Assembly (NCBI RefSeq): GCF_014197795.1
Contig: NZ_JACIGI010000003.1
Location: forward strand, 62,001 to 126,000
From: Roseospira goensis
GTDB taxonomy: Bacteria; Pseudomonadota; Alphaproteobacteria; Rhodospirillales; Rhodospirillaceae
DNA length: 64,000 nt
Reading direction: 5' to 3'
Made by a program: the position numbers and the translations under genes. Numbering within the stretch: the stretch's first letter is position 1; the number at the start of each line of letters is the position of its first letter. Of this stretch, positions 1 through 64,000 are shown piece after piece. Below the pieces are notes generated by a model that had not been told where the DNA came from, did not search any database, and saw nothing but the letters and a program-made list of their open reading frames with translations.

Positions 1-98
1 CCACTCTGATGGCGGCGACCTGGGCCACGGGCTGAGTCCGCGCCAGAGCGGGAAATCGGGCGGCCTGTGGTCTTCACCGGCCGCGCCGGCGTTCCCAT

Positions 99-551
99 AT
101 GCGCGTCATGAACAGGATCATGCCCCACACCCGCCCCGCCGGTTCCCGTGCCTCCGACGGCGGGCCGGCCCTGACGACCTACTACAACGGGGCCTGTCCG
201 ATCTGCCGGACAGAGATCGAGCACTACCAGGGCGTGGACCAGCGTCACGACGTCGGCCTGGCCTGGCAGGACGTGAGTCAGGGTGTCGGCGGCCTCGCCA
301 TTCACGGCATCGACCCCGACACCGCGACCCGGCGCCTGTACGCGATCGACGCCCACGGCCACCTCCACGCCGGCGTCGATGCCTTCATTCTGGTGTGGTC
401 GCAGTTGCCGGGCTATCGCTGGCTGGCCCGGGTGGTGGCCCTGCCCGGGGTGCGGCAACTGGCCGGGGTCGTCTACGAGGGTGTGCTGGCGCCCTTGCTT
501 TACCGCTGGAACCGCTGGCGGCGTCACCGGGCTGCCGGGAACGGGCGATAG
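99..551 (+). CDS. DCC-family thiol-disulfide oxidoreductase (DUF393)
   Basis: A protein of up to 150 residues carrying the DCC-family signature YNGACPIC near residue 33, in which the two Cys form a CxxC-like redox pair next to a Tyr and Gly. DUF393 proteins are small predicted thiol-disulfide oxidoreductases of unknown substrate. The C-terminal half is hydrophobic and Trp/Arg-rich, typical of the family. The start is uncertain: ATG codons at 99, 108 and 120 are all in frame, and the conserved region begins only around residue 28. It stands alone, with a dispersed repeat beginning at its stop codon. Family call is fairly secure; function is unknown. Confidence 0.8.
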   Translation: MRVMNRIMPHTRPAGSRASDGGPALTTYYNGACPICRTEIEHYQGVDQRHDVGLAWQDVSQGVGGLAIHGIDPDTATRRLYAIDAHGHLHAGVDAFILVWSQLPGYRWLARVVALPGVRQLAGVVYEGVLAPLLYRWNRWRRHRAAGNGR

Positions 552-699
552 CGCCGATCGCTCGAAATCGGAACCCCCGGGGTGGGGCCGATTTCGAGCG
601 TGACTCGGCGCGATCTGTTGGTTTCAGACTGTTGGTTTCAGAGCGGAACGCCCGAATTCGAAATCACCATGCGAGTCCGTATTCGGGCGTTCCGTTCTA
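549..699. repeat. Dispersed intergenic repeat family A, copy 1
   Basis: A 151-bp noncoding element shared with 26401-26538. It has two hairpins. The first pairs 559-571 with 588-600 (13 bp, perfect). The second pairs 640-657 with 681-698 (17 of 18 bp). Between them this copy carries a 14-bp internal duplication of a TTGGTTTCAGA-containing segment that copy 2 lacks. The two copies otherwise agree at nearly every position. The element begins inside the stop codon of the DCC gene and ends just before the TATAAT preceding metY. No reading frame is conserved, so it looks like a structured or mobile intergenic repeat rather than a gene. Confidence 0.85.
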
Positions 700-728
700 A
701 GGCCACTTTACAGCCGTATAATTTGACA
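695..728 (+). promoter_or_regulatory. Candidate promoter of metY-hemB
   Basis: A perfect TATAAT lies at 717-722, with a weak -35 match (TTCTAA, 695-700) 16 bp upstream inside the end of repeat A. A TTGACA follows at 723-728 but has only poor -10 candidates downstream. The local AT-richness stands out against the GC-rich background. The leader to the metY start is about 105 nt; a SAM-II riboswitch was looked for and not recognised. Inference only. Confidence 0.35.
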
Positions 729-832
729 TTTCCACCATTTTTCGCTGCATTAAGGCAACGCGAGTCGGGACGGCAACGATCCGGCGCCGCGGCCCTGTCC
801 ATCCCGCAAGGTTCCGCGAAACGGAGGCACCC

Positions 833-3138
<2,306 letters not shown>

Positions 3139-3309
3139 AGAGCGGCTGACCGCCCGGACCGGGCAGCCGGCGCCGTCTGGTTCCGTGCCGTCATCGAGCC
3201 CCTGGTCAAGGCGCGCCGAAGACCGTAGGGTTCTGGCGCGCCAGGGACCATGTGACGGACGGCACCGGACCGGCGCGCGGGTCAACCTGACGACGCCGGA
3301 CCGGCGGCC

Positions 3310-3963
3310 ATGCGCATCGACATCGTCTTCGATACGGTCTGCCCGTGGTGCTTCGTCGGCAAGCGCCGGCTGACCGATGCGCTCGCGCTGCGGCCCGGGG
3401 TGCCGGTGGCGGTGCACTACCATCCCTTCCTGCTCAATCCCGACATGCCGGCCGGGGGCATCGACCGGACCGTGTACCTGGAGCGCAAGTTTGGCGGCGC
3501 CCATCGGGCGCGGCGGGTGCTGGAGGCGGTCAGCATGGCGGCCCAGGGCACCGGGGTGACCTTCCGGTTCGACGCCATCCGCCGCATGCCCAGTTCGGTG
3601 GACAGCCACCGCCTGTTGCGGGTGGCCCAGGAGCAGGGCGTCATCGGACCCGCCATGGACCGGGTGTTCGCCGCCTTCTTCCAGGACGGGCGGGACATCG
3701 GGGACCGGGCCGTTCTGTATGCGGTCGCGCGCGAGGTCGGCCTGTCGGAGGCCCTGCTGGACGCCGAGTTCGCCCGCACCGCCGGCATCGCCGAGATCAT
3801 GGCGGCGAACGGACGCGCCCACGCCATGGGCATCAGCGGCGTGCCCAGCTTCATCTTCAACGGCAGTTATGCCATCGCCGGCGCCCAGGAGCCGGACGTG
3901 CTGCTGCGGCTGATCGACCTGGCGCTGGAGACCGAGGTGCGCGACCCGGTCACGGTGCGCTGA
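3310..3963 (+). CDS. DsbA-family oxidoreductase, FrnE-like
   Basis: A 217-residue cytosolic thioredoxin-fold protein of the DsbA/2-hydroxychromene-2-carboxylate isomerase superfamily. The CPWC redox motif is at residues 12-15 (VCPWCFVGKR), followed by the helical insertion and the cis-Pro loop ISGVPSFIFNG near residue 178, as in FrnE proteins. There is no signal peptide. FrnE relatives act as disulfide isomerases or in xenobiotic metabolism; the substrate here is unknown. It stands alone, 171 bp after hemB, and converges on folK. Confidence 0.85.
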   Translation: MRIDIVFDTVCPWCFVGKRRLTDALALRPGVPVAVHYHPFLLNPDMPAGGIDRTVYLERKFGGAHRARRVLEAVSMAAQGTGVTFRFDAIRRMPSSVDSHRLLRVAQEQGVIGPAMDRVFAAFFQDGRDIGDRAVLYAVAREVGLSEALLDAEFARTAGIAEIMAANGRAHAMGISGVPSFIFNGSYAIAGAQEPDVLLRLIDLALETEVRDPVTVR

Positions 3964-3981
3964 GCCGGCGGCGGCGGGCGT

Positions 3982-4488
3982 TCAGGGGCGCGCCTCTTCC
4001 ATCCGCTCCAGGCCGGCGGGCAACGGCCCGAGCGCGGCAATCAGCGCCGCCAGCGGGCGACCGTCGACCGGATGACGCCAGTCGGGCGCCACCTCCGCCA
4101 GAGGGTACAGGACGAAGGCCCGCCCGGTCATGCGGGGGTGCGGCAAGGTTGGCTCGCGCGCCCGCACCACCCCGGCCATGTCGAGCAGGTCCAGGTCAAG
4201 GGTACGGGCGGCGTTGCGCAGGCCGTCGCGGCGACGCCCGAAGGTGGCCTCGACGCTGTGCAGCCGGGCCATCAGATCGGCCGGATCGGTGCCCTCGAAC
4301 GCCACCGCCGCGACCCCGTTGACGAACCACGGCTGATCCGACGGCGGCACGGGCGCGCTGCGGTACCAGGCGGAGCGCGTCAGCACCCGTACGCCGACCT
4401 CCGGCAGCGCGGCCAGAGCCCCTTCCACCGTCTCGCGCGGCGAGCCCGCCCGACCGGGCAGGTTGGATCCGAGCGCGATCAGGATCAT
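3982..4488 (-). CDS. folK: 2-amino-4-hydroxy-6-hydroxymethyldihydropteridine pyrophosphokinase
   Basis: Transfers pyrophosphate from ATP to 6-hydroxymethyl-7,8-dihydropterin in folate synthesis. The 168-residue protein has the N-terminal ALGSNLPGR, the central SAWYRSAPVPPSDQPWFVN and the signature RTLDLDLL with its two metal-binding Asp. The ATG at 4488 was chosen because the family begins right at MILIALGSN; an upstream in-frame start at 4548 would only add a non-conserved 20-residue tail. It is divergent from the NYN-domain gene across 176 bp. No other folate genes are adjacent. Confidence 0.92.
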   Translation of the reverse strand: MILIALGSNLPGRAGSPRETVEGALAALPEVGVRVLTRSAWYRSAPVPPSDQPWFVNGVAAVAFEGTDPADLMARLHSVEATFGRRRDGLRNAARTLDLDLLDMAGVVRAREPTLPHPRMTGRAFVLYPLAEVAPDWRHPVDGRPLAALIAALGPLPAGLERMEEARP

Positions 4489-4664
4489 GGGTGGGACCCG
4501 GCGGGAGAGGACCACCTTTCGCCCTTGCACCGGGGCATCGGAGTCCATAATTTGAGCCTGTCAAAGCCGGGCCATGTCGTGACCCGGCGCATTTCTGATC
4601 GATATTTCGCGAACATTGTCGGCAAGATCATTGTCGTCAGGTCGTGCATTAGGGATCCCACCGT

Positions 4665-5333
4665 ATGATATTCTATCCTCAGGAGCGCATCGGCCTGTTC
4701 ATCGACGGGTCGAACCTGTATGCCGCGGCGCGAGCCCTGGGCTTCGACATCGACTACAAACGCCTGCTCGATCTGTTCAGCGCCAAGGGCCACCTGATTC
4801 GGGCCTTCTACTACACGGCACTGCTGGAGGACCAGGAGTATTCGCCGATCCGGCCGCTCGTCGACTGGCTGGACTACAACGGCTATACGATGGTCACCAA
4901 GCCGACCAAGGAATTCACCGATGCCATGGGGCGCCGCAAGATCAAAGGCAACATGGACATCGAACTGGCCATCGACGTCATGGAGATGGCCCCGCACCTG
5001 GACCACATCGTGCTGTTCTCCGGGGACGGCGATTTCCGGCGCCTGGTGGAGGCCGTGCAGCGCAAGGGCCGGCGCGTGACCGTGGTCAGCACGGTGCGCT
5101 CCCAGCCCCCGATGGTGGCCGATGAGTTGCGCCGGCAGGCCGACAATTTCCAGGAACTCCAGGACCTGGAGCCGACGATCAGCCGCAGCCAGGTTCAGCG
5201 TGAGCCGCGCGAATCCCGCGAGTCCAGGGAACCCAGGGAACCCCGCGACGGCCGCGAGACTCGGGATACCCGGGACAGCCGGGAGGCCGGCCCGGTCATG
5301 AGCAGCCAGGACGTCGACACCACGCCGCGCTGA
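4665..5333 (+). CDS. NYN-domain (LabA/DUF88) protein
   Basis: A 222-residue protein whose first 160 residues form a NYN (PIN-like) nuclease domain. The signatures are GLFIDGSNLY near residue 10, the central KGNMDIELAIDVM and the C-terminal VLFSGDGDFRRLVE, which together give the conserved Asp cluster expected to bind metal. Family members are predicted RNA-processing factors; the substrate is unknown. The last 55 residues are a low-complexity charged tail with about nine RES/REP/RDT-type triplets, encoded by short imperfect DNA repeats. Such tails are common in the alphaproteobacterial members. It may share a transcript with the uracil-DNA glycosylase, 4 bp downstream. Confidence 0.88.
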   Translation: MIFYPQERIGLFIDGSNLYAAARALGFDIDYKRLLDLFSAKGHLIRAFYYTALLEDQEYSPIRPLVDWLDYNGYTMVTKPTKEFTDAMGRRKIKGNMDIELAIDVMEMAPHLDHIVLFSGDGDFRRLVEAVQRKGRRVTVVSTVRSQPPMVADELRRQADNFQELQDLEPTISRSQVQREPRESRESREPREPRDGRETRDTRDSREAGPVMSSQDVDTTPR

Positions 5334-5337
5334 GGGT

Positions 5338-6030
5338 GTGGCGATGGTCGATGGACCGGCACCACCGGCGGCGCCGCGACAGCCGCCCCCCGACTGTGCC
5401 CTGTGTCCCCGGCTGGCGGCCTTCCGGGCCGCCAACGTGGCGGCGCATGCGGACTGGTTCAATGCCCCCGTGCCCGCCTTCGGCCCGGTCGGCGCCCGCC
5501 TATTGGTTGTCGGGTTGGCCCCGGGGCTGCGCGGCGCCAACCGGACCGGCCGACCGTTCACGGGGGACGTCGCGGGCGTACTGCTGTACGAGACGCTGAT
5601 CGCGGCGGGCGTCGCCGAGGGCCCCTACGCGGAACGGGCCGACGATGGCCTGACGCTCACGGACTGCCGCATCGTCAACGCCGTACGGTGCGTGCCGCCG
5701 GAGAACAAGCCGACGCCGGCGGAGATCCGCACCTGTCGTCCGTTCCTGGAGGGGGAGCTGGAGGGCTTGGACGCGGTGCGGGCGATCCTGGCCTTGGGGA
5801 AGGTGGCCCACGATGCCGTCGTGCGCGGCCTGGGCCTGCGCCTCGCCGCCCATCCGTTCGGACATGGTGCCCGGCACCCCCTGCCCGATGGTCGGACCCT
5901 GTTCGACAGCTACCACTGCTCGCGTTACAACCAGAACACAGGCCGCCTCACACCCTCCATGTTCCGGGAGGTGGTGGCGGCCTGTGTCCGCGCCGTTGGC
6001 GACCGGCACGACGCGGCGCGCCCGGGGTGA
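5338..6030 (+). CDS. Uracil-DNA glycosylase, family 5 (UDGb)
   Basis: Removes uracil and other deaminated bases from DNA in base-excision repair. The diagnostic motif GLAPG..GANRTGRPFTGD (about residues 57-75) is that of family 5, which lacks the polar catalytic residue of family 1. N-terminal C20 and C23 plus later Cys (near C109 and C125) would bind the [4Fe-4S] cluster. SYHCSRYNQNTGR near residue 195 is the second catalytic motif. Start is GTG 5338 or ATG 5344; the GAGGG at 5333-5337 fits the ATG slightly better. It follows the NYN gene by 4 bp, so the two are probably co-transcribed. Confidence 0.9.
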   Translation: MAMVDGPAPPAAPRQPPPDCALCPRLAAFRAANVAAHADWFNAPVPAFGPVGARLLVVGLAPGLRGANRTGRPFTGDVAGVLLYETLIAAGVAEGPYAERADDGLTLTDCRIVNAVRCVPPENKPTPAEIRTCRPFLEGELEGLDAVRAILALGKVAHDAVVRGLGLRLAAHPFGHGARHPLPDGRTLFDSYHCSRYNQNTGRLTPSMFREVVAACVRAVGDRHDAARPG

Positions 6031-6057
6031 CCGGCAGCGCACGCGTCCGCCTCGCGT

Positions 6058-6648
6058 TCAGTTGGTCGGCGGCGGCAGCGCCTTCTCGATCGCGGCCACC
6101 AGGCGGTCCGACTGCGGGCCGGTCATCGACGAGAACCAGTCCACCAGGGCACCGTCCGGCCCGATCAGGTACTTGTGGAAGTTCCACTTGGGCGAGCCGA
6201 CAAACCCGACCTGGTCCCGAGCCCATTGATAGAACGGGTGGGCGCCGCCGCCGGTGACCCTAACCTTTTCCGTCATCGGGAAGTCGATGCTGAAGTTGAC
6301 GGTGCAGAATTCCTTGATCTGCTCTTCGCTGCCCGGCTCCTGACCGCCGAAGTCGTTGGAGGGCACGCCCAGAACCACCAGGCCGCGCTCCCGGTACTGC
6401 TCCCAGAGGCTTTGCAGCCCCTCGTACTGGGGCGTGAACCCGCACCGCGAGGCCGTATTGACGACCAGCACGGCCTTGCCAGCGAACTGCTCCAGCGGCA
6501 GCGGCGCACCGTCGATGCTGGTGAAGCTGAAGGCGTGTGCGCTGGCGGGCGCGGCCGAGGCCCCATCCGCGGGCGCCGGCGCCAACCCGACGGCTGTAAC
6601 CGCCGCAGCGGCCAATCCCCCGAGACCTTTGAGGGCCTGTCCTGTCAT
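6058..6648 (-). CDS. Glutathione peroxidase-family protein, exported
   Basis: A 196-residue Cys-type glutathione peroxidase-like thiol peroxidase that reduces hydroperoxides. The peroxidatic Cys is in NTASRCGFTPQY (about residue 69), the Gln in VPSNDFGGQEPGSEEQI (about 104) and the catalytic Trp-Asn in KWNFHKYLI (about 155). The first 40 residues form an Ala-rich hydrophobic stretch resembling a Sec signal peptide, so a periplasmic location is inferred, unusual for this mostly cytosolic family. The gene is separate from its neighbours and converges on the uracil-DNA glycosylase gene. Confidence 0.9.
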   Translation of the reverse strand: MTGQALKGLGGLAAAAVTAVGLAPAPADGASAAPASAHAFSFTSIDGAPLPLEQFAGKAVLVVNTASRCGFTPQYEGLQSLWEQYRERGLVVLGVPSNDFGGQEPGSEEQIKEFCTVNFSIDFPMTEKVRVTGGGAHPFYQWARDQVGFVGSPKWNFHKYLIGPDGALVDWFSSMTGPQSDRLVAAIEKALPPPTN

Positions 6649-6767
6649 CCCGTCCCACTCCTATTCGTGACGCCCGATGCCGACGGGCACCGGGCTGTGC
6701 GTGACTCCCGGAGGGCTACGGTCAGGGTCGCGCCGTGGATCGCCGGCCCCGCAGAAAGACCGGGCGG

Positions 6768-7265
6768 CTATCCCTTTTCGCGCAGCAGCCGCTGCTTCTG
6801 ACGGTTCCAGTCGCGGGCCTTGGCCGTCTCGCGCTTGTCCACGAGCCGTTTGCCCTGGCCCAGGCCGATCTGGATCTTGGCGATGCCGCGAGCGTTGAAG
6901 TACAGGCTCAGGGGCACCAGCGCCATGCCCTTGCGGCTGACCGCGCCCAGAAGCTTGCGCACCTCGCGCTTGTGCATCAGCAGCTTGCGCGGGCGCCGGG
7001 CCTCGTGGCCGAAATGGGTGGCCTTGCCGTACTCGGGGATGTGGAGGTTGAACAGGTACAGTTCATCGTCCTTGGCGCCGGCATAGGCGTCCTGGAGGTT
7101 TGCCCGCCCCAGCCGCAGCGACTTGACCTCAGTGCCCTGCAGCACCAGGCCGGCCTCGTGCGTCTCCTGGATGGCGTATTCGTGGCGCGCGCGCCGGTTC
7201 TCCGCCACCCGTCCGGTGGAGATCAGCCCCGAGCCCTTGGTGTTCGACTTCTTCTTATCTGCCAT
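6768..7265 (-). CDS. smpB: SsrA-binding protein
   Basis: Binds tmRNA and delivers it to stalled ribosomes for trans-translation. The 165-residue protein shows the core ENRRARHEYAIQETHEAGLVL, which begins the OB-fold, the conserved GTEVKSLRLGRANLQDAY and the C-terminal basic tail KARDWNRQKQRLLRE. The ATG at 7265 gives the usual MADKKK start; the longer frame from 7319 adds only Arg-rich residues. It follows dapA on the same strand across 99 bp, a pairing common in Rhodospirillales. No tmRNA gene was recognised in the window. The proteases that degrade tagged products (ClpXP, Lon) are 13-18 kb away. Confidence 0.96.
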   Translation of the reverse strand: MADKKKSNTKGSGLISTGRVAENRRARHEYAIQETHEAGLVLQGTEVKSLRLGRANLQDAYAGAKDDELYLFNLHIPEYGKATHFGHEARRPRKLLMHKREVRKLLGAVSRKGMALVPLSLYFNARGIAKIQIGLGQGKRLVDKRETAKARDWNRQKQRLLREKG

Positions 7266-7364
7266 GGTCGCGCCCATATGGGACGGCGGGCGGTGCCGGC
7301 GCAAGCCCCGGCGCGACACCGCCGCCGCCCGATCCGTCCTGCGGCCGGAGCGGAGATCCGTCGA

Positions 7365-8243
7365 TCAGTCGAGCAGACCGACGGTCCGCATCGCCGCCTC
7401 GACCACCACCTTGGTCTGTTCCGCCACCGGCACCAACGGCAACCGCGTGGCGGGCGAACTCTTGCCCAGCAGCGCGGCCGCGTACTTGACCGGCCCCGGG
7501 CTGGTCTCGGCGAACAGAGCGGCATGCAACGGCATCAGCCGATCGCGCATCGCCGCGAACGTGGCCAGATCGCCGTCCCGCCATGCCCGGTGCAGCGCCG
7601 CGCACTGGGCCGGGGCCACGTTCGCGGTCACCGAGATGCAGCCGTGTCCACCCTGCCCCAGGAAGGCCCCGATGGTGGCATCCTCGCCCGACAGCAGGCA
7701 GAAGCCGTCACCGAGCGCCAGCCGGGTCGCGAGCGGACGGGCCAGATCGTTGGTGGCGTCCTTGACGCCAACGATGTTGGGCAGGGCGGCCAGGCGCACC
7801 ATGGTCTCGATCGTCATGTCGACGATGCAGCGGCCGGGAATGTTGTAGATGACGATTGGCAGGTCGACCGCGTCGTGAATCGCCTTGTAGTGCTGGTACA
7901 GCCCCTCCTGGGTGGGCTTGTTGTAGTACGGGGTGACCACAAGCGCGGCGTCGGCGCCGGCCTCCTTGGCGTGGCGGGTGAAGTCGATGGCCTCGTGGGT
8001 CGAGTTGGACCCGGTGCCCGCGATCACCGGCACGCGTCCGGCAGCGGCCTCCACACTCAGGGCCACGACGCGTTTGTGCTCGTCGTGCGTCAGGGTCGGC
8101 GACTCGCCCGTGGTGCCGACCGGGATGACCCCCTCCGTTCCCTGTTTGATCTGCCAGTCCACGAACGCCTGAAAGGCCGCGTCGTCGATGGCGCCGGTGG
8201 CGGTGAACGGCGTGATGAGGGCGGTCAACGAGCCCTGGAACAT
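7365..8243 (-). CDS. dapA: 4-hydroxy-tetrahydrodipicolinate synthase
   Basis: Condenses pyruvate with aspartate semialdehyde, the first committed step to diaminopimelate and lysine. The 292-residue TIM barrel has the substrate loop GTTGESPTL (about residue 43), the Tyr of VIYNIPGR (about 133) and the Schiff-base Lys of [10 protein letters not shown] (about 161). ATG 8243 was chosen because AGGAGAG sits about nine bases upstream; an in-frame GTG at 8252 directly abuts that site. It is divergent from the lytic transglycosylase gene, so cell-wall precursor synthesis and wall turnover lie back to back. Confidence 0.96.
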
Positions 8244-8637
8244 GGGTCTCACTCTCCTGGAAACGCGCCGCCAGCGCGGCGCGGCAGACGGGGGTTGGGA
8301 CAGTCATTGGGACAGTCACGGGACACAAAACACCCCACTGTCGGTCCCCGGAGCCGGGCGACCGAAGCAGGGAGGGGCGCGGTCCCGCCGCGGGGCGAGG
8401 CGGCACGAGTCGCCAAGCGTCTCGCGCCCCCGCAGCGGGACCCTCCCTTTGTATCACAGCGCCTTGCGCGAACAAGGGCCGGACCCGGCGAAAAACCATG
8501 CCCGCACGCGGGGTTCCCGGGCTTGCGCGCGGGACTTGCCCCGGCGTCGCGGCGGCCTCAGGATGGGCGCCGCGGGGGCGTCGCGGCCGGCCTGATGGCC
8601 GGCCCGCACTGCGTTTTTCAGTCGAAGGAGCCGCACC
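8244..8637. other. Intergenic region between dapA and slt
   Basis: 394 bp between divergent genes. The only clear structure is a 12-bp tandem duplication of TTGGGACAGTCA at 8295-8306 and 8307-8318, followed by a partial third unit (CGGGACAC). A GAAGGAG ribosome site at 8622-8628 precedes the slt ATG. No gene or convincing promoter was seen. Confidence 0.6.
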
Positions 8638-10662
8638 ATGCGTGTGACCCTGGCCATTGCCGGCGGCGGTCGCGGTCGCCCGGTTCGATCCCCGGCGCAC
8701 TGGCGGGGGCCTGTCGCCGCCGTCCTGCTGTTGATCGGGCTCCTTGCGTCGGCGGCGCCGGCCGGAGCGCAATCGGGCGCCTTCGGCGCGGCGCTGGAGG
8801 CCATCGAGGCCCGTGATTTCGACGCCGCCCTGGCGCATGTCGGGCGCATTCCCGACCCGCTGGCGCGCAAGGTGGTGCAGTGGGCCCGGCTCAAGGAGGG
8901 GCTGGGCTCGTTCGATGCCATCGCCGGCTTCCTCGACGCCAATCCCGACTGGCCCCATACGCACGCCCTGCGCCGCGCCGCCGAGCGCGCCCTCACCGGC
9001 CTGGAGGCGCCGGCCCGCGTGGCCGAGTGGTTCGCGCGCCATCCGCCGCTGACCACCGTGGGCCTGGAAGCGCACGCCCGCGTTCTGCTGGTCCTGGGCC
9101 GCGAGGCCGAGGCCGCGCGGGCCGCCCGCACGGCGTGGGTGGACGGTCGTTTCTCGGCGACCCAGGAACGGGCGTTCCTGCAAACCTTCGGGCGTTTCCT
9201 GCGCGACGAGGACCACCTGCGGCGGCTGTCGTCGCTGCTCTGGGACGACCGCGTGACCGAGGCCCGCCGCACCGTGCCGCGGGTGGACACCGGCCATCAG
9301 CGGCTGGCGGAGGCCCGCATCGCCCTCATCACCGATGCCCCAGGGGTCGACGCGGCCATCGCGCGGGTGCCCGACGCGCTGCTGAACGACCCCGGGCTGG
9401 TCTACGACCGCCTGGTCTGGCGGCGCAAACGCGACCTGCTCGACCGCGCCATGGACCTGTTGTCGCACCCGTCGGCCAATCGCGGCCGCCCGGACGCCTG
9501 GGCCCGCGAGCGCGCCTATCTGGGGCGCGAGGCGCTCCAGGCCGGCCACATCACCCGCGCCTACGGCATCTTCGCCAACCATGGCCAGGACAGCGGCCTC
9601 GGCTTCGCGACCGGGGAGTGGACGGCCGGCTGGATTGCCTTGCGGTTCCTGCGCGAGCCGGCCCGTGCCCTGCCCCATTTCGAGACCATGTACGCCGGCG
9701 TGTCCTATCCGCAGAGCCGCGCCCGCGGCGCCTACTGGGCCGGCCGGGCCGCGGCCGCGCTGGGCCGGGATGCGGACGCCGCCGCCTGGTACCGCAAGGC
9801 GGCGGCGCACGCCGAGACGTTCTACGGGCAGCTCGCGGTCGAGGCCCTGGACGAGTCCCTGGCCGACCACCTGGCCCGCGCCCCGGCCGTGACGGCGGCG
9901 GACAAGGCCCGGTTCGCGCGCGACGACCGCGTCCGCGTCATCGACCTCATGGACCGCGCCGGCCGGGCCGACCTCGCCTTGCCGTTCGTGCTGGCCCTGA
10001 ACGATGACCAGGCCACGCCCGGCTACCGGGCGCTCGCGGTGGACTTCGTGGCCGGCACCGACCGCCCTGACATGGCGGTGTTCCTGGCCCGGCGCGCTGC
10101 GCTGGCGGGCACCACGCTGCTGAACGCGGGCTATCCCGTGCCGCCGGCGGTGTTGGATGGACTGCGCCGCGCGCCCGCCACCGGGCCGCGTCCGGAACCC
10201 GCCCTGATGCTGTCGCTGATCCGCCAGGAGAGCAATTTCAACGCCGAGGCCGTCAGCCGTGCCGGGGCCCGCGGCCTCATGCAGCTCATGCCGCGCACGG
10301 CCCAGAAGATGGCCCTGCGCCTGGGCGAGACCTCGTCGCGGCTGCGGCTGGTCAACGATCCCGCCCACAATGCCCGGCTCGGCACGGCATACTATGCCGG
10401 CCTGCTGGACGCCTTCCGCGGCTCCTACGTGCTGGCGACCGCGGCCTACAACGCCGGTCCCAGCAACGCCCGGCGCTGGATGGCCGAAAACGGCGATCCC
10501 CGGCGCATGGACACCGAAGGCGTCATCGACTGGATCGAACAGATCTCGTTCGCGGAAACGCGCAACTACGTGCAACGCGTGCTGGAAGGAACGCAGGTCT
10601 ACCGCTACCGTCTGGGGGAGCGCCCGTCCCGCACCGCGCTGAGCGCGGATCTGCGACGCTGA
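8638..10662 (+). CDS. slt: Soluble lytic murein transglycosylase
   Basis: A 674-residue periplasmic enzyme that cleaves peptidoglycan with 1,6-anhydromuramic acid formation. A basic N-terminus and a hydrophobic stretch at about 25-45 form a signal peptide ending near APAGAQS. The middle is a long helical TPR/superhelical (U-domain-like) region. The C-terminal SLT domain holds the catalytic Glu in RQESNF (about E531), then GLMQLMPRTAQ and ATAAYNAGPSNARRW. A GAAGGAG site precedes the ATG. Its position divergent from dapA is a conserved neighbourhood. Domain order and length match Slt70-like proteins. Confidence 0.93.
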   Translation: MRVTLAIAGGGRGRPVRSPAHWRGPVAAVLLLIGLLASAAPAGAQSGAFGAALEAIEARDFDAALAHVGRIPDPLARKVVQWARLKEGLGSFDAIAGFLDANPDWPHTHALRRAAERALTGLEAPARVAEWFARHPPLTTVGLEAHARVLLVLGREAEAARAARTAWVDGRFSATQERAFLQTFGRFLRDEDHLRRLSSLLWDDRVTEARRTVPRVDTGHQRLAEARIALITDAPGVDAAIARVPDALLNDPGLVYDRLVWRRKRDLLDRAMDLLSHPSANRGRPDAWARERAYLGREALQAGHITRAYGIFANHGQDSGLGFATGEWTAGWIALRFLREPARALPHFETMYAGVSYPQSRARGAYWAGRAAAALGRDADAAAWYRKAAAHAETFYGQLAVEALDESLADHLARAPAVTAADKARFARDDRVRVIDLMDRAGRADLALPFVLALNDDQATPGYRALAVDFVAGTDRPDMAVFLARRAALAGTTLLNAGYPVPPAVLDGLRRAPATGPRPEPALMLSLIRQESNFNAEAVSRAGARGLMQLMPRTAQKMALRLGETSSRLRLVNDPAHNARLGTAYYAGLLDAFRGSYVLATAAYNAGPSNARRWMAENGDPRRMDTEGVIDWIEQISFAETRNYVQRVLEGTQVYRYRLGERPSRTALSADLRR

Positions 10663-10685
10663 TCCCTGTCCGAGAGTCGGAGGCC

Positions 10686-11390
10686 GTGTCCGTGTCCGCC
10701 GTTCAGCACCCGGTCGTCGCCTGCCTGTTCGACGCCTATGGCACCCTGTTCGACGTCAATGCTGCGGCCCGGCGGCTGCGCGACGAGATCGGTCCCTCGT
10801 GGGAGGATCTGGCCCGCATCTGGCGCACCCGTCAGATCGAATACACGTGGCTGCGCAGCCTCATGGACCGCTACGTGGACTTCCGCACCGTCACGGCGGA
10901 GGCGCTGGATTACGCCTTCACCAGCCTGGGCCAGGCGCCGGCGCCGGGCCTGCGCGCGCGGCTCATGGACCTCTACATGACCCTGGATGCCTATCCGGAG
11001 GTCCCGGAGACGCTGGCGGCGCTGCGGGCGCACGGGATCGCCACCGCGATCCTGTCCAACGGCGCGCCCGACATGCTGCGGTCGGCCACCGACAGCGCCG
11101 GACTGACCGGGCTGCTCGACGACGTGCTGTCGGTGGACACCGTGAAGGTGTTCAAGCCCGCCGCCGCGGCCTACTCCCTCGGCTGTGTGCGGTTCGCGAC
11201 CACGCCCGAGCGGCTCGCCTTCGTCTCCTCCAATGGCTGGGACGTGGCCGGGGCCGCCACCTTCGGCTTCCGGACCCTGTGGGTGAACCGCGCCAATGCC
11301 CCCTCGGAGCGTCTGCCGGGATCGCCGGCGGCCGAGCTGGACAGCCTGGCGGGCCTGCCCGACCTGCTCAGCGCATCCGCCAGTGTTTGA
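10686..11390 (+). CDS. (S)-2-haloacid dehalogenase-like HAD hydrolase (type II)
   Basis: A 234-residue HAD-superfamily hydrolase. Motif I is ACLFDAYGTLFD (nucleophile Asp about residue 15), motif II is ILSNGAPDML (Ser/Asn about 121), motif III is the Lys of VKVFKPAAAAY (about 154) and motif IV is FVSSNGWDVAGA (about 180). These are the arrangements of L-2-haloacid dehalogenase type II, which hydrolyses haloalkanoates to hydroxy acids. Genomic members often lack a demonstrated haloacid substrate. Start is GTG at 10686, following GAGTCGGAGG. It may be co-transcribed with the lipocalin gene 14 bp downstream. Confidence 0.87.
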   Translation: MSVSAVQHPVVACLFDAYGTLFDVNAAARRLRDEIGPSWEDLARIWRTRQIEYTWLRSLMDRYVDFRTVTAEALDYAFTSLGQAPAPGLRARLMDLYMTLDAYPEVPETLAALRAHGIATAILSNGAPDMLRSATDSAGLTGLLDDVLSVDTVKVFKPAAAAYSLGCVRFATTPERLAFVSSNGWDVAGAATFGFRTLWVNRANAPSERLPGSPAAELDSLAGLPDLLSASASV

Positions 11391-11404
11391 AAGGAGCCAG
11401 CCCC

Positions 11405-11992
11405 ATGACCGCCGTCCGGATGCGCCCCATGCGCCCCACCCCGCCCCGCCGCTGGGCCGGCGTGGCCCTGCTTCTGGGCGCCCTCGGCGCGCTGGCCGCC
11501 TGCACCGGCGTACCGCGCGGGGTGACCCCGGTGGACGGCTTCGAGGCCGATCGCTTCACCGGCACCTGGTACGAGATCATGCGCCTCGACCACCCCTTCG
11601 AGGCCGGGTTGACCAACGTGCGGGCCACCTATCGCCTGCGCGACGACGGCACCGTGGCGGTCTTCAACCGCGGCTGGGACCCGGCGGCCTGCGCCTGGAA
11701 GACCATCGGCGGCACGGCGCGGTTCCGCGAGGGACCGCAGACCGGCAGCTTCGCGGTCACGCTGACGTCGCCGATCCCGGGCGCCCTGCATGTCGTGGCG
11801 CTGGATCGCGAGGACTATCGCTGGGCCATGACCAGCGGCCCAACGCGCGACTTCCTGTGGATCCTGGCACGCGAGCGGACGCTGCCGCGTGAGACCCGGG
11901 TGGCGCTGATGCGACAGGCCCGCGACCTCGGTTATCCGGTCGAGGACCTGCGGCTGGTGGACCAGTCCGGCCCCGTCTGCCGGGAGCGTTGA
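11405..11992 (+). CDS. Bacterial lipocalin (Blc-like) lipoprotein
   Basis: A 195-residue outer-membrane lipoprotein of the lipocalin family, which binds lipids or lysophospholipids in an eight-stranded barrel. The signal peptide ends in lipobox LAAC (Cys about residue 35). The lipocalin GxW motif is RFTGTWYEIMRLDHPFE near residue 50, followed by VFNRGWD and the C-terminal FLWILARE, as in E. coli Blc. The ATG at 11405 follows GAAAGGAG. The pair with the HAD hydrolase is not a known functional unit. Confidence 0.9.
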   Translation: MTAVRMRPMRPTPPRRWAGVALLLGALGALAACTGVPRGVTPVDGFEADRFTGTWYEIMRLDHPFEAGLTNVRATYRLRDDGTVAVFNRGWDPAACAWKTIGGTARFREGPQTGSFAVTLTSPIPGALHVVALDREDYRWAMTSGPTRDFLWILARERTLPRETRVALMRQARDLGYPVEDLRLVDQSGPVCRER

Positions 11993-12010
11993 GGCGCACC
12001 GCGACCGGAC

Positions 12011-13291
12011 TCAGGACGCCAGCACGTCGCGGGACCGGGCCGGCCGACAAGAGCCGGCGGAGACCGCCCGCCCGCCGTCCGACGGGGCCGTCGCCGGCGC
12101 CGACGCCGCTCCGTCGTCGGGGGCGTGGCGGTCCGGCCCCGGGCCACGGGGGCGCCACCACGGCGGCAGGAACGACCAGCCGCGCCGCGCCATCGCGTTG
12201 GCCAGGGCATTCTCGCCGGCGGCGGCCTCGTCGCGCAGGACCAGGCCCCAGCGGTCCACCACCAGATCGGCGAGCGCCGCCCCCACCCACATGCAGAACA
12301 GCGCCGTCCACGCCGTCAGCGCGAACACCGCGCCGCCGGTCACACCGGCGCCAACGGCGCAGCCGCCGGCCAGCATGCCGCCGAAGCCCATGAAGACCGC
12401 GCCCACGATGTACCGGCGCATGGCGTAGCCGCCCTGGAAGCCTTCCAGCTTCAGGTCGCGGCACAGCAGGGCGGCCAGGAAGGAGCCCAGGAACACGCCC
12501 GGCACCAGGCCGACGTCGAAGTCCAGCGCGGACCCGGGCGGGTTCAGAACCAACATCAAGGTATCGGCGGACGGCCCTGTAAAGCTGAGACTTTCCACCT
12601 GCACCGGATCGAACGCCTGGTACGACAGGCTATAGGTCAGGAGCCATCCCGCCGCGATCGTGCCGCCCACGCCGAGCCCGCCGATCCAGACCCAAGGCGA
12701 CAGCCGGTTGCGCACGGCGACGAAGACCGCGAACCCCGTGAGCGCCAGCGCCAGCACGACGCCGCCCCGGGACTCCAGGCCGATCAGCGTGAGGGCATTG
12801 AGCACGGACGGGGCCTCGACCACCCACAGTCCGGCCAGGGCATCGCGCGCCGGCGACAGCGCCCCGTGCAACGACGCCTGGGCGGTCACCGCGAAGATCA
12901 GCCCCGACAGCAGGGCGCGCAGATTGCCATTGGCGGACAAGACCAGCAGCCGGCCCGAACACCCCCGGGTCAGGATCATGCCGACCCCGAACATCAGGCC
13001 GCCGATGATCGCGCCCGACAGGCTGCCGGCGGCGGCCAGTTGGCGGGATTCGGAGACATCCAGGAGCCCGCTCAGGATCAGCGCCTGCGTGCCCAGCACG
13101 GCCATCGAAAAGGCGATGAGCCAGAGCGACACCTTGGGCCCCAGGGACCCGCGCGCGAACTCGACCACCGCCGCGCGCAGGCAGAACCGGCTGCGCTGCG
13201 CGAAGGCCCCGAACAGCATGCCGATGACGAGGCCGCCGAGAACGATCGTCCCCGGCTCGCCAAGGGTGTCGAGGACACCGGTCAAGTCCAT
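12011..13291 (-). CDS. YeeE/YedE-family sulfur-compound transporter (TsuA-like)
   Basis: A 426-residue integral membrane protein with about ten hydrophobic segments in two related halves. It carries the family's conserved Cys motifs: AQRSRFCLRAA near residue 36, TRGCSGRLLVL near 109 and GGCAVGAGVTGG near 308. Family members import thiosulfate or move reduced sulfur across the inner membrane. The last 70 residues are Pro/Ala-rich and non-conserved. No TusA-like partner lies adjacent. It is divergent from cioAB across 427 bp. The exact substrate is inferred from the family. Confidence 0.88.
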   Translation of the reverse strand: MDLTGVLDTLGEPGTIVLGGLVIGMLFGAFAQRSRFCLRAAVVEFARGSLGPKVSLWLIAFSMAVLGTQALILSGLLDVSESRQLAAAGSLSGAIIGGLMFGVGMILTRGCSGRLLVLSANGNLRALLSGLIFAVTAQASLHGALSPARDALAGLWVVEAPSVLNALTLIGLESRGGVVLALALTGFAVFVAVRNRLSPWVWIGGLGVGGTIAAGWLLTYSLSYQAFDPVQVESLSFTGPSADTLMLVLNPPGSALDFDVGLVPGVFLGSFLAALLCRDLKLEGFQGGYAMRRYIVGAVFMGFGGMLAGGCAVGAGVTGGAVFALTAWTALFCMWVGAALADLVVDRWGLVLRDEAAAGENALANAMARRGWSFLPPWWRPRGPGPDRHAPDDGAASAPATAPSDGGRAVSAGSCRPARSRDVLAS

Positions 13292-13718
13292 GATGAAGCC
13301 TTTTTCTGCCTCGGGTCCTCAGCCCGGACCCGTGGGGCGCGCCGAACCCCGGTCTGGTGGCGCGGCCGTCGGGTGGACCGGGTCCGCGGGCGGTGGACGC
13401 CGCACCCGATCCGAACCCGCAACGGTGCCGGGGGGCGCGCGTCCTGTCCTTGATGTGTATCAAGCCTGGGGCGTGGATCCGTGGGTCGCCATCCCTGCCC
13501 TGCGCGAGGAAGGGGGCGGCTGTGCCGCCCGGCGGCGTCGGCTCGCGTTCTTGGTCATGCCTGCCTTGCGTACGGCGCAGGGCGGCCGCGGCGCCGGCCG
13601 TCGGGGCACCGCGGCTGACTGGAACCGACCGCGGCGGTTCCCATATCCTGTGTGCACCCGCGAACGGCGGCGTCGGCCCCCGACGGCCGCCCCTGGACCC
13701 GAGGAGGTTCGCCACCCC
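13292..13718. other. Intergenic region between yeeE-like gene and cioA
   Basis: 427 bp separating divergent genes. It holds a perfect FNR/CRP-family box at 13450-13463 (listed separately), placed 256 bp before the cioA start. GAGGAGG at 13700-13706 is the cioA ribosome site. Several frames are open here only because of GC content; none resembles a known protein. Confidence 0.6.
13450..13463. promoter_or_regulatory. FNR/ANR-type binding site upstream of cioAB
   Basis: The sequence TTGATGTGTATCAA matches TTGAT-N4-ATCAA with no mismatch. Such sites bind FNR/ANR oxygen sensors of the CRP family. It lies between the yeeE-like gene and cioA. In pseudomonads ANR represses the CIO oxidase under low oxygen, so a similar role is plausible. 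The site could also serve the divergent yeeE-like gene. Regulation is inferred from the site alone. Confidence 0.7.
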
Positions 13719-15113
13719 ATGGTCGCCGATATCGACCCCGTGCTGCTGGCCCGCGTCCAGTTCGGCTTCACGGTCGCCTTCCACATCCTGTTCCCCACCC
13801 TGACCATTGGCCTGGCTTGGTTCCTGGTCACGGTCGAGGCGCTGTGGCTGCGCACCCGCAACCCCGTCTACAAGTCCGTCTATCGCCTGTGGGCCAAGCT
13901 GTTCGCCCTGGCCTTCGGGATGGGCGTCGTATCGGGGCTGGTGTTGTCCTACCAGTTCGGCACCAACTTCAGCCGCTTTTCCGAGGCGACCGGTCCGGTG
14001 CTCGGCCCGCTGCTGTCGGTGGAAGTGCTGACCGCGTTCTTCGTCGAGGCCGGCTTTATCGGGGTCATGCTGTTCGGCTGGCAGAAGGTGGGTGACCGCC
14101 TGCACTTCCTGGCCACCGTGCTGGTCGGGCTCGGCACGCTCAACTCGGCGTTCTGGGTGCTGGCGGCCAATTCCTGGATGCATACCCCGGCCGGGGTGGA
14201 GTGGGTCGACGGCCGCGCGCTGGTCACCGACTGGTGGGCGGTGATCTTCAACCCCTCCATGCCCTACCGGGTGACCCACATGGTCATGGCCTCGTTCCTG
14301 ACCGGGGCGTTCGTGGTTGCCGCCGTCTCCGCCTGGTACCTGCTGCGCGACCGCCACGTGGCGGTGGCGCGTAAGGGCCTGGCGCTCGGCGTCGTGCTGG
14401 CGGCGATCCTGGCGCCGGCCCAACTCGTCGTCGGCGACATGCACGGCCTGAACACCAAGGAGCACCAGCCGATGAAGGTGGCGGCCATGGAGGGTCTGTG
14501 GGAGACCCAGCAAGGGGCGCCGCTGCTGCTGTTCGCCGTGCCGGATCAGGAGGCGCAGGAGAACCGCTTGGCGGTCGGCATTCCCAACATGGCCAGCCTG
14601 ATCCTCACCCACGAGTGGGACGGCGAGGTCAAGGGTCTGAACGAGGTCGCCCGCGAGGACCAGCCGCCCGTCGCCACCGTGTTCTACTCGTTCCGCCTCA
14701 TGATCGGCCTGGGTCTGTGGATGATCGCTCTGGCAGCGGTCGGCGTGTGGCTGCTGTGGCGCGGCCGCCTGTTCACGAACCGGTCGGTACAGTGGGCGTT
14801 CGTCCTGACCGGCCCGGCCGGCTTCGTCGCCACCATCGCCGGCTGGATGGTGGCGGAGGTGGGGCGCCAGCCCTTCACCGTCTACGGCATCCTGCGCACG
14901 GCGGACAGCGTCTCGCCGGTGGTGCCGGCGGCGGTAGCCACCACGCTGACGGCGTTCGTCGTGGTCTACACCCTGCTGCTGATCGCCTTCCTGTGGTACG
15001 CGGCCCGGGTGGTCCGCCAGGGGCCGCCGCCCAGCGACATGGACGCCGACGGGCCGGTGCGGACGCCCCGCACCGCCGTGGGAGCGACCGGCACCGTGCA
15101 GCCGGCGGAATAG
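13719..15113 (+). CDS. cioA: Cytochrome bd-type (cyanide-insensitive) ubiquinol oxidase subunit I
   Basis: The heme-bearing subunit of a bd quinol oxidase, an inner-membrane complex that reduces oxygen to water. The 464-residue protein has an N-terminal quinol/heme helix (ARVQFGFTVAFHILFPT, His near 19), a GDMHGLNTKEHQP loop near 240 and GRQPFTVYGILRTADSVSP near 387. The short Q-loop region and the YGILRTAD motif are those of the CIO subgroup, not E. coli CydA. About nine transmembrane helices. The ATG at 13719 follows GAGGAGG; the long upstream open frame is not coding. First gene of a three-gene operon with an FNR box. Confidence 0.94.
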   Translation: MVADIDPVLLARVQFGFTVAFHILFPTLTIGLAWFLVTVEALWLRTRNPVYKSVYRLWAKLFALAFGMGVVSGLVLSYQFGTNFSRFSEATGPVLGPLLSVEVLTAFFVEAGFIGVMLFGWQKVGDRLHFLATVLVGLGTLNSAFWVLAANSWMHTPAGVEWVDGRALVTDWWAVIFNPSMPYRVTHMVMASFLTGAFVVAAVSAWYLLRDRHVAVARKGLALGVVLAAILAPAQLVVGDMHGLNTKEHQPMKVAAMEGLWETQQGAPLLLFAVPDQEAQENRLAVGIPNMASLILTHEWDGEVKGLNEVAREDQPPVATVFYSFRLMIGLGLWMIALAAVGVWLLWRGRLFTNRSVQWAFVLTGPAGFVATIAGWMVAEVGRQPFTVYGILRTADSVSPVVPAAVATTLTAFVVVYTLLLIAFLWYAARVVRQGPPPSDMDADGPVRTPRTAVGATGTVQPAE

Positions 15114-15126
15114 GGAGGATCACGGC

Positions 15127-16134
15127 ATGGACTTGGATCTGGCGCTGATCCTGGCCGGGGTCATCGGCGTGGGGGTGATCATCTACGTCGTCCTCGACGG
15201 CTTCGACCTCGGGGTGGGCATCCTGTTCCCGCTGGCGCCCGACGAGGACGCGCAGGATACCATGATCGCCTCCATTGCCCCGGTGTGGGACGGCAACGAG
15301 ACCTGGCTCATCCTGGGCGGCGCGGTGCTGTTCGCGGCCTTTCCCACCGCCTATGCGGTGGCCCTGCCGGCGTTCTACGTCCCCCTGATGGCGATGCTGT
15401 TCGCCCTCATCTTCCGCGGGGTGGCGTTCGAGTTCCGTATGAAGGCGCGCACCTCGAAACAGCTCTGGTCGTGGTCCTTCACCCTCGGCTCGGCGGTGGC
15501 GGCGTTCTGTCAGGGCGCCATGCTGGGCGGCCTGATCGAGGGGGTTCGGGTCGAGGACGGCGCCTTCGCCGGCGGACCGCTGGACTGGTTCACCGGCCTG
15601 TCGGTGGTCGCGGGCGTCGGCGTCATGGCGGGCTACGCCCTGCTGGGCGCCACCTGGCTGATCTTCAAGACCGAAGGCCCGTTGCAGGCGGCAGCGCGGC
15701 GCTGGGCGCTGGCGGCGCTGGCGGCGGTGCTGTTCGCCATGGCGGTGGTCAGCGGCATGACCCCCCTGCTCTACCCGCACATCGCCGAGCGCTGGTTCGG
15801 CGGCATGAACTTCATCTATCTGGCCCCGGTGCCGCTCATGACGGCGCTGGTGGCCGCCATGCTGTGGCGCGGGCTGTCCCAGCACTGGACATGGGAGCCG
15901 TTCGTGCTTGCCGTCGGGCTGTTCCTGCTCGGCTACTGCGGCATCGGCATCAGCCTGTGGCCGCATATCGTGCCGCCCACGCTGACCATCGCCAGCGCGG
16001 CCGCCCCGCCCAGCAGCCTGACCTTCACGTTGGTCGCCGTGGCCGCCACGCTGCCGATCGTGCTCGGGTACACGGCCTATGCCTACTGGGTGTTCCGGGG
16101 CAAGGTTACGGCCAAGGACGGTTACCATGGCTGA
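15127..16134 (+). CDS. cioB: Cytochrome bd-type ubiquinol oxidase subunit II
   Basis: The 335-residue membrane subunit paired with CioA. It begins with the characteristic YVVLDGFDLGVGILFP (about residues 20-36), followed by VWDGNETWLILGGAVLF and a FRGVAFEFR loop. About eight transmembrane helices. The gene begins 13 bp after cioA, with GGGAGG upstream of the ATG, and its last eight bases overlap the next small gene. Complex assembly likely needs the small third protein. Confidence 0.94.
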   Translation: MDLDLALILAGVIGVGVIIYVVLDGFDLGVGILFPLAPDEDAQDTMIASIAPVWDGNETWLILGGAVLFAAFPTAYAVALPAFYVPLMAMLFALIFRGVAFEFRMKARTSKQLWSWSFTLGSAVAAFCQGAMLGGLIEGVRVEDGAFAGGPLDWFTGLSVVAGVGVMAGYALLGATWLIFKTEGPLQAAARRWALAALAAVLFAMAVVSGMTPLLYPHIAERWFGGMNFIYLAPVPLMTALVAAMLWRGLSQHWTWEPFVLAVGLFLLGYCGIGISLWPHIVPPTLTIASAAAPPSSLTFTLVAVAATLPIVLGYTAYAYWVFRGKVTAKDGYHG

Positions 16135-16261
16135 GCGCACGGACCCGGCACCCCCGCTTTGGCGCCGGCTGGCTTGGTTCATCGGTCTGTGGGCGGCGGG
16201 TGTCGCGACCGTCGCGGCCGTGGCCTACGGCTGGCGCCTGCTGGTGGCGGGCGTGGGGTGA
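16127..16261 (+). CDS. Small membrane protein of the bd oxidase (DUF2474-like, CydX/CioZ role)
   Basis: A 44-residue single-span protein: a short polar N-terminus, then WRRLAWFIGLWAAGVATVA and a further hydrophobic stretch. Its ATG overlaps the cioB stop by eight bases, which indicates translational coupling. Small DUF2474-type proteins commonly end cioAB-like operons and are thought to stabilise the oxidase, as CydX does in E. coli. Size, topology and position support the call; sequence identity to the family was judged by eye. Confidence 0.8.
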   Translation: MAERTDPAPPLWRRLAWFIGLWAAGVATVAAVAYGWRLLVAGVG

Positions 16262-16294
16262 GCGCGGCCGCAGGCAGGGCGGCCGCGTCGCCGG

Positions 16295-17644
16295 TCACTG
16301 CATGATGGCGCGGTGCAAGTTCTGAAGGAAGTCGTCCACCTTGGTGCGCAGGTCGTCGGCCTGCTTCGTCAGGTCGCGGGCCGCGCTGAGGACCTCTTCG
16401 GCCGCCCCGCCGGTCTCGGTGGCCCGGGCGGTGACCTGCGTGATCGTGTCCGACACCTCGATGGTGGCGCCGCTCGCCTCCTGGGCGTTGCGAGCGATCT
16501 CCTGGGTGGCCGCCCCCTGCTGCTCCACGGCCGCGGCGATCGCGGCGGCGATCTCATTGAGGTGCGAGATGGTGCCGCCGATGCCCTGAATGGCGTCGAC
16601 GGCCTCCCGGGTGGCGGCCTGAACCGTGCCGACCTGGGCGCTGATGTCTTCGGTGGCCCGTGACGTCTGATTGGCGAGGGTCTTGACCTCGTTGGCGACC
16701 ACGGCGAAGCCCTTGCCGGCGTCGCCGGCGCGCGCCGCCTCGATCGTGGCGTTCAGGGCCAGCAGGTTGGTCTGGCTGGCGATATCGTTGATGAGCTTGA
16801 TCACCTCACCGATCTTGTCGGCGGCCGCCGCCAGAGAGCGGACCCGTTCGTTGGTGCGCGTCGCCTCGTCGACGGCGGTGGTGGAAATGGCCGTCGATTC
16901 GGCGACCTGGCGGGCGATCTCGGCGATCGAGGCGTGCAGCTCCTCGGTGGCCGAGGCGGCCGTCTGCACGTTCATCGACGCCGTGTCGGCCGCCGCCGCG
17001 ACCACCTCGACCTGCTGGGAGGTCGCGGCGGCGTTGTTCGACATCAGGCCGGCCGCCGTCTCCAGTTGGGTTGCCGCGCTGGCGACGACCTCGGACATGG
17101 CGTGCACGTCCTCCTCGAACCGCGCGGCATGCTCCTTCAACACGGCCGCAGCACCCTTGCGCGCCAGCGTGGCCCGCAGGTAGACGGAGATCGCGATGTC
17201 CATGTCCAGGAACAGGGCCTTCGTCACCGCCGCCATGACCGCCGCCCCCTTCTTGGGGTTCCACCGGTAGGACGTGATGACGGCCGGGTACATGTGGCTG
17301 ATGACGAACGAATAGCCGCCGAGATACCAGCGCGGCTCCAGTCCGACCCGCTCGTGGACTTCGCCGATGCGGTTGGCGGTCGCAAAGTAGGCTTCATCGA
17401 ACCGGCCGCTCAGGACGTTTTCCATCCAGTGTTTCCGCTGCATCTCGCGCGCATGCGTCATCCGCGCCGGAGAGGCGAACATGCTCGCCATCTCCGGCGT
17501 GCGCTGGATCATGGCGTAGAAGTTGTCAAGAATGCTGTCGATATGTGGTTCGAGGATGCGGCGGCCCTCTTCAAGCAGCGGCGCAATATCGTCGTCGATC
17601 TGAAGAAACTGCAACCGTGCCTTTCGATCGAAGTCCATAGCCAT
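16295..17644 (-). CDS. Globin-coupled methyl-accepting chemotaxis protein
   Basis: A 449-residue soluble aerotaxis-type transducer. The N-terminal 180 residues form a sensor globin; the proximal heme His is in [18 protein letters not shown], the HemAT-type signature. A coiled-coil MCP signalling domain follows, with the hairpin tip [28 protein letters not shown] split here only for reading as [17 protein letters not shown] and [12 protein letters not shown]. No transmembrane helices are seen, so it is cytoplasmic. The ATG at 17644 with GGAG upstream was chosen over 17749, since the longer frame runs into a palindromic repeat. It lies tail to tail with the CIO oxidase operon, linking oxygen sensing with oxygen reduction. 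Confidence 0.92.
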
Positions 17645-18225
17645 TCTTGTTCGCTCCGATGCGACCGAGGAGCCGGGACTGCCCCTTTTGCCGACATTGA
17701 GGGCGGATCGCATCGCATCCGACCCATCGGGTCTCTGATGCGACGCCATCCGCCCTCACGCTTTGATTTCAGGCAGAGTGTGATCAACCGGCGGCACGGC
17801 GTGGTTCAGATACATTACACCTGCTTGAGCCGGCCCCAGTGGGTAAGGAACACTGAACATCAAACAAATCTGCAATGCCGGCGCAGCCTTTGCAATATGA
17901 ATGTAGGCTTAAAGATCTGCGCGTTCATTTGCTGCGCGTAGCCCGTGACACGGGCTCGATTACCGGGAAGCTGCATGCGCGCGCGCCGTGAAGCCGGCCC
18001 GGACGGTGCGCGCACTGGTGGGACCTCGCCCCGGCATCGGGCGCCGGGGCTGATGCCGCAGGGCGAACCTGAGGGGCGCACGGCGCACGCTCGCCGTTCA
18101 CAGCCCTGCCCGGCCGCCCGTTTTCGACGGGCAACAGCCGTCGCGGACCCGGCAAAACGGGTATTGCCCTGCACCGGACCGATTGTCTATGAGTTACGCC
18201 AATCGAGGGGTCCGACCGGCGCGCC
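17645..18225. other. Intergenic region between the chemoreceptor gene and tRNA-Leu
   Basis: 581 bp. The left part holds copy 1 of repeat family B (17698-17820). A 7-bp hairpin, AGCCCGT-GAC-ACGGGCT, lies at 17940-17956 without a T-tract. TTGCCC at 18164-18169 and TATGAG at 18188-18193, 18 bp apart, could be a weak tRNA promoter. No gene was seen. Confidence 0.55.
17698..17820. repeat. Intergenic repeat family B, copy 1
   Basis: A two-module palindromic element related to 19890-20023. Module 1 is a nested hairpin: TGAGGGCGGAT at 17698-17708 pairs perfectly with ATCCGCCCTCA at 17748-17758, with an inner TCGCATC/GATGCGA stem. Module 2, about 17777-17820, is a degenerate form of the TGATCAATC..GAACCACG/CGTGGTTC..GATTGATCA palindrome, preceded by GGCAGAGT as in copy 2. 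Confidence 0.7.
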
Positions 18226-18311
<86 letters not shown>

Positions 18312-18443
18312 CGCCGGGCCGGCCGGCCCGGTCAGGGACCGGGCGGTGCCAGTCGTTATCGACATCGACTCGGATATCGACTCGGATCCGGCTCCCCGTC
18401 CCGTGCCCCACTCTCTTGCCCCACCCCATTGCCAGGACATGCC

Positions 18444-19805
18444 ATGCAGGTGACCGAGACCCTCAGCGAGGAGCTGAAGCGCGAATTCAAGGTTGTCGTT
18501 CCCGCCGACAGTCTCAACGAGAAGGTTGAAAGCCGCCTCACGGAAGTCGGGTCGCAAGTGCGCATTCCTGGGTTTCGTCCCGGCAAGGTGCCGATGGCGA
18601 TGCTGAAGAAGCGCTTCGGCGGCCACATCATGGGCGAGGTTCTGGAGCAGGCGGCACAGGAGGCCGTCGACACGGTCGTCAAGGACCACAGTCTGCGCCC
18701 GGCGCTGCAGCCGAAGGTGGAGATTTCCGCGTACGAGCCCGAGGGCGACCTCAACCTGACCATCGGCGTCGAACTGCTGCCGGAGATCGGCACGCCGGAC
18801 TTCTCCGACATCGCCGTCGAGCGCGACGTGGCCGACGTCTCGGACGAAGAGGTTGATAACGCGTTGAACCGGCTGGCCGCGTCGCGTCGCGGCTCGGAGC
18901 CCGTGACGGACGACCGGCCCGCGCAGAACGGCGACATCGTCGTCATCGACTTCGTGGGCAAGAAGGCGGGCGAGCCCTTCCCCGGCGGTGCGGCCGAGGA
19001 CTATTCCCTGGAACTGGGCTCCAATACCTTCATTCCCGGCTTCGAGGACGCCATGATCGGCGTCACGGTGGGCGAGGAGAAGGAAGTGGCGCTGACCTTC
19101 CCGGAGGACTACGGCGCCGAGGACCTTGCCGGCCAGCCGGTGACCTTCGACGTCACCGTCAAGGAGCTGCGCCAGCCCAGCGACGTGGCGATCGACGATG
19201 ATTTCGCCCAGTCGTTCGGCCGCGACACCCTCGACGAGCTGAAGCAGGCGATCCGCGACCAGATCGCGCAGGAGTACCAGAAGGCCAGCCGCGAGAAGAC
19301 CAAGCGGCGCCTGCTGGACAAGCTGGCCGAGAAGTTCACGCATCCGGTGCCCGAAGGTCTGGTCGACGTCGAGTTCGAGGGTATCTGGAAGCAGCTCATG
19401 GAGGCCAAGGAGCGTGACCAGCTCGAAGAGGACGACAAGGCCAAGAGCGAGGACGAGCTGCGGGCCGAGTACCGCGCCATCGCCGAGCGCCGTGTCCGCC
19501 TGGGCCTGCTGCTGGCCCGGGTCGGCGAGACCAACAACGTCCAGGTCACCCAGGACGACATGAACACCGCCCTGGCCGAGCAGGTGCGGGCCTTCCCGGG
19601 CCAGGAACAGGCGGTGCTGAACTACTACCGCCAAAATCCCGACGCCATGGAGGAACTGCGCCCGCCGATCTTCGAGAACAAGGTCGTGGACTACATCCTT
19701 GAGCTGGCCCAGGTCACCGAAAAGACCGTCACCCCCGAGGCCCTGATGATGCCGGACGCCGACGGCTCCGAAGAGTCCCCCGCAACGGACGCCGCCACCG
19801 AGTGA
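18444..19805 (+). CDS. tig: Trigger factor
   Basis: A ribosome-associated chaperone and peptidyl-prolyl isomerase, 453 residues. The N-terminal ribosome-binding domain carries IPGFRPGKVP (the GFRxGKxP signature) at about residue 43. The FKBP-type PPIase domain spans about 150-245 (GDIVVIDFVGKKAGEPF through PVTFDVTVKEL). The C-terminal helical chaperone domain follows, with an acidic tail. The ATG at 18444 begins the family's MQVTETLSEELKREF; the longer upstream frame includes the tRNA-Leu gene. First of the series tig-clpP-clpX-lon-hup, a widespread order. Confidence 0.97.
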   Translation: MQVTETLSEELKREFKVVVPADSLNEKVESRLTEVGSQVRIPGFRPGKVPMAMLKKRFGGHIMGEVLEQAAQEAVDTVVKDHSLRPALQPKVEISAYEPEGDLNLTIGVELLPEIGTPDFSDIAVERDVADVSDEEVDNALNRLAASRRGSEPVTDDRPAQNGDIVVIDFVGKKAGEPFPGGAAEDYSLELGSNTFIPGFEDAMIGVTVGEEKEVALTFPEDYGAEDLAGQPVTFDVTVKELRQPSDVAIDDDFAQSFGRDTLDELKQAIRDQIAQEYQKASREKTKRRLLDKLAEKFTHPVPEGLVDVEFEGIWKQLMEAKERDQLEEDDKAKSEDELRAEYRAIAERRVRLGLLLARVGETNNVQVTQDDMNTALAEQVRAFPGQEQAVLNYYRQNPDAMEELRPPIFENKVVDYILELAQVTEKTVTPEALMMPDADGSEESPATDAATE

Positions 19806-20109
19806 CCGGGGTCCGCCCGGGCGGTCACGTTTCGCGATCGGATCGGGGCGACGGGTGGGCTCGACAGCCGGCGGGCCGTGCACTAGGTCTAGGGCGGATC
19901 GCGCGGCATTGGACCTGCTCCCGGGCTCCAATGCCGGGCGTGAGTCCGCCCTAACTCTATGCCTCAGGGCAGAGTCACGTGACCAATCCGAACCACGGCG
20001 TGAATCAGATTGATCACGATCTGCCCGCGACGCCCCGCCCGGCCCCTCGTGCCCGACCCGCCCGCCGGGCGCCGATGCCCACCCGATCCGCAGAGCGAGA
20101 GATACCCAC
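19806..20109. other. Intergenic region between tig and clpP
   Basis: 304 bp, about half of which is copy 2 of repeat family B. The rest shows no gene. The clpP start is preceded by the purine-rich AGAGCGAGAGATA. A tig terminator or clpP promoter could not be separated from the repeat. Confidence 0.5.
19890..20023. repeat. Intergenic repeat family B, copy 2
   Basis: Module 1 (19890-19952): TAGGGCGGA pairs with TCCGCCCTA, enclosing a perfect 9-bp stem GGCATTGGA (19905-19913)/TCCAATGCC (19927-19935). Module 2 (19974-20023): a 50-bp imperfect palindrome around GAACCACG/CGTG that matches copy 3 at 39 of 50 positions with no gaps. The element separates tig from clpP. Confidence 0.75.
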
Positions 20110-20763
20110 ATGATCGACCGTGATCCGATGGAGGTGTACGCGAACACTCTGGTCCCGATGGTGGTCGAACAGACCAACCGGGGCGAGCGGTCCTACGACA
20201 TCTACTCGCGCCTCCTCAAGGAGCGCATCATCTTCCTGACCGGCCCGGTCAACGACCATGTGGCCAGCCTGATCTCGGCCCAGCTTCTGTTCCTGGAGTC
20301 CGAGAACCCGACCAAGGACATCGCGTTCTACATTAACTCCCCGGGCGGCGTCGTCACCTCCGGCCTGGGTATCTACGACACCATGAACTACATCCGGTGC
20401 GACGTCTCGACCGTCTGCGTCGGCCAGGCCGCGTCCATGGGCTCCCTGTTGCTGACCGCCGGCGCCGCGGGCAAGCGGTTCGCCCTGCCCAATGCCCGGA
20501 TCATGGTGCATCAGCCCTCCGGGGGCTTCCAGGGCCAGGCCACGGATATCGAAATCCACGCCAAGGAAATCCTGGCGGTGCGCGAACGGCTCAACCGGAT
20601 CTTCGCCCATCATACCGGTCAGCCGATGGATGTCGTCGAGCAGGCCATGGAGCGCGACAAGTTCATGCCGCCGGAGGAGGCCCTGGCGTTCGGCCTCATC
20701 GACGAAGTGGTCGTCAGCCGCCAGGTGCCCGACGAGGGCGATGGCGGGTCGGCGGCGCCCTGA
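20110..20763 (+). CDS. clpP: ATP-dependent Clp protease proteolytic subunit
   Basis: The serine peptidase barrel of ClpXP, 217 residues. The catalytic triad is S109 in GQAASMGS, H134 in MVHQPSGG and D183 in MERDKFM, at spacing equal to E. coli ClpP. The N-terminal propeptide is short. The gene leads clpX by 214 bp on the same strand. Its partner unfoldases degrade SsrA-tagged proteins made through SmpB. Confidence 0.97.
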
Positions 20764-20977
20764 CGCCGGACCCCGGGGCGCCGGCGCCCCCGGTCTTCCG
20801 GCCGTTGTTTTTGGCGTTGTGCGCCCGCCGGGTCGGCAGTTAGTATGAAGGCGTTGTAAAAAGAAGCGGATGCGGACGGGCCCCGACGACCCAGTCCGGG
20901 CCGAGACGGAGACGGTGGCACGGTGGGGAGCCGCGCCAGACGGATTCGGCCGGGTGATGCGCGGAAGTGGAGTAGTT

Positions 20978-22243
20978 ATGAGCAAGTCTTCTGGCGGCGA
21001 TTCCAAGAACACCCTGTACTGTTCTTTCTGTGGAAAGAGTCAGCACGAGGTGCGCAAGCTCATTGCCGGCCCGACCGTGTTCATCTGCGACGAATGCGTC
21101 GAACTCTGCATGGACATCATTCGCGAGGAGAACAAGACCCAGCTGGTCAAGTCTCGCGACGGCGTGCCGACCCCGCGCGACATCCTCGCGGTCCTCGATG
21201 ACTATGTGATCGGCCAGCAGCATGCCAAACGCGTCCTGTCCGTGGCCGTGCACAATCATTACAAGCGCCTGGGCCAGGGCGGGAAGAACAGCGAGGTCGA
21301 GCTGGCGAAGTCCAACATCCTGCTGATGGGGCCGACGGGCTGCGGCAAGACGTTGCTCGCGCAGACCCTGGCCCGCATCCTGGATGTCCCCTTCACGATG
21401 GCGGACGCCACGACGCTGACCGAGGCCGGCTACGTCGGCGAGGATGTCGAGAACATCATCCTCAAGCTGCTGCAGGCGTCGGACTACAACGTCGAGCGGG
21501 CACAGCGCGGCATTGTCTACATCGACGAGATCGACAAGATTTCGCGCAAGTCGGACAACCCGTCGATCACCCGCGACGTCTCCGGCGAGGGCGTGCAGCA
21601 GGCCCTGCTCAAGATCATGGAAGGCACCGTAGCCTCGGTGCCGCCGCAGGGCGGGCGCAAGCACCCGCAGCAGGAGTTCCTGCAGGTCGACACCACCAAT
21701 ATCCTGTTCATCTGCGGGGGCGCGTTCGCCGGTCTTGACAAGATCATCGCGCAACGCGGGCGCGGCACGTCGATCGGGTTCGGCGCCGACGTGCGGGCGC
21801 CGGAGGAGAAGCGCACCGGCGAGATCCTGCGCCAGGTGGAGCCTGAAGATCTGCTCAAGTACGGGCTGATCCCGGAGTTCGTCGGTCGCTTGCCGGTGCT
21901 GGCGACGCTGGACGACCTCGACGAAGAGGCCCTGATCGAGATCCTCACCAAACCCAAGAACGCCCTGGTCAAGCAGTACCAGCGGCTGTTCGAGATGGAG
22001 AACACGCAACTCACCTTCGCCGACGATGCCCTGGAAGCCATCGCCAAGAAGGGAATTGCGCGCAAGACCGGCGCGCGTGGCCTGCGCTCCATCATGGAGG
22101 GCATCCTCCTGGAGACCATGTTTGATCTGCCGAGCATGGAGGGCGTCAGCGAGGTGGTCGTGAACCGCGAGGTCTCGGAAGGGCGGGCCAAGCCACTGTT
22201 CATCTACGCGGACCGACGCGAGGACGTCGGCAGTTCCGCCTAG
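20978..22243 (+). CDS. clpX: ATP-dependent Clp protease ATP-binding subunit ClpX
   Basis: A hexameric AAA+ unfoldase of 421 residues. The N-terminal zinc-binding domain uses C15, C18, C37 and C40. The Walker A motif GPTGCGKT is at about residue 117 and Walker B is IVYIDEIDK at about 180. The pore loop is GYVGEDVE, and the ClpP-binding IGF-type loop is within the 260-280 region. ATG 20978 matches the family's [11 protein letters not shown] start. Confidence 0.97.
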
Positions 22244-22333
22244 GGGCAGGTCCGCCGAGGGGCCGTTCCCGCCGAACACATGCGGGCGGGGTCGCGAGGG
22301 AGTGGTGCCGGGCAGCCGGGTCTTGGATGAAGG

Positions 22334-22364
22334 CTTGATTGCCCCGCGCGCGTGGCCCACATCT
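22334..22364 (+). promoter_or_regulatory. Candidate heat-shock (sigma-32-like) promoter of lon
   Basis: CTTGATT at 22334-22340 and CCCACATCT at 22356-22364, separated by 15 bp, resemble sigma-32 elements (CTTGAAA, CCCCATNT). They lie 86 bp before the lon GTG. Spacing is slightly long and the region is GC-rich, so the match could be chance. Confidence 0.3.
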
Positions 22365-22449
22365 GCCGCACCAAGGTGTCGCGTTGGCCGTCTCATGGGG
22401 CCGGCGCGGGGCCTGCGGTCCTTCGTACCCGACCACATGAGGGCAACAC

Positions 22450-24870
<2,421 letters not shown>

Positions 24871-24908
24871 GGCGCTCACACGACTGCGCCGGCACAATCC
24901 GGCAACAG

Positions 24909-24936
24909 CGGGCCGGCCCCACACGGGGCCGGCCCG
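24909..24936. terminator. Hairpin terminator candidate after lon
   Basis: A perfect 12-bp stem: CGGGCCGGCCCC (24909-24920), loop ACAC, GGGGCCGGCCCG (24925-24936), followed by TTGGTGTTGG. It starts 38 bp after the lon stop. The T-run is poor, as is common in GC-rich genomes. Confidence 0.65.
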
Positions 24937-25009
24937 TTGGTGTTGGTCACCGGGGGCTGAGACCGGCCGACGGAAGGGCGGACCGCTCTGTCGGCCCCCC
25001 GGCGCGACT

Positions 25010-25098
25010 CTGGCATCGCTCTGCGATGCCAGCTTGACCCGATGAGCGGGCCGGCGCGGCGAAGCCGCGTATGACCTTGATCCTGACGAGTCAGGATC
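25010..25098. repeat. Cluster of three hairpins
   Basis: Three perfect palindromes in 89 bp: CTGGCATCGC-TCT-GCGATGCCAG (25010-25032), CGCGGC-GAA-GCCGCG (25055-25069) and GATCCTGAC-GA-GTCAGGATC (25079-25098). The third extends by two wobble or mismatched and two paired bases on each side. The arrangement suggests a folded RNA or a palindromic repeat. Confidence 0.6.
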
Positions 25099-25378
25099 GA
25101 GGCCGGCCAGTATGACGGGACCTGTTGCCAATACTTCGACGCCGGACCGTTTCATTTGCGCTCCCCTTTCCCACATGACGCCCCACAAATCGCGCGCATG
25201 AGTGGAAAGGCGACCGGCGCCATCTGCATGAAGATGGAGGGGGCCGGCCGGCGCCGCGCTGCGGGCCGACCGACAGAGGCGGGGACGGCGCCTGCGCCCT
25301 TGCATTCGGGCGCCATGCCGGCAAAAGTGGGGAACCGCAGGCGCGCGGGGACCTTTCTGGGGGCGGCCGTTTCCCACA

Positions 25379-25406
25379 TTGACGCCCGCAAAACGGACGT
25401 TCTAGA
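25379..25406 (+). promoter_or_regulatory. Candidate hup promoter
   Basis: TTGACG (25379-25384) and TCTAGA (25401-25406) are 16 bp apart, 79 bp before the HU start. The region is AT-richer than its surroundings. The -35 element lies in the second copy of a direct repeat, so that repeat may be an operator. Confidence 0.4.
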
Positions 25407-25484
25407 GTTTTGGCGGTTTTCTTATGCTGGCCGCCAGCGGGTCCACGCCGTGCAATGGTTTTCCCAACAAAGGGGGTTTCACCA

Positions 25485-25757
25485 GTGAACAAGAACGATC
25501 TCGTCGCCGCCGTTGCCGAAAGTACGGACCTGTCAAAGGCGGACGCGACCAAGGCGGTCGACAGCGTCTTCGAGACCATCACCGAGGCTCTCAAAGGCGG
25601 GGAAGAGGTGCGCCTCGTTGGGTTCGGCACGTTCGCGATTACGGAACGTGCTGAATCGGAGGGACGCAATCCCCGGACCGGCGAGAAGATCACCATCCCC
25701 GCCTCGCGTCAGCCGAAGTTCAAGCCGGGCAAGGCCCTCAAGGACTCCGTGAACTGA
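25485..25757 (+). CDS. hup: DNA-binding protein HU
   Basis: A 90-residue histone-like protein that bends and compacts DNA as a dimer. It begins with NKNDLVAAVAESTDLSKADA, has the core VRLVGFGTFAITERAE and the DNA-contacting arm GRNPRTGEKITIPASRQPKF. The start is GTG at 25485 after AGGGGG; the upstream frame from 25410 is not conserved. Position after lon is the same as in many proteobacteria. Confidence 0.97.
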   Translation: MNKNDLVAAVAESTDLSKADATKAVDSVFETITEALKGGEEVRLVGFGTFAITERAESEGRNPRTGEKITIPASRQPKFKPGKALKDSVN

Positions 25758-26179
25758 CAAGGGGGTACTGATTCAGGGACCCGACAAAAGGACCTGACAA
25801 AAGAACCTGATAAAAGAACTTGACACGGGGCACGGTGCCCGGTTGGCCAGAGCCGCGTGGCGAATATCTTTGGTGCGACCGTCTTTGGTGCGACCGTCTT
25901 TGGTGCGACCGTCTTTGTTGAGATTGTCGTCGGGGGGCGATCAGGCGACGGGCATCGGTCGGACGGGGCGGGTGAGTCCGGGTCGGAGACGATATCAGAC
26001 GAGAGGGGCGTGCGGCGAATGCGCCGCGGGTACCGCCGAAGGCCAGGCCGAACACCCCGGGGGGAGGTGTCGGCCGCGACGGTCTAACGCGCACCGCGGT
26101 GCGGGCCGCGCCCGTCTCAACAGGTCGTCTCGACACTCTGTCCCCACGCCCCGTCCCATCACACGGACGACCACATCAG
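25758..26179. repeat. Intergenic region with two tandem-repeat tracts before tRNA-Val
   Basis: 422 bp. Tract 1 (25778-25829) is four 13-bp units of the form GACCTGACAAAAG. Tract 2 (25867-25920) is three identical 15-bp units, TCTTTGGTGCGACCG, plus a partial fourth. The fourth unit of tract 1 contains TTGACA. No protein gene was recognised; tract 2 is open in one frame by chance. Confidence 0.75.
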
Positions 26180-26255
26180 GGGCGATTAGCTCAGCCGGTA
26201 GAGCATCTCGTTTACACCGAGAGGGTCGGCGGTTCGAATCCGTCATCGCCCACCA
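26180..26255 (+). tRNA. tRNA-Val (anticodon TAC)
   Basis: A complete 76-nt tRNA with CCA encoded. Acceptor arms GGGCGAT and ATCGCCC pair fully. The anticodon stem TCTCG/CGAGA encloses TTTACAC, giving anticodon TAC. T-arm GGCGGTTCGAATCCGTC is standard. Repeat A copy 2 and the candidate peptide locus follow it. Confidence 0.97.
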
Positions 26256-26577
26256 ACGCGGATCCGACGGCGAACACTCGGATGTGGGAGCCGGCGGCCC
26301 CACCCCACAGCGGTCCTGACCGACAGGATCGTGGAACGGGTGTGAACGCCCCTCCCCCCCCCCCGCACACTCCCGACGCGGGACGCCCGGTGGTGGCCCT
26401 TAGCGCCGATCGCTCGAAATCGGAACCACCCGGGTGGGGCCGATGTCGAGCGTGACTCGGCGCGATCTGTTTGGTTTCAGAGCAGAGCGCCCGAATTCGA
26501 AATCACCATGCGAGTCCGTATTCGGGCGTTCCGCTCTATGGGGCGCACCCACCGGACGCCGGCGGCGCCAGATGGGA
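26256..26577. other. Intergenic region between tRNA-Val and the Cys-rich peptide gene
   Basis: 322 bp. It contains a C10-12 run near 26351-26364 and copy 2 of repeat family A (26401-26538). No gene was seen. The peptide gene's stop codon lies 39 bp beyond the repeat, so the repeat would form part of its 3' untranslated region. Confidence 0.6.
26401..26538. repeat. Dispersed intergenic repeat family A, copy 2
   Basis: A 138-bp copy of the element at 549-699, in the same orientation on the plus strand. It lacks the 14-bp internal duplication. Hairpin 1 keeps CTCGAAATCGG against CCGATGTCGAG (one mismatch). Hairpin 2 keeps GCCCGAAT/ATTCGGGC with mismatches in the outer arm. The central loop TCGAAATCACCATGCGAGTC is identical in both copies. 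Confidence 0.85.
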
Positions 26578-26805
26578 TCAGCCGGCCGCCTCGGAGGTGG
26601 CCGTGGTATCACCCATCTGCTGATTGGCGGCTTGCCCGGCCTGGCAATAGCAGGTGCACCGGCAGCTCGATCCCGGGTCCTCCATCATCTCGCCCATTCC
26701 CATGCCCGTGGCCTGCGCGACGGCGTCACTGTTCCAGCAGACGCAGTTGCACCTCACGGTACCGGCCTTGTTGACCCGGGACGCCTGAAACTTTTCCTGT
26801 GCCAT
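26578..26805 (-). CDS. Candidate RiPP precursor: Cys-rich peptide with CxCxC and CxCxCxC motifs
   Basis: A 75-residue peptide starting 13 bp after the radical SAM stop codon, with GAGGGGG as ribosome site. The N-terminal 18 residues are polar and basic (MAQEKFQASRVNKAGTVR). Then come C19, C21, C23 followed by Trp24, a Met/Gly-rich linker (GMGMGEMMEDPG, 34-45), and C48, C50, C52, C54. The tail is Gln/Thr/Ala-rich. Seven Cys, all in alternating CxC register, suggest thioether cross-linking or metal binding. Position beside a radical SAM/SPASM enzyme makes it the probable substrate. A longer in-frame start at 26835 would overlap the enzyme gene. No family is recognised; function is inferred. Confidence 0.75.
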   Translation of the reverse strand: MAQEKFQASRVNKAGTVRCNCVCWNSDAVAQATGMGMGEMMEDPGSSCRCTCYCQAGQAANQQMGDTTATSEAAG

Positions 26806-26818
26806 GTCGCCATCCCCC

Positions 26819-28357
26819 TCATTGCAGCTCCACATCGTCGGCCCAGCGGAAGGCCTCGTCGGTCTGCTCGCGAATGGCGCAGTACCGGGTCAGCTTGTCC
26901 ACCAGACCTCTTCGCATACCGCGACAGACGTCGCCCAGCCGCGCCTCGGACAACCGATCGCCGTCGCGGATCGAGTTGAAGCACTTCTGGCATAGGCGGA
27001 TCGCCCAGCAGTTCCGGCAGTGTTCACCTAGAAACGTGCTGTAGTCGCGCAAAAAGGCCGCGATTTCGTCCTCATCAAGTCCGGCGCCGATCCGCCCGAT
27101 CGCGCGGTTCTGCACCTTCTCGCACATATACAATTGTCCGTCCGTATCGACGAAGCATTTGCGTTGACCCGGAATACACTGGCCGTGACTCGGCGTGCGC
27201 GCGCCCAGTTTCCGCGAGTCGCGCTTGTGAATGGCCAGCAGGCCATCGCCGATCAGGGCGTGGAGGAACGGGCCGCTACCGCCCGCACGCCGCAGGTCGG
27301 CATCGAAGTGACACATGGCGCGGCCCATCTCGGCGCGGTCGTCGGCGGTGGGGACCGATGGAATCCCCAGAGCCGCGTGGACGGCCGAGGGGTCGCCCGC
27401 CAACGGCGCGATCTGCAGCTTGCCCCGGCTGAACAACGCTGCGTTCTCCGTGATGAACGCGTGAATCTCGGCGAACCGGAACGGAGGCGCCACCACCATG
27501 TTGAACAGGACATGGTCCCGGTACCACTCCGGATAATTCTCCTGGAGCCACCTCACGCGCTGGAAGACGGTGGAGAACGTCCCGTCATTGCCGGCAGTGA
27601 CCCGGTAGCGGTCATGGACCGTCTGGGGCCCGTCGAGGCTGATGGTCAGCACGACGTCGTGGGCGACGCACCAGTCGACAAAGGCGGCGTCGAGCAAGGT
27701 GCCGTTCGTCGTCATGTTGACGCTGACGGGCCGGTCAGTCTGCTGCTTGATGTATTGCAGAAGCTGGGCGATCCTGTCGCGGACCAAGAGCGGCTCGCCA
27801 CCGTAAAAGGCAAAGCCGTACTTCGGCCTGTCGAATGACAGATACCAGTCGGCGGCTTTCTTGGCCATCGCCAGCGTCATCGACCGCGTGCCATGGCGAC
27901 GATTGTGCGGATACGCGCCGGAGAAGGAGCAATACCGGCAGCGCAGGTTGCAGGCTTCGGTCGCGTTGAGGATCAGAAGGTCCGGGCCGGACTGCCGCAG
28001 GACATGTCGCACGCGGTCGATCTCGGCCTCCGAGAACGTGACCACGTCATAGCGCACCGGATCGAACGCCCCGAACGACCGGTAGGCGTCGTACAGCTCC
28101 GCGAGAAGACCGTCGTTCTGCCAACCGCCGGCGGGCACCAGGAGATCACCGTGCTTCGGGTCACCGGCTGGCCCGTCCGCGGACGCGGACTCGTCGAGCG
28201 GAGAGTCCAGGAGGAGAATCTTGTTGGTGCCGGTGTCGTAGATATAAGGACGACCGTTCGGCGTGCTTGGCGTCCTCAGGCGCTTCACCAGCGGCGGCGT
28301 CTGGCGCAGCTTGGCCACGTAGGCCGGGTACGAGAGGATGTGCTGTGAGGCATGCAC
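26819..28357 (-). CDS. Radical SAM/SPASM peptide maturase
   Basis: A 512-residue radical SAM enzyme. The cluster motif CNLRCRYC is at C136, C140, C143. The N-terminal 130 residues include RPYIYDTGTNKILLLDSP, resembling the leader-binding region of SCIFF-type maturases. The C-terminal SPASM domain fits C-x12-G-x4-C (QCIPGQRKC...GQLYMC), then HCRNCWAIRLCQKC and a last DVC, enough for two auxiliary [4Fe-4S] clusters. Such enzymes form thioether or C-C links in ribosomal peptides. The GTG at 28357, preceded by GGGGGG, was chosen; a start at 28417 would add a low-complexity Pro/Arg tail. The peptide gene follows directly. Substrate is inferred. Confidence 0.9.
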   Translation of the reverse strand: MHASQHILSYPAYVAKLRQTPPLVKRLRTPSTPNGRPYIYDTGTNKILLLDSPLDESASADGPAGDPKHGDLLVPAGGWQNDGLLAELYDAYRSFGAFDPVRYDVVTFSEAEIDRVRHVLRQSGPDLLILNATEACNLRCRYCSFSGAYPHNRRHGTRSMTLAMAKKAADWYLSFDRPKYGFAFYGGEPLLVRDRIAQLLQYIKQQTDRPVSVNMTTNGTLLDAAFVDWCVAHDVVLTISLDGPQTVHDRYRVTAGNDGTFSTVFQRVRWLQENYPEWYRDHVLFNMVVAPPFRFAEIHAFITENAALFSRGKLQIAPLAGDPSAVHAALGIPSVPTADDRAEMGRAMCHFDADLRRAGGSGPFLHALIGDGLLAIHKRDSRKLGARTPSHGQCIPGQRKCFVDTDGQLYMCEKVQNRAIGRIGAGLDEDEIAAFLRDYSTFLGEHCRNCWAIRLCQKCFNSIRDGDRLSEARLGDVCRGMRRGLVDKLTRYCAIREQTDEAFRWADDVELQ

Positions 28358-28617
28358 GTCCCACCCCCCTGCCCGCGGTGCGGGCGGGCGACGCACGATG
28401 GGGCCCGGACTGGCCACCGACCGTCGCCGCGACGATCGCGCGCGTAGCGCACCGCGATCCTCTCTATCCTCGCTCGTTTATTGCCGCAGTGCAACAGTGC
28501 ATCCGACTGGCTGGCACGGCGCGGCGCTGTCGGGAGCGGAACGGGCCGCTCGGTGCCGGGCCCCCTCGCCCCACGACCGCCGTCCCTGTCCGACCGAATC
28601 GCGGGCGGATCGCGATC

Positions 28618-30093
28618 CTACGCCTCGGAGTCCGACCGGCCGTAGCCGTCGTCGAACCGGACAATGTCGTCTTCGGCCAGATAGGCGCCGGATTGCACCT
28701 CGATCAGGTGCACGGGAACCTTGCCGGGGTTCTCCAGCCGGTGCACCTCTCCGGCGGGAATATAGGTGGACTGGTTCTCGCCGAGCAGGAAGGTTTCGCC
28801 GCCCCGGGTCACCCGGGCGGTGCCGTGCACCACCACCCAGTGTTCGGCCCGGTGGTAATGCATCTGGAGCGACAGCCGCTCGCCCGGCTGAACGACGATG
28901 CGCTTGACCTGATAGCGGTCGCCCTTGTCGATCCCGCGGTAGCTGCCCCAGGGCCGATGCACCGTGGTGTGCCGGCTGTATTCCTCGCGACCTTCGGTCT
29001 TGAAGCGTTCGACCAGCGCCTTGACGTCCTGCGCCGCGTCGCGGCCCGCGACCAGCACGGCGTCGTCGGTCGCAACGACGACCAGATCGTCGACCCCCGT
29101 CACCGCCACCAGGCCGCTGTCGGCGCGGACGTAGCTGTTGCGGGTCCGGTTCAGGACCACCTCGCCGTGGGTCACGTTGCCGGCGGCATCCTTGGCCCCC
29201 AGATCCCACAGCGACGACCACGCCCCCAGGTCGCTCCATCCCATGTCGACCGGCACCACGGCGCCGCAGCGGGTGTGCTCCATGACGGCGTAGTCGATGG
29301 ACTGCGCCGGCGCGGCCGCAAACGCCGCGGCGTCCAGGCGCCGGAACGTGAGGTCGCGCGCGCTGCGGGCCACGGCCTCGCGGCACGCGGCGACCGTCTC
29401 CGGCGCCAGGCGGGTCAACTCGTCCAGGTATAGGCGCGCCGGGAACAGGAACAGGCCGCTGTTCCAGGCGTACGATCCATCGGCCACATAGGCGGCCGCG
29501 GTCTCGCGATCGGGCTTCTCGACGAACCGCGCCAGGGCCCGCACCCCCACCAGGCCATCGAGGGTCGGTCCCACCTGGAGATAGCCGTAGCCGGTCTCCG
29601 GATGGTCGGGGGTAATGCCGAAGGTCACCATGTGCCCGGCCAGGGCGGCGACACGGCCCAGGTCGACGGCGGCATGAAAGGCCGCCGTGTCGCGCACGAC
29701 ATGGTCGGAGGGCATCACCAGCATCAGGGCGTCGTCGCCCTGTTCCAGCAGATGCAGGGCGGCCACGGCCGCCGCCGGCGCGGTGTTGCGGCCGACGGGC
29801 TCCAGCAGGATGTCGGCCGGCCGCATGTCGGCCAGCCGCAGTTGTTCGGCCGCCAGGAAGCGGTGTTCGTCGCTGCAGATCACCAAGGGCGGCGCGAAGG
29901 CGCCGGTCGATACGCGCGTCAGCGCCTCCTGGAACAGCGAGCGGTCGCTGGCCAGCGGCAGAAACTGCTTGGGGTAGCCGGCGCGCGACAGCGGCCACAG
30001 GCGGGTGCCGGACCCGCCGGACAGGATCACCGGCGTCACCGGCGGGCCGCTGGATGGGGGCGGGAGCACAGGATGAGGCGGGGACTGGGGCAA
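28618..30093 (-). CDS. manC: Mannose-1-phosphate guanylyltransferase / mannose-6-phosphate isomerase
   Basis: A bifunctional enzyme (type II PMI/GMP, 491 residues) making GDP-mannose for exopolysaccharide or LPS. The nucleotidyltransferase motif GGSGTRLWPLSRAGYPKQF lies at about residues 26-44, with FVEKPDRETA near 190. The C-terminal cupin isomerase domain has QMHYHRAEHWVVVHGTA (metal ligands) near 410. The start is a TTG at 30093, supported by AGAGGAA ten bases upstream. It follows the nitrilase gene by 48 bp. It has no evident tie to the peptide locus, 260 bp downstream. Confidence 0.93.
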   Translation of the reverse strand: MPQSPPHPVLPPPSSGPPVTPVILSGGSGTRLWPLSRAGYPKQFLPLASDRSLFQEALTRVSTGAFAPPLVICSDEHRFLAAEQLRLADMRPADILLEPVGRNTAPAAAVAALHLLEQGDDALMLVMPSDHVVRDTAAFHAAVDLGRVAALAGHMVTFGITPDHPETGYGYLQVGPTLDGLVGVRALARFVEKPDRETAAAYVADGSYAWNSGLFLFPARLYLDELTRLAPETVAACREAVARSARDLTFRRLDAAAFAAAPAQSIDYAVMEHTRCGAVVPVDMGWSDLGAWSSLWDLGAKDAAGNVTHGEVVLNRTRNSYVRADSGLVAVTGVDDLVVVATDDAVLVAGRDAAQDVKALVERFKTEGREEYSRHTTVHRPWGSYRGIDKGDRYQVKRIVVQPGERLSLQMHYHRAEHWVVVHGTARVTRGGETFLLGENQSTYIPAGEVHRLENPGKVPVHLIEVQSGAYLAEDDIVRFDDGYGRSDSEA

Positions 30094-30141
30094 GCCGCTG
30101 AGTTCCTCTCGTGACAGACGAAGGGGATCACCCGGCGCCGG

Positions 30142-31023
30142 TCAGCCGCGGCGCACCACGTCCGGCACCCCGAGGATGCCGATCAGGCGGTCAATCTCGC
30201 GTGCAACGAGTTCGAGGTCGCTGTCCCGCACCGTCGGCAACAGGTAGCGCGCCCGCCGCAGGTCGGCATAGTCCAGGTCCGCCACCAGCAGCGTCTCCTC
30301 GCTCCCCGCCTCGGCCAGCACGGCACCGAACGGGTCGAGGATGCGCGACTGACCGTAGAAGTGCAGGCCGCTCTCGACCCCGATGCGGTTGCAGATCGCG
30401 ACCGGCATGCCATAGGTCATGGCATAGAAGCGCGCGTTCAGCGACCAGCCGGCCGGATTGTCGAACTCCGCCCCCACCGCCTCCACCGCCGAGCTGATCG
30501 GCCCCAGCAGCAGCGTGGCGCCGTGCAGCGCGGCCAGGTGCACCAGGGCGGGGTTCCACATGTCGGCGCAGATCTGGACGCTGGCGATCCACGGGTCGGC
30601 AACGGCGAAGGTTTCCACATAGCGTCCGTCGGCGAAGTGCTTGCCCTCTTCCAGCGCGCCGTAGCTGGGCAGGTTGATCTTGCGGTGCAGGAACACGATG
30701 TCGCCGTCGCGTACGGCGATGGCGCAGTTGTAGAACTGGGCCGCCGGTCCCTCCTCGATCAGGCCGAAGACCACTGTCATCGGGCCGGCGGCCTCGGCCA
30801 GTCGCCCGATGATCGGGTCGCGACGATGCAGGGCGAGCGCCAATGTGCGCTCGCCGATGGCGTAGCCGACCAGGGACAGCTCAGGGAACAGCAGCAGATC
30901 GACGCCACGACCGCGCGCCTCGTCGATCACGGCCAAATGGCGGGCCACGTTGGCGTCGCGGTCACCCGGGACGGTCTCGATCTGGGCGCAGGCGACGCGC
31001 AGGGGATGAAGGGCGGAGGTCAT
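30142..31023 (-). CDS. Carbon-nitrogen hydrolase (nitrilase superfamily)
   Basis: A 293-residue amidase or nitrilase-type hydrolase. The catalytic triad is Glu in FPELSLVGY (about residue 50), Lys in HRKINLPSYG (about 120) and Cys in VQICADMWNP (about 155). Members hydrolyse amides, carbamoyl groups or nitriles; the substrate cannot be told from sequence. It lies 128 bp downstream of the betaine-type binding-protein gene on the same strand, so it may process an imported compound, but this is inference. Confidence 0.87.
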   Translation of the reverse strand: MTSALHPLRVACAQIETVPGDRDANVARHLAVIDEARGRGVDLLLFPELSLVGYAIGERTLALALHRRDPIIGRLAEAAGPMTVVFGLIEEGPAAQFYNCAIAVRDGDIVFLHRKINLPSYGALEEGKHFADGRYVETFAVADPWIASVQICADMWNPALVHLAALHGATLLLGPISSAVEAVGAEFDNPAGWSLNARFYAMTYGMPVAICNRIGVESGLHFYGQSRILDPFGAVLAEAGSEETLLVADLDYADLRRARYLLPTVRDSDLELVAREIDRLIGILGVPDVVRRG

Positions 31024-31151
31024 CGCGCGGGTATCCGGGTCAGGGAACGTGGATCAGGGACCGGAGACGGCAAACGGGGCGCCCGCCAGAGCGCCCCGCC
31101 TCGGCCCCGGTCCGCCTCCAGGTATGGACGGCCCGCGGCCGGCCGTCCAGG

Positions 31152-32054
31152 TCAGATCAGGCCCTGCTCCGTCAGGAAGCTCTCGGAGACCGCTTCGATG
31201 GTCTCCTTCTCGACGTCGACGCGGGCATTCAGCGACGCCATGGTGGAATCGTCGAGCTTGGCCGACAGCGCGTTGAGCAGGTCGCCCAGGTCCGGGTTTG
31301 CCTCCAGCACCTCGGCGCGGATGGTGGGTGCCAGGGCGTAGTTCGGGAAGTAGCCCTTGTCGTCGTCCAGCACGACGAAGTCGAAGGCCGCGATGCGGCC
31401 GTCGGTGGCGAAGCCAAGGGCCACGTCCACCTGATCCTCGTCCAGCGCCTTGTAGGTCAGGCCGGAGTCCATCTTCTTGAGGTTGGCGCGGCCGAACCGG
31501 AAGCCGTATTCCTCCTGAAGCGGGCGCAACCCGTCGGGCCGTTCCGCGAACTCGGCGTTGGAGGCGAAGGTCATCTCATCACCGCCGTTGATCTTGGCCG
31601 CCAGGTCGCTGATGGACTCGATGCCCATCGCCTCGGCGTCCTCGCGTTCCATCATCAGGGCGTAGGTGTTGTTCGCCGCCGACGGCTCCAGCCAGACGAT
31701 GCCCTTCTCGGCGTCCAGGTCCTTGACACGCTGGTAGGTCTCCTCGGGGCTCAGTTGCTCGTCGACCTTGTTGTAGGTGATCAGGGAGGTGCCGGTGTAC
31801 TCCCAGTAGACGTCGATCTGGTCGTTCTCCATCGCCGAGCGCAGGACCGTCGAGCCCATCCCGGCGTTCTTGTCGACGTCGTAGCCCTTGGCGGCCAGGT
31901 ACTGGGCGGTCATCTCCGCCATCAACTGCTGCTCGGTGAAGTTCTTGCCGCCGACGACGATGGTCTCGGCAGCCGCACCGCCGGCCAGGCCCCCGCCGGC
32001 CAGCAGCAGGGTGGCCGCCCCGACGGCCCCCAGGAAAGTCCGTCTGACGAACAT
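31152..32054 (-). CDS. Betaine/choline-type ABC transporter substrate-binding protein (OpuBC/OsmF-like)
   Basis: A 300-residue periplasmic binding protein of the quaternary-amine uptake family. A signal peptide (RRTFLGAVGAATLLLAGGGL) precedes the mature start near AETIVVGGKNFTEQQL. Conserved family features are DVYWEYTGTSLITY and VWLEPSAANNTYAL. The ATG at 32054 follows GGGAGA; the longer frame to 32171 is upstream of the signal peptide. It is the last of four transporter genes in one operon (permease, ATPase, permease, binding protein). Substrate could be glycine betaine, choline or a related osmolyte. Confidence 0.92.
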   Translation of the reverse strand: MFVRRTFLGAVGAATLLLAGGGLAGGAAAETIVVGGKNFTEQQLMAEMTAQYLAAKGYDVDKNAGMGSTVLRSAMENDQIDVYWEYTGTSLITYNKVDEQLSPEETYQRVKDLDAEKGIVWLEPSAANNTYALMMEREDAEAMGIESISDLAAKINGGDEMTFASNAEFAERPDGLRPLQEEYGFRFGRANLKKMDSGLTYKALDEDQVDVALGFATDGRIAAFDFVVLDDDKGYFPNYALAPTIRAEVLEANPDLGDLLNALSAKLDDSTMASLNARVDVEKETIEAVSESFLTEQGLI

Positions 32055-32112
32055 GGTCGTTCTCCCGTTCACGGTTGTTGGTGGTCGCCGCCGGCCCCGT
32101 CTCGAGCCAAAC

Positions 32113-32856
32113 TCAGCGGGCCAGCGGGTTGACGCCCCTCGGCACGGTGAACCGCGCCACGGTCGCGACAAGGAAATCGGTCAGCACCGCCAGGATCGCG
32201 GTGGGAATCGCGCCCGCCAGCATCATCCCGGTTTCCGCCAGGGCGATGCCGGTGAAGATCAACTCGCCGAGACCGCCACCGCCGATCAGAAAGGCCAGCG
32301 GCACGGTGCCGACGTTGATGGCCAGGGCGGTGCGGATACCGGCGAAGATGACCCAGAGCGCATTGGGCAGCTCGACCCGCCACAGCATCTGGAGGTTCGT
32401 CATGCCCATGCCCTGCGCCGCCTCGCGGAGCGCGGCCGGCACCTCCAGGATGCCGATATAGGTGTTGCGCACGATCGGCAGCAGCGAGGCGATCCACAGG
32501 GCGAAGATGGCCGGAACGGTGCCGATACCCAGGAAGGTCATCGACAGTGCCAGCACCGCCAGCGTGGGGATGGTGGTGCCGACATTGAGCCCCTGCATGA
32601 GGGTCTCGGCCATCCGGCGCATGGCCGGCCGGCTCAGCAGGATCCCGAGCGGCACCCCGACCAGGATGGCCAGGCCGCCGGAGATGGCGACGAGTTGCAT
32701 GTGCTGGCGCGCCAGGAAGACGATGTCCTCCCAGCGCCACAGGATATCCGCGATCAGCCCGGCGCTCTGCGCCCAGGCGCCAAGCGCGAAGGCGCCGACC
32801 ACCAGGACCCACATCCAGACGCTGCGCGGAACGGCCATGCCCATGCTCATGCTCAT
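32113..32856 (-). CDS. Betaine/choline-type ABC transporter permease
   Basis: A 247-residue inner-membrane permease with about six helices. The EAA-like loop is REAAQGMGMTNLQMLWRVELP, followed by the RTALAINVGTVPLAFLIGGGGLGELI core of OpuBB/YehW proteins (the latter written here as NVGTVPLAFLIGGGGLGEL). The ATG overlaps the ATPase stop by four bases, so translation is coupled. Two different permeases in the operon form a heterodimeric channel, as in YehYXW-OsmF. Confidence 0.92.
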   Translation of the reverse strand: MSMSMGMAVPRSVWMWVLVVGAFALGAWAQSAGLIADILWRWEDIVFLARQHMQLVAISGGLAILVGVPLGILLSRPAMRRMAETLMQGLNVGTTIPTLAVLALSMTFLGIGTVPAIFALWIASLLPIVRNTYIGILEVPAALREAAQGMGMTNLQMLWRVELPNALWVIFAGIRTALAINVGTVPLAFLIGGGGLGELIFTGIALAETGMMLAGAIPTAILAVLTDFLVATVARFTVPRGVNPLAR

Positions 32857-34061
32857 GCCGGCGCCCCCGGGATCGGTCCGGTCTCGGGTTCCAGCACCGC
32901 CTCGCCGCGCTGGCGACGGGTGTCGGGGACCACGCCCTCGTTGGGGTGGCGGTAGGTCTCGCCCAGCAGGTGGGTGATGGCCCGTTGCGTGATGTGGCCC
33001 TTGAAGCGGCCGTCACTGTCCACGCAGGCGAGCCAGGTGGTGTCCTGGGTGAACATCTCCGAGACGGCGCGGCGCAGGTCGGCGTCCACATGCACGCGTC
33101 CGGGCAGCCGCATGGCGTGCTCGCCGCAGCTCCCACGGGCCTCTTCAACCTCCGCCAGCCGGATCAGCCCGGTCGGCGTCATGTCCTCCCGGTTCAGGAC
33201 GACAATGCTGCGATGGCCGTACTCGTGCATGCGCGCCACCGCGTCACCGATGCGGTCCTCCGGGAACACGTAGGGCGCGCCCGGGTGCATGGCATCGCCG
33301 ACCCGGACCAGACGCAGGCGCTTCAGCGTGCGGTCGCCACCGACGAACTCGCGCACGAAGCTGTTCGTGGGGTGGGCCAGCACGGTGTCGGGCCTGTCGT
33401 ACTGCTCCAGCCGGCCCTCGCGGAAGATGGCGATGCGGTCGCCCATCTTCACCGCCTCGTCGATGTCATGGCTGACGAACATGATGGTCTTCTTGAGGTT
33501 CGCCTGCATCTTCAGGAATTCGTCCTGAATCGTCTCGCGGTTGATCGGGTCGATTGCGCCGAAGGGCTCGTCCATGATTAGCACCGGCGGGTCCGCGGCC
33601 AGGGCCCGCGCCACCCCTACCCGCTGCTGCTGCCCGCCGGACAGCTCGCGCGGGAACCGCTTCAGGAAGATTCCGGGGTCGAGGGCGACCATGCCCAGCA
33701 ACTCGGCGGCGCGCTTGCGGGCCTTGGCGTCCGGGGTCCCGACCAGGCGCGGCACCACCATGATGTTCTCCTCGACCGTCATGTTCGGGAACAGGCCGAT
33801 CTGTTGGATCACGTAGCCCATGGTGCGGCGCAAAGTGACCGGGTCGTAGTCGTCGATGTCCTTGCCGTCGACGAAGATTTTGCCGCCGGTCTTCTCGATC
33901 AGCCGGTTGACCATCTTCATGGTGGTGGTCTTGCCGCAGCCGGACGGCCCCAGCAGGATGCAGATCTCGCCTTCCGGAACCTCGAACGAGACGTGATCGA
34001 CCGCCGTTATGGCGCCCGACGGGCTCTCGAAGATCTTGGTGACGTTCTCCAGCGTGATCAT
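32853..34061 (-). CDS. Betaine/choline-type ABC transporter ATPase with CBS domains
   Basis: A 402-residue ATPase. Walker A is GPSGCGKTTT (about residues 37-46), the Q-loop is VIQQIGLFPNMTV, the signature is LSGGQQQR (about 140) and Walker B is VLIMDEPFGAID. A C-terminal pair of CBS domains (about 255-370), with YVFPEDRIGDAVARM and TWLACVDSDGRFKGHI, is the ionic-strength or nucleotide sensing module of QAT-type ATPases. ATG 34061 starts MITLENVTKIFES; the longer frame upstream overlaps the first permease gene. Confidence 0.94.
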   Translation of the reverse strand: MITLENVTKIFESPSGAITAVDHVSFEVPEGEICILLGPSGCGKTTTMKMVNRLIEKTGGKIFVDGKDIDDYDPVTLRRTMGYVIQQIGLFPNMTVEENIMVVPRLVGTPDAKARKRAAELLGMVALDPGIFLKRFPRELSGGQQQRVGVARALAADPPVLIMDEPFGAIDPINRETIQDEFLKMQANLKKTIMFVSHDIDEAVKMGDRIAIFREGRLEQYDRPDTVLAHPTNSFVREFVGGDRTLKRLRLVRVGDAMHPGAPYVFPEDRIGDAVARMHEYGHRSIVVLNREDMTPTGLIRLAEVEEARGSCGEHAMRLPGRVHVDADLRRAVSEMFTQDTTWLACVDSDGRFKGHITQRAITHLLGETYRHPNEGVVPDTRRQRGEAVLEPETGPIPGAPA

Positions 34062-34084
34062 GGCACCCCCGGTCTCTCGCCGCG

Positions 34085-34735
34085 TCAGACCTGTAGCCCG
34101 CGCGGGGTGAGTTTCTTCTGCAGGGCCAGCAGCCCGTAGTCCGCAATGATGGCGAGCAGGCTGACCGCGAGGGCGCCGGCGATGAGCTGGCGGTCGTCGG
34201 TCTGCGAGATGCCGCGCGAGATCAACGTGCCCAGCCCGCCCGCGCCGATGTAGGCGGCGATCGCGGTCACGCCGATGTTGATGACCACCGCCACCCGCAC
34301 ACCGGCCATGATGACCGGCACGGCCAACGGGATCTCGACCCGCCACAACCGTTGCAGCGGGCGCATGCCCATGCCGCGGGCGGCCTCCCGCAGCGCCGGA
34401 TCCACGTTGTTGATGGCTGTGTAAGTGTTGCGGATGATCGGCAGTTGCGAATAGAGCAGGACGGCAATCACCGCCGGCACGTAGCCGATACCCTGCCCGA
34501 CCAGTGACAGGATGGGAATCATCAGGCCGAACAGCGCGATGGAAGGAATGGTCATCACCATCGCCGCGACATAGAGCACGGTATCCGCGACCTGGCGGTT
34601 CTGGGTGATGGCGATTCCGATCGGCACCCCCGTCAGGACCGCCAGGCCGACCGCCACGGCCACGATCGACAGGTGCTCCACCGCCAGTTCGACAATGACA
34701 TCAATGTTCTGGACGATGAAACTCACGGTTTCCAC
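34085..34735 (-). CDS. Betaine/choline-type ABC transporter permease (first gene of operon)
   Basis: A 216-residue permease with about five to six helices. The coupling loop is REAARGMGMRPLQRLWRVEIP, and the GVTAIAAYIGAGGLGTLISRG core matches its paralogue in shape. The GTG at 34735, with AGAGGG upstream, was chosen; the longer frame from 34876 adds a Pro/Arg-rich non-conserved tail. It leads the operon; about 200 bp separate it from the LysR gene on the same strand. Confidence 0.9.
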   Translation of the reverse strand: METVSFIVQNIDVIVELAVEHLSIVAVAVGLAVLTGVPIGIAITQNRQVADTVLYVAAMVMTIPSIALFGLMIPILSLVGQGIGYVPAVIAVLLYSQLPIIRNTYTAINNVDPALREAARGMGMRPLQRLWRVEIPLAVPVIMAGVRVAVVINIGVTAIAAYIGAGGLGTLISRGISQTDDRQLIAGALAVSLLAIIADYGLLALQKKLTPRGLQV

Positions 34736-34936
34736 GGCGGACCCTCTGGCTCGGACAGCGGACGGATGCGGCGTGCCCCATGACGCTCCCCGAAGCCGGC
34801 CGCCATGCATTCGTTGCGGGGCCGACCCCGAGAAAATGCCGATCCCACGTATAGGGTCAGGGGGCCGCGGGAACAATCCCCGACGGCCCGGAGGGCCGTG
34901 GAATTCGGTCCAAATGCTTGCATACGAAGCGGAAAT

Positions 34937-35809
34937 TCACGGTTGCGGAGTCGGCGCGATGGCGCTGTCCCCGGTCGCCTGACCACACAGGATATCGACC
35001 ATGGCTTGCATCGCGGGGTCGAACTGCGCCGGAGCGCGGTGCAGTTCGACCTGGGCCGGGGCCAGGGCGGGAAACCCTTCGGATCGCTCAAGAATCCGGC
35101 AGCCGTCGGGCACCGAGCGGCGGGCCTTCACGGTCACCCCGAGCCCGAGTCGCACCGCGACGTTGATCCCGGTCGGACTCTGGCTGGTGTAAGCGATGCG
35201 CCACCCGCGGCCGAGCCCGGACAGCACCGCCAGGGCCTGCGCGCGGTAGACGCAGCCCTCCGGGTTCAGCGCCAGCGGAACCGGGGCGCCCGGCGTCGGC
35301 CGCCAGGTCTCGCCCGCCACCCACACCAGGGCCTCGTCCGCCAGCACGGCCCCGGTCGGCGTCGGGTGATGCCGCACCGTCAGCGCCAGGTCGAGCCGTC
35401 CGCCGGCCACCATGTCGATCAACAGCGGCGACAGCCCGCAGGTCACCGCGACCGGCACGTCGGGATACGCCGCCGTGAACGCCGGGAGCGCCCGGGGCAG
35501 GAACGCCTCGGCCTGTTCGTCGGTCAGGCCGATCCGCAAGGGGCGACGCCGTCGCGTGTCGGCGGCCGCGGCCAGCGCCTGCTCCTGAAGCACCAGCATC
35601 TGGCGGGCATGCGGCAGAACCCGGCCGCCGGCTTCGGTCAGGCTCACCCGGCGCGAGGTGCGGCTGAAGACCGGAACGCCCAGGTGCTCCTCCAGCCGCC
35701 GGATCTGCAGGCTGACCGCCGACTGCGTCCGGTGCAGGGCGCGGGCGGCGGCGGAGAACCCGCCGTGTTCCGCGACAGCGACGAAGGCACGCAGCAGGTC
35801 GGTGTCCAT
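34937..35809 (-). CDS. LysR-family transcriptional regulator
   Basis: A 290-residue regulator. The N-terminal winged helix-turn-helix contains FVAVAEHGGFSAAARALHRTQ and SAVSLQIRRLEEHLGVPVF; the effector-binding domain follows. It is divergent from the PhyH-like dioxygenase gene across 137 bp, the usual position for a LysR protein controlling its neighbour, and precedes the ABC transporter operon on its own strand. It may control either; the co-inducer is unknown. Confidence 0.93.
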   Translation of the reverse strand: MDTDLLRAFVAVAEHGGFSAAARALHRTQSAVSLQIRRLEEHLGVPVFSRTSRRVSLTEAGGRVLPHARQMLVLQEQALAAAADTRRRRPLRIGLTDEQAEAFLPRALPAFTAAYPDVPVAVTCGLSPLLIDMVAGGRLDLALTVRHHPTPTGAVLADEALVWVAGETWRPTPGAPVPLALNPEGCVYRAQALAVLSGLGRGWRIAYTSQSPTGINVAVRLGLGVTVKARRSVPDGCRILERSEGFPALAPAQVELHRAPAQFDPAMQAMVDILCGQATGDSAIAPTPQP

Positions 35810-35946
35810 GCCAGTTCCCCGGCCCCATCAACAACACACGCTCATTGATCCGATCAGAATAACTCGTTTCCGCGATCGTTTCCCAGTCTGTACCGTTTCG
35901 AACGTGCAGCAACCGACTTCACCCCCACCAGCCACCGGAGGACGGC

Positions 35947-36843
35947 ATGCCGGCCGATCCCGCCGCCGACGTCTCGCCCACACCCGCGCCCACTGCCCAC
36001 CTCGCCGACCCCATCGCCCTTGACCGCTACCCGATCGCCGACCTCGCCACCACCGCCGCGCAGGCCCTGGTCGCGGACTGCCGCCGCCAGCTCGCGGCCG
36101 ACGGCTGTGTGGTCCTGGAGGGGTTCGTGCGGCCCGAGGCCCGCGCCGCGCTGGCGGCGGAGAGCGCGCGCCTGGCACCACGGGCGCATTTCAACAGCAC
36201 CGAGACGAACCCCTACAACTCCGCCGGCGATCCGACGCTGCCCCCCACCCATCCGCGCAACATCTTCGGCCGTCGCGACAACGGCTTCGTCGCCGGTGAC
36301 CGTATCCCGGCCGAGACTCTGGTCCGGCGGCTGTACCACGACACCCGGCTGCAGCGGTTCGTGGCGGCCTGCGTCGGCGTGGAGACCATCCACGAATACG
36401 CCGACCCCCTCGCCGGCCTGGTCATCAACGTGCTGCGGCCGGGCTGCCAGCATCCCTGGCACTACGATACCAACGAGTTCATCGTCTCCCTGATGACACG
36501 GCGCGCCGACGGCGGCGGCCGCTTCGAGTACTGCCCCGGGATCCGCGCGCCGGGCGACGAGAACGAGGCGGCGGTCGGGGCCGTCCTGCACGGCGACCGG
36601 ACCCCGGTCCGATCCCTCGACCTGCGCGTGGGCGACCTCCAGATCTTCCATGGTCGCTATGCGCTGCACCGGGTGGCCCCGGTCGAGGGCGAGCGCGAGC
36701 GTCACACCCTGATCCTGGGCTACGCCACGGAGCCGGGCGTGGTCGGCCGGGCGGCCCGGACCCGCGCCATCTTCGGCCGCGTCACCCAGGCCCACCTGGA
36801 CGCCGAGCGGTCGCGCGTGCGGGCCGACACCCTGGCCGACTGA
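35947..36843 (+). CDS. Fe(II)/2-oxoglutarate-dependent dioxygenase (PhyH-like)
   Basis: A 298-residue cupin-fold oxygenase. The iron ligands are H172 and D174 in HPWHYDTNEF and the distal His in YALHRVAPVEGERERH (H241), with the 2-oxoglutarate-binding Arg near 252. Members hydroxylate small metabolites such as phytanoyl-CoA, ectoine or halogenated compounds. The first 30 residues are Pro/Ala-rich and may not be translated. It sits 71 bp before the M24-family gene and opposite a LysR gene. Substrate is unknown; an osmolyte-type compound is a guess from context. Confidence 0.82.
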   Translation: MPADPAADVSPTPAPTAHLADPIALDRYPIADLATTAAQALVADCRRQLAADGCVVLEGFVRPEARAALAAESARLAPRAHFNSTETNPYNSAGDPTLPPTHPRNIFGRRDNGFVAGDRIPAETLVRRLYHDTRLQRFVAACVGVETIHEYADPLAGLVINVLRPGCQHPWHYDTNEFIVSLMTRRADGGGRFEYCPGIRAPGDENEAAVGAVLHGDRTPVRSLDLRVGDLQIFHGRYALHRVAPVEGERERHTLILGYATEPGVVGRAARTRAIFGRVTQAHLDAERSRVRADTLAD

Positions 36844-36914
36844 CACCAGACACCACCGGTGGCGGCCCCTGCCCTGACCAGCCCCTGCCAAGCGCCCGCG
36901 CGGAGACCTCGCCC

Positions 36915-38201
36915 ATGTCCCCTTTGGACCCCACGTCCCGTCCCGACAGCACGGACAGCGATCGCGCGGCCGTGATCGACACCGTGGGCGCACCTGGCCT
37001 GTCGGACAGCCTGGCCGGTGCCTTCGATCCGGTCCGGCTGCGGGCCGAGCGCCTGTCCCGGGTGCGGGCCGCGATGGCGGCGGCCGGGCTGGCGGCCGTG
37101 GTGCTGTTCGACCCCAACAACCAGCGTTACGCGACCGGTTCGCGCAACATGTTCGGCTACTTCCTGCGCAACTCGACGCGCTACATCTATGTACCGCTGT
37201 CCGGCCCGGTCATCCTGTTCGAGTACCCCGGCAGCGCCCATACCTCGACCTGGCTGGAGACGATCGACGAGAACCGGGTCTCCAAGGTGGTCTGGTCGGC
37301 GGTCAACCAGCGTGACGGCGACACCGCCCGCCCCTTCGCCGTCGACATCGCCGATCTGGTGCGTGCCGCCGGTCACGGCCGGCGGGTCGGTCTCGACCGG
37401 TGCAGCCACCTGCACGCCCTGGCCCTGGAGGCGGAGGGCCTGGAGGTGGTGGACTGCCAGCAGGACCTGTTGCATGCCCGCCGCCTCAAGAGCCGCGACG
37501 AGATCGCCTGCCTGGCCCTGAGTTGCGCCGCCAGCGAGTCCGCGGTGGCGGCGGTCGAGCGCGCCATCCGGCCGGGGGTGCGCGAGACCGACCTGTTCGC
37601 GACCCTGTACCACGAGACCATCGCCCAGGGTGGGGAGTTCATCGAGACCCGGCTGCTGACCGCCGGACCGCGCACCAACCCGTGGTTCCAGGAGGCCTCG
37701 GACCGGCGGGTGCGGCCGGGCGAACTGGTCTGCCTGGACACCGACACCATCGGCTGCAACGGCTACTACTCGGACTTCTCGCGGACGTTCTTCTGCGGTC
37801 CCGGCCGGCCCAGTGGGGCGCAGCGGTCGCTCTACCGCATGGCCTGGGAGCAGGTGCAGCACAACACCGCGCTGCTGCGGCCCGGCCTGAGCTATCGGGA
37901 GCTGGCGGAGCGAGCCTGGCCGATCCCCGAGCGGGTCTACGACCGGCGCTATCCGTCCATCATCCATGGCGTCGGTCTGCACGGCGAGACGCCCCTGGTC
38001 GCGCACAAGGGCGACTTCGACGCCTATTCCAGCGACGGCGTGCTGGAGCCCGGCATGGTCGTCAGTGTGGAGAGCTATATTGGTGAGCCCGGGGCGCCGG
38101 ACGGTGTCAAGCTGGAGGACGAAGTGCTCATCACCGAGACCGGTGCGGCGCTGATCTCCCGCTATCCCTATGACGACACGCTGCTGGAGCGGATGATCTA
38201 A
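36915..38201 (+). CDS. M24-family protein related to DMSP lyase DddP
   Basis: A 428-residue pita-bread-fold protein. The metal ligands D275, D277, D287, H351, E386 and E401 have spacings equal to those recalled for DddP (D295, D297, D307, H371, E406, E421), and Y346 corresponds to DddP Y366. IETRLLTAGPRTNPWFQE is also strongly DddP-like. The residue equivalent to the reported catalytic base D377 is G357 (HGVGLHGE), so DMSP lyase activity is doubtful. Creatinase or Xaa-Pro peptidase relatives are alternatives. It follows the dioxygenase gene and probably shares its transcript. Residue numbers of DddP are from memory. Confidence 0.85.
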   Translation: MSPLDPTSRPDSTDSDRAAVIDTVGAPGLSDSLAGAFDPVRLRAERLSRVRAAMAAAGLAAVVLFDPNNQRYATGSRNMFGYFLRNSTRYIYVPLSGPVILFEYPGSAHTSTWLETIDENRVSKVVWSAVNQRDGDTARPFAVDIADLVRAAGHGRRVGLDRCSHLHALALEAEGLEVVDCQQDLLHARRLKSRDEIACLALSCAASESAVAAVERAIRPGVRETDLFATLYHETIAQGGEFIETRLLTAGPRTNPWFQEASDRRVRPGELVCLDTDTIGCNGYYSDFSRTFFCGPGRPSGAQRSLYRMAWEQVQHNTALLRPGLSYRELAERAWPIPERVYDRRYPSIIHGVGLHGETPLVAHKGDFDAYSSDGVLEPGMVVSVESYIGEPGAPDGVKLEDEVLITETGAALISRYPYDDTLLERMI

Positions 38202-38210
38202 CCGCGCGGA

Positions 38211-38287
38211 TGGTGACCCCGGCAGGGCTTGAACCTGCAACCCCCGGTTTAGGAAACCGGTGCTCTATCCAGTTGAGCTACGGGGCC
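38211..38287 (-). tRNA. tRNA-Arg (anticodon CCT)
   Basis: A complete 77-nt tRNA on the minus strand, CCA encoded. Acceptor arm GGCCCCG pairs with CGGGGTC (one G-T). The anticodon stem CCGGT/ACCGG encloses TTCCTAA, giving anticodon CCT for AGG codons. It lies convergent with and 9 bp from the M24 gene. Confidence 0.97.
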
Positions 38288-38529
38288 ATGCACGGGAGCA
38301 TGCCATGCGTGGCGCGTTGTTTACCAGATCGCCGCCGGCCTGACCACCCTGACCGGCGGCGCGCGGATCAGCGGGCGCGGCTGCAACCTGGCGGCGCCAA
38401 TGTCGCGTCACATTCGCGATTCCAACCGGTGCCAGAGTGCTCTAGGATGCTCCCCAGGGCGGTAGCGGATCGGTGCGAGGTCGCTGTCGACCCGACCGTT
38501 TCACCGCAGCCGTTGCATCGAGAGCGTCC

Positions 38530-39708
38530 GTGCCCTTCGAACCCCCGCCCAGGCCCACGGTCCAGTCCGCCGCGCACAGTCCGGTGTCCGCGCTGACGGT
38601 GGATCCGCTCCCCGACGACGCCGGCCGCGACACGGGCCGCGACACGGGCCGCGACACCGGGCCGGCGGGTCCGGGCGCCCGCCCCGGACACGGCGTGCGT
38701 GCCACCGTTCGGGTGCCGCGCACGGACCGGCCCATCTTCGTGGCGCTCGACCTGGGCACCAACAACTGCCGCATGCTGGCCGCCCGCCCGGACCCGCGGG
38801 GTGGCTTCCGGGTGGTGGACTCGTTTTCCCGCATCACCCGGCTCGGCGAGGGTCTGCACGACAGCGGGCGTCTCTCCGAAGCGGCCATGGCCCGCACCAT
38901 CGACGCCCTCAGGGCCTGTGCACGCAAGATGGCCCGGCACCGCGTCGTCGGGGCCCGCATGGTGGCCACCGCGGCCTGTCGGCACGCCAGCAACAGCGAT
39001 GTGTTCCTGCGCCGGGTCGAAGCGGAAACCGGCCTGCGCCTGGAGGTCATCCCGGCCGCCGAGGAGGCCCGCCTCGCGCTCGCCGGCTGTGCCCCGCTGC
39101 TGCGCCCGGACAGTCGGGGCGCGGTGGTGTTCGATATCGGCGGCGGCAGCACCGAACTGATGTGGGTCGCGTCGGACCCGGACGACGACGGCCGCCCCGG
39201 CCTGCCCCGCATCGTCGACATGGCCTCGCTCCCGCTGGGTGTGGTGACGGTCGCCGAGGCGCGCGGCGGTGACCTGTGCGACCAGGCGTACGGGTCGGTC
39301 AAGGATGCGGTGCGCGCCGCGCTCGGGGTGTTCGACCGTCGGCACGGCATCGCCGCACGCCTCGCCGCCGGCGACGCCATCCAGATGCTGGGCACATCGG
39401 GCACGGTCACCACCCTGGGCGGCGTGATGCTCGACCTGCCGCGCTACGACCGCGACAGCGTCGACGGCCTGGAGGTCGACTTCATTTCCATCGCCGCCGT
39501 CAGCCGGCGGCTACGCCACATGAGTTGTGCCCAGCGTGCCCGCCATCCCTGCATCGGCAGCGAGCGCGCCGACCTGGTGGTTTCGGGATGCGCCATCCTG
39601 GAGGCGATCTGCGACCTGTGGCCGGTCGGGCGCCTGCGCATCGCCGATCGCGGCATCCGCGAGGGGGTGTTGATGGACCTGATGCGCGCCGCCGGGGTGC
39701 TGGCATGA
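38530..39708 (+). CDS. ppx: Ppx/GppA-family exopolyphosphatase/phosphatase
   Basis: A 392-residue member of the actin-like sugar-kinase fold phosphatases that degrade polyphosphate or pppGpp. Motifs are FVALDLGTNNCRML near residue 74, the AACRHASN loop, the catalytic-Glu motif PAAEEARL and VVFDIGGGSTELMW. The N-terminal 65 residues are Pro/Ala-rich and contain three GRDT repeats encoded by 12-bp tandem DNA repeats. GTG 38530 was preferred; a GTG at 38473 is possible. Its stop overlaps the rlmE ATG by four bases, a common ppx-rlmE pairing in alphaproteobacteria. Confidence 0.88.
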   Translation: MPFEPPPRPTVQSAAHSPVSALTVDPLPDDAGRDTGRDTGRDTGPAGPGARPGHGVRATVRVPRTDRPIFVALDLGTNNCRMLAARPDPRGGFRVVDSFSRITRLGEGLHDSGRLSEAAMARTIDALRACARKMARHRVVGARMVATAACRHASNSDVFLRRVEAETGLRLEVIPAAEEARLALAGCAPLLRPDSRGAVVFDIGGGSTELMWVASDPDDDGRPGLPRIVDMASLPLGVVTVAEARGGDLCDQAYGSVKDAVRAALGVFDRRHGIAARLAAGDAIQMLGTSGTVTTLGGVMLDLPRYDRDSVDGLEVDFISIAAVSRRLRHMSCAQRARHPCIGSERADLVVSGCAILEAICDLWPVGRLRIADRGIREGVLMDLMRAAGVLA

Positions 39709-40508
39709 GTGCTGGGGGACGCGGATCCGGCGGCAAGGGCAAGGGAAAGGGCGGTCGCGGCGGCGGCGGGGGTGGTGGCGGCAAACCGGTCGGCTCGGCG
39801 CGCCAGCTTCATACGCGGGTGCGCACCGCACGCGGGCGCAAGCCGTCCTCGACACGGTGGCTGCAACGCCAGTTCAACGACCCCTACGTCCTGGAGGCCC
39901 GCCGCCAGGGCTTCCGGTCCCGGGCTGCCTTCAAGCTGATCGAACTCGACGACCGCTTCCAGATCCTGCGGCCCGGCCTGCGGGTGGTGGACCTGGGGGC
40001 TGCGCCGGGTGGCTGGACTCAGGTGGCGGTGGCGCGCGTGCGCGCCGGGCAACCACCGACGGACGGCCCCGCCGGCATGGTGGTCGGGGTGGACATCCTG
40101 GATTGGGGCGAGGTTCCCGGCGCGCTCTGCCTGACCCTGGATTTCATGGACCCAGACGCGCCGGCGATCCTTCAGCGGCATTGCGGCGGGCCGGTGGACG
40201 TGGTGCTGTCCGACATGGCGGCGCCGGCCACCGGCCACCAGCAGACCGACCACCTGCGCATCATGGCCCTGGCGGAGGCCGCCTGGGCCTTCGCCGAAGA
40301 GACCCTGGCGCCGGGCGGGGCCTTCGTCTGCAAGGTGTTCCAGGGCGGCACCGAAGGCGCGCTGCTGACGCGCATGAAGGCGCTGTGCGCCAGCGTCAAG
40401 CACGCCAAGCCGCCGGCCAGCCGCAAGGACTCGGCGGAGGTCTACGTGGTGGCCCAGGGCTTCCGCGGCCGGCCCGAAGACGCGCCGCGCGACCCGGCTG
40501 CGCCGTAG
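39705..40508 (+). CDS. rlmE: 23S rRNA 2'-O-ribose U2552 methyltransferase
   Basis: A 267-residue RrmJ/FtsJ methyltransferase that modifies U2552 in the ribosomal A loop. It has the K in RSRAAFKLIELD, SAM motif VVDLGAAPGGWTQ (about 100), VVLSDMAAPATG and CKVFQGG, giving the K-D-K-E tetrad with the Glu in the SAEVYVVAQGF end. The N-terminus is a Gly/Lys-rich stretch of about 27 residues that most homologues lack or shorten. It overlaps ppx by ATGA. Confidence 0.94.
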   Translation: MSAGGRGSGGKGKGKGGRGGGGGGGGKPVGSARQLHTRVRTARGRKPSSTRWLQRQFNDPYVLEARRQGFRSRAAFKLIELDDRFQILRPGLRVVDLGAAPGGWTQVAVARVRAGQPPTDGPAGMVVGVDILDWGEVPGALCLTLDFMDPDAPAILQRHCGGPVDVVLSDMAAPATGHQQTDHLRIMALAEAAWAFAEETLAPGGAFVCKVFQGGTEGALLTRMKALCASVKHAKPPASRKDSAEVYVVAQGFRGRPEDAPRDPAAP

Positions 40509-40654
40509 CGCCGCCATCGCGCCGTCGCGCCCGCCGACACCCGCGGCCCGGCCCGGCCCCATGCGGTGACCGGGACCGGCCCATGCGCCCGCCTCCCCTT
40601 GGCGAAGCGGGCTCGGCATGGCATATCCCCGGCACCGCCGCGAGTTCCCCGTAG

Positions 40655-42130
<1,476 letters not shown>

Positions 42131-42167
42131 CGCGTTCGCTTGAGCGGCGATCCCTCGGACGCCTGCG

Positions 42168-43775
42168 CTATCGCCCCCCGCCGCGGCCGCGCCGCCGTCC
42201 GCCCGACGCCGCCAAGGCCGGTGTCCCGGCCCCGGCCCCGGCGCCGGATCCGGCCGGACTGACCTGGCGGTAGCTCAGCGCCTCCGCGATGTGCACCCGT
42301 CCCACCCCGTCGTGGCCGTCCAGGTCCGCCAGGGTGCGCGCCACCCGCAGCAGCCGGTGATAGGCCCGCGCCGACAGGCGCAGACGCTCGGCGGCCTCGG
42401 CCATCAGGGCATGGCCGGCCGCGTCCGGGCTGGCGATTGTCTCCAGCGGCGCTCCGGACAGGTGCGCGTTCACGCGGGCCGCCGGCCCCTGCCCGTCCCT
42501 GGAGCACGCCGCCGCCCGCTCCGCCTGGGCCTCGCGCGCGGCCCGTACCCGCGCCGCCACAGCCGCGGATCCTTCGGCCGTCGTCGCGGGGGCCAGCGCA
42601 AAGGGATCCACCGGCGGCACCGTCACGTGCAGGTCGATGCGGTCCAGCAGGGGGCCGGACAGGCGGTTGCGGTAGTCGATGCCGCAGCCGGGCGCCTTGG
42701 TGCAGGCCAATGCCGGGTCGTCCAGATGGCCGCACTTGCACGGGTTCATGGCGGCGATCAACTGGAACCGGGCCGGATAGGTGACGTGGCCGTTGGCCCG
42801 GGCGATGCTCACATGGCCGGTCTCCAGCGGCTGGCGCAGCGCCTCCAGCGCCGGGCGCGAGAACTCGGGCAGTTCGTCCAGGAACAGCACGCCATGGTGG
42901 GCCAGGCTGATTTCGCCCGGCTTGGCGCGCAGCCCGCCCCCCACCAGGGCCGGCATGCTGGCCGAGTGGTGCGGATCGCGGAACGGCCGCCGGGTCAGCA
43001 GGCGCCCGTCCGCCAGGTGGCCGGCGACCGAATGGATCATCGACACCTCCAGCGCCTCGTCCGGCGCCAGCGGCGGCAGCAGGCCGGGCAGGCGCGCCGC
43101 CAGCATCGACTTGCCGGCGCCCGGCGGGCCGGTCATCAGCAGATTGTGACCGCCGGCGGCGGCGACCTCCAGGGCGCGGCGGGCGCTCTCCTGGCCCTTG
43201 ACGTCGGCCAGGTCCAGGCGCGGCCCGCCGTCGGCGCGGGCCTCGGGGTGCGGCCGGGCGAGCGTCTGGCTGCCCTTGAAGTGGTTGATCAGCGCCAGCA
43301 GGCCGGCCGGGGCGAGCACGTCCACGTCGCCGGCCCAGGCCGCCTCGCCGCCCTGTGTCTCGGGGCAGATCAGGCCGCGCTCCGTCCGCACCGCCGCCAG
43401 CGCCGCCGGCAGCACGCCGGCCACCGCGGCCAGGGAGCCGTCCAGGCCCAGCTCGCCCAGGATCACGAAGCCGTCCATCTCCTCCGCCGGCAGCACCCCC
43501 ATGGCGGCAAGCACGCCGCAGGCCACGGGCAGATCGTAATGACTGCCCTCCTTCTGAAGGTCGGCGGGGGCCAGGTTGACGATGATGCGCTTGGGCGGCA
43601 GGGCGAGGCCAATGGCGGTGAGTGCTGCGCGCACCCGCTCGCGGCTCTCGGCCACCGCCTTGTCGGGCAGCCCGACGATGGTGAAGGCCGGCAGCCCGCC
43701 GGTGAGCGAGACCTGCACCTGCACGTCCAGGACCTCGATCCCGGAGAAGGCGACGGTGTGGACGCGGGCGACCAT
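42168..43775 (-). CDS. comM: YifB/ComM family Mg-chelatase-like AAA ATPase
   Basis: A 535-residue protein with an N-terminal Lon-like fold (about 1-160), a central AAA+ Mg-chelatase domain (Walker A MTGPPGAGKSML near 215, Walker B GVLFLDELPEF near 295) and the C-terminal ComM helices. ComM is a hexameric helicase that promotes branch migration during natural transformation and related recombination. A small zinc-like motif (NPCKCGH...CTKAPGC) follows the AAA core. The C-terminal 30 residues are Ala/Gly/Arg-rich. No other competence genes are adjacent. Confidence 0.93.
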   Translation of the reverse strand: MVARVHTVAFSGIEVLDVQVQVSLTGGLPAFTIVGLPDKAVAESRERVRAALTAIGLALPPKRIIVNLAPADLQKEGSHYDLPVACGVLAAMGVLPAEEMDGFVILGELGLDGSLAAVAGVLPAALAAVRTERGLICPETQGGEAAWAGDVDVLAPAGLLALINHFKGSQTLARPHPEARADGGPRLDLADVKGQESARRALEVAAAGGHNLLMTGPPGAGKSMLAARLPGLLPPLAPDEALEVSMIHSVAGHLADGRLLTRRPFRDPHHSASMPALVGGGLRAKPGEISLAHHGVLFLDELPEFSRPALEALRQPLETGHVSIARANGHVTYPARFQLIAAMNPCKCGHLDDPALACTKAPGCGIDYRNRLSGPLLDRIDLHVTVPPVDPFALAPATTAEGSAAVAARVRAAREAQAERAAACSRDGQGPAARVNAHLSGAPLETIASPDAAGHALMAEAAERLRLSARAYHRLLRVARTLADLDGHDGVGRVHIAEALSYRQVSPAGSGAGAGAGTPALAASGGRRRGRGGGR

Positions 43776-43861
43776 GGGCGCGGCCGGACGGTGGAGCGGG
43801 CTGACCCTGTATCATAATGCGGGTATGCCCGCGCGCCCACACGTTTTTGCCGGGGCGGTTG

Positions 43862-44641
43862 TTAGCCCGCCTGGGCCGCCTGTCGCGCCCGCTTGCGCCG
43901 CGCCAGCATGTTCAGCCCCTCGACGAACGCCGCGAAGGCCATGGCGGCGTAGATGTAGCCCTTGGGCACGTGCGTCCCGAAGCCGTCGGCGATCAGCACC
44001 ATGCCGATGACCAGCAGGAACGCCAGCGCCAGCATCACCACGGTGGGGTTCTCGCCGACGAACCGCGAGATCGGGCCGGCGGCCAGGAACATGACCGCGA
44101 CGGCCACCACCACCGCCGCCACCATGATCGGCACGTGGTTGGTCATGCCGATGGCGGTCAGGATGCTGTCGATGGAGAAGACCACATCCAGGGCCACGAT
44201 CTGGCCGATCACGGCGGCCAGGCTCACCGTGGCGCGGTCGGCGTTGAACATGCCGTGGGCCGTGCCGGGCTGCACCTTCTCGTGGATCTCGCTGGTGGCC
44301 TTCCAGACCAGGAACAGGCCGCCGCCGATCAGGATCAGGTCGCGCCAGGAGAAGGCCGTTTCCAGCACCGGTGCGCCGTGGTCGCCGCCGGCGATCTCGA
44401 TCCCCAGGTCGAAGACCGGCGCGGTCAGCCCCACGATCCAGGCGATCACCGACAAGAGCGCGAGCCGCAGCACCAGCGCCAGCCCGATGCCGACTCGGCG
44501 CGCGGCCGGCTGCTGGTGGTCCGGCAGCTTGTTGGTGACGATGGAGATGAAAATCAGGTTGTCGATGCCCAGGACGATTTCCATCGTCACCAGGGCAAGG
44601 AAGGCGACCCAGGCTTCGGGCGCCAGCAGCAGGTCCAGCAT
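43862..44641 (-). CDS. TerC-family integral membrane protein
   Basis: A 259-residue membrane protein with about seven helices. The family motifs are [12 protein letters not shown] near residue 20 and [15 protein letters not shown] near 150, each carrying acidic residues within a membrane segment. TerC/YceF-type proteins are implicated in metal (Mn) efflux or in metal loading of exported proteins. ATG 44641 begins [11 protein letters not shown]; the longer upstream frame belongs to the deaminase region. Confidence 0.92.
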
Positions 44642-44709
44642 GTCCCCCTCGCTCCCCTTCTGATCTCGGCGGCGCATGCCGGTGCGGCATCCGCCGGATT
44701 GGCGGCGAT

Positions 44710-45372
44710 TCAGTACGGGATGGTCTCGGACTCCCGCCACAGCGCGAACGCGTCCCGCGCGCCGGGGGTCACGGCGCGGCGCACCACCATGCCCGGGCGG
44801 TCGCGGTAGGGCCGGGCCACGGCGTCGTGCAGCGCCGCATCCAGGAAGTCCACACCGTCCCCGGCGGCGTCGAAGCGGGTGGCGGCGAACACCAGCACCG
44901 GGATGCGTGCCCAGGCGATGGCGCCGTAGCACATCGGGCAGGGTTCGGTACTGGCGTAGAGCACACCGTGCGACGTCGGGCCAGGCTGGGGCAGCCGCGC
45001 CGCGCCCTGGTCGATCCGGCCCAGGTGGACCACGCCCAGGTTGCGGGCGGCGGCGCGGATGGCGCAGATCTCGGCGTGGGCCGTCGGATCGCTCCACTGG
45101 GTGACGTGGTTGCGCTCCACCCAGTGGCGCACGATGGCGCCGCTGGCGTCGTCGACCTGGAGCAGCACGGCCGCGAACGGGCCGCCGCCGGCGCGCACCG
45201 ACTCCACCGCCTCCGCACAGGCCAGCCGGATCCACGGGTCGTCGCCGGCCTCGATGCCGGCATACGGATCGTCCGGCGCGGCCCGCGTCGGGCCGGCGTC
45301 CGGCCGGACCGGCCTGCGCACCGGCGGTGGTCCCGGGTAGATCGCAGTCGGCGCACGGCGGGGATCGGTCAA
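44710..45372 (-). CDS. Cytidine/deoxycytidylate-deaminase-family nucleoside deaminase
   Basis: A zinc deaminase of about 220 residues or less. The zinc and catalytic motif is [10 protein letters not shown] with [12 protein letters not shown] downstream, the pattern of guanine or tRNA-adenosine deaminases. The C-terminal part after this ([18 protein letters not shown]) is closer to guanine-deaminase-like proteins than to TadA. The start is unclear: a TTG at 45372 after GGAG was chosen, but the conserved domain begins only around residue 50. It is 68 bp from terC. Confidence 0.75.
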
Positions 45373-45528
45373 CGGACGGCTCCGGATTGGCAACGGGCGC
45401 GGCACGGTCACGGTACACCGCCGCCGCGCGCACGCAAGCGCCGTCTGGCCTGGTGCCTTGAGGCCGGACGCCGCTTGGGGCATGCTCCCGGGCCTGCTTC
45501 TTCCTGCGGACACGGAGGGTCCCGTCCC

Positions 45529-46575
45529 ATGAGCGAGACGGTCAAGGTCGCCATCCTGGGCGCCAGCGGCTACACCGGCGCGGAGTTGATCCGCCTGCTG
45601 GACACCGACCCCGGTGTCGAACTCGCGGTGCTGACCGCCGACCGCCGCGCGGGCCAGTCGCTGGGCGCGGTGTTCCCCCATCTGGCCGGGGTCAAGGCGC
45701 CGCCGCTGGTGGCGATCGACGACGTCACCGACTGGTCCGGCATCGACGTCGTCTTCTGCGCCCTGCCCCACGCCACCACCCAGCCCGTGATCGCAGGGCT
45801 GCCGGACCACCTGAAGGTCGTCGATCTGTCGGCCGACTTTCGTCTGCATGACGTGGACGTTTACGCTGACTGGTATGGCGGCCCGCACCAAGCGCCGGAC
45901 CTGCAGAAGACCGCGGTCTACGGCCTCACCGAACTGGCCCGCGACGCCATCGCCCGGGCGCGCCTGGTCGCCAACCCGGGCTGTTATCCGACCGGGCCGC
46001 TGCTGGCCCTGATGCCGCTGATCGAGTCCGGGCTGATCGAGCCCGGCGATATCATCATCGACGCCAAGTCGGGCGTCAGCGGGGCCGGTCGCAGCGCCAA
46101 GGAAGGGCTGCTGCACGGCGAGGTCTCGGAGGGCATCCACGCCTACAGCGTTGCCGCGCACCGCCACAGCCCGGAGATCGAACAGGAGCTATCGCGGGCC
46201 GCCGGTCACGCCGTGCCGACCACCTTCACGCCGCACCTGGTGCCGATGAACCGCGGCATCCTGTCCACCATCTATGTCCGCACCCACGCCAACGCGGATG
46301 CCGCCACCCTGCTGTCGGCGCTGACGGTGCGCTACAAGGGCGAACCGTTCGTCCGGGTTCTGCACGGCGGCGCGCTGCCCCACACCCGGCACGTGCGCGG
46401 ATCCAACCTGTGCCTGATCGGCGCCGTCGACGACCGCCGGCCCGGTCACGCCATCCTGGTGACGGCCATCGACAACCTGGTCAAGGGGGCGGCCGGGCAG
46501 GCGATCCAGAACATGAACGTCATGCTGGGACGCCCGGAGACCGCTGGCCTGGCCCTGCAACCGGTGTTCCCGTAA
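45529..46575 (+). CDS. argC: N-acetyl-gamma-glutamyl-phosphate reductase
   Basis: NADPH-dependent third step of arginine synthesis. The 348-residue protein has the Rossmann motif [17 protein letters not shown], the catalytic C152 in [13 protein letters not shown] and the conserved [10 protein letters not shown]. It belongs to the standard type I ArgC family. The ATG at 45529 follows GGAGGG. The next gene begins 28 bp downstream and is possibly co-transcribed. Confidence 0.96.
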
Positions 46576-46603
46576 GGCACGATCGGAGACAGGAGGAACG
46601 GAC

Positions 46604-47149
46604 GTGAGCATGGATCCCATCATCCTGCCCTGGCGCGGCGTCTGGCCGACACTGTCGCCCGATGCCTTCGTCGCCCCCGGCGCCACCGTCATCGGCGACG
46701 TCGTGGTCGGCGCCGGCAGCAGCATCTGGTTCGGCTGCGTGGTGCGCGGCGACGTGCACGAAATCCGCATCGGCGCCAACACCAACATCCAGGACGGCAC
46801 GGTGGTGCACGTCACCAAGGGCCGGTTCGGCACCTACATCGGCGACGGCATCACCATCGGCCACAAGGCGCTGATCCACGCCTGCACGCTGCAGGACGGG
46901 TGCTTCATCGGCATGGGCGCCACCGTCATGGACGGGTGCGTGATCGAGAGTGGCGCCATGGTCGCCGCCGGTGCCCTGGTGCCGCCCGGCAAGCGGGTTC
47001 CGGCCGGCGAGCTGTGGGCCGGCAGCCCGGCCAAGCCGAAGCGCGCCCTGACCGCCGAGGACACCGCCGGCTGGCCGGCCCAGGCCGCGCACTACGCCGA
47101 GCTGGGCCGGACCTATCGCGCGGATCTGGCGCGCCGCGCCGCCGAGTAG
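46604..47149 (+). CDS. Gamma-carbonic-anhydrase-like hexapeptide-repeat protein
   Basis: A 181-residue left-handed beta-helix protein of the PaaY/YrdA/CaiE group. Hexapeptide repeats run from about residue 23 to 125. The three zinc-binding His are expected in VVHVTKG, IGHKALIH and HAC (about residues 68, 86, 91). Members are trimeric gamma-carbonic anhydrases or CoA-linked enzymes. GTG 46604 was preferred, seven bases after AGGAGG; ATG 46610 is also in frame. Role not determinable from context. Confidence 0.88.
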   Translation: MSMDPIILPWRGVWPTLSPDAFVAPGATVIGDVVVGAGSSIWFGCVVRGDVHEIRIGANTNIQDGTVVHVTKGRFGTYIGDGITIGHKALIHACTLQDGCFIGMGATVMDGCVIESGAMVAAGALVPPGKRVPAGELWAGSPAKPKRALTAEDTAGWPAQAAHYAELGRTYRADLARRAAE

Positions 47150-47152
47150 GCC

Positions 47153-47905
47153 GTGCCCGGTCTCCTGGTCCTGCAATCGCACGCGCCGGCGCCGCCGGCC
47201 TGGATGGCCCGGTGCGTCGCCAGCGTCCGCGCCTGGGCCGCGGCCGGCGGGCATGCCTACCGGTGCACCGGCGATGCCCTGTTCGACCGCTTGCCGGCGC
47301 CCCTGCGGGCCAAGACCGCCGGCTGCGGCGCCATGGCCGCCGACCTGGCCCGCCTGCTGTGGATCCGCGAAGCCCTGGCCGAGGGGACCTGGGACCGGGT
47401 GGCGTGGCTGGATGCCGACGTGTTCGTGTTCGCCGGCCAGCGGCTGGACCTGCGCGTTGAGACGACGCATGCCTTCGGCCGCGAGGTCTGGGTGGAACCG
47501 GCCGGGTCGGGGCTGCGGGTACGGCGCCACGTCCACAACGCGGTGTGCGTGTTCGGCCCCGACGACCCCGTGCTGCCGTTCCTGATCCATGCGGTGACCG
47601 GCCTGCTGACCCGGGCGGAAGTGGGCTGCGTCTCGCCCCAACTCGTGGGGCCGAAGCTGCTCAGCCACCTCAACGGCGTGGCCGCGTTCGCGCTGGTGGA
47701 GTCGGTCGGCATGGCGAGCCCGCTGGTGCTGCGGGATCTGGCGGCCGGCGGCGGGCCGGCCTGGGACGCGCTGGTCGGGGCGCATGCCGCGCCGCTGGCG
47801 GCGCTGAACCTGTGCGCGTCGCTGGCCGGCCGCACGGTCGATGGCGTGGCGGTCACCGACGCGCTGCTGACCACGGCGATGGACCGCCTCGCGCGACCCG
47901 CCTGA
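47153..47905 (+). CDS. Predicted glycosyltransferase-like protein
   Basis: A 250-residue protein not confidently assigned. It has a DxD-like motif WLDADVFVF near residue 86 and a preceding MAADLARLLWIREAL helix, the pattern of GT-A glycosyltransferases related to capsular or OCH1-type enzymes. It starts at a GTG 3 bp after the preceding stop with no clear ribosome site, so coupling is likely. Cytosolic, no signal peptide seen. The substrate is unknown. Confidence 0.6.
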   Translation: MPGLLVLQSHAPAPPAWMARCVASVRAWAAAGGHAYRCTGDALFDRLPAPLRAKTAGCGAMAADLARLLWIREALAEGTWDRVAWLDADVFVFAGQRLDLRVETTHAFGREVWVEPAGSGLRVRRHVHNAVCVFGPDDPVLPFLIHAVTGLLTRAEVGCVSPQLVGPKLLSHLNGVAAFALVESVGMASPLVLRDLAAGGGPAWDALVGAHAAPLAALNLCASLAGRTVDGVAVTDALLTTAMDRLARPA

Positions 47906-47924
47906 ACCGGGCGTCGTGGACCGG

Positions 47925-48476
47925 TCAGCCCTCGGCGCGCGGGGCCGTGGCCTGACCGTCGCCCAGCGCGCGTTGCATGTACAGCGTGCCCAGCCAGCGG
48001 CCGAACTTGCGGCCCACGCCCGGCAACACCCCGATGGTCTCGAACCCGAGCCGGCGGTGCAGGGCCTCGGACGCCTCGGAGCCGGGGGTGGTGATGACGG
48101 CGACCATCTGGCGGACGTCCGCGGCGGCGCAGCGGTCGATGACCGCGCGCAGCAGGGTAGTGCCAACCCCCCGGCCGGCCGCCGCCGGGTCGACATAGAC
48201 GCTGTCCTCGACGGTATGGCGATAGGCCGGCCGCGCCCGGAACGGGCCGGCATAGGCATAGCCGAGCAGGCGCCCGTCGCCGCCGTCGCGCGCCAGCAGC
48301 CAGGGCAGCCCGGCCTCGCGCACGGCGGCAATGCGTCGCGCCATGTCGTCGCGTGACGGCGGGACAAGCTCGAAGGTCGCGGTGCCGGTCAGCACATGAG
48401 GGGCGTACAGGGCCTGGACGGCATTGGCGTCGTCGGGGTCGGCCTCGACGATGGCGACCGGGTCGGAGGGACGCAT
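47925..48476 (-). CDS. GNAT-family N-acetyltransferase (phosphinothricin acetyltransferase-like)
   Basis: A 183-residue acetyl-CoA-dependent N-acetyltransferase. The CoA-binding motif is VDPAAAGRGVGTTLL (about residues 92-106), preceded by ARPAYRHTVEDSVYV and followed by HRRLGFETIGVLPGVGRKFGRW, the PAT/MnaT arrangement. Such proteins acetylate methionine analogues or phosphinothricin. ATG 48476 starts the conserved domain. It lies tail to tail with the glycosyltransferase-like gene. Confidence 0.9.
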   Translation of the reverse strand: MRPSDPVAIVEADPDDANAVQALYAPHVLTGTATFELVPPSRDDMARRIAAVREAGLPWLLARDGGDGRLLGYAYAGPFRARPAYRHTVEDSVYVDPAAAGRGVGTTLLRAVIDRCAAADVRQMVAVITTPGSEASEALHRRLGFETIGVLPGVGRKFGRWLGTLYMQRALGDGQATAPRAEG

Positions 48477-48609
48477 GGGGGCTCTCACCGGGAACGGACA
48501 GACGCGGCTCGGGATGCCGCCGGCTATCCCATAACCCAACGCGCCCGGCCGCGCCAAGGGCGCTGACCGATCGGCCTCACCGCCCCCCCCGGCCTGCGCG
48601 CCGGCTGCC

Positions 48610-48900
48610 TCAGGCCGACTCGCGCGGTGGCTCTGGCGCGCGGGAGCGCGACGGCCCTCTCGAGTCGCGCCACGGGCCGTCCTCTTCCCAGTCCGGAACC
48701 GTGGTCGACATGGCATCGCCCAGCATCTGCGCCACGCGGTCGCGAGCCTGGGCCTCGGACACGCCCGGCCACAGGCGCCGATACACCATGACGGCCGCGT
48801 CGAACGCAATGGCGTCGGACCCGACCTGCCCGCCCTGGACGGACGCGTAGGCCCGGACGACCGCCGCGCGGGTGCTCTCCGTGTTGGTCCCCCGATCCAT
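48610..48900 (-). CDS. Small conserved-looking hypothetical protein
   Basis: A 96-residue protein with no family recognised. The middle (STRAAVVRAYASVQGGQ and FDAAVMVYRRLWPGVSEAQA) is predicted helical and has non-random composition; the C-terminal 30 residues are charged and Pro/Arg-rich. Its ATG at 48900 lies 15 bp from a 20-bp tandem repeat tract that may hold its promoter. Coding is inferred from composition and absence of a better alternative. Confidence 0.5.
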   Translation of the reverse strand: MDRGTNTESTRAAVVRAYASVQGGQVGSDAIAFDAAVMVYRRLWPGVSEAQARDRVAQMLGDAMSTTVPDWEEDGPWRDSRGPSRSRAPEPPRESA

Positions 48901-49260
48901 GGTCCGTGCTCCGTTCTGCCCCTCGTGCGGACAATCTGCCCCTCGTGCGGACAATCTGTCCCTCGTGCGGACAAAGAGTGTCCGACGGCCGGTCCATTCC
49001 GAGGCAGTATGCCGCAAAACGCGGTGGTCACGAAGCATCTGTTGCAGGCGGTGGGGACCAAATCAGGCCGGATCACGCCCCCGGGAGGTCTGACGCCCGC
49101 CCAGCGGTCCGGGTCTCTCTATCAAATGGTTCCGAGTCTCAGCTTTGGCCATCGCGGTTGCGTCAGAACCGAGCGGTCGCCACGTGTGTCAGGGTCGGAC
49201 CCCGACTCCGGCAGACCCCAGACAAGACACGCGGCACCAACCATGGGAGGTCCTCACGTC
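48901..49260. repeat. Intergenic region with 20-bp tandem repeats
   Basis: 360 bp between divergent genes. Three tandem 20-bp units CTGCCCCTCGTGCGGACAAT lie at 48916-48935, 48936-48955 (identical) and 48956-48975 (two changes). The core CTCGTGCGGACAA is constant. The rest shows no gene. An ATG at 49261 starts the binding-protein gene after a GGGAGG. Confidence 0.75.
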
Positions 49261-50319
49261 ATGATCCGGATGTCCACCGCCTGCGCGGCCGCGCTTCTGG
49301 CCGCCCTGCCCTGGGCTGCGGCCGAGGCCCAGAGCGGGAAGCCAGAAGCGCAGGTCAAGCCCGACGCCATCACCTGCGACCAGATGTACACCAGCCAGCC
49401 CGGCGACTATCTGGCCAGCATCGCCGAGCGCGCCTACGGGCACGCCAGCGCCTATCACATTCTCTATCAGTACAACCCCGGCAAGCTCGGCAACCCGAGC
49501 GAACTCGATGTCGGGGTGGACCTCTGGGTGCCGTGCCTGGGCGGCGACGGGCCGACGGAGGCGGCCCTCCCGGCCGTGGCCGAGTCCACGTCGGCCGACA
49601 TTCGCCTGGTGACGGGTGCCGACTATCCGCCCTACGTCGATGCCGGCCTGCCCGGCGGCGGCTTCAGCTTCGAACTGGTCGAACGCGCCCTGCAACGGGG
49701 CGGCGACGGCGCCGCCGATTACCGCATCGACGTCATCAAGGACTGGGGCTCCCATCTCCAGACCCTGCTCGCCAACGGCGCCTATGACCTGGGGTTCCCC
49801 TGGTTTCGGCCGGACTGCGAGCAGGCCGACCGGCTGAGCGAGGCCTCGCGCTGGCGGTGCGACAACCTGCGCTTCTCCGAACCCCTGCACGAGGTGGTCA
49901 TCACGTTCTACGGCGCGGCCGGCAGCGAGGCCACGTTGACCAGCTACGACGCGCTGCAAGGCAAGACGCTGTGCCGCCCCGAAGGTTACTTCACCTTCGA
50001 CCTGGAGGTGGAAGGGCTCGCCCCGCCGGCCATCGTGCGGGTCGCCGGCGACAGCCCCACGGACTGCTTCGAGCGGCTGGCGGCGGGCGAGGTGGACGTG
50101 GTGACCCTGAACGCCGACACCAGCGAATCGGTGGTGCAGAGCCTCGGCATCGGCGATCAGGTCAGTGAACTGATCGCCCTGGCCACCGTGCAGACCCTGC
50201 ATGTCGTGGGCATGAAGACCGATCCGCAGACGCGCATCAACCTGCTGCGCATCAACAAGGGCCTGATCGGGATGCGACAGGACGGCACCTATCAGTCCGT
50301 AGCCGCCAAGCACCTGTAG
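49261..50319 (+). CDS. LysM-like domain fused to a periplasmic solute-binding domain
   Basis: A 352-residue exported protein. The signal peptide (MSTACAAALLAALPWAAAEAQ) is followed by a LysM-like segment, QPGDYLASIAERAYG...YNPGKL...WVPC (about 40-90), then a family-3 solute-binding fold (about 115-350), beginning IRLVTGADYPPYVDAGLPGGGF. Such binding domains recognise amino acids or related compounds. No transporter genes are adjacent. The LysM-like part suggests attachment to peptidoglycan, giving a wall-held sensor or scavenger. Ligand is unknown. Confidence 0.82.
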   Translation: MIRMSTACAAALLAALPWAAAEAQSGKPEAQVKPDAITCDQMYTSQPGDYLASIAERAYGHASAYHILYQYNPGKLGNPSELDVGVDLWVPCLGGDGPTEAALPAVAESTSADIRLVTGADYPPYVDAGLPGGGFSFELVERALQRGGDGAADYRIDVIKDWGSHLQTLLANGAYDLGFPWFRPDCEQADRLSEASRWRCDNLRFSEPLHEVVITFYGAAGSEATLTSYDALQGKTLCRPEGYFTFDLEVEGLAPPAIVRVAGDSPTDCFERLAAGEVDVVTLNADTSESVVQSLGIGDQVSELIALATVQTLHVVGMKTDPQTRINLLRINKGLIGMRQDGTYQSVAAKHL

Positions 50320-50427
50320 GGCGGGTCCCTGAGGGGTCGGACGGGACCGGCCGGCCCCTCGATGCCGCGACCCGGACCAGCGCGTGCGGGATCAGGCCGG
50401 GTGATATAGTACGTATTTACTTTGTGG

Positions 50428-50468
50428 AACACATAAATAACACTATATTTATGTGTTATTTATGTGTT
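50428..50468. promoter_or_regulatory. Perfect 16-bp inverted repeat upstream of the cys operon
   Basis: AACACATAAATAACAC (50428-50443) is exactly complementary to GTGTTATTTATGTGTT (50453-50468), with a 9-bp spacer TATATTTAT. The AT-rich island stands out in a GC-rich genome and lies 66 bp before the cysG ATG. It has the form of an operator for a dimeric regulator of sulfur assimilation; the palindrome might also overlap a promoter. No regulator gene is adjacent. Confidence 0.65.
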
Positions 50469-50533
50469 GACCACACCCCTCCAGCGTGGAAACGTTCTCG
50501 CATTCGGCCCACGGGGCACCCGCGAGGACAGCC

Positions 50534-51976
50534 ATGCTCGTTTCCCTGGATTTCACCGCGCGTCCGGCCCTGGTGGTGGGCGGCGACGCGGCCGCCGCCG
50601 CCAAGGCCCGCCTGCTCGTCGAGGCCGGCGCCCTGGTTACGGTCGTGGCCGCCGAGCCCGCGGCCGACCTGATCGCGCTCGCCGCCGCCGGCGCCGTGCG
50701 CCTGGACCGACGGGCCGCCGCGCCCTGCGACGTCCTGGGCTGCGCGGTGGTGATCGTGGCGCTCGAGGACGAAGGCGAGGCCCGGCGTGTCGTCGGCTGG
50801 GCGCGCGCCGCCCGGGTCTGGGTCAATGCCGTCGACCGCCCCGCCCTGTCGGATTTCTCCGTCCCCGCCATGGTGCGGCGCGGCCCGCTGGAGGTCGGCA
50901 TCGCCACCGGCGGCGCCGCGCCCGCCCTGGCCCGGCTGGTACGCGCGCGAATCGACGCCGTGCTGCCGGACCGCCTGGGTACCCTGGCCGCTTTCGCGCG
51001 CCGGTTCCGGGACGCGGTCAAGGCCACGGTGCCGGCCGGACGGGCGCGCCGGCTGTTGTGGGACCGCGTGTTCCAGGGCGAGATCGGCGAGCGTGTCCTG
51101 GCCGGCGACGAGGCCGGGGCGGCCGAGCGCATGATCGCCCTGATCAACCGGTCACCGACCGGCGCCGATGAGCCGGCTTCGGGAGTGGTCCACCTCGTCG
51201 GCGCCGGCCCCGGCGATCCCGAGCTGCTGACCCTGAAGGCGCAACGGCTGCTCCAGGCGGCCGACGTCATCTTTTACGACAGCCTCGTTGATGCGCGCGT
51301 GCTCGACCTGGCCCGACGCGACGCCACCCGCGTCCCGGTCGGCAAGCGATACGGCGCCCCGGGCATCGGACAGGACGCCATCCACGGCGTGATGGTGGAG
51401 GCCGCCACGGCCGGCCAGCGGGTGGTGCGCCTGAAGGGCGGCGATCCGTTCGTCTTCGGACGCGGCGGCGAGGAGGTGGCGGCCCTGGCGGCCGCCGGTG
51501 TCGACGTCCACGTCGTGCCCGGCGTGACCGCCGCCCTGGGCTGCGCGGCCGCCGCCGGGATTCCCCTGACGCACCGCGACCACGCCTCCGCCGTCACCCT
51601 GGTGACCGGACAGGCGAAGGCGGGGGACGCGGAGACCGACGCCGCCGCCCTGGCGGGGGACGACCGCACCCTGGTCGTCTACATGGGCCGCGCCCGCGCC
51701 GCACGGCTGGCCCGCCGGCTGATCCAGGCGGGCGTTCCCGCCGGTCTGCCCGTCGCCGTGATCGAGAACGGCACCCGGCCGGACCAGCACGTCCACGTCG
51801 GCCCGCTGACCGCCCTGCCCGCGCTGGCCCATCGGGTCGCCGATGGTCCGGCCCTGATCGTCATTGGCGAGGTGGTCCGTCAGGCGCCGGCCTGGCACGC
51901 CCGCATCGCGCCGCCCGCCCCCGTGGCCGCATCCTCGGCCGCGTCCGACCGCCGCCCCGCCATCGGAGGTGCCTGA
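50534..51976 (+). CDS. cysG: Siroheme synthase (multifunctional CysG)
   Basis: A 480-residue protein. The N-terminal part (about 1-150) is the precorrin-2 dehydrogenase/ferrochelatase domain (GGDAAAAAKARLLVEAGA). The C-terminal part is the uroporphyrinogen-III methyltransferase (VHLVGAGPGDPELLTLKA, VVRLKGGDPFVFGRGGEE, PGVTAALGCAAAAGIPLTHR). It makes siroheme for the sulfite reductase encoded downstream. ATG 50534, with GAGGACA upstream, was preferred to GTG 50486, which lies inside a non-conserved stretch. First gene of a five-gene operon. Confidence 0.95.
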   Translation: MLVSLDFTARPALVVGGDAAAAAKARLLVEAGALVTVVAAEPAADLIALAAAGAVRLDRRAAAPCDVLGCAVVIVALEDEGEARRVVGWARAARVWVNAVDRPALSDFSVPAMVRRGPLEVGIATGGAAPALARLVRARIDAVLPDRLGTLAAFARRFRDAVKATVPAGRARRLLWDRVFQGEIGERVLAGDEAGAAERMIALINRSPTGADEPASGVVHLVGAGPGDPELLTLKAQRLLQAADVIFYDSLVDARVLDLARRDATRVPVGKRYGAPGIGQDAIHGVMVEAATAGQRVVRLKGGDPFVFGRGGEEVAALAAAGVDVHVVPGVTAALGCAAAAGIPLTHRDHASAVTLVTGQAKAGDAETDAAALAGDDRTLVVYMGRARAARLARRLIQAGVPAGLPVAVIENGTRPDQHVHVGPLTALPALAHRVADGPALIVIGEVVRQAPAWHARIAPPAPVAASSAASDRRPAIGGA

Positions 51977-51978
51977 CC

Positions 51979-52326
51979 ATGGCCCGCAAGCTCCGCGCCG
52001 ACGCGCCCCGCGTCGTCACCGCCAACCGCCTGCTCGACGGCGTCGTCGTCTACCGCACCGCCGCCGGCACCTGGTCGCCGCACCTGGCCCGCGCCCTGGT
52101 CGTGGGGTCCGACCCCGCCGTCGAGGCCCTGCTGGCCGTGTGCGAGCGCGACGTGGCGGGCTGCGAGGTGGTGGGCCTGGATGTCATTGAGGTCCGGCCT
52201 GACGCCCTGGCGGCGAGGGGCGACGGCCCCCGCGCCATCACGCAACGCGAGGCCATCCGGGCCACGGGACCGACGATCGCCCTGCCGGTCGACCGGCCGG
52301 TGACCCGTCCTGCGTCGCTCCCCTGA
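51979..52326 (+). CDS. DUF2849 protein of the sulfite-reduction operon
   Basis: A 115-residue conserved protein starting 2 bp after cysG. It has the DUF2849 hallmark RVVTANRLLDGVVVYRTAAGTW and VGLDVIEVRP. The family occurs mainly in alphaproteobacterial cys operons between cysG and cysI; its biochemical role is unknown. The last 35 residues are poorly conserved. Confidence 0.85.
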   Translation: MARKLRADAPRVVTANRLLDGVVVYRTAAGTWSPHLARALVVGSDPAVEALLAVCERDVAGCEVVGLDVIEVRPDALAARGDGPRAITQREAIRATGPTIALPVDRPVTRPASLP

Positions 52327-52347
52327 CCCGCCCGCCGGAGAGTGTCC

Positions 52348-54000
52348 ATGTACCAGTACGACACCCATGACCAGACGCTGGTCGACCAGCGCGTGGCCCA
52401 GTTCCGCGACCAGGTCGCGCGCCGCCTGTCCGGTGCCCTGACCGAGGAGCAGTTCAAGCCGCTGCGCCTGATGAACGGCCTCTATCTCCAGCTTCACGCC
52501 TACATGCTGCGGGTGGCAATCCCCTACGGCACGCTGTCGGCCGCACAGATGCGCATGCTGGCGCAGATTGCGCGGCGCTACGACCGCGGCTACGGCCACT
52601 TCACGACCCGCCAGAACATCCAGTTCAACTGGATCACGCTGGCCGAGGCGCCGGACATCCTGGCCGATCTGTCGCGGGTGCAGATGCACGCCCTGCAGAC
52701 CAGCGGCAACTGCATCCGCAACGTCACGTCGGACCCCTGGGCCGGGGTGGCGCCGGACGAGATCGAGGACCCGCGCATCACCGCCGAGATCCTGCGCCAG
52801 TGGTCGACGCTGCACCCGGAGTTCAGCTACCTGCCGCGCAAGTTCAAGATCGCCATCACCGGTGCGCCCAGCGACCGCGCGGCGGTCAGGGTGCACGACA
52901 TCGGCCTGCGCATGCACCGCGACGACCGCGGCGAGGCGGGCTACGAGGTGATTGTCGGTGGCGGCCTGGGGCGCACCCCGGTGATCGGCAAGACCATCCG
53001 GCCGTTCGTGCCGAAACGGCACCTGCTGAGCTACCTCGAAGCCATCATGCGCGTCTACAACAGCTTCGGCCGGCGCGACAACATGTACAAGGCGCGCATC
53101 AAGATCCTGGTGGACGCCATTGGGATCACTGAATTCCGGGACCTTGTGGAGGCCGAGTGGACGACCCTGCGCGAGACCGAGCTGGACGTCGCACCGGAGA
53201 CCTACGCCGCCATCGCGGCCCACTTCGCGCCGCCGGCCTACGAGGCGCTGACGGGCACCGTGGCCGAGGCTGCCGACGGGGCATCGGACGCGGTGCTGGC
53301 GCGCTGGATCCGGGCCAACGTGGCGCCGCACCGGGTTCCGGGGCACGGCATCGTCAACGTCTCGCTCAAGGGCACCGACCAGCCGCCCGGCGACGCCACC
53401 GCCAGCCAGATGGACCTGCTGGCCGACCTGGCGGAGCACTACAGCCACGGCGAGATCCGGGTCACGCATGAACAGAACCTGGTCCTGCCCCACGTGCGCC
53501 TGTCGGATCTGCCCGCCCTGTGGGCGGCGCTGGAGGCCGCCGGGCTGGGCACCCCCAACGTCGGGCTGGTCAGCGACATCATCGCCTGCCCCGGCCTGGA
53601 CTACTGCGCGCTCGCCAACGCCCGCTCGATCCCGCTCGCCCAGGCGCTCACCCGGCGTTTCGCCGACATGGACCGCGCCCAGGAGATCGGCGAACTGCAC
53701 ATCAACATCTCGGGCTGCATCAACGCCTGCGCCCATCATCACGTGGGCCACATCGGCATCCTAGGCGTGGACCGCCACGGCGAGGAACTCTACCAGGTCA
53801 CCCTGGGCGGGCGCTCGGACGAGCAGGCGGCCCTCGGCAAGGTTGTGGGGCCGGCGGTCCCGGCCGACCGCGCCGTCGACCTGATCGCCGGGTTCGTGGA
53901 CACCTACCTCGCCATCCGCCAGCCAGGCGAACGCTTCATCGACACGGTGGCCCGCGTCGGCACCACCCCGTTCAAGGAGACGCTCCATGCCGCTGCTTGA
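52348..54000 (+). CDS. cysI: Nitrite/sulfite reductase hemoprotein (assimilatory sulfite reductase)
   Basis: A 550-residue siroheme/[4Fe-4S] reductase forming sulfide from sulfite (or ammonia from nitrite). The cluster-siroheme ligands are CPGLDYC and NISGCINACAHHH (C-x5-C and C-x3-C) near residues 415-460. N-terminal QNIQFNWI and TSGNCIRNVTSDP are ferredoxin-type reductase motifs. ATG 52348 follows GGAGAG. The DUF934 gene overlaps its end by 14 bp. The operon context with cysG and cysH points to sulfite. Confidence 0.93.
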   Translation: MYQYDTHDQTLVDQRVAQFRDQVARRLSGALTEEQFKPLRLMNGLYLQLHAYMLRVAIPYGTLSAAQMRMLAQIARRYDRGYGHFTTRQNIQFNWITLAEAPDILADLSRVQMHALQTSGNCIRNVTSDPWAGVAPDEIEDPRITAEILRQWSTLHPEFSYLPRKFKIAITGAPSDRAAVRVHDIGLRMHRDDRGEAGYEVIVGGGLGRTPVIGKTIRPFVPKRHLLSYLEAIMRVYNSFGRRDNMYKARIKILVDAIGITEFRDLVEAEWTTLRETELDVAPETYAAIAAHFAPPAYEALTGTVAEAADGASDAVLARWIRANVAPHRVPGHGIVNVSLKGTDQPPGDATASQMDLLADLAEHYSHGEIRVTHEQNLVLPHVRLSDLPALWAALEAAGLGTPNVGLVSDIIACPGLDYCALANARSIPLAQALTRRFADMDRAQEIGELHINISGCINACAHHHVGHIGILGVDRHGEELYQVTLGGRSDEQAALGKVVGPAVPADRAVDLIAGFVDTYLAIRQPGERFIDTVARVGTTPFKETLHAAA

Positions 54001-54514
54001 AGCCGGTGTCCGCATCGCGGACCCCTGGGTCGTCGTGACCGAACCTCAGGCGGTACCGGCGGACGGCCCCGTTCTGGTGCCGCTGGCGCGCCTGACCACG
54101 GAGAGGGACACCCTGGTGATGCGCCGCGCCCCGCTTGGCGTGCTCCTGCCCAACGACGCCGCGGTTGCCGACCTGACGGTCCTGGTGGACGGCGACCTGA
54201 ACCGCCTGGGCCTGATCGTCCTCGCCTTCCCCGCCTTCAAGGACGGTCGGGCCTATACCCAGGCGCGCCAGATCCGGGAGACCCACGGCTACCGCGGCCG
54301 GCTGCGGGCCACAGGCGAGGTGCTGCGCGACCAACTCCTGTTCATGGTGCGCTGCGGCTTCGACCAGGTGGTGCTGGACAGCGCCGACCCCGAGGGCGAC
54401 TGGCAGACCGCGGTCACGGAAATCGCCGGCGTCTACCAGCCCACCGGCGACGGCCGTCCGACCATTCCGGCGCTACGGCGCCATACCCTGCGACGCAAGG
54501 GACTGGCGGCATGA
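53987..54514 (+). CDS. DUF934 protein of the sulfite-reduction operon
   Basis: A 175-residue conserved protein. Key segments are LGVLLPNDAAVADL, LIVLAFPAFKDGRAYTQARQ and LRDQLLFMVRCGFDQVV. DUF934 proteins are encoded next to CysI in alphaproteobacteria and Pseudomonas and are thought to assist sulfite reductase, but the mechanism is unknown. It overlaps cysI by 14 bp and cysH by 4 bp. Confidence 0.9.
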   Translation: MPLLEAGVRIADPWVVVTEPQAVPADGPVLVPLARLTTERDTLVMRRAPLGVLLPNDAAVADLTVLVDGDLNRLGLIVLAFPAFKDGRAYTQARQIRETHGYRGRLRATGEVLRDQLLFMVRCGFDQVVLDSADPEGDWQTAVTEIAGVYQPTGDGRPTIPALRRHTLRRKGLAA

Positions 54515-55275
54515 CGACCCACCCCATCGTGTTCCCCGGCCGCCTGCCGCTGACGTCCGCGCGGCCCGGGTCGGTCCCGGAGATCCTGCGCGCCGCCCAA
54601 GGGCTGTCCACCCGCGCCCTGCTGGCCCGGGCCATCCGGGACTGGTTCCCGGGCGAGATCGCCGTGGTGTCCTCCTTCGGCACGGAATCGGCGGTGCTGC
54701 TGCATCTGGTCGCCGAGGTGGATCCGGCGACGCCGGTGCTGTTCCTGGAGACCGGCAAGCTGTTCGGGGAAACCCTGCGCTACCGCGACCGGCTGGTCGA
54801 GCGCCTGGGGCTGCGCGACGTGCGCAGCCTGCGGCCGGACCCGGCGGCGCTGGCCCAGGCCGACCCGGACGGCGAGCTGTGGGCGCGCACCCCGGACGCC
54901 TGCTGCCACCTGCGCAAGGTGGAGCCGCTGGAGCGCGGCCTGGGCGGGTTCGCGGCCTGGATCAACGGTCGCAAGCGCCATCACGGCGGCGACCGCTCCA
55001 CCCTGCCGATGGCCGAGACCGTGGACGGCCGGGTCAAGCTGAACCCGCTGGCGGGCTGGTCGCGCGCCGACATCGACCGCCATTTCGCGGCCCACGACCT
55101 GCCGCGCCATCCGCTGCAGGCGGACGGGTTCGCCTCGATCGGCTGCTGGCCGTGCTCGGACCGGGTGGCGGCGGGCGAGGACCCACGGGCCGGACGCTGG
55201 CGCGGCCGCGCCAAGACCGAATGCGGCATCCACGGACGGCCACCCGCCGCCGTCTCCGCCGGCGGCTGCGGGTGA
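54511..55275 (+). CDS. cysH: Adenylyl/phosphoadenylyl-sulfate reductase
   Basis: Reduces APS or PAPS to sulfite. The 254-residue protein has the PP-loop region AVVSSFGTESAVLLHL, ACCHLRKVEPL (CC motif) and IGCWPCSDRV (CxxC), so it belongs to the [4Fe-4S]-containing APS-reductase type. The catalytic ECGIH is at the C-terminal end. It overlaps DUF934 by four bases and closes the operon. The sulfate-activation genes cysDN are not in the window. Confidence 0.93.
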   Translation: MTTHPIVFPGRLPLTSARPGSVPEILRAAQGLSTRALLARAIRDWFPGEIAVVSSFGTESAVLLHLVAEVDPATPVLFLETGKLFGETLRYRDRLVERLGLRDVRSLRPDPAALAQADPDGELWARTPDACCHLRKVEPLERGLGGFAAWINGRKRHHGGDRSTLPMAETVDGRVKLNPLAGWSRADIDRHFAAHDLPRHPLQADGFASIGCWPCSDRVAAGEDPRAGRWRGRAKTECGIHGRPPAAVSAGGCG

Positions 55276-55284
55276 CGGCCCGCG

Positions 55285-55433
55285 GTCCCACGCGGAAGCG
55301 TGGGACCGAGAAAGGTGGTCCCGTGGTCCCACGCGGGAGCGTGAGACCGAGAACGGTGGTCCCGCGGTCCCACGCGGGAGCGTGGGACCGAGAACGGTGG
55401 TCCCGCGGTCCCACGCGGAAGCGTGGGACCGAG
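55285..55433. repeat. Tandem palindromic repeats (41-bp period) after cysH
   Basis: Four units start at 55285, 55326, 55367 and 55408 with an exact 41-bp period. Each contains GTCCCACGCGGRAGCGTGGGAC, a 9-bp stem with a short loop, then a CGAGAAMGGTGGTCCCGYG linker. Units differ at few positions. They are REP-like sequences of the GTCCCACGC type. They lie between the convergent cysH and encapsulin genes. Confidence 0.85.
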
Positions 55434-55449
55434 GAAGAAAGGGGCTCTT

Positions 55450-55473
55450 GCGCCCACGCTCCTGCGTGGGCGC
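55450..55473. terminator. Bidirectional hairpin terminator candidate
   Basis: GCGCCCACGC-TCCT-GCGTGGGCGC is a perfect 10-bp hairpin with a 4-nt loop, 18 bp from the encapsulin stop. A GAAGAAAGGGG tract precedes it on the plus strand, giving CTTTCTTC on the minus-strand exit. It is a diverged member of the preceding palindromic array. Confidence 0.5.
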
Positions 55474-55490
55474 CGCGGCGTCCGCTGCCG

Positions 55491-56300
55491 TCAGGCGGTC
55501 TTGGGGGCGATGGCGCACACTGCGCCCTCGTCCTGCATGCGCAGCACTAGGCTTTCGTTGACGAACAGCTCGCAATGGATGCCGTCGTTGCCGATGTAGC
55601 CGCACATCAGGTCCTGGCCGATCTCCAGGCTGCCCACGCGGGGGTCGATGACGGCGGCCCCCTCGATGCTGGTCTTGAAGATGCCCCGGGTGCACAGCCG
55701 CCGCAGGTGGTTGATCAGCACCATGTCGCTGTCCGGATAGCGCCGGAACAGGGCGTTGTAGTACTTCGGCGCCAGCACCAGGGCGTGCGGCCCCCGGAAT
55801 CCACCGTCGTCCAGGCGGGTGACGGCGGCCAACACGTCCTCCAGCGCGTCCTCCGGCTTGGTCCAGTCGCCGCCGTCCATGCGGCACAGGCCGTCGCTCT
55901 CCAGCAGGCCCGGCAACCCGAACTCGGGGCGGCCGTAGTAGACGATCTGTTCTTCCAGACGGGCCACCGCCTCGGCGGCGTCCTCGACCGGCGACAGGTC
56001 CAGCGGCTGCCCGTTCGACAGGGCGGCCGCCAGGCGGCGCAGCGACAGCTTGAAGGTCCGGCGCAGCATCGGCACCGAGACGGCCCGGCTCATCACCGCC
56101 CCGGCCTCGCCCGGCGCCGGCTGGCGGCAGTAGTCGTCGTTCGACAGCTCGATGGCGGTCAGCCCGGGTCCGTAGGGGCCGCCCACCTCCAGGAAGCGGC
56201 GCGCCGTCATCAGTTCGCGCGCGGCGCCGGCGGCGGCCTCGTCGATCCGGTCCCAGATGCCATCACCGAACGGGGCCTGGCTGCGGTTCAGGAAATCCAT
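55491..56300 (-). CDS. Encapsulin nanocompartment shell protein
   Basis: A 269-residue HK97-fold shell protein (encapsulin family 1) that assembles into a closed protein cage. It starts MDFLNRSQAPFGDGIWDRID and has RRFLEVGGPYGPGLTAIEL and the C-terminal YIGNDGIHCELFVNES. ATG 56300 was chosen from the family start; the longer frame is the end of the ferritin-like gene. It begins 4 bp after the EncFtn stop, the arrangement known from Rhodospirillum rubrum. Confidence 0.95.
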   Translation of the reverse strand: MDFLNRSQAPFGDGIWDRIDEAAAGAARELMTARRFLEVGGPYGPGLTAIELSNDDYCRQPAPGEAGAVMSRAVSVPMLRRTFKLSLRRLAAALSNGQPLDLSPVEDAAEAVARLEEQIVYYGRPEFGLPGLLESDGLCRMDGGDWTKPEDALEDVLAAVTRLDDGGFRGPHALVLAPKYYNALFRRYPDSDMVLINHLRRLCTRGIFKTSIEGAAVIDPRVGSLEIGQDLMCGYIGNDGIHCELFVNESLVLRMQDEGAVCAIAPKTA

Positions 56301-56304
56301 GGTG

Positions 56305-56709
56305 CTAGCCCTCCTCGCCGTCACGGATGGCGCCGATGGTGAAGCCGTGGCCGGGCCGGCCCGATGGAGCCTCGGCCCCACCCTCTGGACCCGCCTCGGC
56401 CCCGCCGCCGGTTTCCTCTTCCTCGACCTCGGTGATCGGCGCCTCGGTGAACAGATAGGTCTGGATGTACTCGGCCCAGTCCGCGTTGTTACGGCGCAGC
56501 CATTCCAGCACCATGCAGGCGTGCTCCATCTCCTCGCGCATGTTGTGCAGCAGGATGTCACGCAGCGGCGCGTCCTCGCAGTCGTCGGCGCGCTGGCGGT
56601 ACCAGTCCACCGCGTCCAGTTCCTCCTTCAGCGAGACGATGGCGTGATGCAGGGAGAGGGTCTCCCGGGACAGGCGTTCTCGCGGCGCGTGAAGTCCCTC
56701 GCTGGACAT
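56305..56709 (-). CDS. Encapsulated ferritin-like protein (EncFtn)
   Basis: A 134-residue ferritin-like protein that oxidises Fe(II) inside the encapsulin cage. The ferroxidase residues correspond to E30, E60 and H63, by comparison with the E32/E62/H65 of R. rubrum EncFtn from memory. An acidic Gly/Glu-rich linker leads to the C-terminal encapsulation tag GHGFTIGAIRDGEE. It is the first gene of the pair and is followed by the shell gene. Confidence 0.94.
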   Translation of the reverse strand: MSSEGLHAPRERLSRETLSLHHAIVSLKEELDAVDWYRQRADDCEDAPLRDILLHNMREEMEHACMVLEWLRRNNADWAEYIQTYLFTEAPITEVEEEETGGGAEAGPEGGAEAPSGRPGHGFTIGAIRDGEEG

Positions 56710-56874
56710 GTCGGTTGGCCTCCTGGGATGTGAACGGTGGAGCCGGAACGGGGCGCCCGGCGGCCGCGTGGGTGGCGGGTCCGCTTGGTGGGTGGGCGCC
56801 CCCCGGATACTGGGACCCGGCGGGCCGGGTTTCCAGGGAAAACGGCCAATCGCCTCATGGGTTCCGCGTGGCGC

Positions 56875-58086
56875 TCAGATCACCCCGTCGGCGCGCAGTG
56901 TGGCGCGTTCGTCGGCCGCAACCCCGAGCACGTGCTCCAGAACGGCGTCCGTGTCCGCGCCCAGGGCCGGGCCGGCGTGGTCGATATGCCCGGGGGTGCG
57001 CGACAGACGGGGCAGCACGTTGGGCAGGGTCAGCGAGCCCACGCCCTCGGCCAGCACCTCCACGAGGTTGCCGCGGGCGGCGAAGTGCGGGTCGGCGAAG
57101 ATGTCGGCGATGGTGTTGATGGGGCCGCAGGGCACATGGCCCGCGGTGCAGACCTCCACCACCCGGTCGCGCGGCATGGTGCGGGTCCAGCCCTCGACCA
57201 GGCCGTCCACCGTCTCGCGCGCCGCCAGCCGCTGTGCCGTGGTGCCGTAGTCGCGGACCAGATCCGGCCGCGCCATGACCTCGGCCAGGCGCGCGAACAT
57301 CTTGTCGCTGGTGCAGGCGATCGCCACCCAGGCGCCGTCCTGGCACACGAAATGTCCATGGGGGCAGGCGTTCAGGGTCCCCGCGCCCTCGCGACCGCGC
57401 ACCGTGCCGTCGCGGGCGTAGCGCGGGGCGATTTCGTCGAGCACCCGGAACACCGACTCGTAGAGCGCGATGTCCACGACCTGGCCTTCGCCGGTGCGCT
57501 CGGCGTGGCGCAGGGCCATCAGCACGCCCACCGCCCCGAACAGGCCCGACATGTAGTCTCCGAGCGACGTCGACCCCGGCGTGACGGGCGGCCCGTCCGG
57601 CATGCCGGCCAGATGGGTCAGCCCCCCTACCGCATGGGCGATGCGGGCGAAGCCCGGCCGGTCCGCATACGGGCCGTCCTGGCCGTAACCGCTGACCCGC
57701 AGCATCACCAGGGCGGGGTTGAGGGCGGACAGGTCGTCCCAGCCCAACCCCCACCGCTCCATCGTCCCCGGTCGGAAATTCTCGCAGACCACATGGGACT
57801 TCGCGGCCAGGGCCTTGAAGAGACGCGCCCCCGCCGGCTTCCGCAGGTCCAGGGTCACGGACCGCTTGTTCCGTGCCTCACTCAGGAACGCGAGGCTGTC
57901 GCCGCGCTCGGTCGCGGTGCCGAAGCGACGGAACGGATCGCCGGTCCCCGGCTGCTCGACCTTGATGATCTCGGCGCCGAACTCGCCCAGGATGGCGGTG
58001 GTGAACGGGCCGGCGATGAAACTGGCGGCGTCGAGGATCCGGATGCCGTCGAGCGGACGGGGGGCGGCGGGCGACGCGGTCTCCAT
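56875..58086 (-). CDS. Class III CoA-transferase (CaiB/BaiF family)
   Basis: A 403-residue enzyme moving CoA between carboxylic acids. The family features are PLDGIRILDAASFIAGPF at the N-terminus, the catalytic Asp in STSLGDYMSGLFGAVGVL (about D182) and ACTSDKMFARL. ATG 58086 begins the conserved domain. Members act on formyl/oxalyl-CoA, succinyl-CoA or carnitine; the substrate is not evident. It lies 165 bp upstream of the EncFtn gene. Confidence 0.93.
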   Translation of the reverse strand: METASPAAPRPLDGIRILDAASFIAGPFTTAILGEFGAEIIKVEQPGTGDPFRRFGTATERGDSLAFLSEARNKRSVTLDLRKPAGARLFKALAAKSHVVCENFRPGTMERWGLGWDDLSALNPALVMLRVSGYGQDGPYADRPGFARIAHAVGGLTHLAGMPDGPPVTPGSTSLGDYMSGLFGAVGVLMALRHAERTGEGQVVDIALYESVFRVLDEIAPRYARDGTVRGREGAGTLNACPHGHFVCQDGAWVAIACTSDKMFARLAEVMARPDLVRDYGTTAQRLAARETVDGLVEGWTRTMPRDRVVEVCTAGHVPCGPINTIADIFADPHFAARGNLVEVLAEGVGSLTLPNVLPRLSRTPGHIDHAGPALGADTDAVLEHVLGVAADERATLRADGVI

Positions 58087-58123
58087 GAACGAACGGACTC
58101 CTTGGCGCGGGACAGAGGCCCTA

Positions 58124-58224
58124 CAGCCGATTGCGACAAACCGGATCGGCTGAGAATCAGATCGGTCGCGCGGAGTCACGCAATCAATTCGAACCACATC
58201 GTGGTTCCGATTGATCGCGATCCG
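58124..58224. repeat. Intergenic repeat family B, copy 3
   Basis: Module 2 (58175-58224) matches copy 2 without gaps at 39 of 50 positions and forms a palindrome around GAACCAC-AT-CGTGGTTC with AATCAATT/GATTGATC arms. Upstream, CAGCCGAT (58124-58131) and ATCGGCTG (58145-58152) form a different left hairpin. The element lies between the CoA-transferase and YdcF genes. Confidence 0.7.
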
Positions 58225-58226
58225 CG

Positions 58227-58823
58227 CTATGCGGGACCGTCATCATGCCCGCCCGCCTCCGGAGCGACAAGGGAGGCCCGGGACAGCAGCCGGGGCAGGT
58301 ACAGCAACAGCGCAAACGCCTCGCGAACGGCCAGGCTGCGGGCGGCGCGCCGGTCGGGGATCGGCACCCCGACGCCCTCGATGTGCACGGGCAGACCACG
58401 CGCCCGCGCCACCGCCCGGAAGCACCACAGCGCCCGGCGCAGGTGCGGCCGGTCGGTCACCACGACGACCCGGTCCGGCAGACCGTGGCGCGCCAGTACG
58501 GCCAGGCTGTGGGCGGCGTTGCCGAGCGTGTTGGACGACCGCTCCTCCAGCAGCAGACACGCGGGCGTCGCCCCGACCTGCACGGCCAGCGCGGCCATCA
58601 GGCGGGCCTCGCTGGGCACCCCGGCGGGGTGACGCTTGCCGGCGCCGCCCGACAGGACGAGCCGGGCCCCCGGCGTCGCCTGCGCCAGCGCGGCCGCGGC
58701 GCGCACCCGCCGGCGCATCGCCGCGCTGGCCTGGCCGTCGGCACGAACGGCGGCCCCGAGGGCGACGACGGCCACATCGGCCCCGGTGCACCACTCCGGG
58801 GCTGTGTGTGAGTCCCTTTCCAT
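58227..58823 (-). CDS. YdcF family (DUF218) protein
   Basis: A 198-residue protein of the DUF218/ElyC-SanA-YdcF group. The motif set is ADVAVVALGAAVRADG, ARLVLSGGAGK, CLLLEERSSNTLGNA and VVVVTDRPHLRRAL. The family is linked to envelope processes and SAM binding in E. coli YdcF. ATG 58823 follows AGGAGCG. It shows no clear signal peptide or long membrane segment. It is divergent from the unknown gene at 58943. Confidence 0.88.
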   Translation of the reverse strand: MERDSHTAPEWCTGADVAVVALGAAVRADGQASAAMRRRVRAAAALAQATPGARLVLSGGAGKRHPAGVPSEARLMAALAVQVGATPACLLLEERSSNTLGNAAHSLAVLARHGLPDRVVVVTDRPHLRRALWCFRAVARARGLPVHIEGVGVPIPDRRAARSLAVREAFALLLYLPRLLSRASLVAPEAGGHDDGPA

Positions 58824-58942
58824 TGCGCCCGCGCTCCTGTAGGAAGAGTGGACACCCGGGCCATAAGCCCCGATCATGGCGCGTGACACTGGCCGGCGCC
58901 GGTTTACCGCATCCCTCGGACCCACAAACGAAGCCAGGTTCC

Positions 58943-59797
58943 ATGGCCTCGATCGGCCCCATCACCCTCTACCGCGAGAAGTCCGTCATTCATCGGTTCG
59001 ACGGCCAGTCCGGCTCCGATGTCCCCCAGGATCCCAGCTTCGTGTTGAAGAGCAACCGGTTGACCATGGAGGTCTCGGCGCACTCCCACACGGCGCCGAT
59101 CGTGGTCCGGGGGCACAACATCGCGGGCACCTTGCGCATGGCCGCCATCGTCGCGGAACGCTTCACCCGCGACCCGGAAACCTTCAGCCCCCACAATCCC
59201 TATCCGCCGGACTGGGGCGACCTGTGGGAGCGCAAGGTGTCCGGATACGAGCGCCAGTTCAACCGCGACAACTGGACCTCGCTGCATGTGGGCGGCGCCA
59301 CCATCTTCACCACCCGTGACTCGCCGCCTGTCGTGGCCATCGAACGTCTCGCCCAGGGTGCCGATCTTGACGAGCGCACCGTGCGCCAGGCCGTGGCCAG
59401 CGTGTTCGGATGTTCCGCCGACAGCGACATGGTGGTGCAGCATGACAGTCAGACCGCGGTCGTGGTCACGCCGTTTTCCGCCTACCTGCGGGCAGCGATC
59501 CTGGAGCGCAAGAGCGGCCGGACCGGCTCGTTCTCCGTCTCGGTGTACCACACGGAGACGCGGCGGGCGCGCACCAGCAGCCTGCTGAACTTCTGCGCTG
59601 ACCTGATCGAAAGCTACAACCTGCGCCAGTTCCTGGAACGCGCCCCCGGCGCCAGCGACGTCGGCGCCACGGCGCCGGCCCACCTGCGCCAGCAGATTGA
59701 CGCCGTTGTCAAGCGCCGCCGCGAGCTGGCGCAGTACATCGAAGGCTTCGAGCACGCCAACCGGGTGCAGTACCGCCCCGAGCGCCCGGACCTCTGA
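58943..59797 (+). CDS. Conserved-looking protein of unknown function
   Basis: A 284-residue soluble protein with no family recognised. It has a mixed alpha/beta composition: an N-terminal PITLYREKSVIHRFDGQSGS, a middle SHTAPIVVRGHNIAGTL and a C-terminal helical segment (VKRRRELAQYIEGFEHANR). There is no signal peptide or membrane span. The ATG at 58943 has no strong ribosome site (AAGCCAGG). Good codon-position GC bias supports coding. It precedes a methyltransferase by 36 bp and may be co-transcribed. Confidence 0.75.
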   Translation: MASIGPITLYREKSVIHRFDGQSGSDVPQDPSFVLKSNRLTMEVSAHSHTAPIVVRGHNIAGTLRMAAIVAERFTRDPETFSPHNPYPPDWGDLWERKVSGYERQFNRDNWTSLHVGGATIFTTRDSPPVVAIERLAQGADLDERTVRQAVASVFGCSADSDMVVQHDSQTAVVVTPFSAYLRAAILERKSGRTGSFSVSVYHTETRRARTSSLLNFCADLIESYNLRQFLERAPGASDVGATAPAHLRQQIDAVVKRRRELAQYIEGFEHANRVQYRPERPDL

Positions 59798-59833
59798 CCC
59801 CGCCCCTCTCGCCCCGTTCCCGGACCCGCCCGC

Positions 59834-60574
59834 ATGTTCGAGCCCGCCCTTCCCGAGACCCTCACACACGGCCTGCCGGTGCGCGGCAGCCGGGCCATGG
59901 TGCTGGAAACCCTGGAGCCACTGGAGGGCCTGCGGGTCGCCGACATTGGCTGCGGCGACGGCACCTGGACCCGCTTTCTGACGCAGGCCGGCGCCCATGT
60001 CGTCGGCCTGGATCCCAACCCGCGCCAACTCGACCAAGCCCGCGCGGCGGCCGCGGTGGCCGACGAAGCCTTCATCCAGGCTGGCGCCGAGGCCCTGCCC
60101 CTACCCGACGGCAGCCAGGACATCGCGCTGTTCTTCAACAGCCTGCACCATGTGCTGACCGACCTGATGGCCGCCGCGGTCGCCGAGGCGGTCCGCATCA
60201 CGCGGGCCGGCGGCCGGGTGGTGGCGTTCGAGCCGGTGGCCGGGGGGGCCAATTACCGGCTCAACCGGCCGGTCGACGACGAGGCCGAGGTCCGCGCCCT
60301 GGCCCATCGCCGGCTGCACGAGGCCGCCGACGGCCCCGCCCCGCTCGTGCTGGAACGCGAGTTCGAGTACGTCACGATCTCGAAGAAGCGCGACTTCGAG
60401 AGCTGGCGCGCGTGGCAGGAGCGCATCAGCCCGGCGCGGGCGGCCATCTTCGCTGCCGACGCGACCGGCCTGCGGGCGCACTTCGACGCCGTGCTGGCCG
60501 AGATGCCGAGGGACGAGGAAGGGGCCGCATTGCTCGACCAGCCGATGCGGGCGACGGTGCTCCGGAGAGTGTAG
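59834..60574 (+). CDS. Class I SAM-dependent methyltransferase
   Basis: A 246-residue methyltransferase. SAM motif I is VADIGCGDGTWTRFL (about residues 35-50), motif II is VVGLDPN, and motif III is IALFFNSLHHV, with GGRVVAFEPV as post III. It resembles UbiE/methyltransf_11 enzymes acting on small molecules. No ribosome site is obvious. Substrate unknown; close to the preceding unknown gene. Confidence 0.85.
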   Translation: MFEPALPETLTHGLPVRGSRAMVLETLEPLEGLRVADIGCGDGTWTRFLTQAGAHVVGLDPNPRQLDQARAAAAVADEAFIQAGAEALPLPDGSQDIALFFNSLHHVLTDLMAAAVAEAVRITRAGGRVVAFEPVAGGANYRLNRPVDDEAEVRALAHRRLHEAADGPAPLVLEREFEYVTISKKRDFESWRAWQERISPARAAIFAADATGLRAHFDAVLAEMPRDEEGAALLDQPMRATVLRRV

Positions 60575-60594
60575 TGCCAGACCGGCCCCTGCGG

Positions 60595-61203
60595 TCACGG
60601 GGCATCGGTGATCGCGACATGCCCCGGCTGGGCGGCCACGCGGTCGATCCACGCCCGCACATGCGGAAACGGATCCAGCTCGATGCCGCCTTCGGGCGCC
60701 ACGTGGGTGTAGGCGAACAGCGCGATGTCGGCGAGCCCGAAGCGGTCGCCGACGAAGAACGGCTGGTCCGCGAGGTGCCGCTCCATGAGCCCGATGGCGT
60801 CGCGTCCCTGCTGCTGCCGGTTCGGAAGTGCGCGGCGCTGATCCTCGGTCATCTCGGGCTGCTCCGTTAGCCAGAAGCGGGCCACGGCAACGTTCGGTTC
60901 GTGGCTGTACTGCTCGAAGAACATCCACTGCAGGGTCCGCGCCCGGTCGAGCGGGCTGTCGGGCAGCAGGCTGTTGGTGTCCGCCAGATACCAGAGGATG
61001 GCGTTGCTCTCCGCCAGCGCGGTGCCGTCATCCAGAACCAGCACCGGAACCCGGCCGTTCGGGTTGAGGGCCAGGAACTCGGGCGTCCGGCTCTCGCGCT
61101 TGAGGATGTCGACGTCGCGACGCGTGTAGCGCAGGCCGAGCCGCGCCAGCAGCAGGCGGATCTTGTAGCAGTTCCCGGACGGCAGGAAGTCATACAGGAT
61201 CAT
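60595..61203 (-). CDS. Glutathione S-transferase
   Basis: A 202-residue GST. The thioredoxin-like N-terminal domain has YDFLPSGNCYKIRLLLARL with the catalytic Ser/Asn region (S9, N11), then NGRVPVLVLDDG and ESNAILWYLAD. The helical C-terminal domain has FFVGDRFGLADIALFAYTH. ATG 61203 starts MILYDFLPSGN. It converges on the methyltransferase gene. Confidence 0.93.
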   Translation of the reverse strand: MILYDFLPSGNCYKIRLLLARLGLRYTRRDVDILKRESRTPEFLALNPNGRVPVLVLDDGTALAESNAILWYLADTNSLLPDSPLDRARTLQWMFFEQYSHEPNVAVARFWLTEQPEMTEDQRRALPNRQQQGRDAIGLMERHLADQPFFVGDRFGLADIALFAYTHVAPEGGIELDPFPHVRAWIDRVAAQPGHVAITDAP

Positions 61204-61367
61204 GGCGGGACCCTCCGGTCGGGCGGGACGGGAGCGGCAGTGTGCCAGAAACGCCCACCGCCGCAACCGTCCTTGGTCTCACCGGGGGCATGACCGCAGC
61301 CGATGCGGCGTCGGGCCGGCGCACGGCCGCGCCCGCCCGCGCCACGCAGCGGGTCCCGCGCCGGGCC

Positions 61368-63401
61368 TCAGGCGTTCTCCAGCATCGCCTTGCGGCGGTC
61401 CACCACCTGCTCGGCCTCACGGCCGCTCAGTTCCTGGAGGTGGTCGAACGCCCACGAGAAGGTGCCGACACCCATGGTGGCGGAGCGGATCTCGACGATC
61501 AGGTCATGCATCTCCGACTGCGGCAGCATACCGTAGACCACGTCCCAGCCGTCCCAGCCCTCCTTCTGGTCGAAGCCCAGGATCTGGCCACGGCGCGTCG
61601 ACAGGGCGCGCTGGGCCTTGCTGGTGGCGTCGTTGGGCACGCTGATCTCGACCTTCAGGATCGGCTCCAGCAGCACCGGATCGCAAGCTGGCACACCCTC
61701 GCGCATGGCCAGTTGGGCGGCGGTCTTGAACGCCTGCTCGGAGCTGTCGACGGTGTGATAGGAGCCGTCGTACAGCGTCACCTCGAAGTCCACCACCGGG
61801 AAGCCGAGCGGCCCCTGGCGCGACCACTCGCGCACGCCCTGCTCGACGGCCGGGATGTACTGGCGCGGCACCACACCGCCGGTGATCTGGTCATGGAAGG
61901 CGAAGCCCGCCCCGCGCGGCAGCGGCTTGATCTCGATGTGGACATCGCCGAACTGGCCGTGGCCGCCGGTCTGGCGCTTGAAGCGGCCCTGCTTCTTGGT
62001 CGGTTTCTTGATCGTCTCCTGATACGGCACCAGCGGCTTCTCGGCCTTGACCTCGACGTTGTACTGACGGGCCAGGCGGGCCAGCGCCACCTGAAGGTGG
62101 ATATCGCCCTGACCCCACAGCAGGAGCTCGTTGGTCTCGGTGTTCTGATCCACCTTGAGGCCGCGGTCCTCCTCGCTCAGTTTGGCGAGGGCCCCAGTCA
62201 GCTTGACGTCGTCGCCGTGCTTGGCGGGCCGGACCGCCACAGCGGCCAGCGGCGACAGCGGCGCCGGCCAGTCGGCCTCGCGGGTGCCCTTGGCGTCCAG
62301 CAGATCGCCGGTGCTGACCCCCTCCAGGCGGCCCAGACCGACGACGCGCCCGGCCTCGGCCTGGGCGGCCTTGCTCGGCTGGCCCGGAGTGGAGAAGGTG
62401 TAGATGCCGTTGATCTTCTCACCGCCGATCGGCGTGCTGTCCTTGACCGGGCCGCGCCAGACGCGCGCCAGCGACATCTTGCCGGTGTGGGCGGCATGCA
62501 CGGTCTTGAACACCTGGGCCAGCGGGGCGCTGTCACCGGTGTCGACCAGACGGCGCTCCAGGGTCTCGTCGACGCCCGGAGTCTCGTGGCGCAACGCCTT
62601 CAGCAGGCGCACCACCCCGTTGTCTTCCAGGGCGCCGCCGAAGAACACGGGGACGACACGGTCCTCGGCCAGGTCGCGGGTGAGGGTGTCGTAGACCTCG
62701 TCCTTGGGCGGCACGACGTCCTCAAGCAGCTCCTCCAGCATGTGATCGTTGGTGTCGGCCAGGCTTTCCAGCAGGTCCTGGCGCGCCTCCTTCTCGCGGT
62801 CACGCACCTGATCGGGGATCTGGATCAGGTCGGATCGTTCGCCAGGGCGGTAGCGGTAGGCCCGCTCGCTGACCAGGTCGACGTACCCGGTCACCTTCCC
62901 GTCCTCACGGATCGGCACTTCGCGCAACACCAGGGGTCGGTCCGACACCCCCTGCAGGGCCTCCATGAGTTCGCGCAGGGTGACCTGGGCGGTCTCGATC
63001 TTGTTGATGAAGATCATGTGCGGAATGCTGCGCTGATCGAGGAACTTGAGCAGCGGCATTGCCATCCGCACCCGGGCCGGGTCGGGATCGCAGACCACGA
63101 CGGCGACGTCCGCCACCATCAGGGCGTTGAGCGCATCCTGCTGGAACTCGACCGACCCCGGGCAGTCCAGGAACGTCCAGGCGTCGCCCAGATAGTCCGC
63201 CTCGATCACGTTGATCTCGGTGGTCATCGCCCGGTCGCGGGCCTCCTGGCTGGCGTCGCCCACCGTGTTGCTGTCCTCCACGCGCCCCTTGCGATGGATC
63301 ACCCCGCAGGCCATCAGCATGCTCTCCAGCAGGCTGGTCTTGCCGGACAGGTAGGGGCCGACCAGGGCAGCCACCCGGGGCGATGTGGCGCGTTCGGGCA
63401 T
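61368..63401 (-). CDS. Elongation factor G-like GTPase with altered G motifs
   Basis: A 677-residue EF-G-like translational GTPase. Domain I runs to about residue 275, followed by II-V (IYTFSTPG, GQGDIHLQVAL, QTGGHGQFGDVHIEI, LRGQILGFD-like RRGQILGFDQKEG). The G1 motif is GPYLSGKTS, G3 is DCPGSVEF instead of DTPGHVDF, and G4 is NKIE instead of NKxD. The catalytic His of G3 is thus a Ser, so GTPase activity may be changed. This group of EF-G-like proteins has no settled role. The ATG at 63401 begins MPERATSPRVAALVGP. Confidence 0.9.
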   Translation of the reverse strand: MPERATSPRVAALVGPYLSGKTSLLESMLMACGVIHRKGRVEDSNTVGDASQEARDRAMTTEINVIEADYLGDAWTFLDCPGSVEFQQDALNALMVADVAVVVCDPDPARVRMAMPLLKFLDQRSIPHMIFINKIETAQVTLRELMEALQGVSDRPLVLREVPIREDGKVTGYVDLVSERAYRYRPGERSDLIQIPDQVRDREKEARQDLLESLADTNDHMLEELLEDVVPPKDEVYDTLTRDLAEDRVVPVFFGGALEDNGVVRLLKALRHETPGVDETLERRLVDTGDSAPLAQVFKTVHAAHTGKMSLARVWRGPVKDSTPIGGEKINGIYTFSTPGQPSKAAQAEAGRVVGLGRLEGVSTGDLLDAKGTREADWPAPLSPLAAVAVRPAKHGDDVKLTGALAKLSEEDRGLKVDQNTETNELLLWGQGDIHLQVALARLARQYNVEVKAEKPLVPYQETIKKPTKKQGRFKRQTGGHGQFGDVHIEIKPLPRGAGFAFHDQITGGVVPRQYIPAVEQGVREWSRQGPLGFPVVDFEVTLYDGSYHTVDSSEQAFKTAAQLAMREGVPACDPVLLEPILKVEISVPNDATSKAQRALSTRRGQILGFDQKEGWDGWDVVYGMLPQSEMHDLIVEIRSATMGVGTFSWAFDHLQELSGREAEQVVDRRKAMLENA

Positions 63402-63672
63402 GGTTCAGGTCCTCTTTGATCTTGGTTCGATGAAAGTGGCACGGCACCGCGGGACCGTGCGACCGGACCGACGGCACACCATGAGTGCACGGCGGCGCCC
63501 GACGGGGCGCCGCGGCCGGTGGGTCCATGTCCGCATGGTCACCAGGGGCTGGGAGCGTTGCAAGGGCAAAGCGACCCGAAGACAGGCAGGTTCGCATCGA
63601 AACCGTCCGGTAGCACAGACCGGGGCGCGGCCTCAAGCCATCCAAAGGAGGCCCCAGGGCTCCGAACTCGGA

Positions 63673-63912
63673 TTACGGGATGTCCCTGTTCAGGATTTGG
63701 GCGAGGTCGTTTGGGTCCCATGCGGCGCGTTTGCGTCTGGTCTTGCGGGGGCGCTTGTCGGACATGGCGCGCCCAAGGTTGAAGGCGAAGGGCCTGACGA
63801 CGGCCATGTTTTTGGCGCCGTAGCCGGTCCGGACGCGGGACAGGTCGTCCTTGAAGGTGACATCGCCGACCCAGTGGCGGCTGTTTTCGATGGCCCAGTG
63901 GCTGCGCACGGC
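63673..63912 (-). pseudogene. ISAs1-family transposase, C-terminal fragment
   Basis: About 80 residues match the C-terminal part of ISAs1/H-repeat transposases: AVRSHWAIENSRHWVGDVTF, then RVRTGYGAKNMAVVRPFAFNLGRAMS. The conserved DDE-domain Glu is in AIENS. The remainder of the gene is missing upstream, where the sequence flips into a plus-strand fragment. The stop at 63673-63675 is normal, so only the 3' end remains. Confidence 0.85.
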
Positions 63913-64000
63913 CGCTACTGAGGACCTTGAGACTGTGACCGACGACGACAAGGGACACGGCCGCCCCGAAGAGCGCACCGTCACCGTCTGCCGCGCGGTC
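63890..64000 (+). pseudogene. ISAs1-family transposase, internal fragment (opposite strand, runs off the window)
   Basis: From about 63917 the plus strand reads EDLETVTDDDKGHGRPEERT, then VTVCRAV, matching the central DKGHGRxExR region of ISAs1 transposases. The open frame continues to the window end from an ATG at 63890 but overlaps the minus-strand C-terminal piece. The two parts of one family therefore meet head to head at 63912-63917. Confidence 0.75.

Follow-up and report, generated by a model that had tools for sequence, protein, structure and literature searches.

A likely two-gene RiPP pathway is encoded in Roseospira goensis, within a stretch of 64,000 nucleotides of contig NZ_JACIGI010000003.1 (hereafter the window, the whole stretch that was analysed): a gene for a radical SAM/SPASM peptide maturase is followed by one for a 75-aa peptide with seven cysteines in alternating register. 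The preferred reading, to which a probability of roughly 0.7 is assigned, is that the maturase modifies this peptide by a thioether-forming working like that of ruminococcin C (RumC). The pair very probably represents an uncharacterised pathway that modifies a small peptide, and the modification is likely to be a cross-linking. Thioether formation is the best guess by analogy, and antibacterial action is a weaker guess. We infer strongly that the peptide is the substrate of the enzyme and moderately, from likeness to known maturases, that the chemistry is of the thioether kind; topology, cleavage and function of the product can be suggested only weakly.

The enzyme gene (26819..28357, minus strand) runs intact from a GTG start at 28357 to a TGA end at 26819 and encodes 512 aa; an alternative longer GTG frame reaches 28417. 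A sequence-only reading of this DNA had described a radical SAM enzyme with a CNLRCRYC motif and a SPASM region, and both are present. The cluster motif covers residues 136–143 (27929..27952, minus strand), its C136, C140 and C143 are unchanged in all rows of a 27-row enzyme alignment, and Pfam PF04055 matches at E 1.8e-17. The seven Cys for two auxiliary clusters lie between C394 and C478 (26924..27178, minus strand) with the spacing C x12 G x4 C x34 C x2 C x5 C x2 C x18 C, which is of the type of RumMC, whose published motif is C x13 G x4 C x36 C x2 C x5 C x2 C x18 C (PMC8188230). The presence of both CxxxCxxC and the seven-Cys SPASM motif places the enzyme among the SPASM-domain radical SAM peptide maturases. 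The top NCBIfam model is CcpM (TIGR04068; E 1.3e-76, 258.3 bits against a cut-off of 500). The models for RumMC (NF035951; E 8.7e-58, 196.2 of 720 bits) and for the maturases of lachnocin (161 of 550), PapB (133.5 of 340) and SCIFF (TIGR03974; 85.7 of 425) also stay below their cut-offs. Judged by sequence, the enzyme is best placed with the CcpM/RumMC-like maturase group, as a member of neither model family by the cut-offs.

In both structure models the N-terminal region of the enzyme forms three strands and then helices, with low confidence at residues 56–78, and a whole-model structural alignment to CteB begins at residue 21. When the N-terminal domain was modelled alone, it gave a poor pLDDT of 59.6 and no PDB match, and an RRE as a demonstrated feature was rejected on these grounds. 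In the VIA-align fold listing many general radical SAM folds appear with top rows near-tied, and absence of a family from that listing is uninformative.

The peptide gene (26578..26805, minus strand) is also intact; its ATG at 26805 follows the enzyme stop after a 13-bp gap and is preceded by a presumed ribosome-binding site, GGGGGA (26813..26818, minus strand). An alternative longer frame extends to 26835. The peptide is composed of a putative leader, M1–R18 (26752..26805), whose last residue, adjoining the first Cys, is basic; Cys block 1, CNCVCW, with C19, C21, C23 and W24 (26734..26751); a linker; Cys block 2, CRCTCYC, with C48, C50, C52 and C54 (26644..26664); and a tail with the candidate acceptors G57, A59, Q62, D66, T67, A69 and A74 (26581..26643), all on the minus strand. 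This anatomy, including the gap, the ribosome site and the register of the Cys, agrees with the earlier description. The codon score of the frame, about 0.11–0.12 bits per codon, is the best of six frames, the other five scoring at most −0.21, and it is equalled by 7 of 290 wrong-frame windows (17 of 290 for its synonymous part). It lies below the 5th percentile of native genes (0.23, from 58 windows of native genes), under which the enzyme, at 0.29, does not fall. In the synonymous part, both peptide (0.04) and enzyme (0.06) are below the 5th percentile of native genes (0.175). Codon use by itself does not decide whether the peptide gene is real.

What argues for a real gene is recurrence. 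When 318 genomes of the order were searched with a profile of the window, Chlorobia and Methanothrix enzymes (up to five candidates scored per genome), the enzyme was found at E<=1e-50 in three: the window's own genome and two of one genus from another family (loci L146 and L147). The enzymes of these relatives are 38% identical to the window enzyme and also score below the cut-offs (CcpM, 279.7 and 281.3 bits; RumMC, 207.8 and 212.4), and peptides of 75 and 73 aa are encoded 27 nt downstream of them. The alignment of the three peptides has 22 invariant columns, including the seven Cys, W24 and all the tail residues named above, and each of the three has Y or W at position 53. The linker between the Cys blocks is poorly conserved. 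The leader regions have only M1, E4 and F6 in common, with no further leader motif, and the first Cys of block 1 immediately follows a basic residue in every case (R18, K19, and K19). Because two relatives have all seven Cys in a peptide next to an enzyme of this kind, the frame is taken to be a real gene. A chance frame beside an unrelated enzyme, as the short length and modest codon score might allow, is extremely improbable when 7 of 7 Cys and 22 columns are invariant in the three peptides. The arrangement in which the enzyme gene precedes that of a peptide with two alternating Cys blocks is conserved as a unit, and all three enzyme-bearing genomes of the order have a conserved short gene recurring beside a maturase, as defines a RiPP precursor–maturase pair.

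Whether such pairs recur with the seven Cys kept had been posed as a question by the sequence-only reading, and the answer is yes. The proposal that the peptide is the substrate gains support from the same recurrence in three of three genomes; a cross-linked product is likely. The earlier reading had also held that homologues consistently lying beside a different peptide, or none, would speak against the pairing. Since the seven-Cys pair is found in the relatives, this objection fails for the three-genome enzyme family, whereas the sister enzymes of Chlorobia and Methanothrix do adjoin another peptide (see below); this is taken as ordinary divergence of substrate and not as refutation. Among 73 aligned codons of the L146 and L147 peptides, 53 are identical, 11 differ silently and 9 change the residue; the first, second and third codon positions have 8, 3 and 12 changes, respectively. 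With residue differences at 9 of 73 codons and silent ones at 11 of 73, the two loci show no strong purifying selection on the peptide.

The window enzyme is absent from all six congeners (E<=1e-20; one of them 88% complete), from 384 other genomes of a class sample and from 397 other genomes of a phylum sample (both at E<=1e-30, with up to three candidates scored per genome), and its own genome has no second such maturase at E<=1e-20. Four other matches of the congener-level search (L004–L007) were rejected as orthologues, being instances of QhpD, the maturase of quinohemoprotein amine dehydrogenase (TIGR03906, 720–762 bits). Against plasmids, neither the window peptide nor a relative's enzyme gave a match, and the window enzyme gave four distant records. 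Against phages, the window enzyme gave six distant matches, all in faecal records without annotation and none above 31.4% identity, and two further queries against viral contigs gave one distant locus and nine loci. Scans of genome contigs and viral contigs using the enzyme alone were unproductive. A strict in-frame pattern of the seven-Cys peptide retrieved from the collected loci, besides the copies of the window, L146 and L147, just low-complexity frames, and no description of such a peptide was found in the open-licence PMC literature.

The enzyme–peptide pair looks acquired, because it is absent from the six congeners, has unusual codon use and is located in a variable stretch after a tRNA gene. 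Upstream are genes that we take, from their sequences and without a family scan, to be clpX, lon and hupB, and then tRNA-Val (tac; 26180..26255, plus strand). This nearby tRNA-Val had been pointed out before, and it does stand at the start of the variable stretch, bordering the lon-hupB-tRNA-Val block. In four of the five congeners whose post-lon stretch was compared, hupB and tRNA-Val follow lon as in the window, and in the fifth (G001) neither is found within 8 kb beyond lon. Beyond tRNA-Val, the three congeners reaching far enough differ mutually and from the window: a protoglobin chemoreceptor is encoded in G003, an FAD-oxidoreductase/GCV_T protein in G005 and a frame without Pfam match in G002. 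The tRNA as a proven insertion point was rejected, since a search of 26100–28700 revealed no direct repeat of the attachment type. A short tandem repeat of TTTGGTGCGACCGTC is located at about 25868–25917, between hupB and tRNA-Val. The lower G+C of the enzyme gene, formerly read as a hint of acquisition, does not hold up as one: the gene has 64.6%, and lon (65.3%) and clpX (64.2%), as labelled here, are equally low, so that G+C was rejected as proof. Codon use is the better sign of acquisition, the low synonymous scores of both genes being as expected if enzyme and peptide arrived together.

Ten genes scanned on the enzyme side include those for a mannose-1-phosphate guanylyltransferase/isomerase type protein, a carbon-nitrogen hydrolase, glycine-betaine-type ABC importer parts, a LysR regulator and two frames without match. 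Among these ten, no exporter or immunity gene was seen, nor a peptidase directly beside the pair; an M24-type peptidase is encoded at 36915–38198, 8.5 kb from the pair. The earlier remark that no protease or exporter is adjacent is thus correct for the exporter throughout the ten neighbours, and for the protease in the immediate neighbourhood only. A protease search of the whole genome, by the C39 model alone, found one C39 peptidase domain elsewhere, in a 1275-aa frame. A precursor of a redox cofactor or an intracellular signal, which is cut to a small fragment and is not antimicrobial, would suit the enzyme-first two-gene order and the lack of adjoining export and immunity genes, but such a role is very improbable, as both blocks of the peptide are conserved, which is needless for a small excised fragment. 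After the peptide gene there is a strong hairpin (26479..26537, minus strand; z −5.3), part of a dispersed repeat, which may stabilise or end the transcript. The window has two copies of this dispersed element, at about 601–699 and 26454–26537, which share a 41-nt core letter for letter and have a strong hairpin; apart from copies of the window itself, none of the other collected loci was seen to contain this core.

Related enzymes of at most 36% identity to the window enzyme are found, among the best 80 of 350 matches, in Chlorobia, Methanothrix, Clostridia, Planctomycetota and others, and enzymes closer than these may exist. Genomes with matches number 5 of 98 in the class of the Chlorobia genome (E<=1e-50), 4 of 237 in the class of the Methanothrix genome and 2 of 382 in a planctomycete phylum sample (1e-60). 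In a 40-row tree, the window enzyme groups with those of L146 and L147 at low support (90 bootstrap, 52 SH-aLRT), and these three group with the Chlorobia and Methanothrix enzymes at 93/95, apart from the RumMC clade (L008, L031, L032, L149; 100/99) and likewise from a 13-row CcpM clade (100/100). In an earlier tree of 34 rows, which lacked L146 and L147, the window enzyme stood with L011 and L012 at SH-aLRT 96. The enzymes of Chlorobia (L135, L131, L132) and Methanothrix (L136) are like the window's as sister enzymes, 30–34% identical and sharing two extra cysteines, C401 and C493, which are common to all seven enzymes aligned.

Their small frames, in contrast, are unlike the window peptide, with two Cys as one C-x3-C and no alternating block. 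The frame lies upstream of the three Chlorobia enzymes (MEELKEVFPG...C(E/D)DECVGGTASTANMRATM) and downstream of the Methanothrix enzyme (...KCSDECVGGTANSSAMFATN), and CxDECVGGTAxxxxMxAT is conserved in it across the three Chlorobia-class genomes and the archaeon. Two of these frames were scanned and gave no NCBIfam match. Downstream of the other two Chlorobia-class enzymes (L133, L134) there are Cys-rich frames of different kinds. Without gaps, the CxDECVGGTA tail can be aligned to window C50–T67 with agreement at 6 of 12 invariant positions, compared with 3 to 5 for 13 other Cys-rich peptides; the fraction of shuffles reaching 6/12 is 0.017, or 0.035 with Cys fixed, and in a profile version 194 and 318 of 4000 shuffles (0.05 and 0.08) do as well. 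Firm homology was rejected on these shuffle figures, and the likeness of this tail to block 2 is a hint only. In the class of the Methanothrix genome, three loci (L137, L138, L139) encode, after a related maturase, another conserved protein of 382–384 aa (MYFRLNPECY...). That the enzyme group occurs in Methanothrix, Chlorobia, a planctomycete and the window's order, with differing Cys-rich partners, suggests movement between lineages with changing substrate.

Small frames on the same strand with at least two C-x-C within 650 nt accompany the enzyme in 17 of 37 loci (the window, L146 and L147 included), with C-x-C-x-C in 12; on the opposite strand, such frames occur at 3 of 37. The remaining 20 loci have no same-strand frame of this kind. 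L032 among the 17 is probably spurious, as its RumC-type precursor has one CxC and falls short of two; the CxDECVGGTA frames fall short as well. Alternating registers do occur elsewhere: the L014 peptide, a CLI_3235 precursor (TIGR04065, E 1.4e-9), carries CRCLCVC, the L013 peptide carries CNCIC, and RumC-type and Apre_1838 precursors carry CVC, or CMC and CGCHC. A planctomycete peptide (L015, 2521–2991, plus strand), directly before a CcpM-related enzyme, has CACGCPCSCIC and then CACGCLC, and an 89-aa frame in a Chlorobia-class genome (L133, 2483–2752, plus strand), 48 nt downstream of a related enzyme, has CGC, CGC and CSCRC. On a contig filed as viral (L149), a peptide with CMC and CVHCGCGC is encoded about 64 nt after a maturase of the RumMC clade. 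The CxC register had been taken to differ from the SCIFF, ranthipeptide and streptide patterns; the CLI_3235, RumC-type and Apre_1838 precursors show that it is less new among radical-SAM peptides than this suggested. The alternating register falls within known families, and the two-block seven-Cys peptide matches none of them over cut-off. No Pfam family matches the window peptide, and no NCBIfam model reaches its cut-off on any of the three peptides; the window peptide stays below those of the CLI_3235, Apre_1838 (TIGR04067) and CA_C0660 (NF035954) precursor models, its sole NCBIfam signal being to CA_C0660 (E 0.05, 13.7 of 60 bits). The same model gives E 0.23 on the L147 peptide and no match on that of L146.

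CxC repeats are usual in metal thiolate clusters, and a metal-binding peptide, metallothionein-like or a metallophore, was raised by the sequence-only reading: the thiols would be free, and the enzyme would make a minor change or act on another target. The lack of an exporter among the neighbours scanned would agree with it. Such a peptide is improbable here, given that no Pfam family is matched, that the peptide accompanies a SPASM maturase in 3 of 3 genomes, that CxC frames lie beside the enzyme in 17 of 37 related loci, and that the two peptides from L014 and L008 belong, in the NCBIfam scan, to families named as bacteriocins.

In the preferred reading of RumC-like thioether formation, the N-terminal region of the enzyme would hold the leader, residues 1–18, and the SAM-derived 5′-deoxyadenosyl radical would take a hydrogen from the alpha (or side-chain) carbon of acceptors located after each Cys block. 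The auxiliary Fe-S clusters would help to bind the Cys thiolate and would take up an electron, and each thioether would close with a loss of 2 Da. With Cys at every second residue, all donors within a block would point to the same side of a strand, so that each block could be stapled to the stretch following it. By analogy with the bridge pattern of RumC, block 1 (three Cys) would be joined to residues about 25–35 and block 2 (four Cys) to about 57–74 as nested hairpins, forming two rigid lobes connected by the unconserved linker, as ruminococcin C has two. The invariant Q62 is located eight residues after C54, as residue 53 is after Cys45 in RumC. As the donors are seven, an odd number, one of the Cys may be left free. 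The core would be released by trypsin-like cleavage following R18 (K19 in the relatives), carried out by a protease that the locus does not encode, and would most likely be an antibacterial or signalling peptide. The fullest version of this scheme, in which one maturase forms up to seven thioethers (3 + 4) in two zipper-stapled hairpin lobes, the peptides constitute a RiPP family of their own and planctomycetes (L015) use the same scheme, is tentative and rather doubtful.

The maturase might modify the peptide otherwise, by cross-linking W24 or position 53 through C-C or C-O bonds, by epimerisation or by Cys oxidation, with the thiols serving another purpose. The invariance of W24 and the Y or W at position 53 in 3 of 3 peptides would fit such a modification, and so would the NCBIfam scores, though weaker, of the related SPASM families FxsB, XyeB, GrrM and anaerobic sulfatase maturase on the window enzyme, the chemistry of these families being presumed from the model names. 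Nevertheless this alternative is unlikely, because the nearest families, CcpM, RumMC and lachnocin, are named for Cys-rich peptides or sactipeptides, and no feature of the peptide is kept as strictly as its cysteines.

The three peptides define a three-member precursor family with a strict every-second-residue Cys register in an alphaproteobacterial order, and its minimal two-gene form makes it ready for co-expression. Such work would probe how a SPASM enzyme chooses acceptors for donors spaced two residues apart, and whether seven links can be accommodated in a RumC-like two-lobe fold.

Sactipeptide clusters were earlier predicted in Proteobacteria (PMC8172795). Among solved structures, CteB, the SCIFF (ranthipeptide) maturase (PDB 5WGG/5WHY), comes top for the window enzyme by profile and by fold, the lead by fold being slight, but it is only 16–18% identical and the SCIFF score is far under its cut-off, as given above. 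CcpM with the CLI_3235 precursor is similar in the best NCBIfam enzyme score and in the alternating Cys of L014. In CcpM-type loci, however, the precursor is upstream of the enzyme (e.g., L014, L016, L018, L020, and L022), and the L014 precursor has one Cys block, whereas the window peptide has two and does not match TIGR04065. SacP23 of Paenibacillus polymyxa, from a CcpM-type cluster, is reported to have a Cys-rich 42-aa core after a 19-aa leader and, produced in a heterologous host, to be active against MRSA, its bonds not being worked out (PMC10731318).

The likeness to RumC and its maturases RumMC1 and RumMC2 lies in the enzyme family by score, the type of SPASM spacing, a leader of about 19 residues and two Cys-led hairpin domains. 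Also, the peptide is downstream of the enzyme in Lacrimispora (L032, +49), whose enzyme exceeds the RumMC cut-off and whose peptide is here labelled RumC-type, and in Sarcina (L008). In the cited accounts, the leader of RumC, about 19 residues, is cut after Lys19 (PMC8188230), and RumMC2 abstracts hydrogen from the alpha carbon and installs four thioethers, distributed over two hairpin domains, with bridges Cys24-31, Cys22-35, Cys45-53, and Cys41-61; killing needs both leader removal and the bridges (PMC8188230, PMC6779426). RumC differs in having four bridged Cys against seven Cys in the window peptide and in linker and acceptors, and RumMC differs in belonging to a separate clade, with a model cut-off of 720 bits against a score of 196 for the window enzyme. 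The window peptide belongs to a new three-member precursor family with a distinct anatomy, and the pair most likely works in the known manner of the RumC/CcpM systems.
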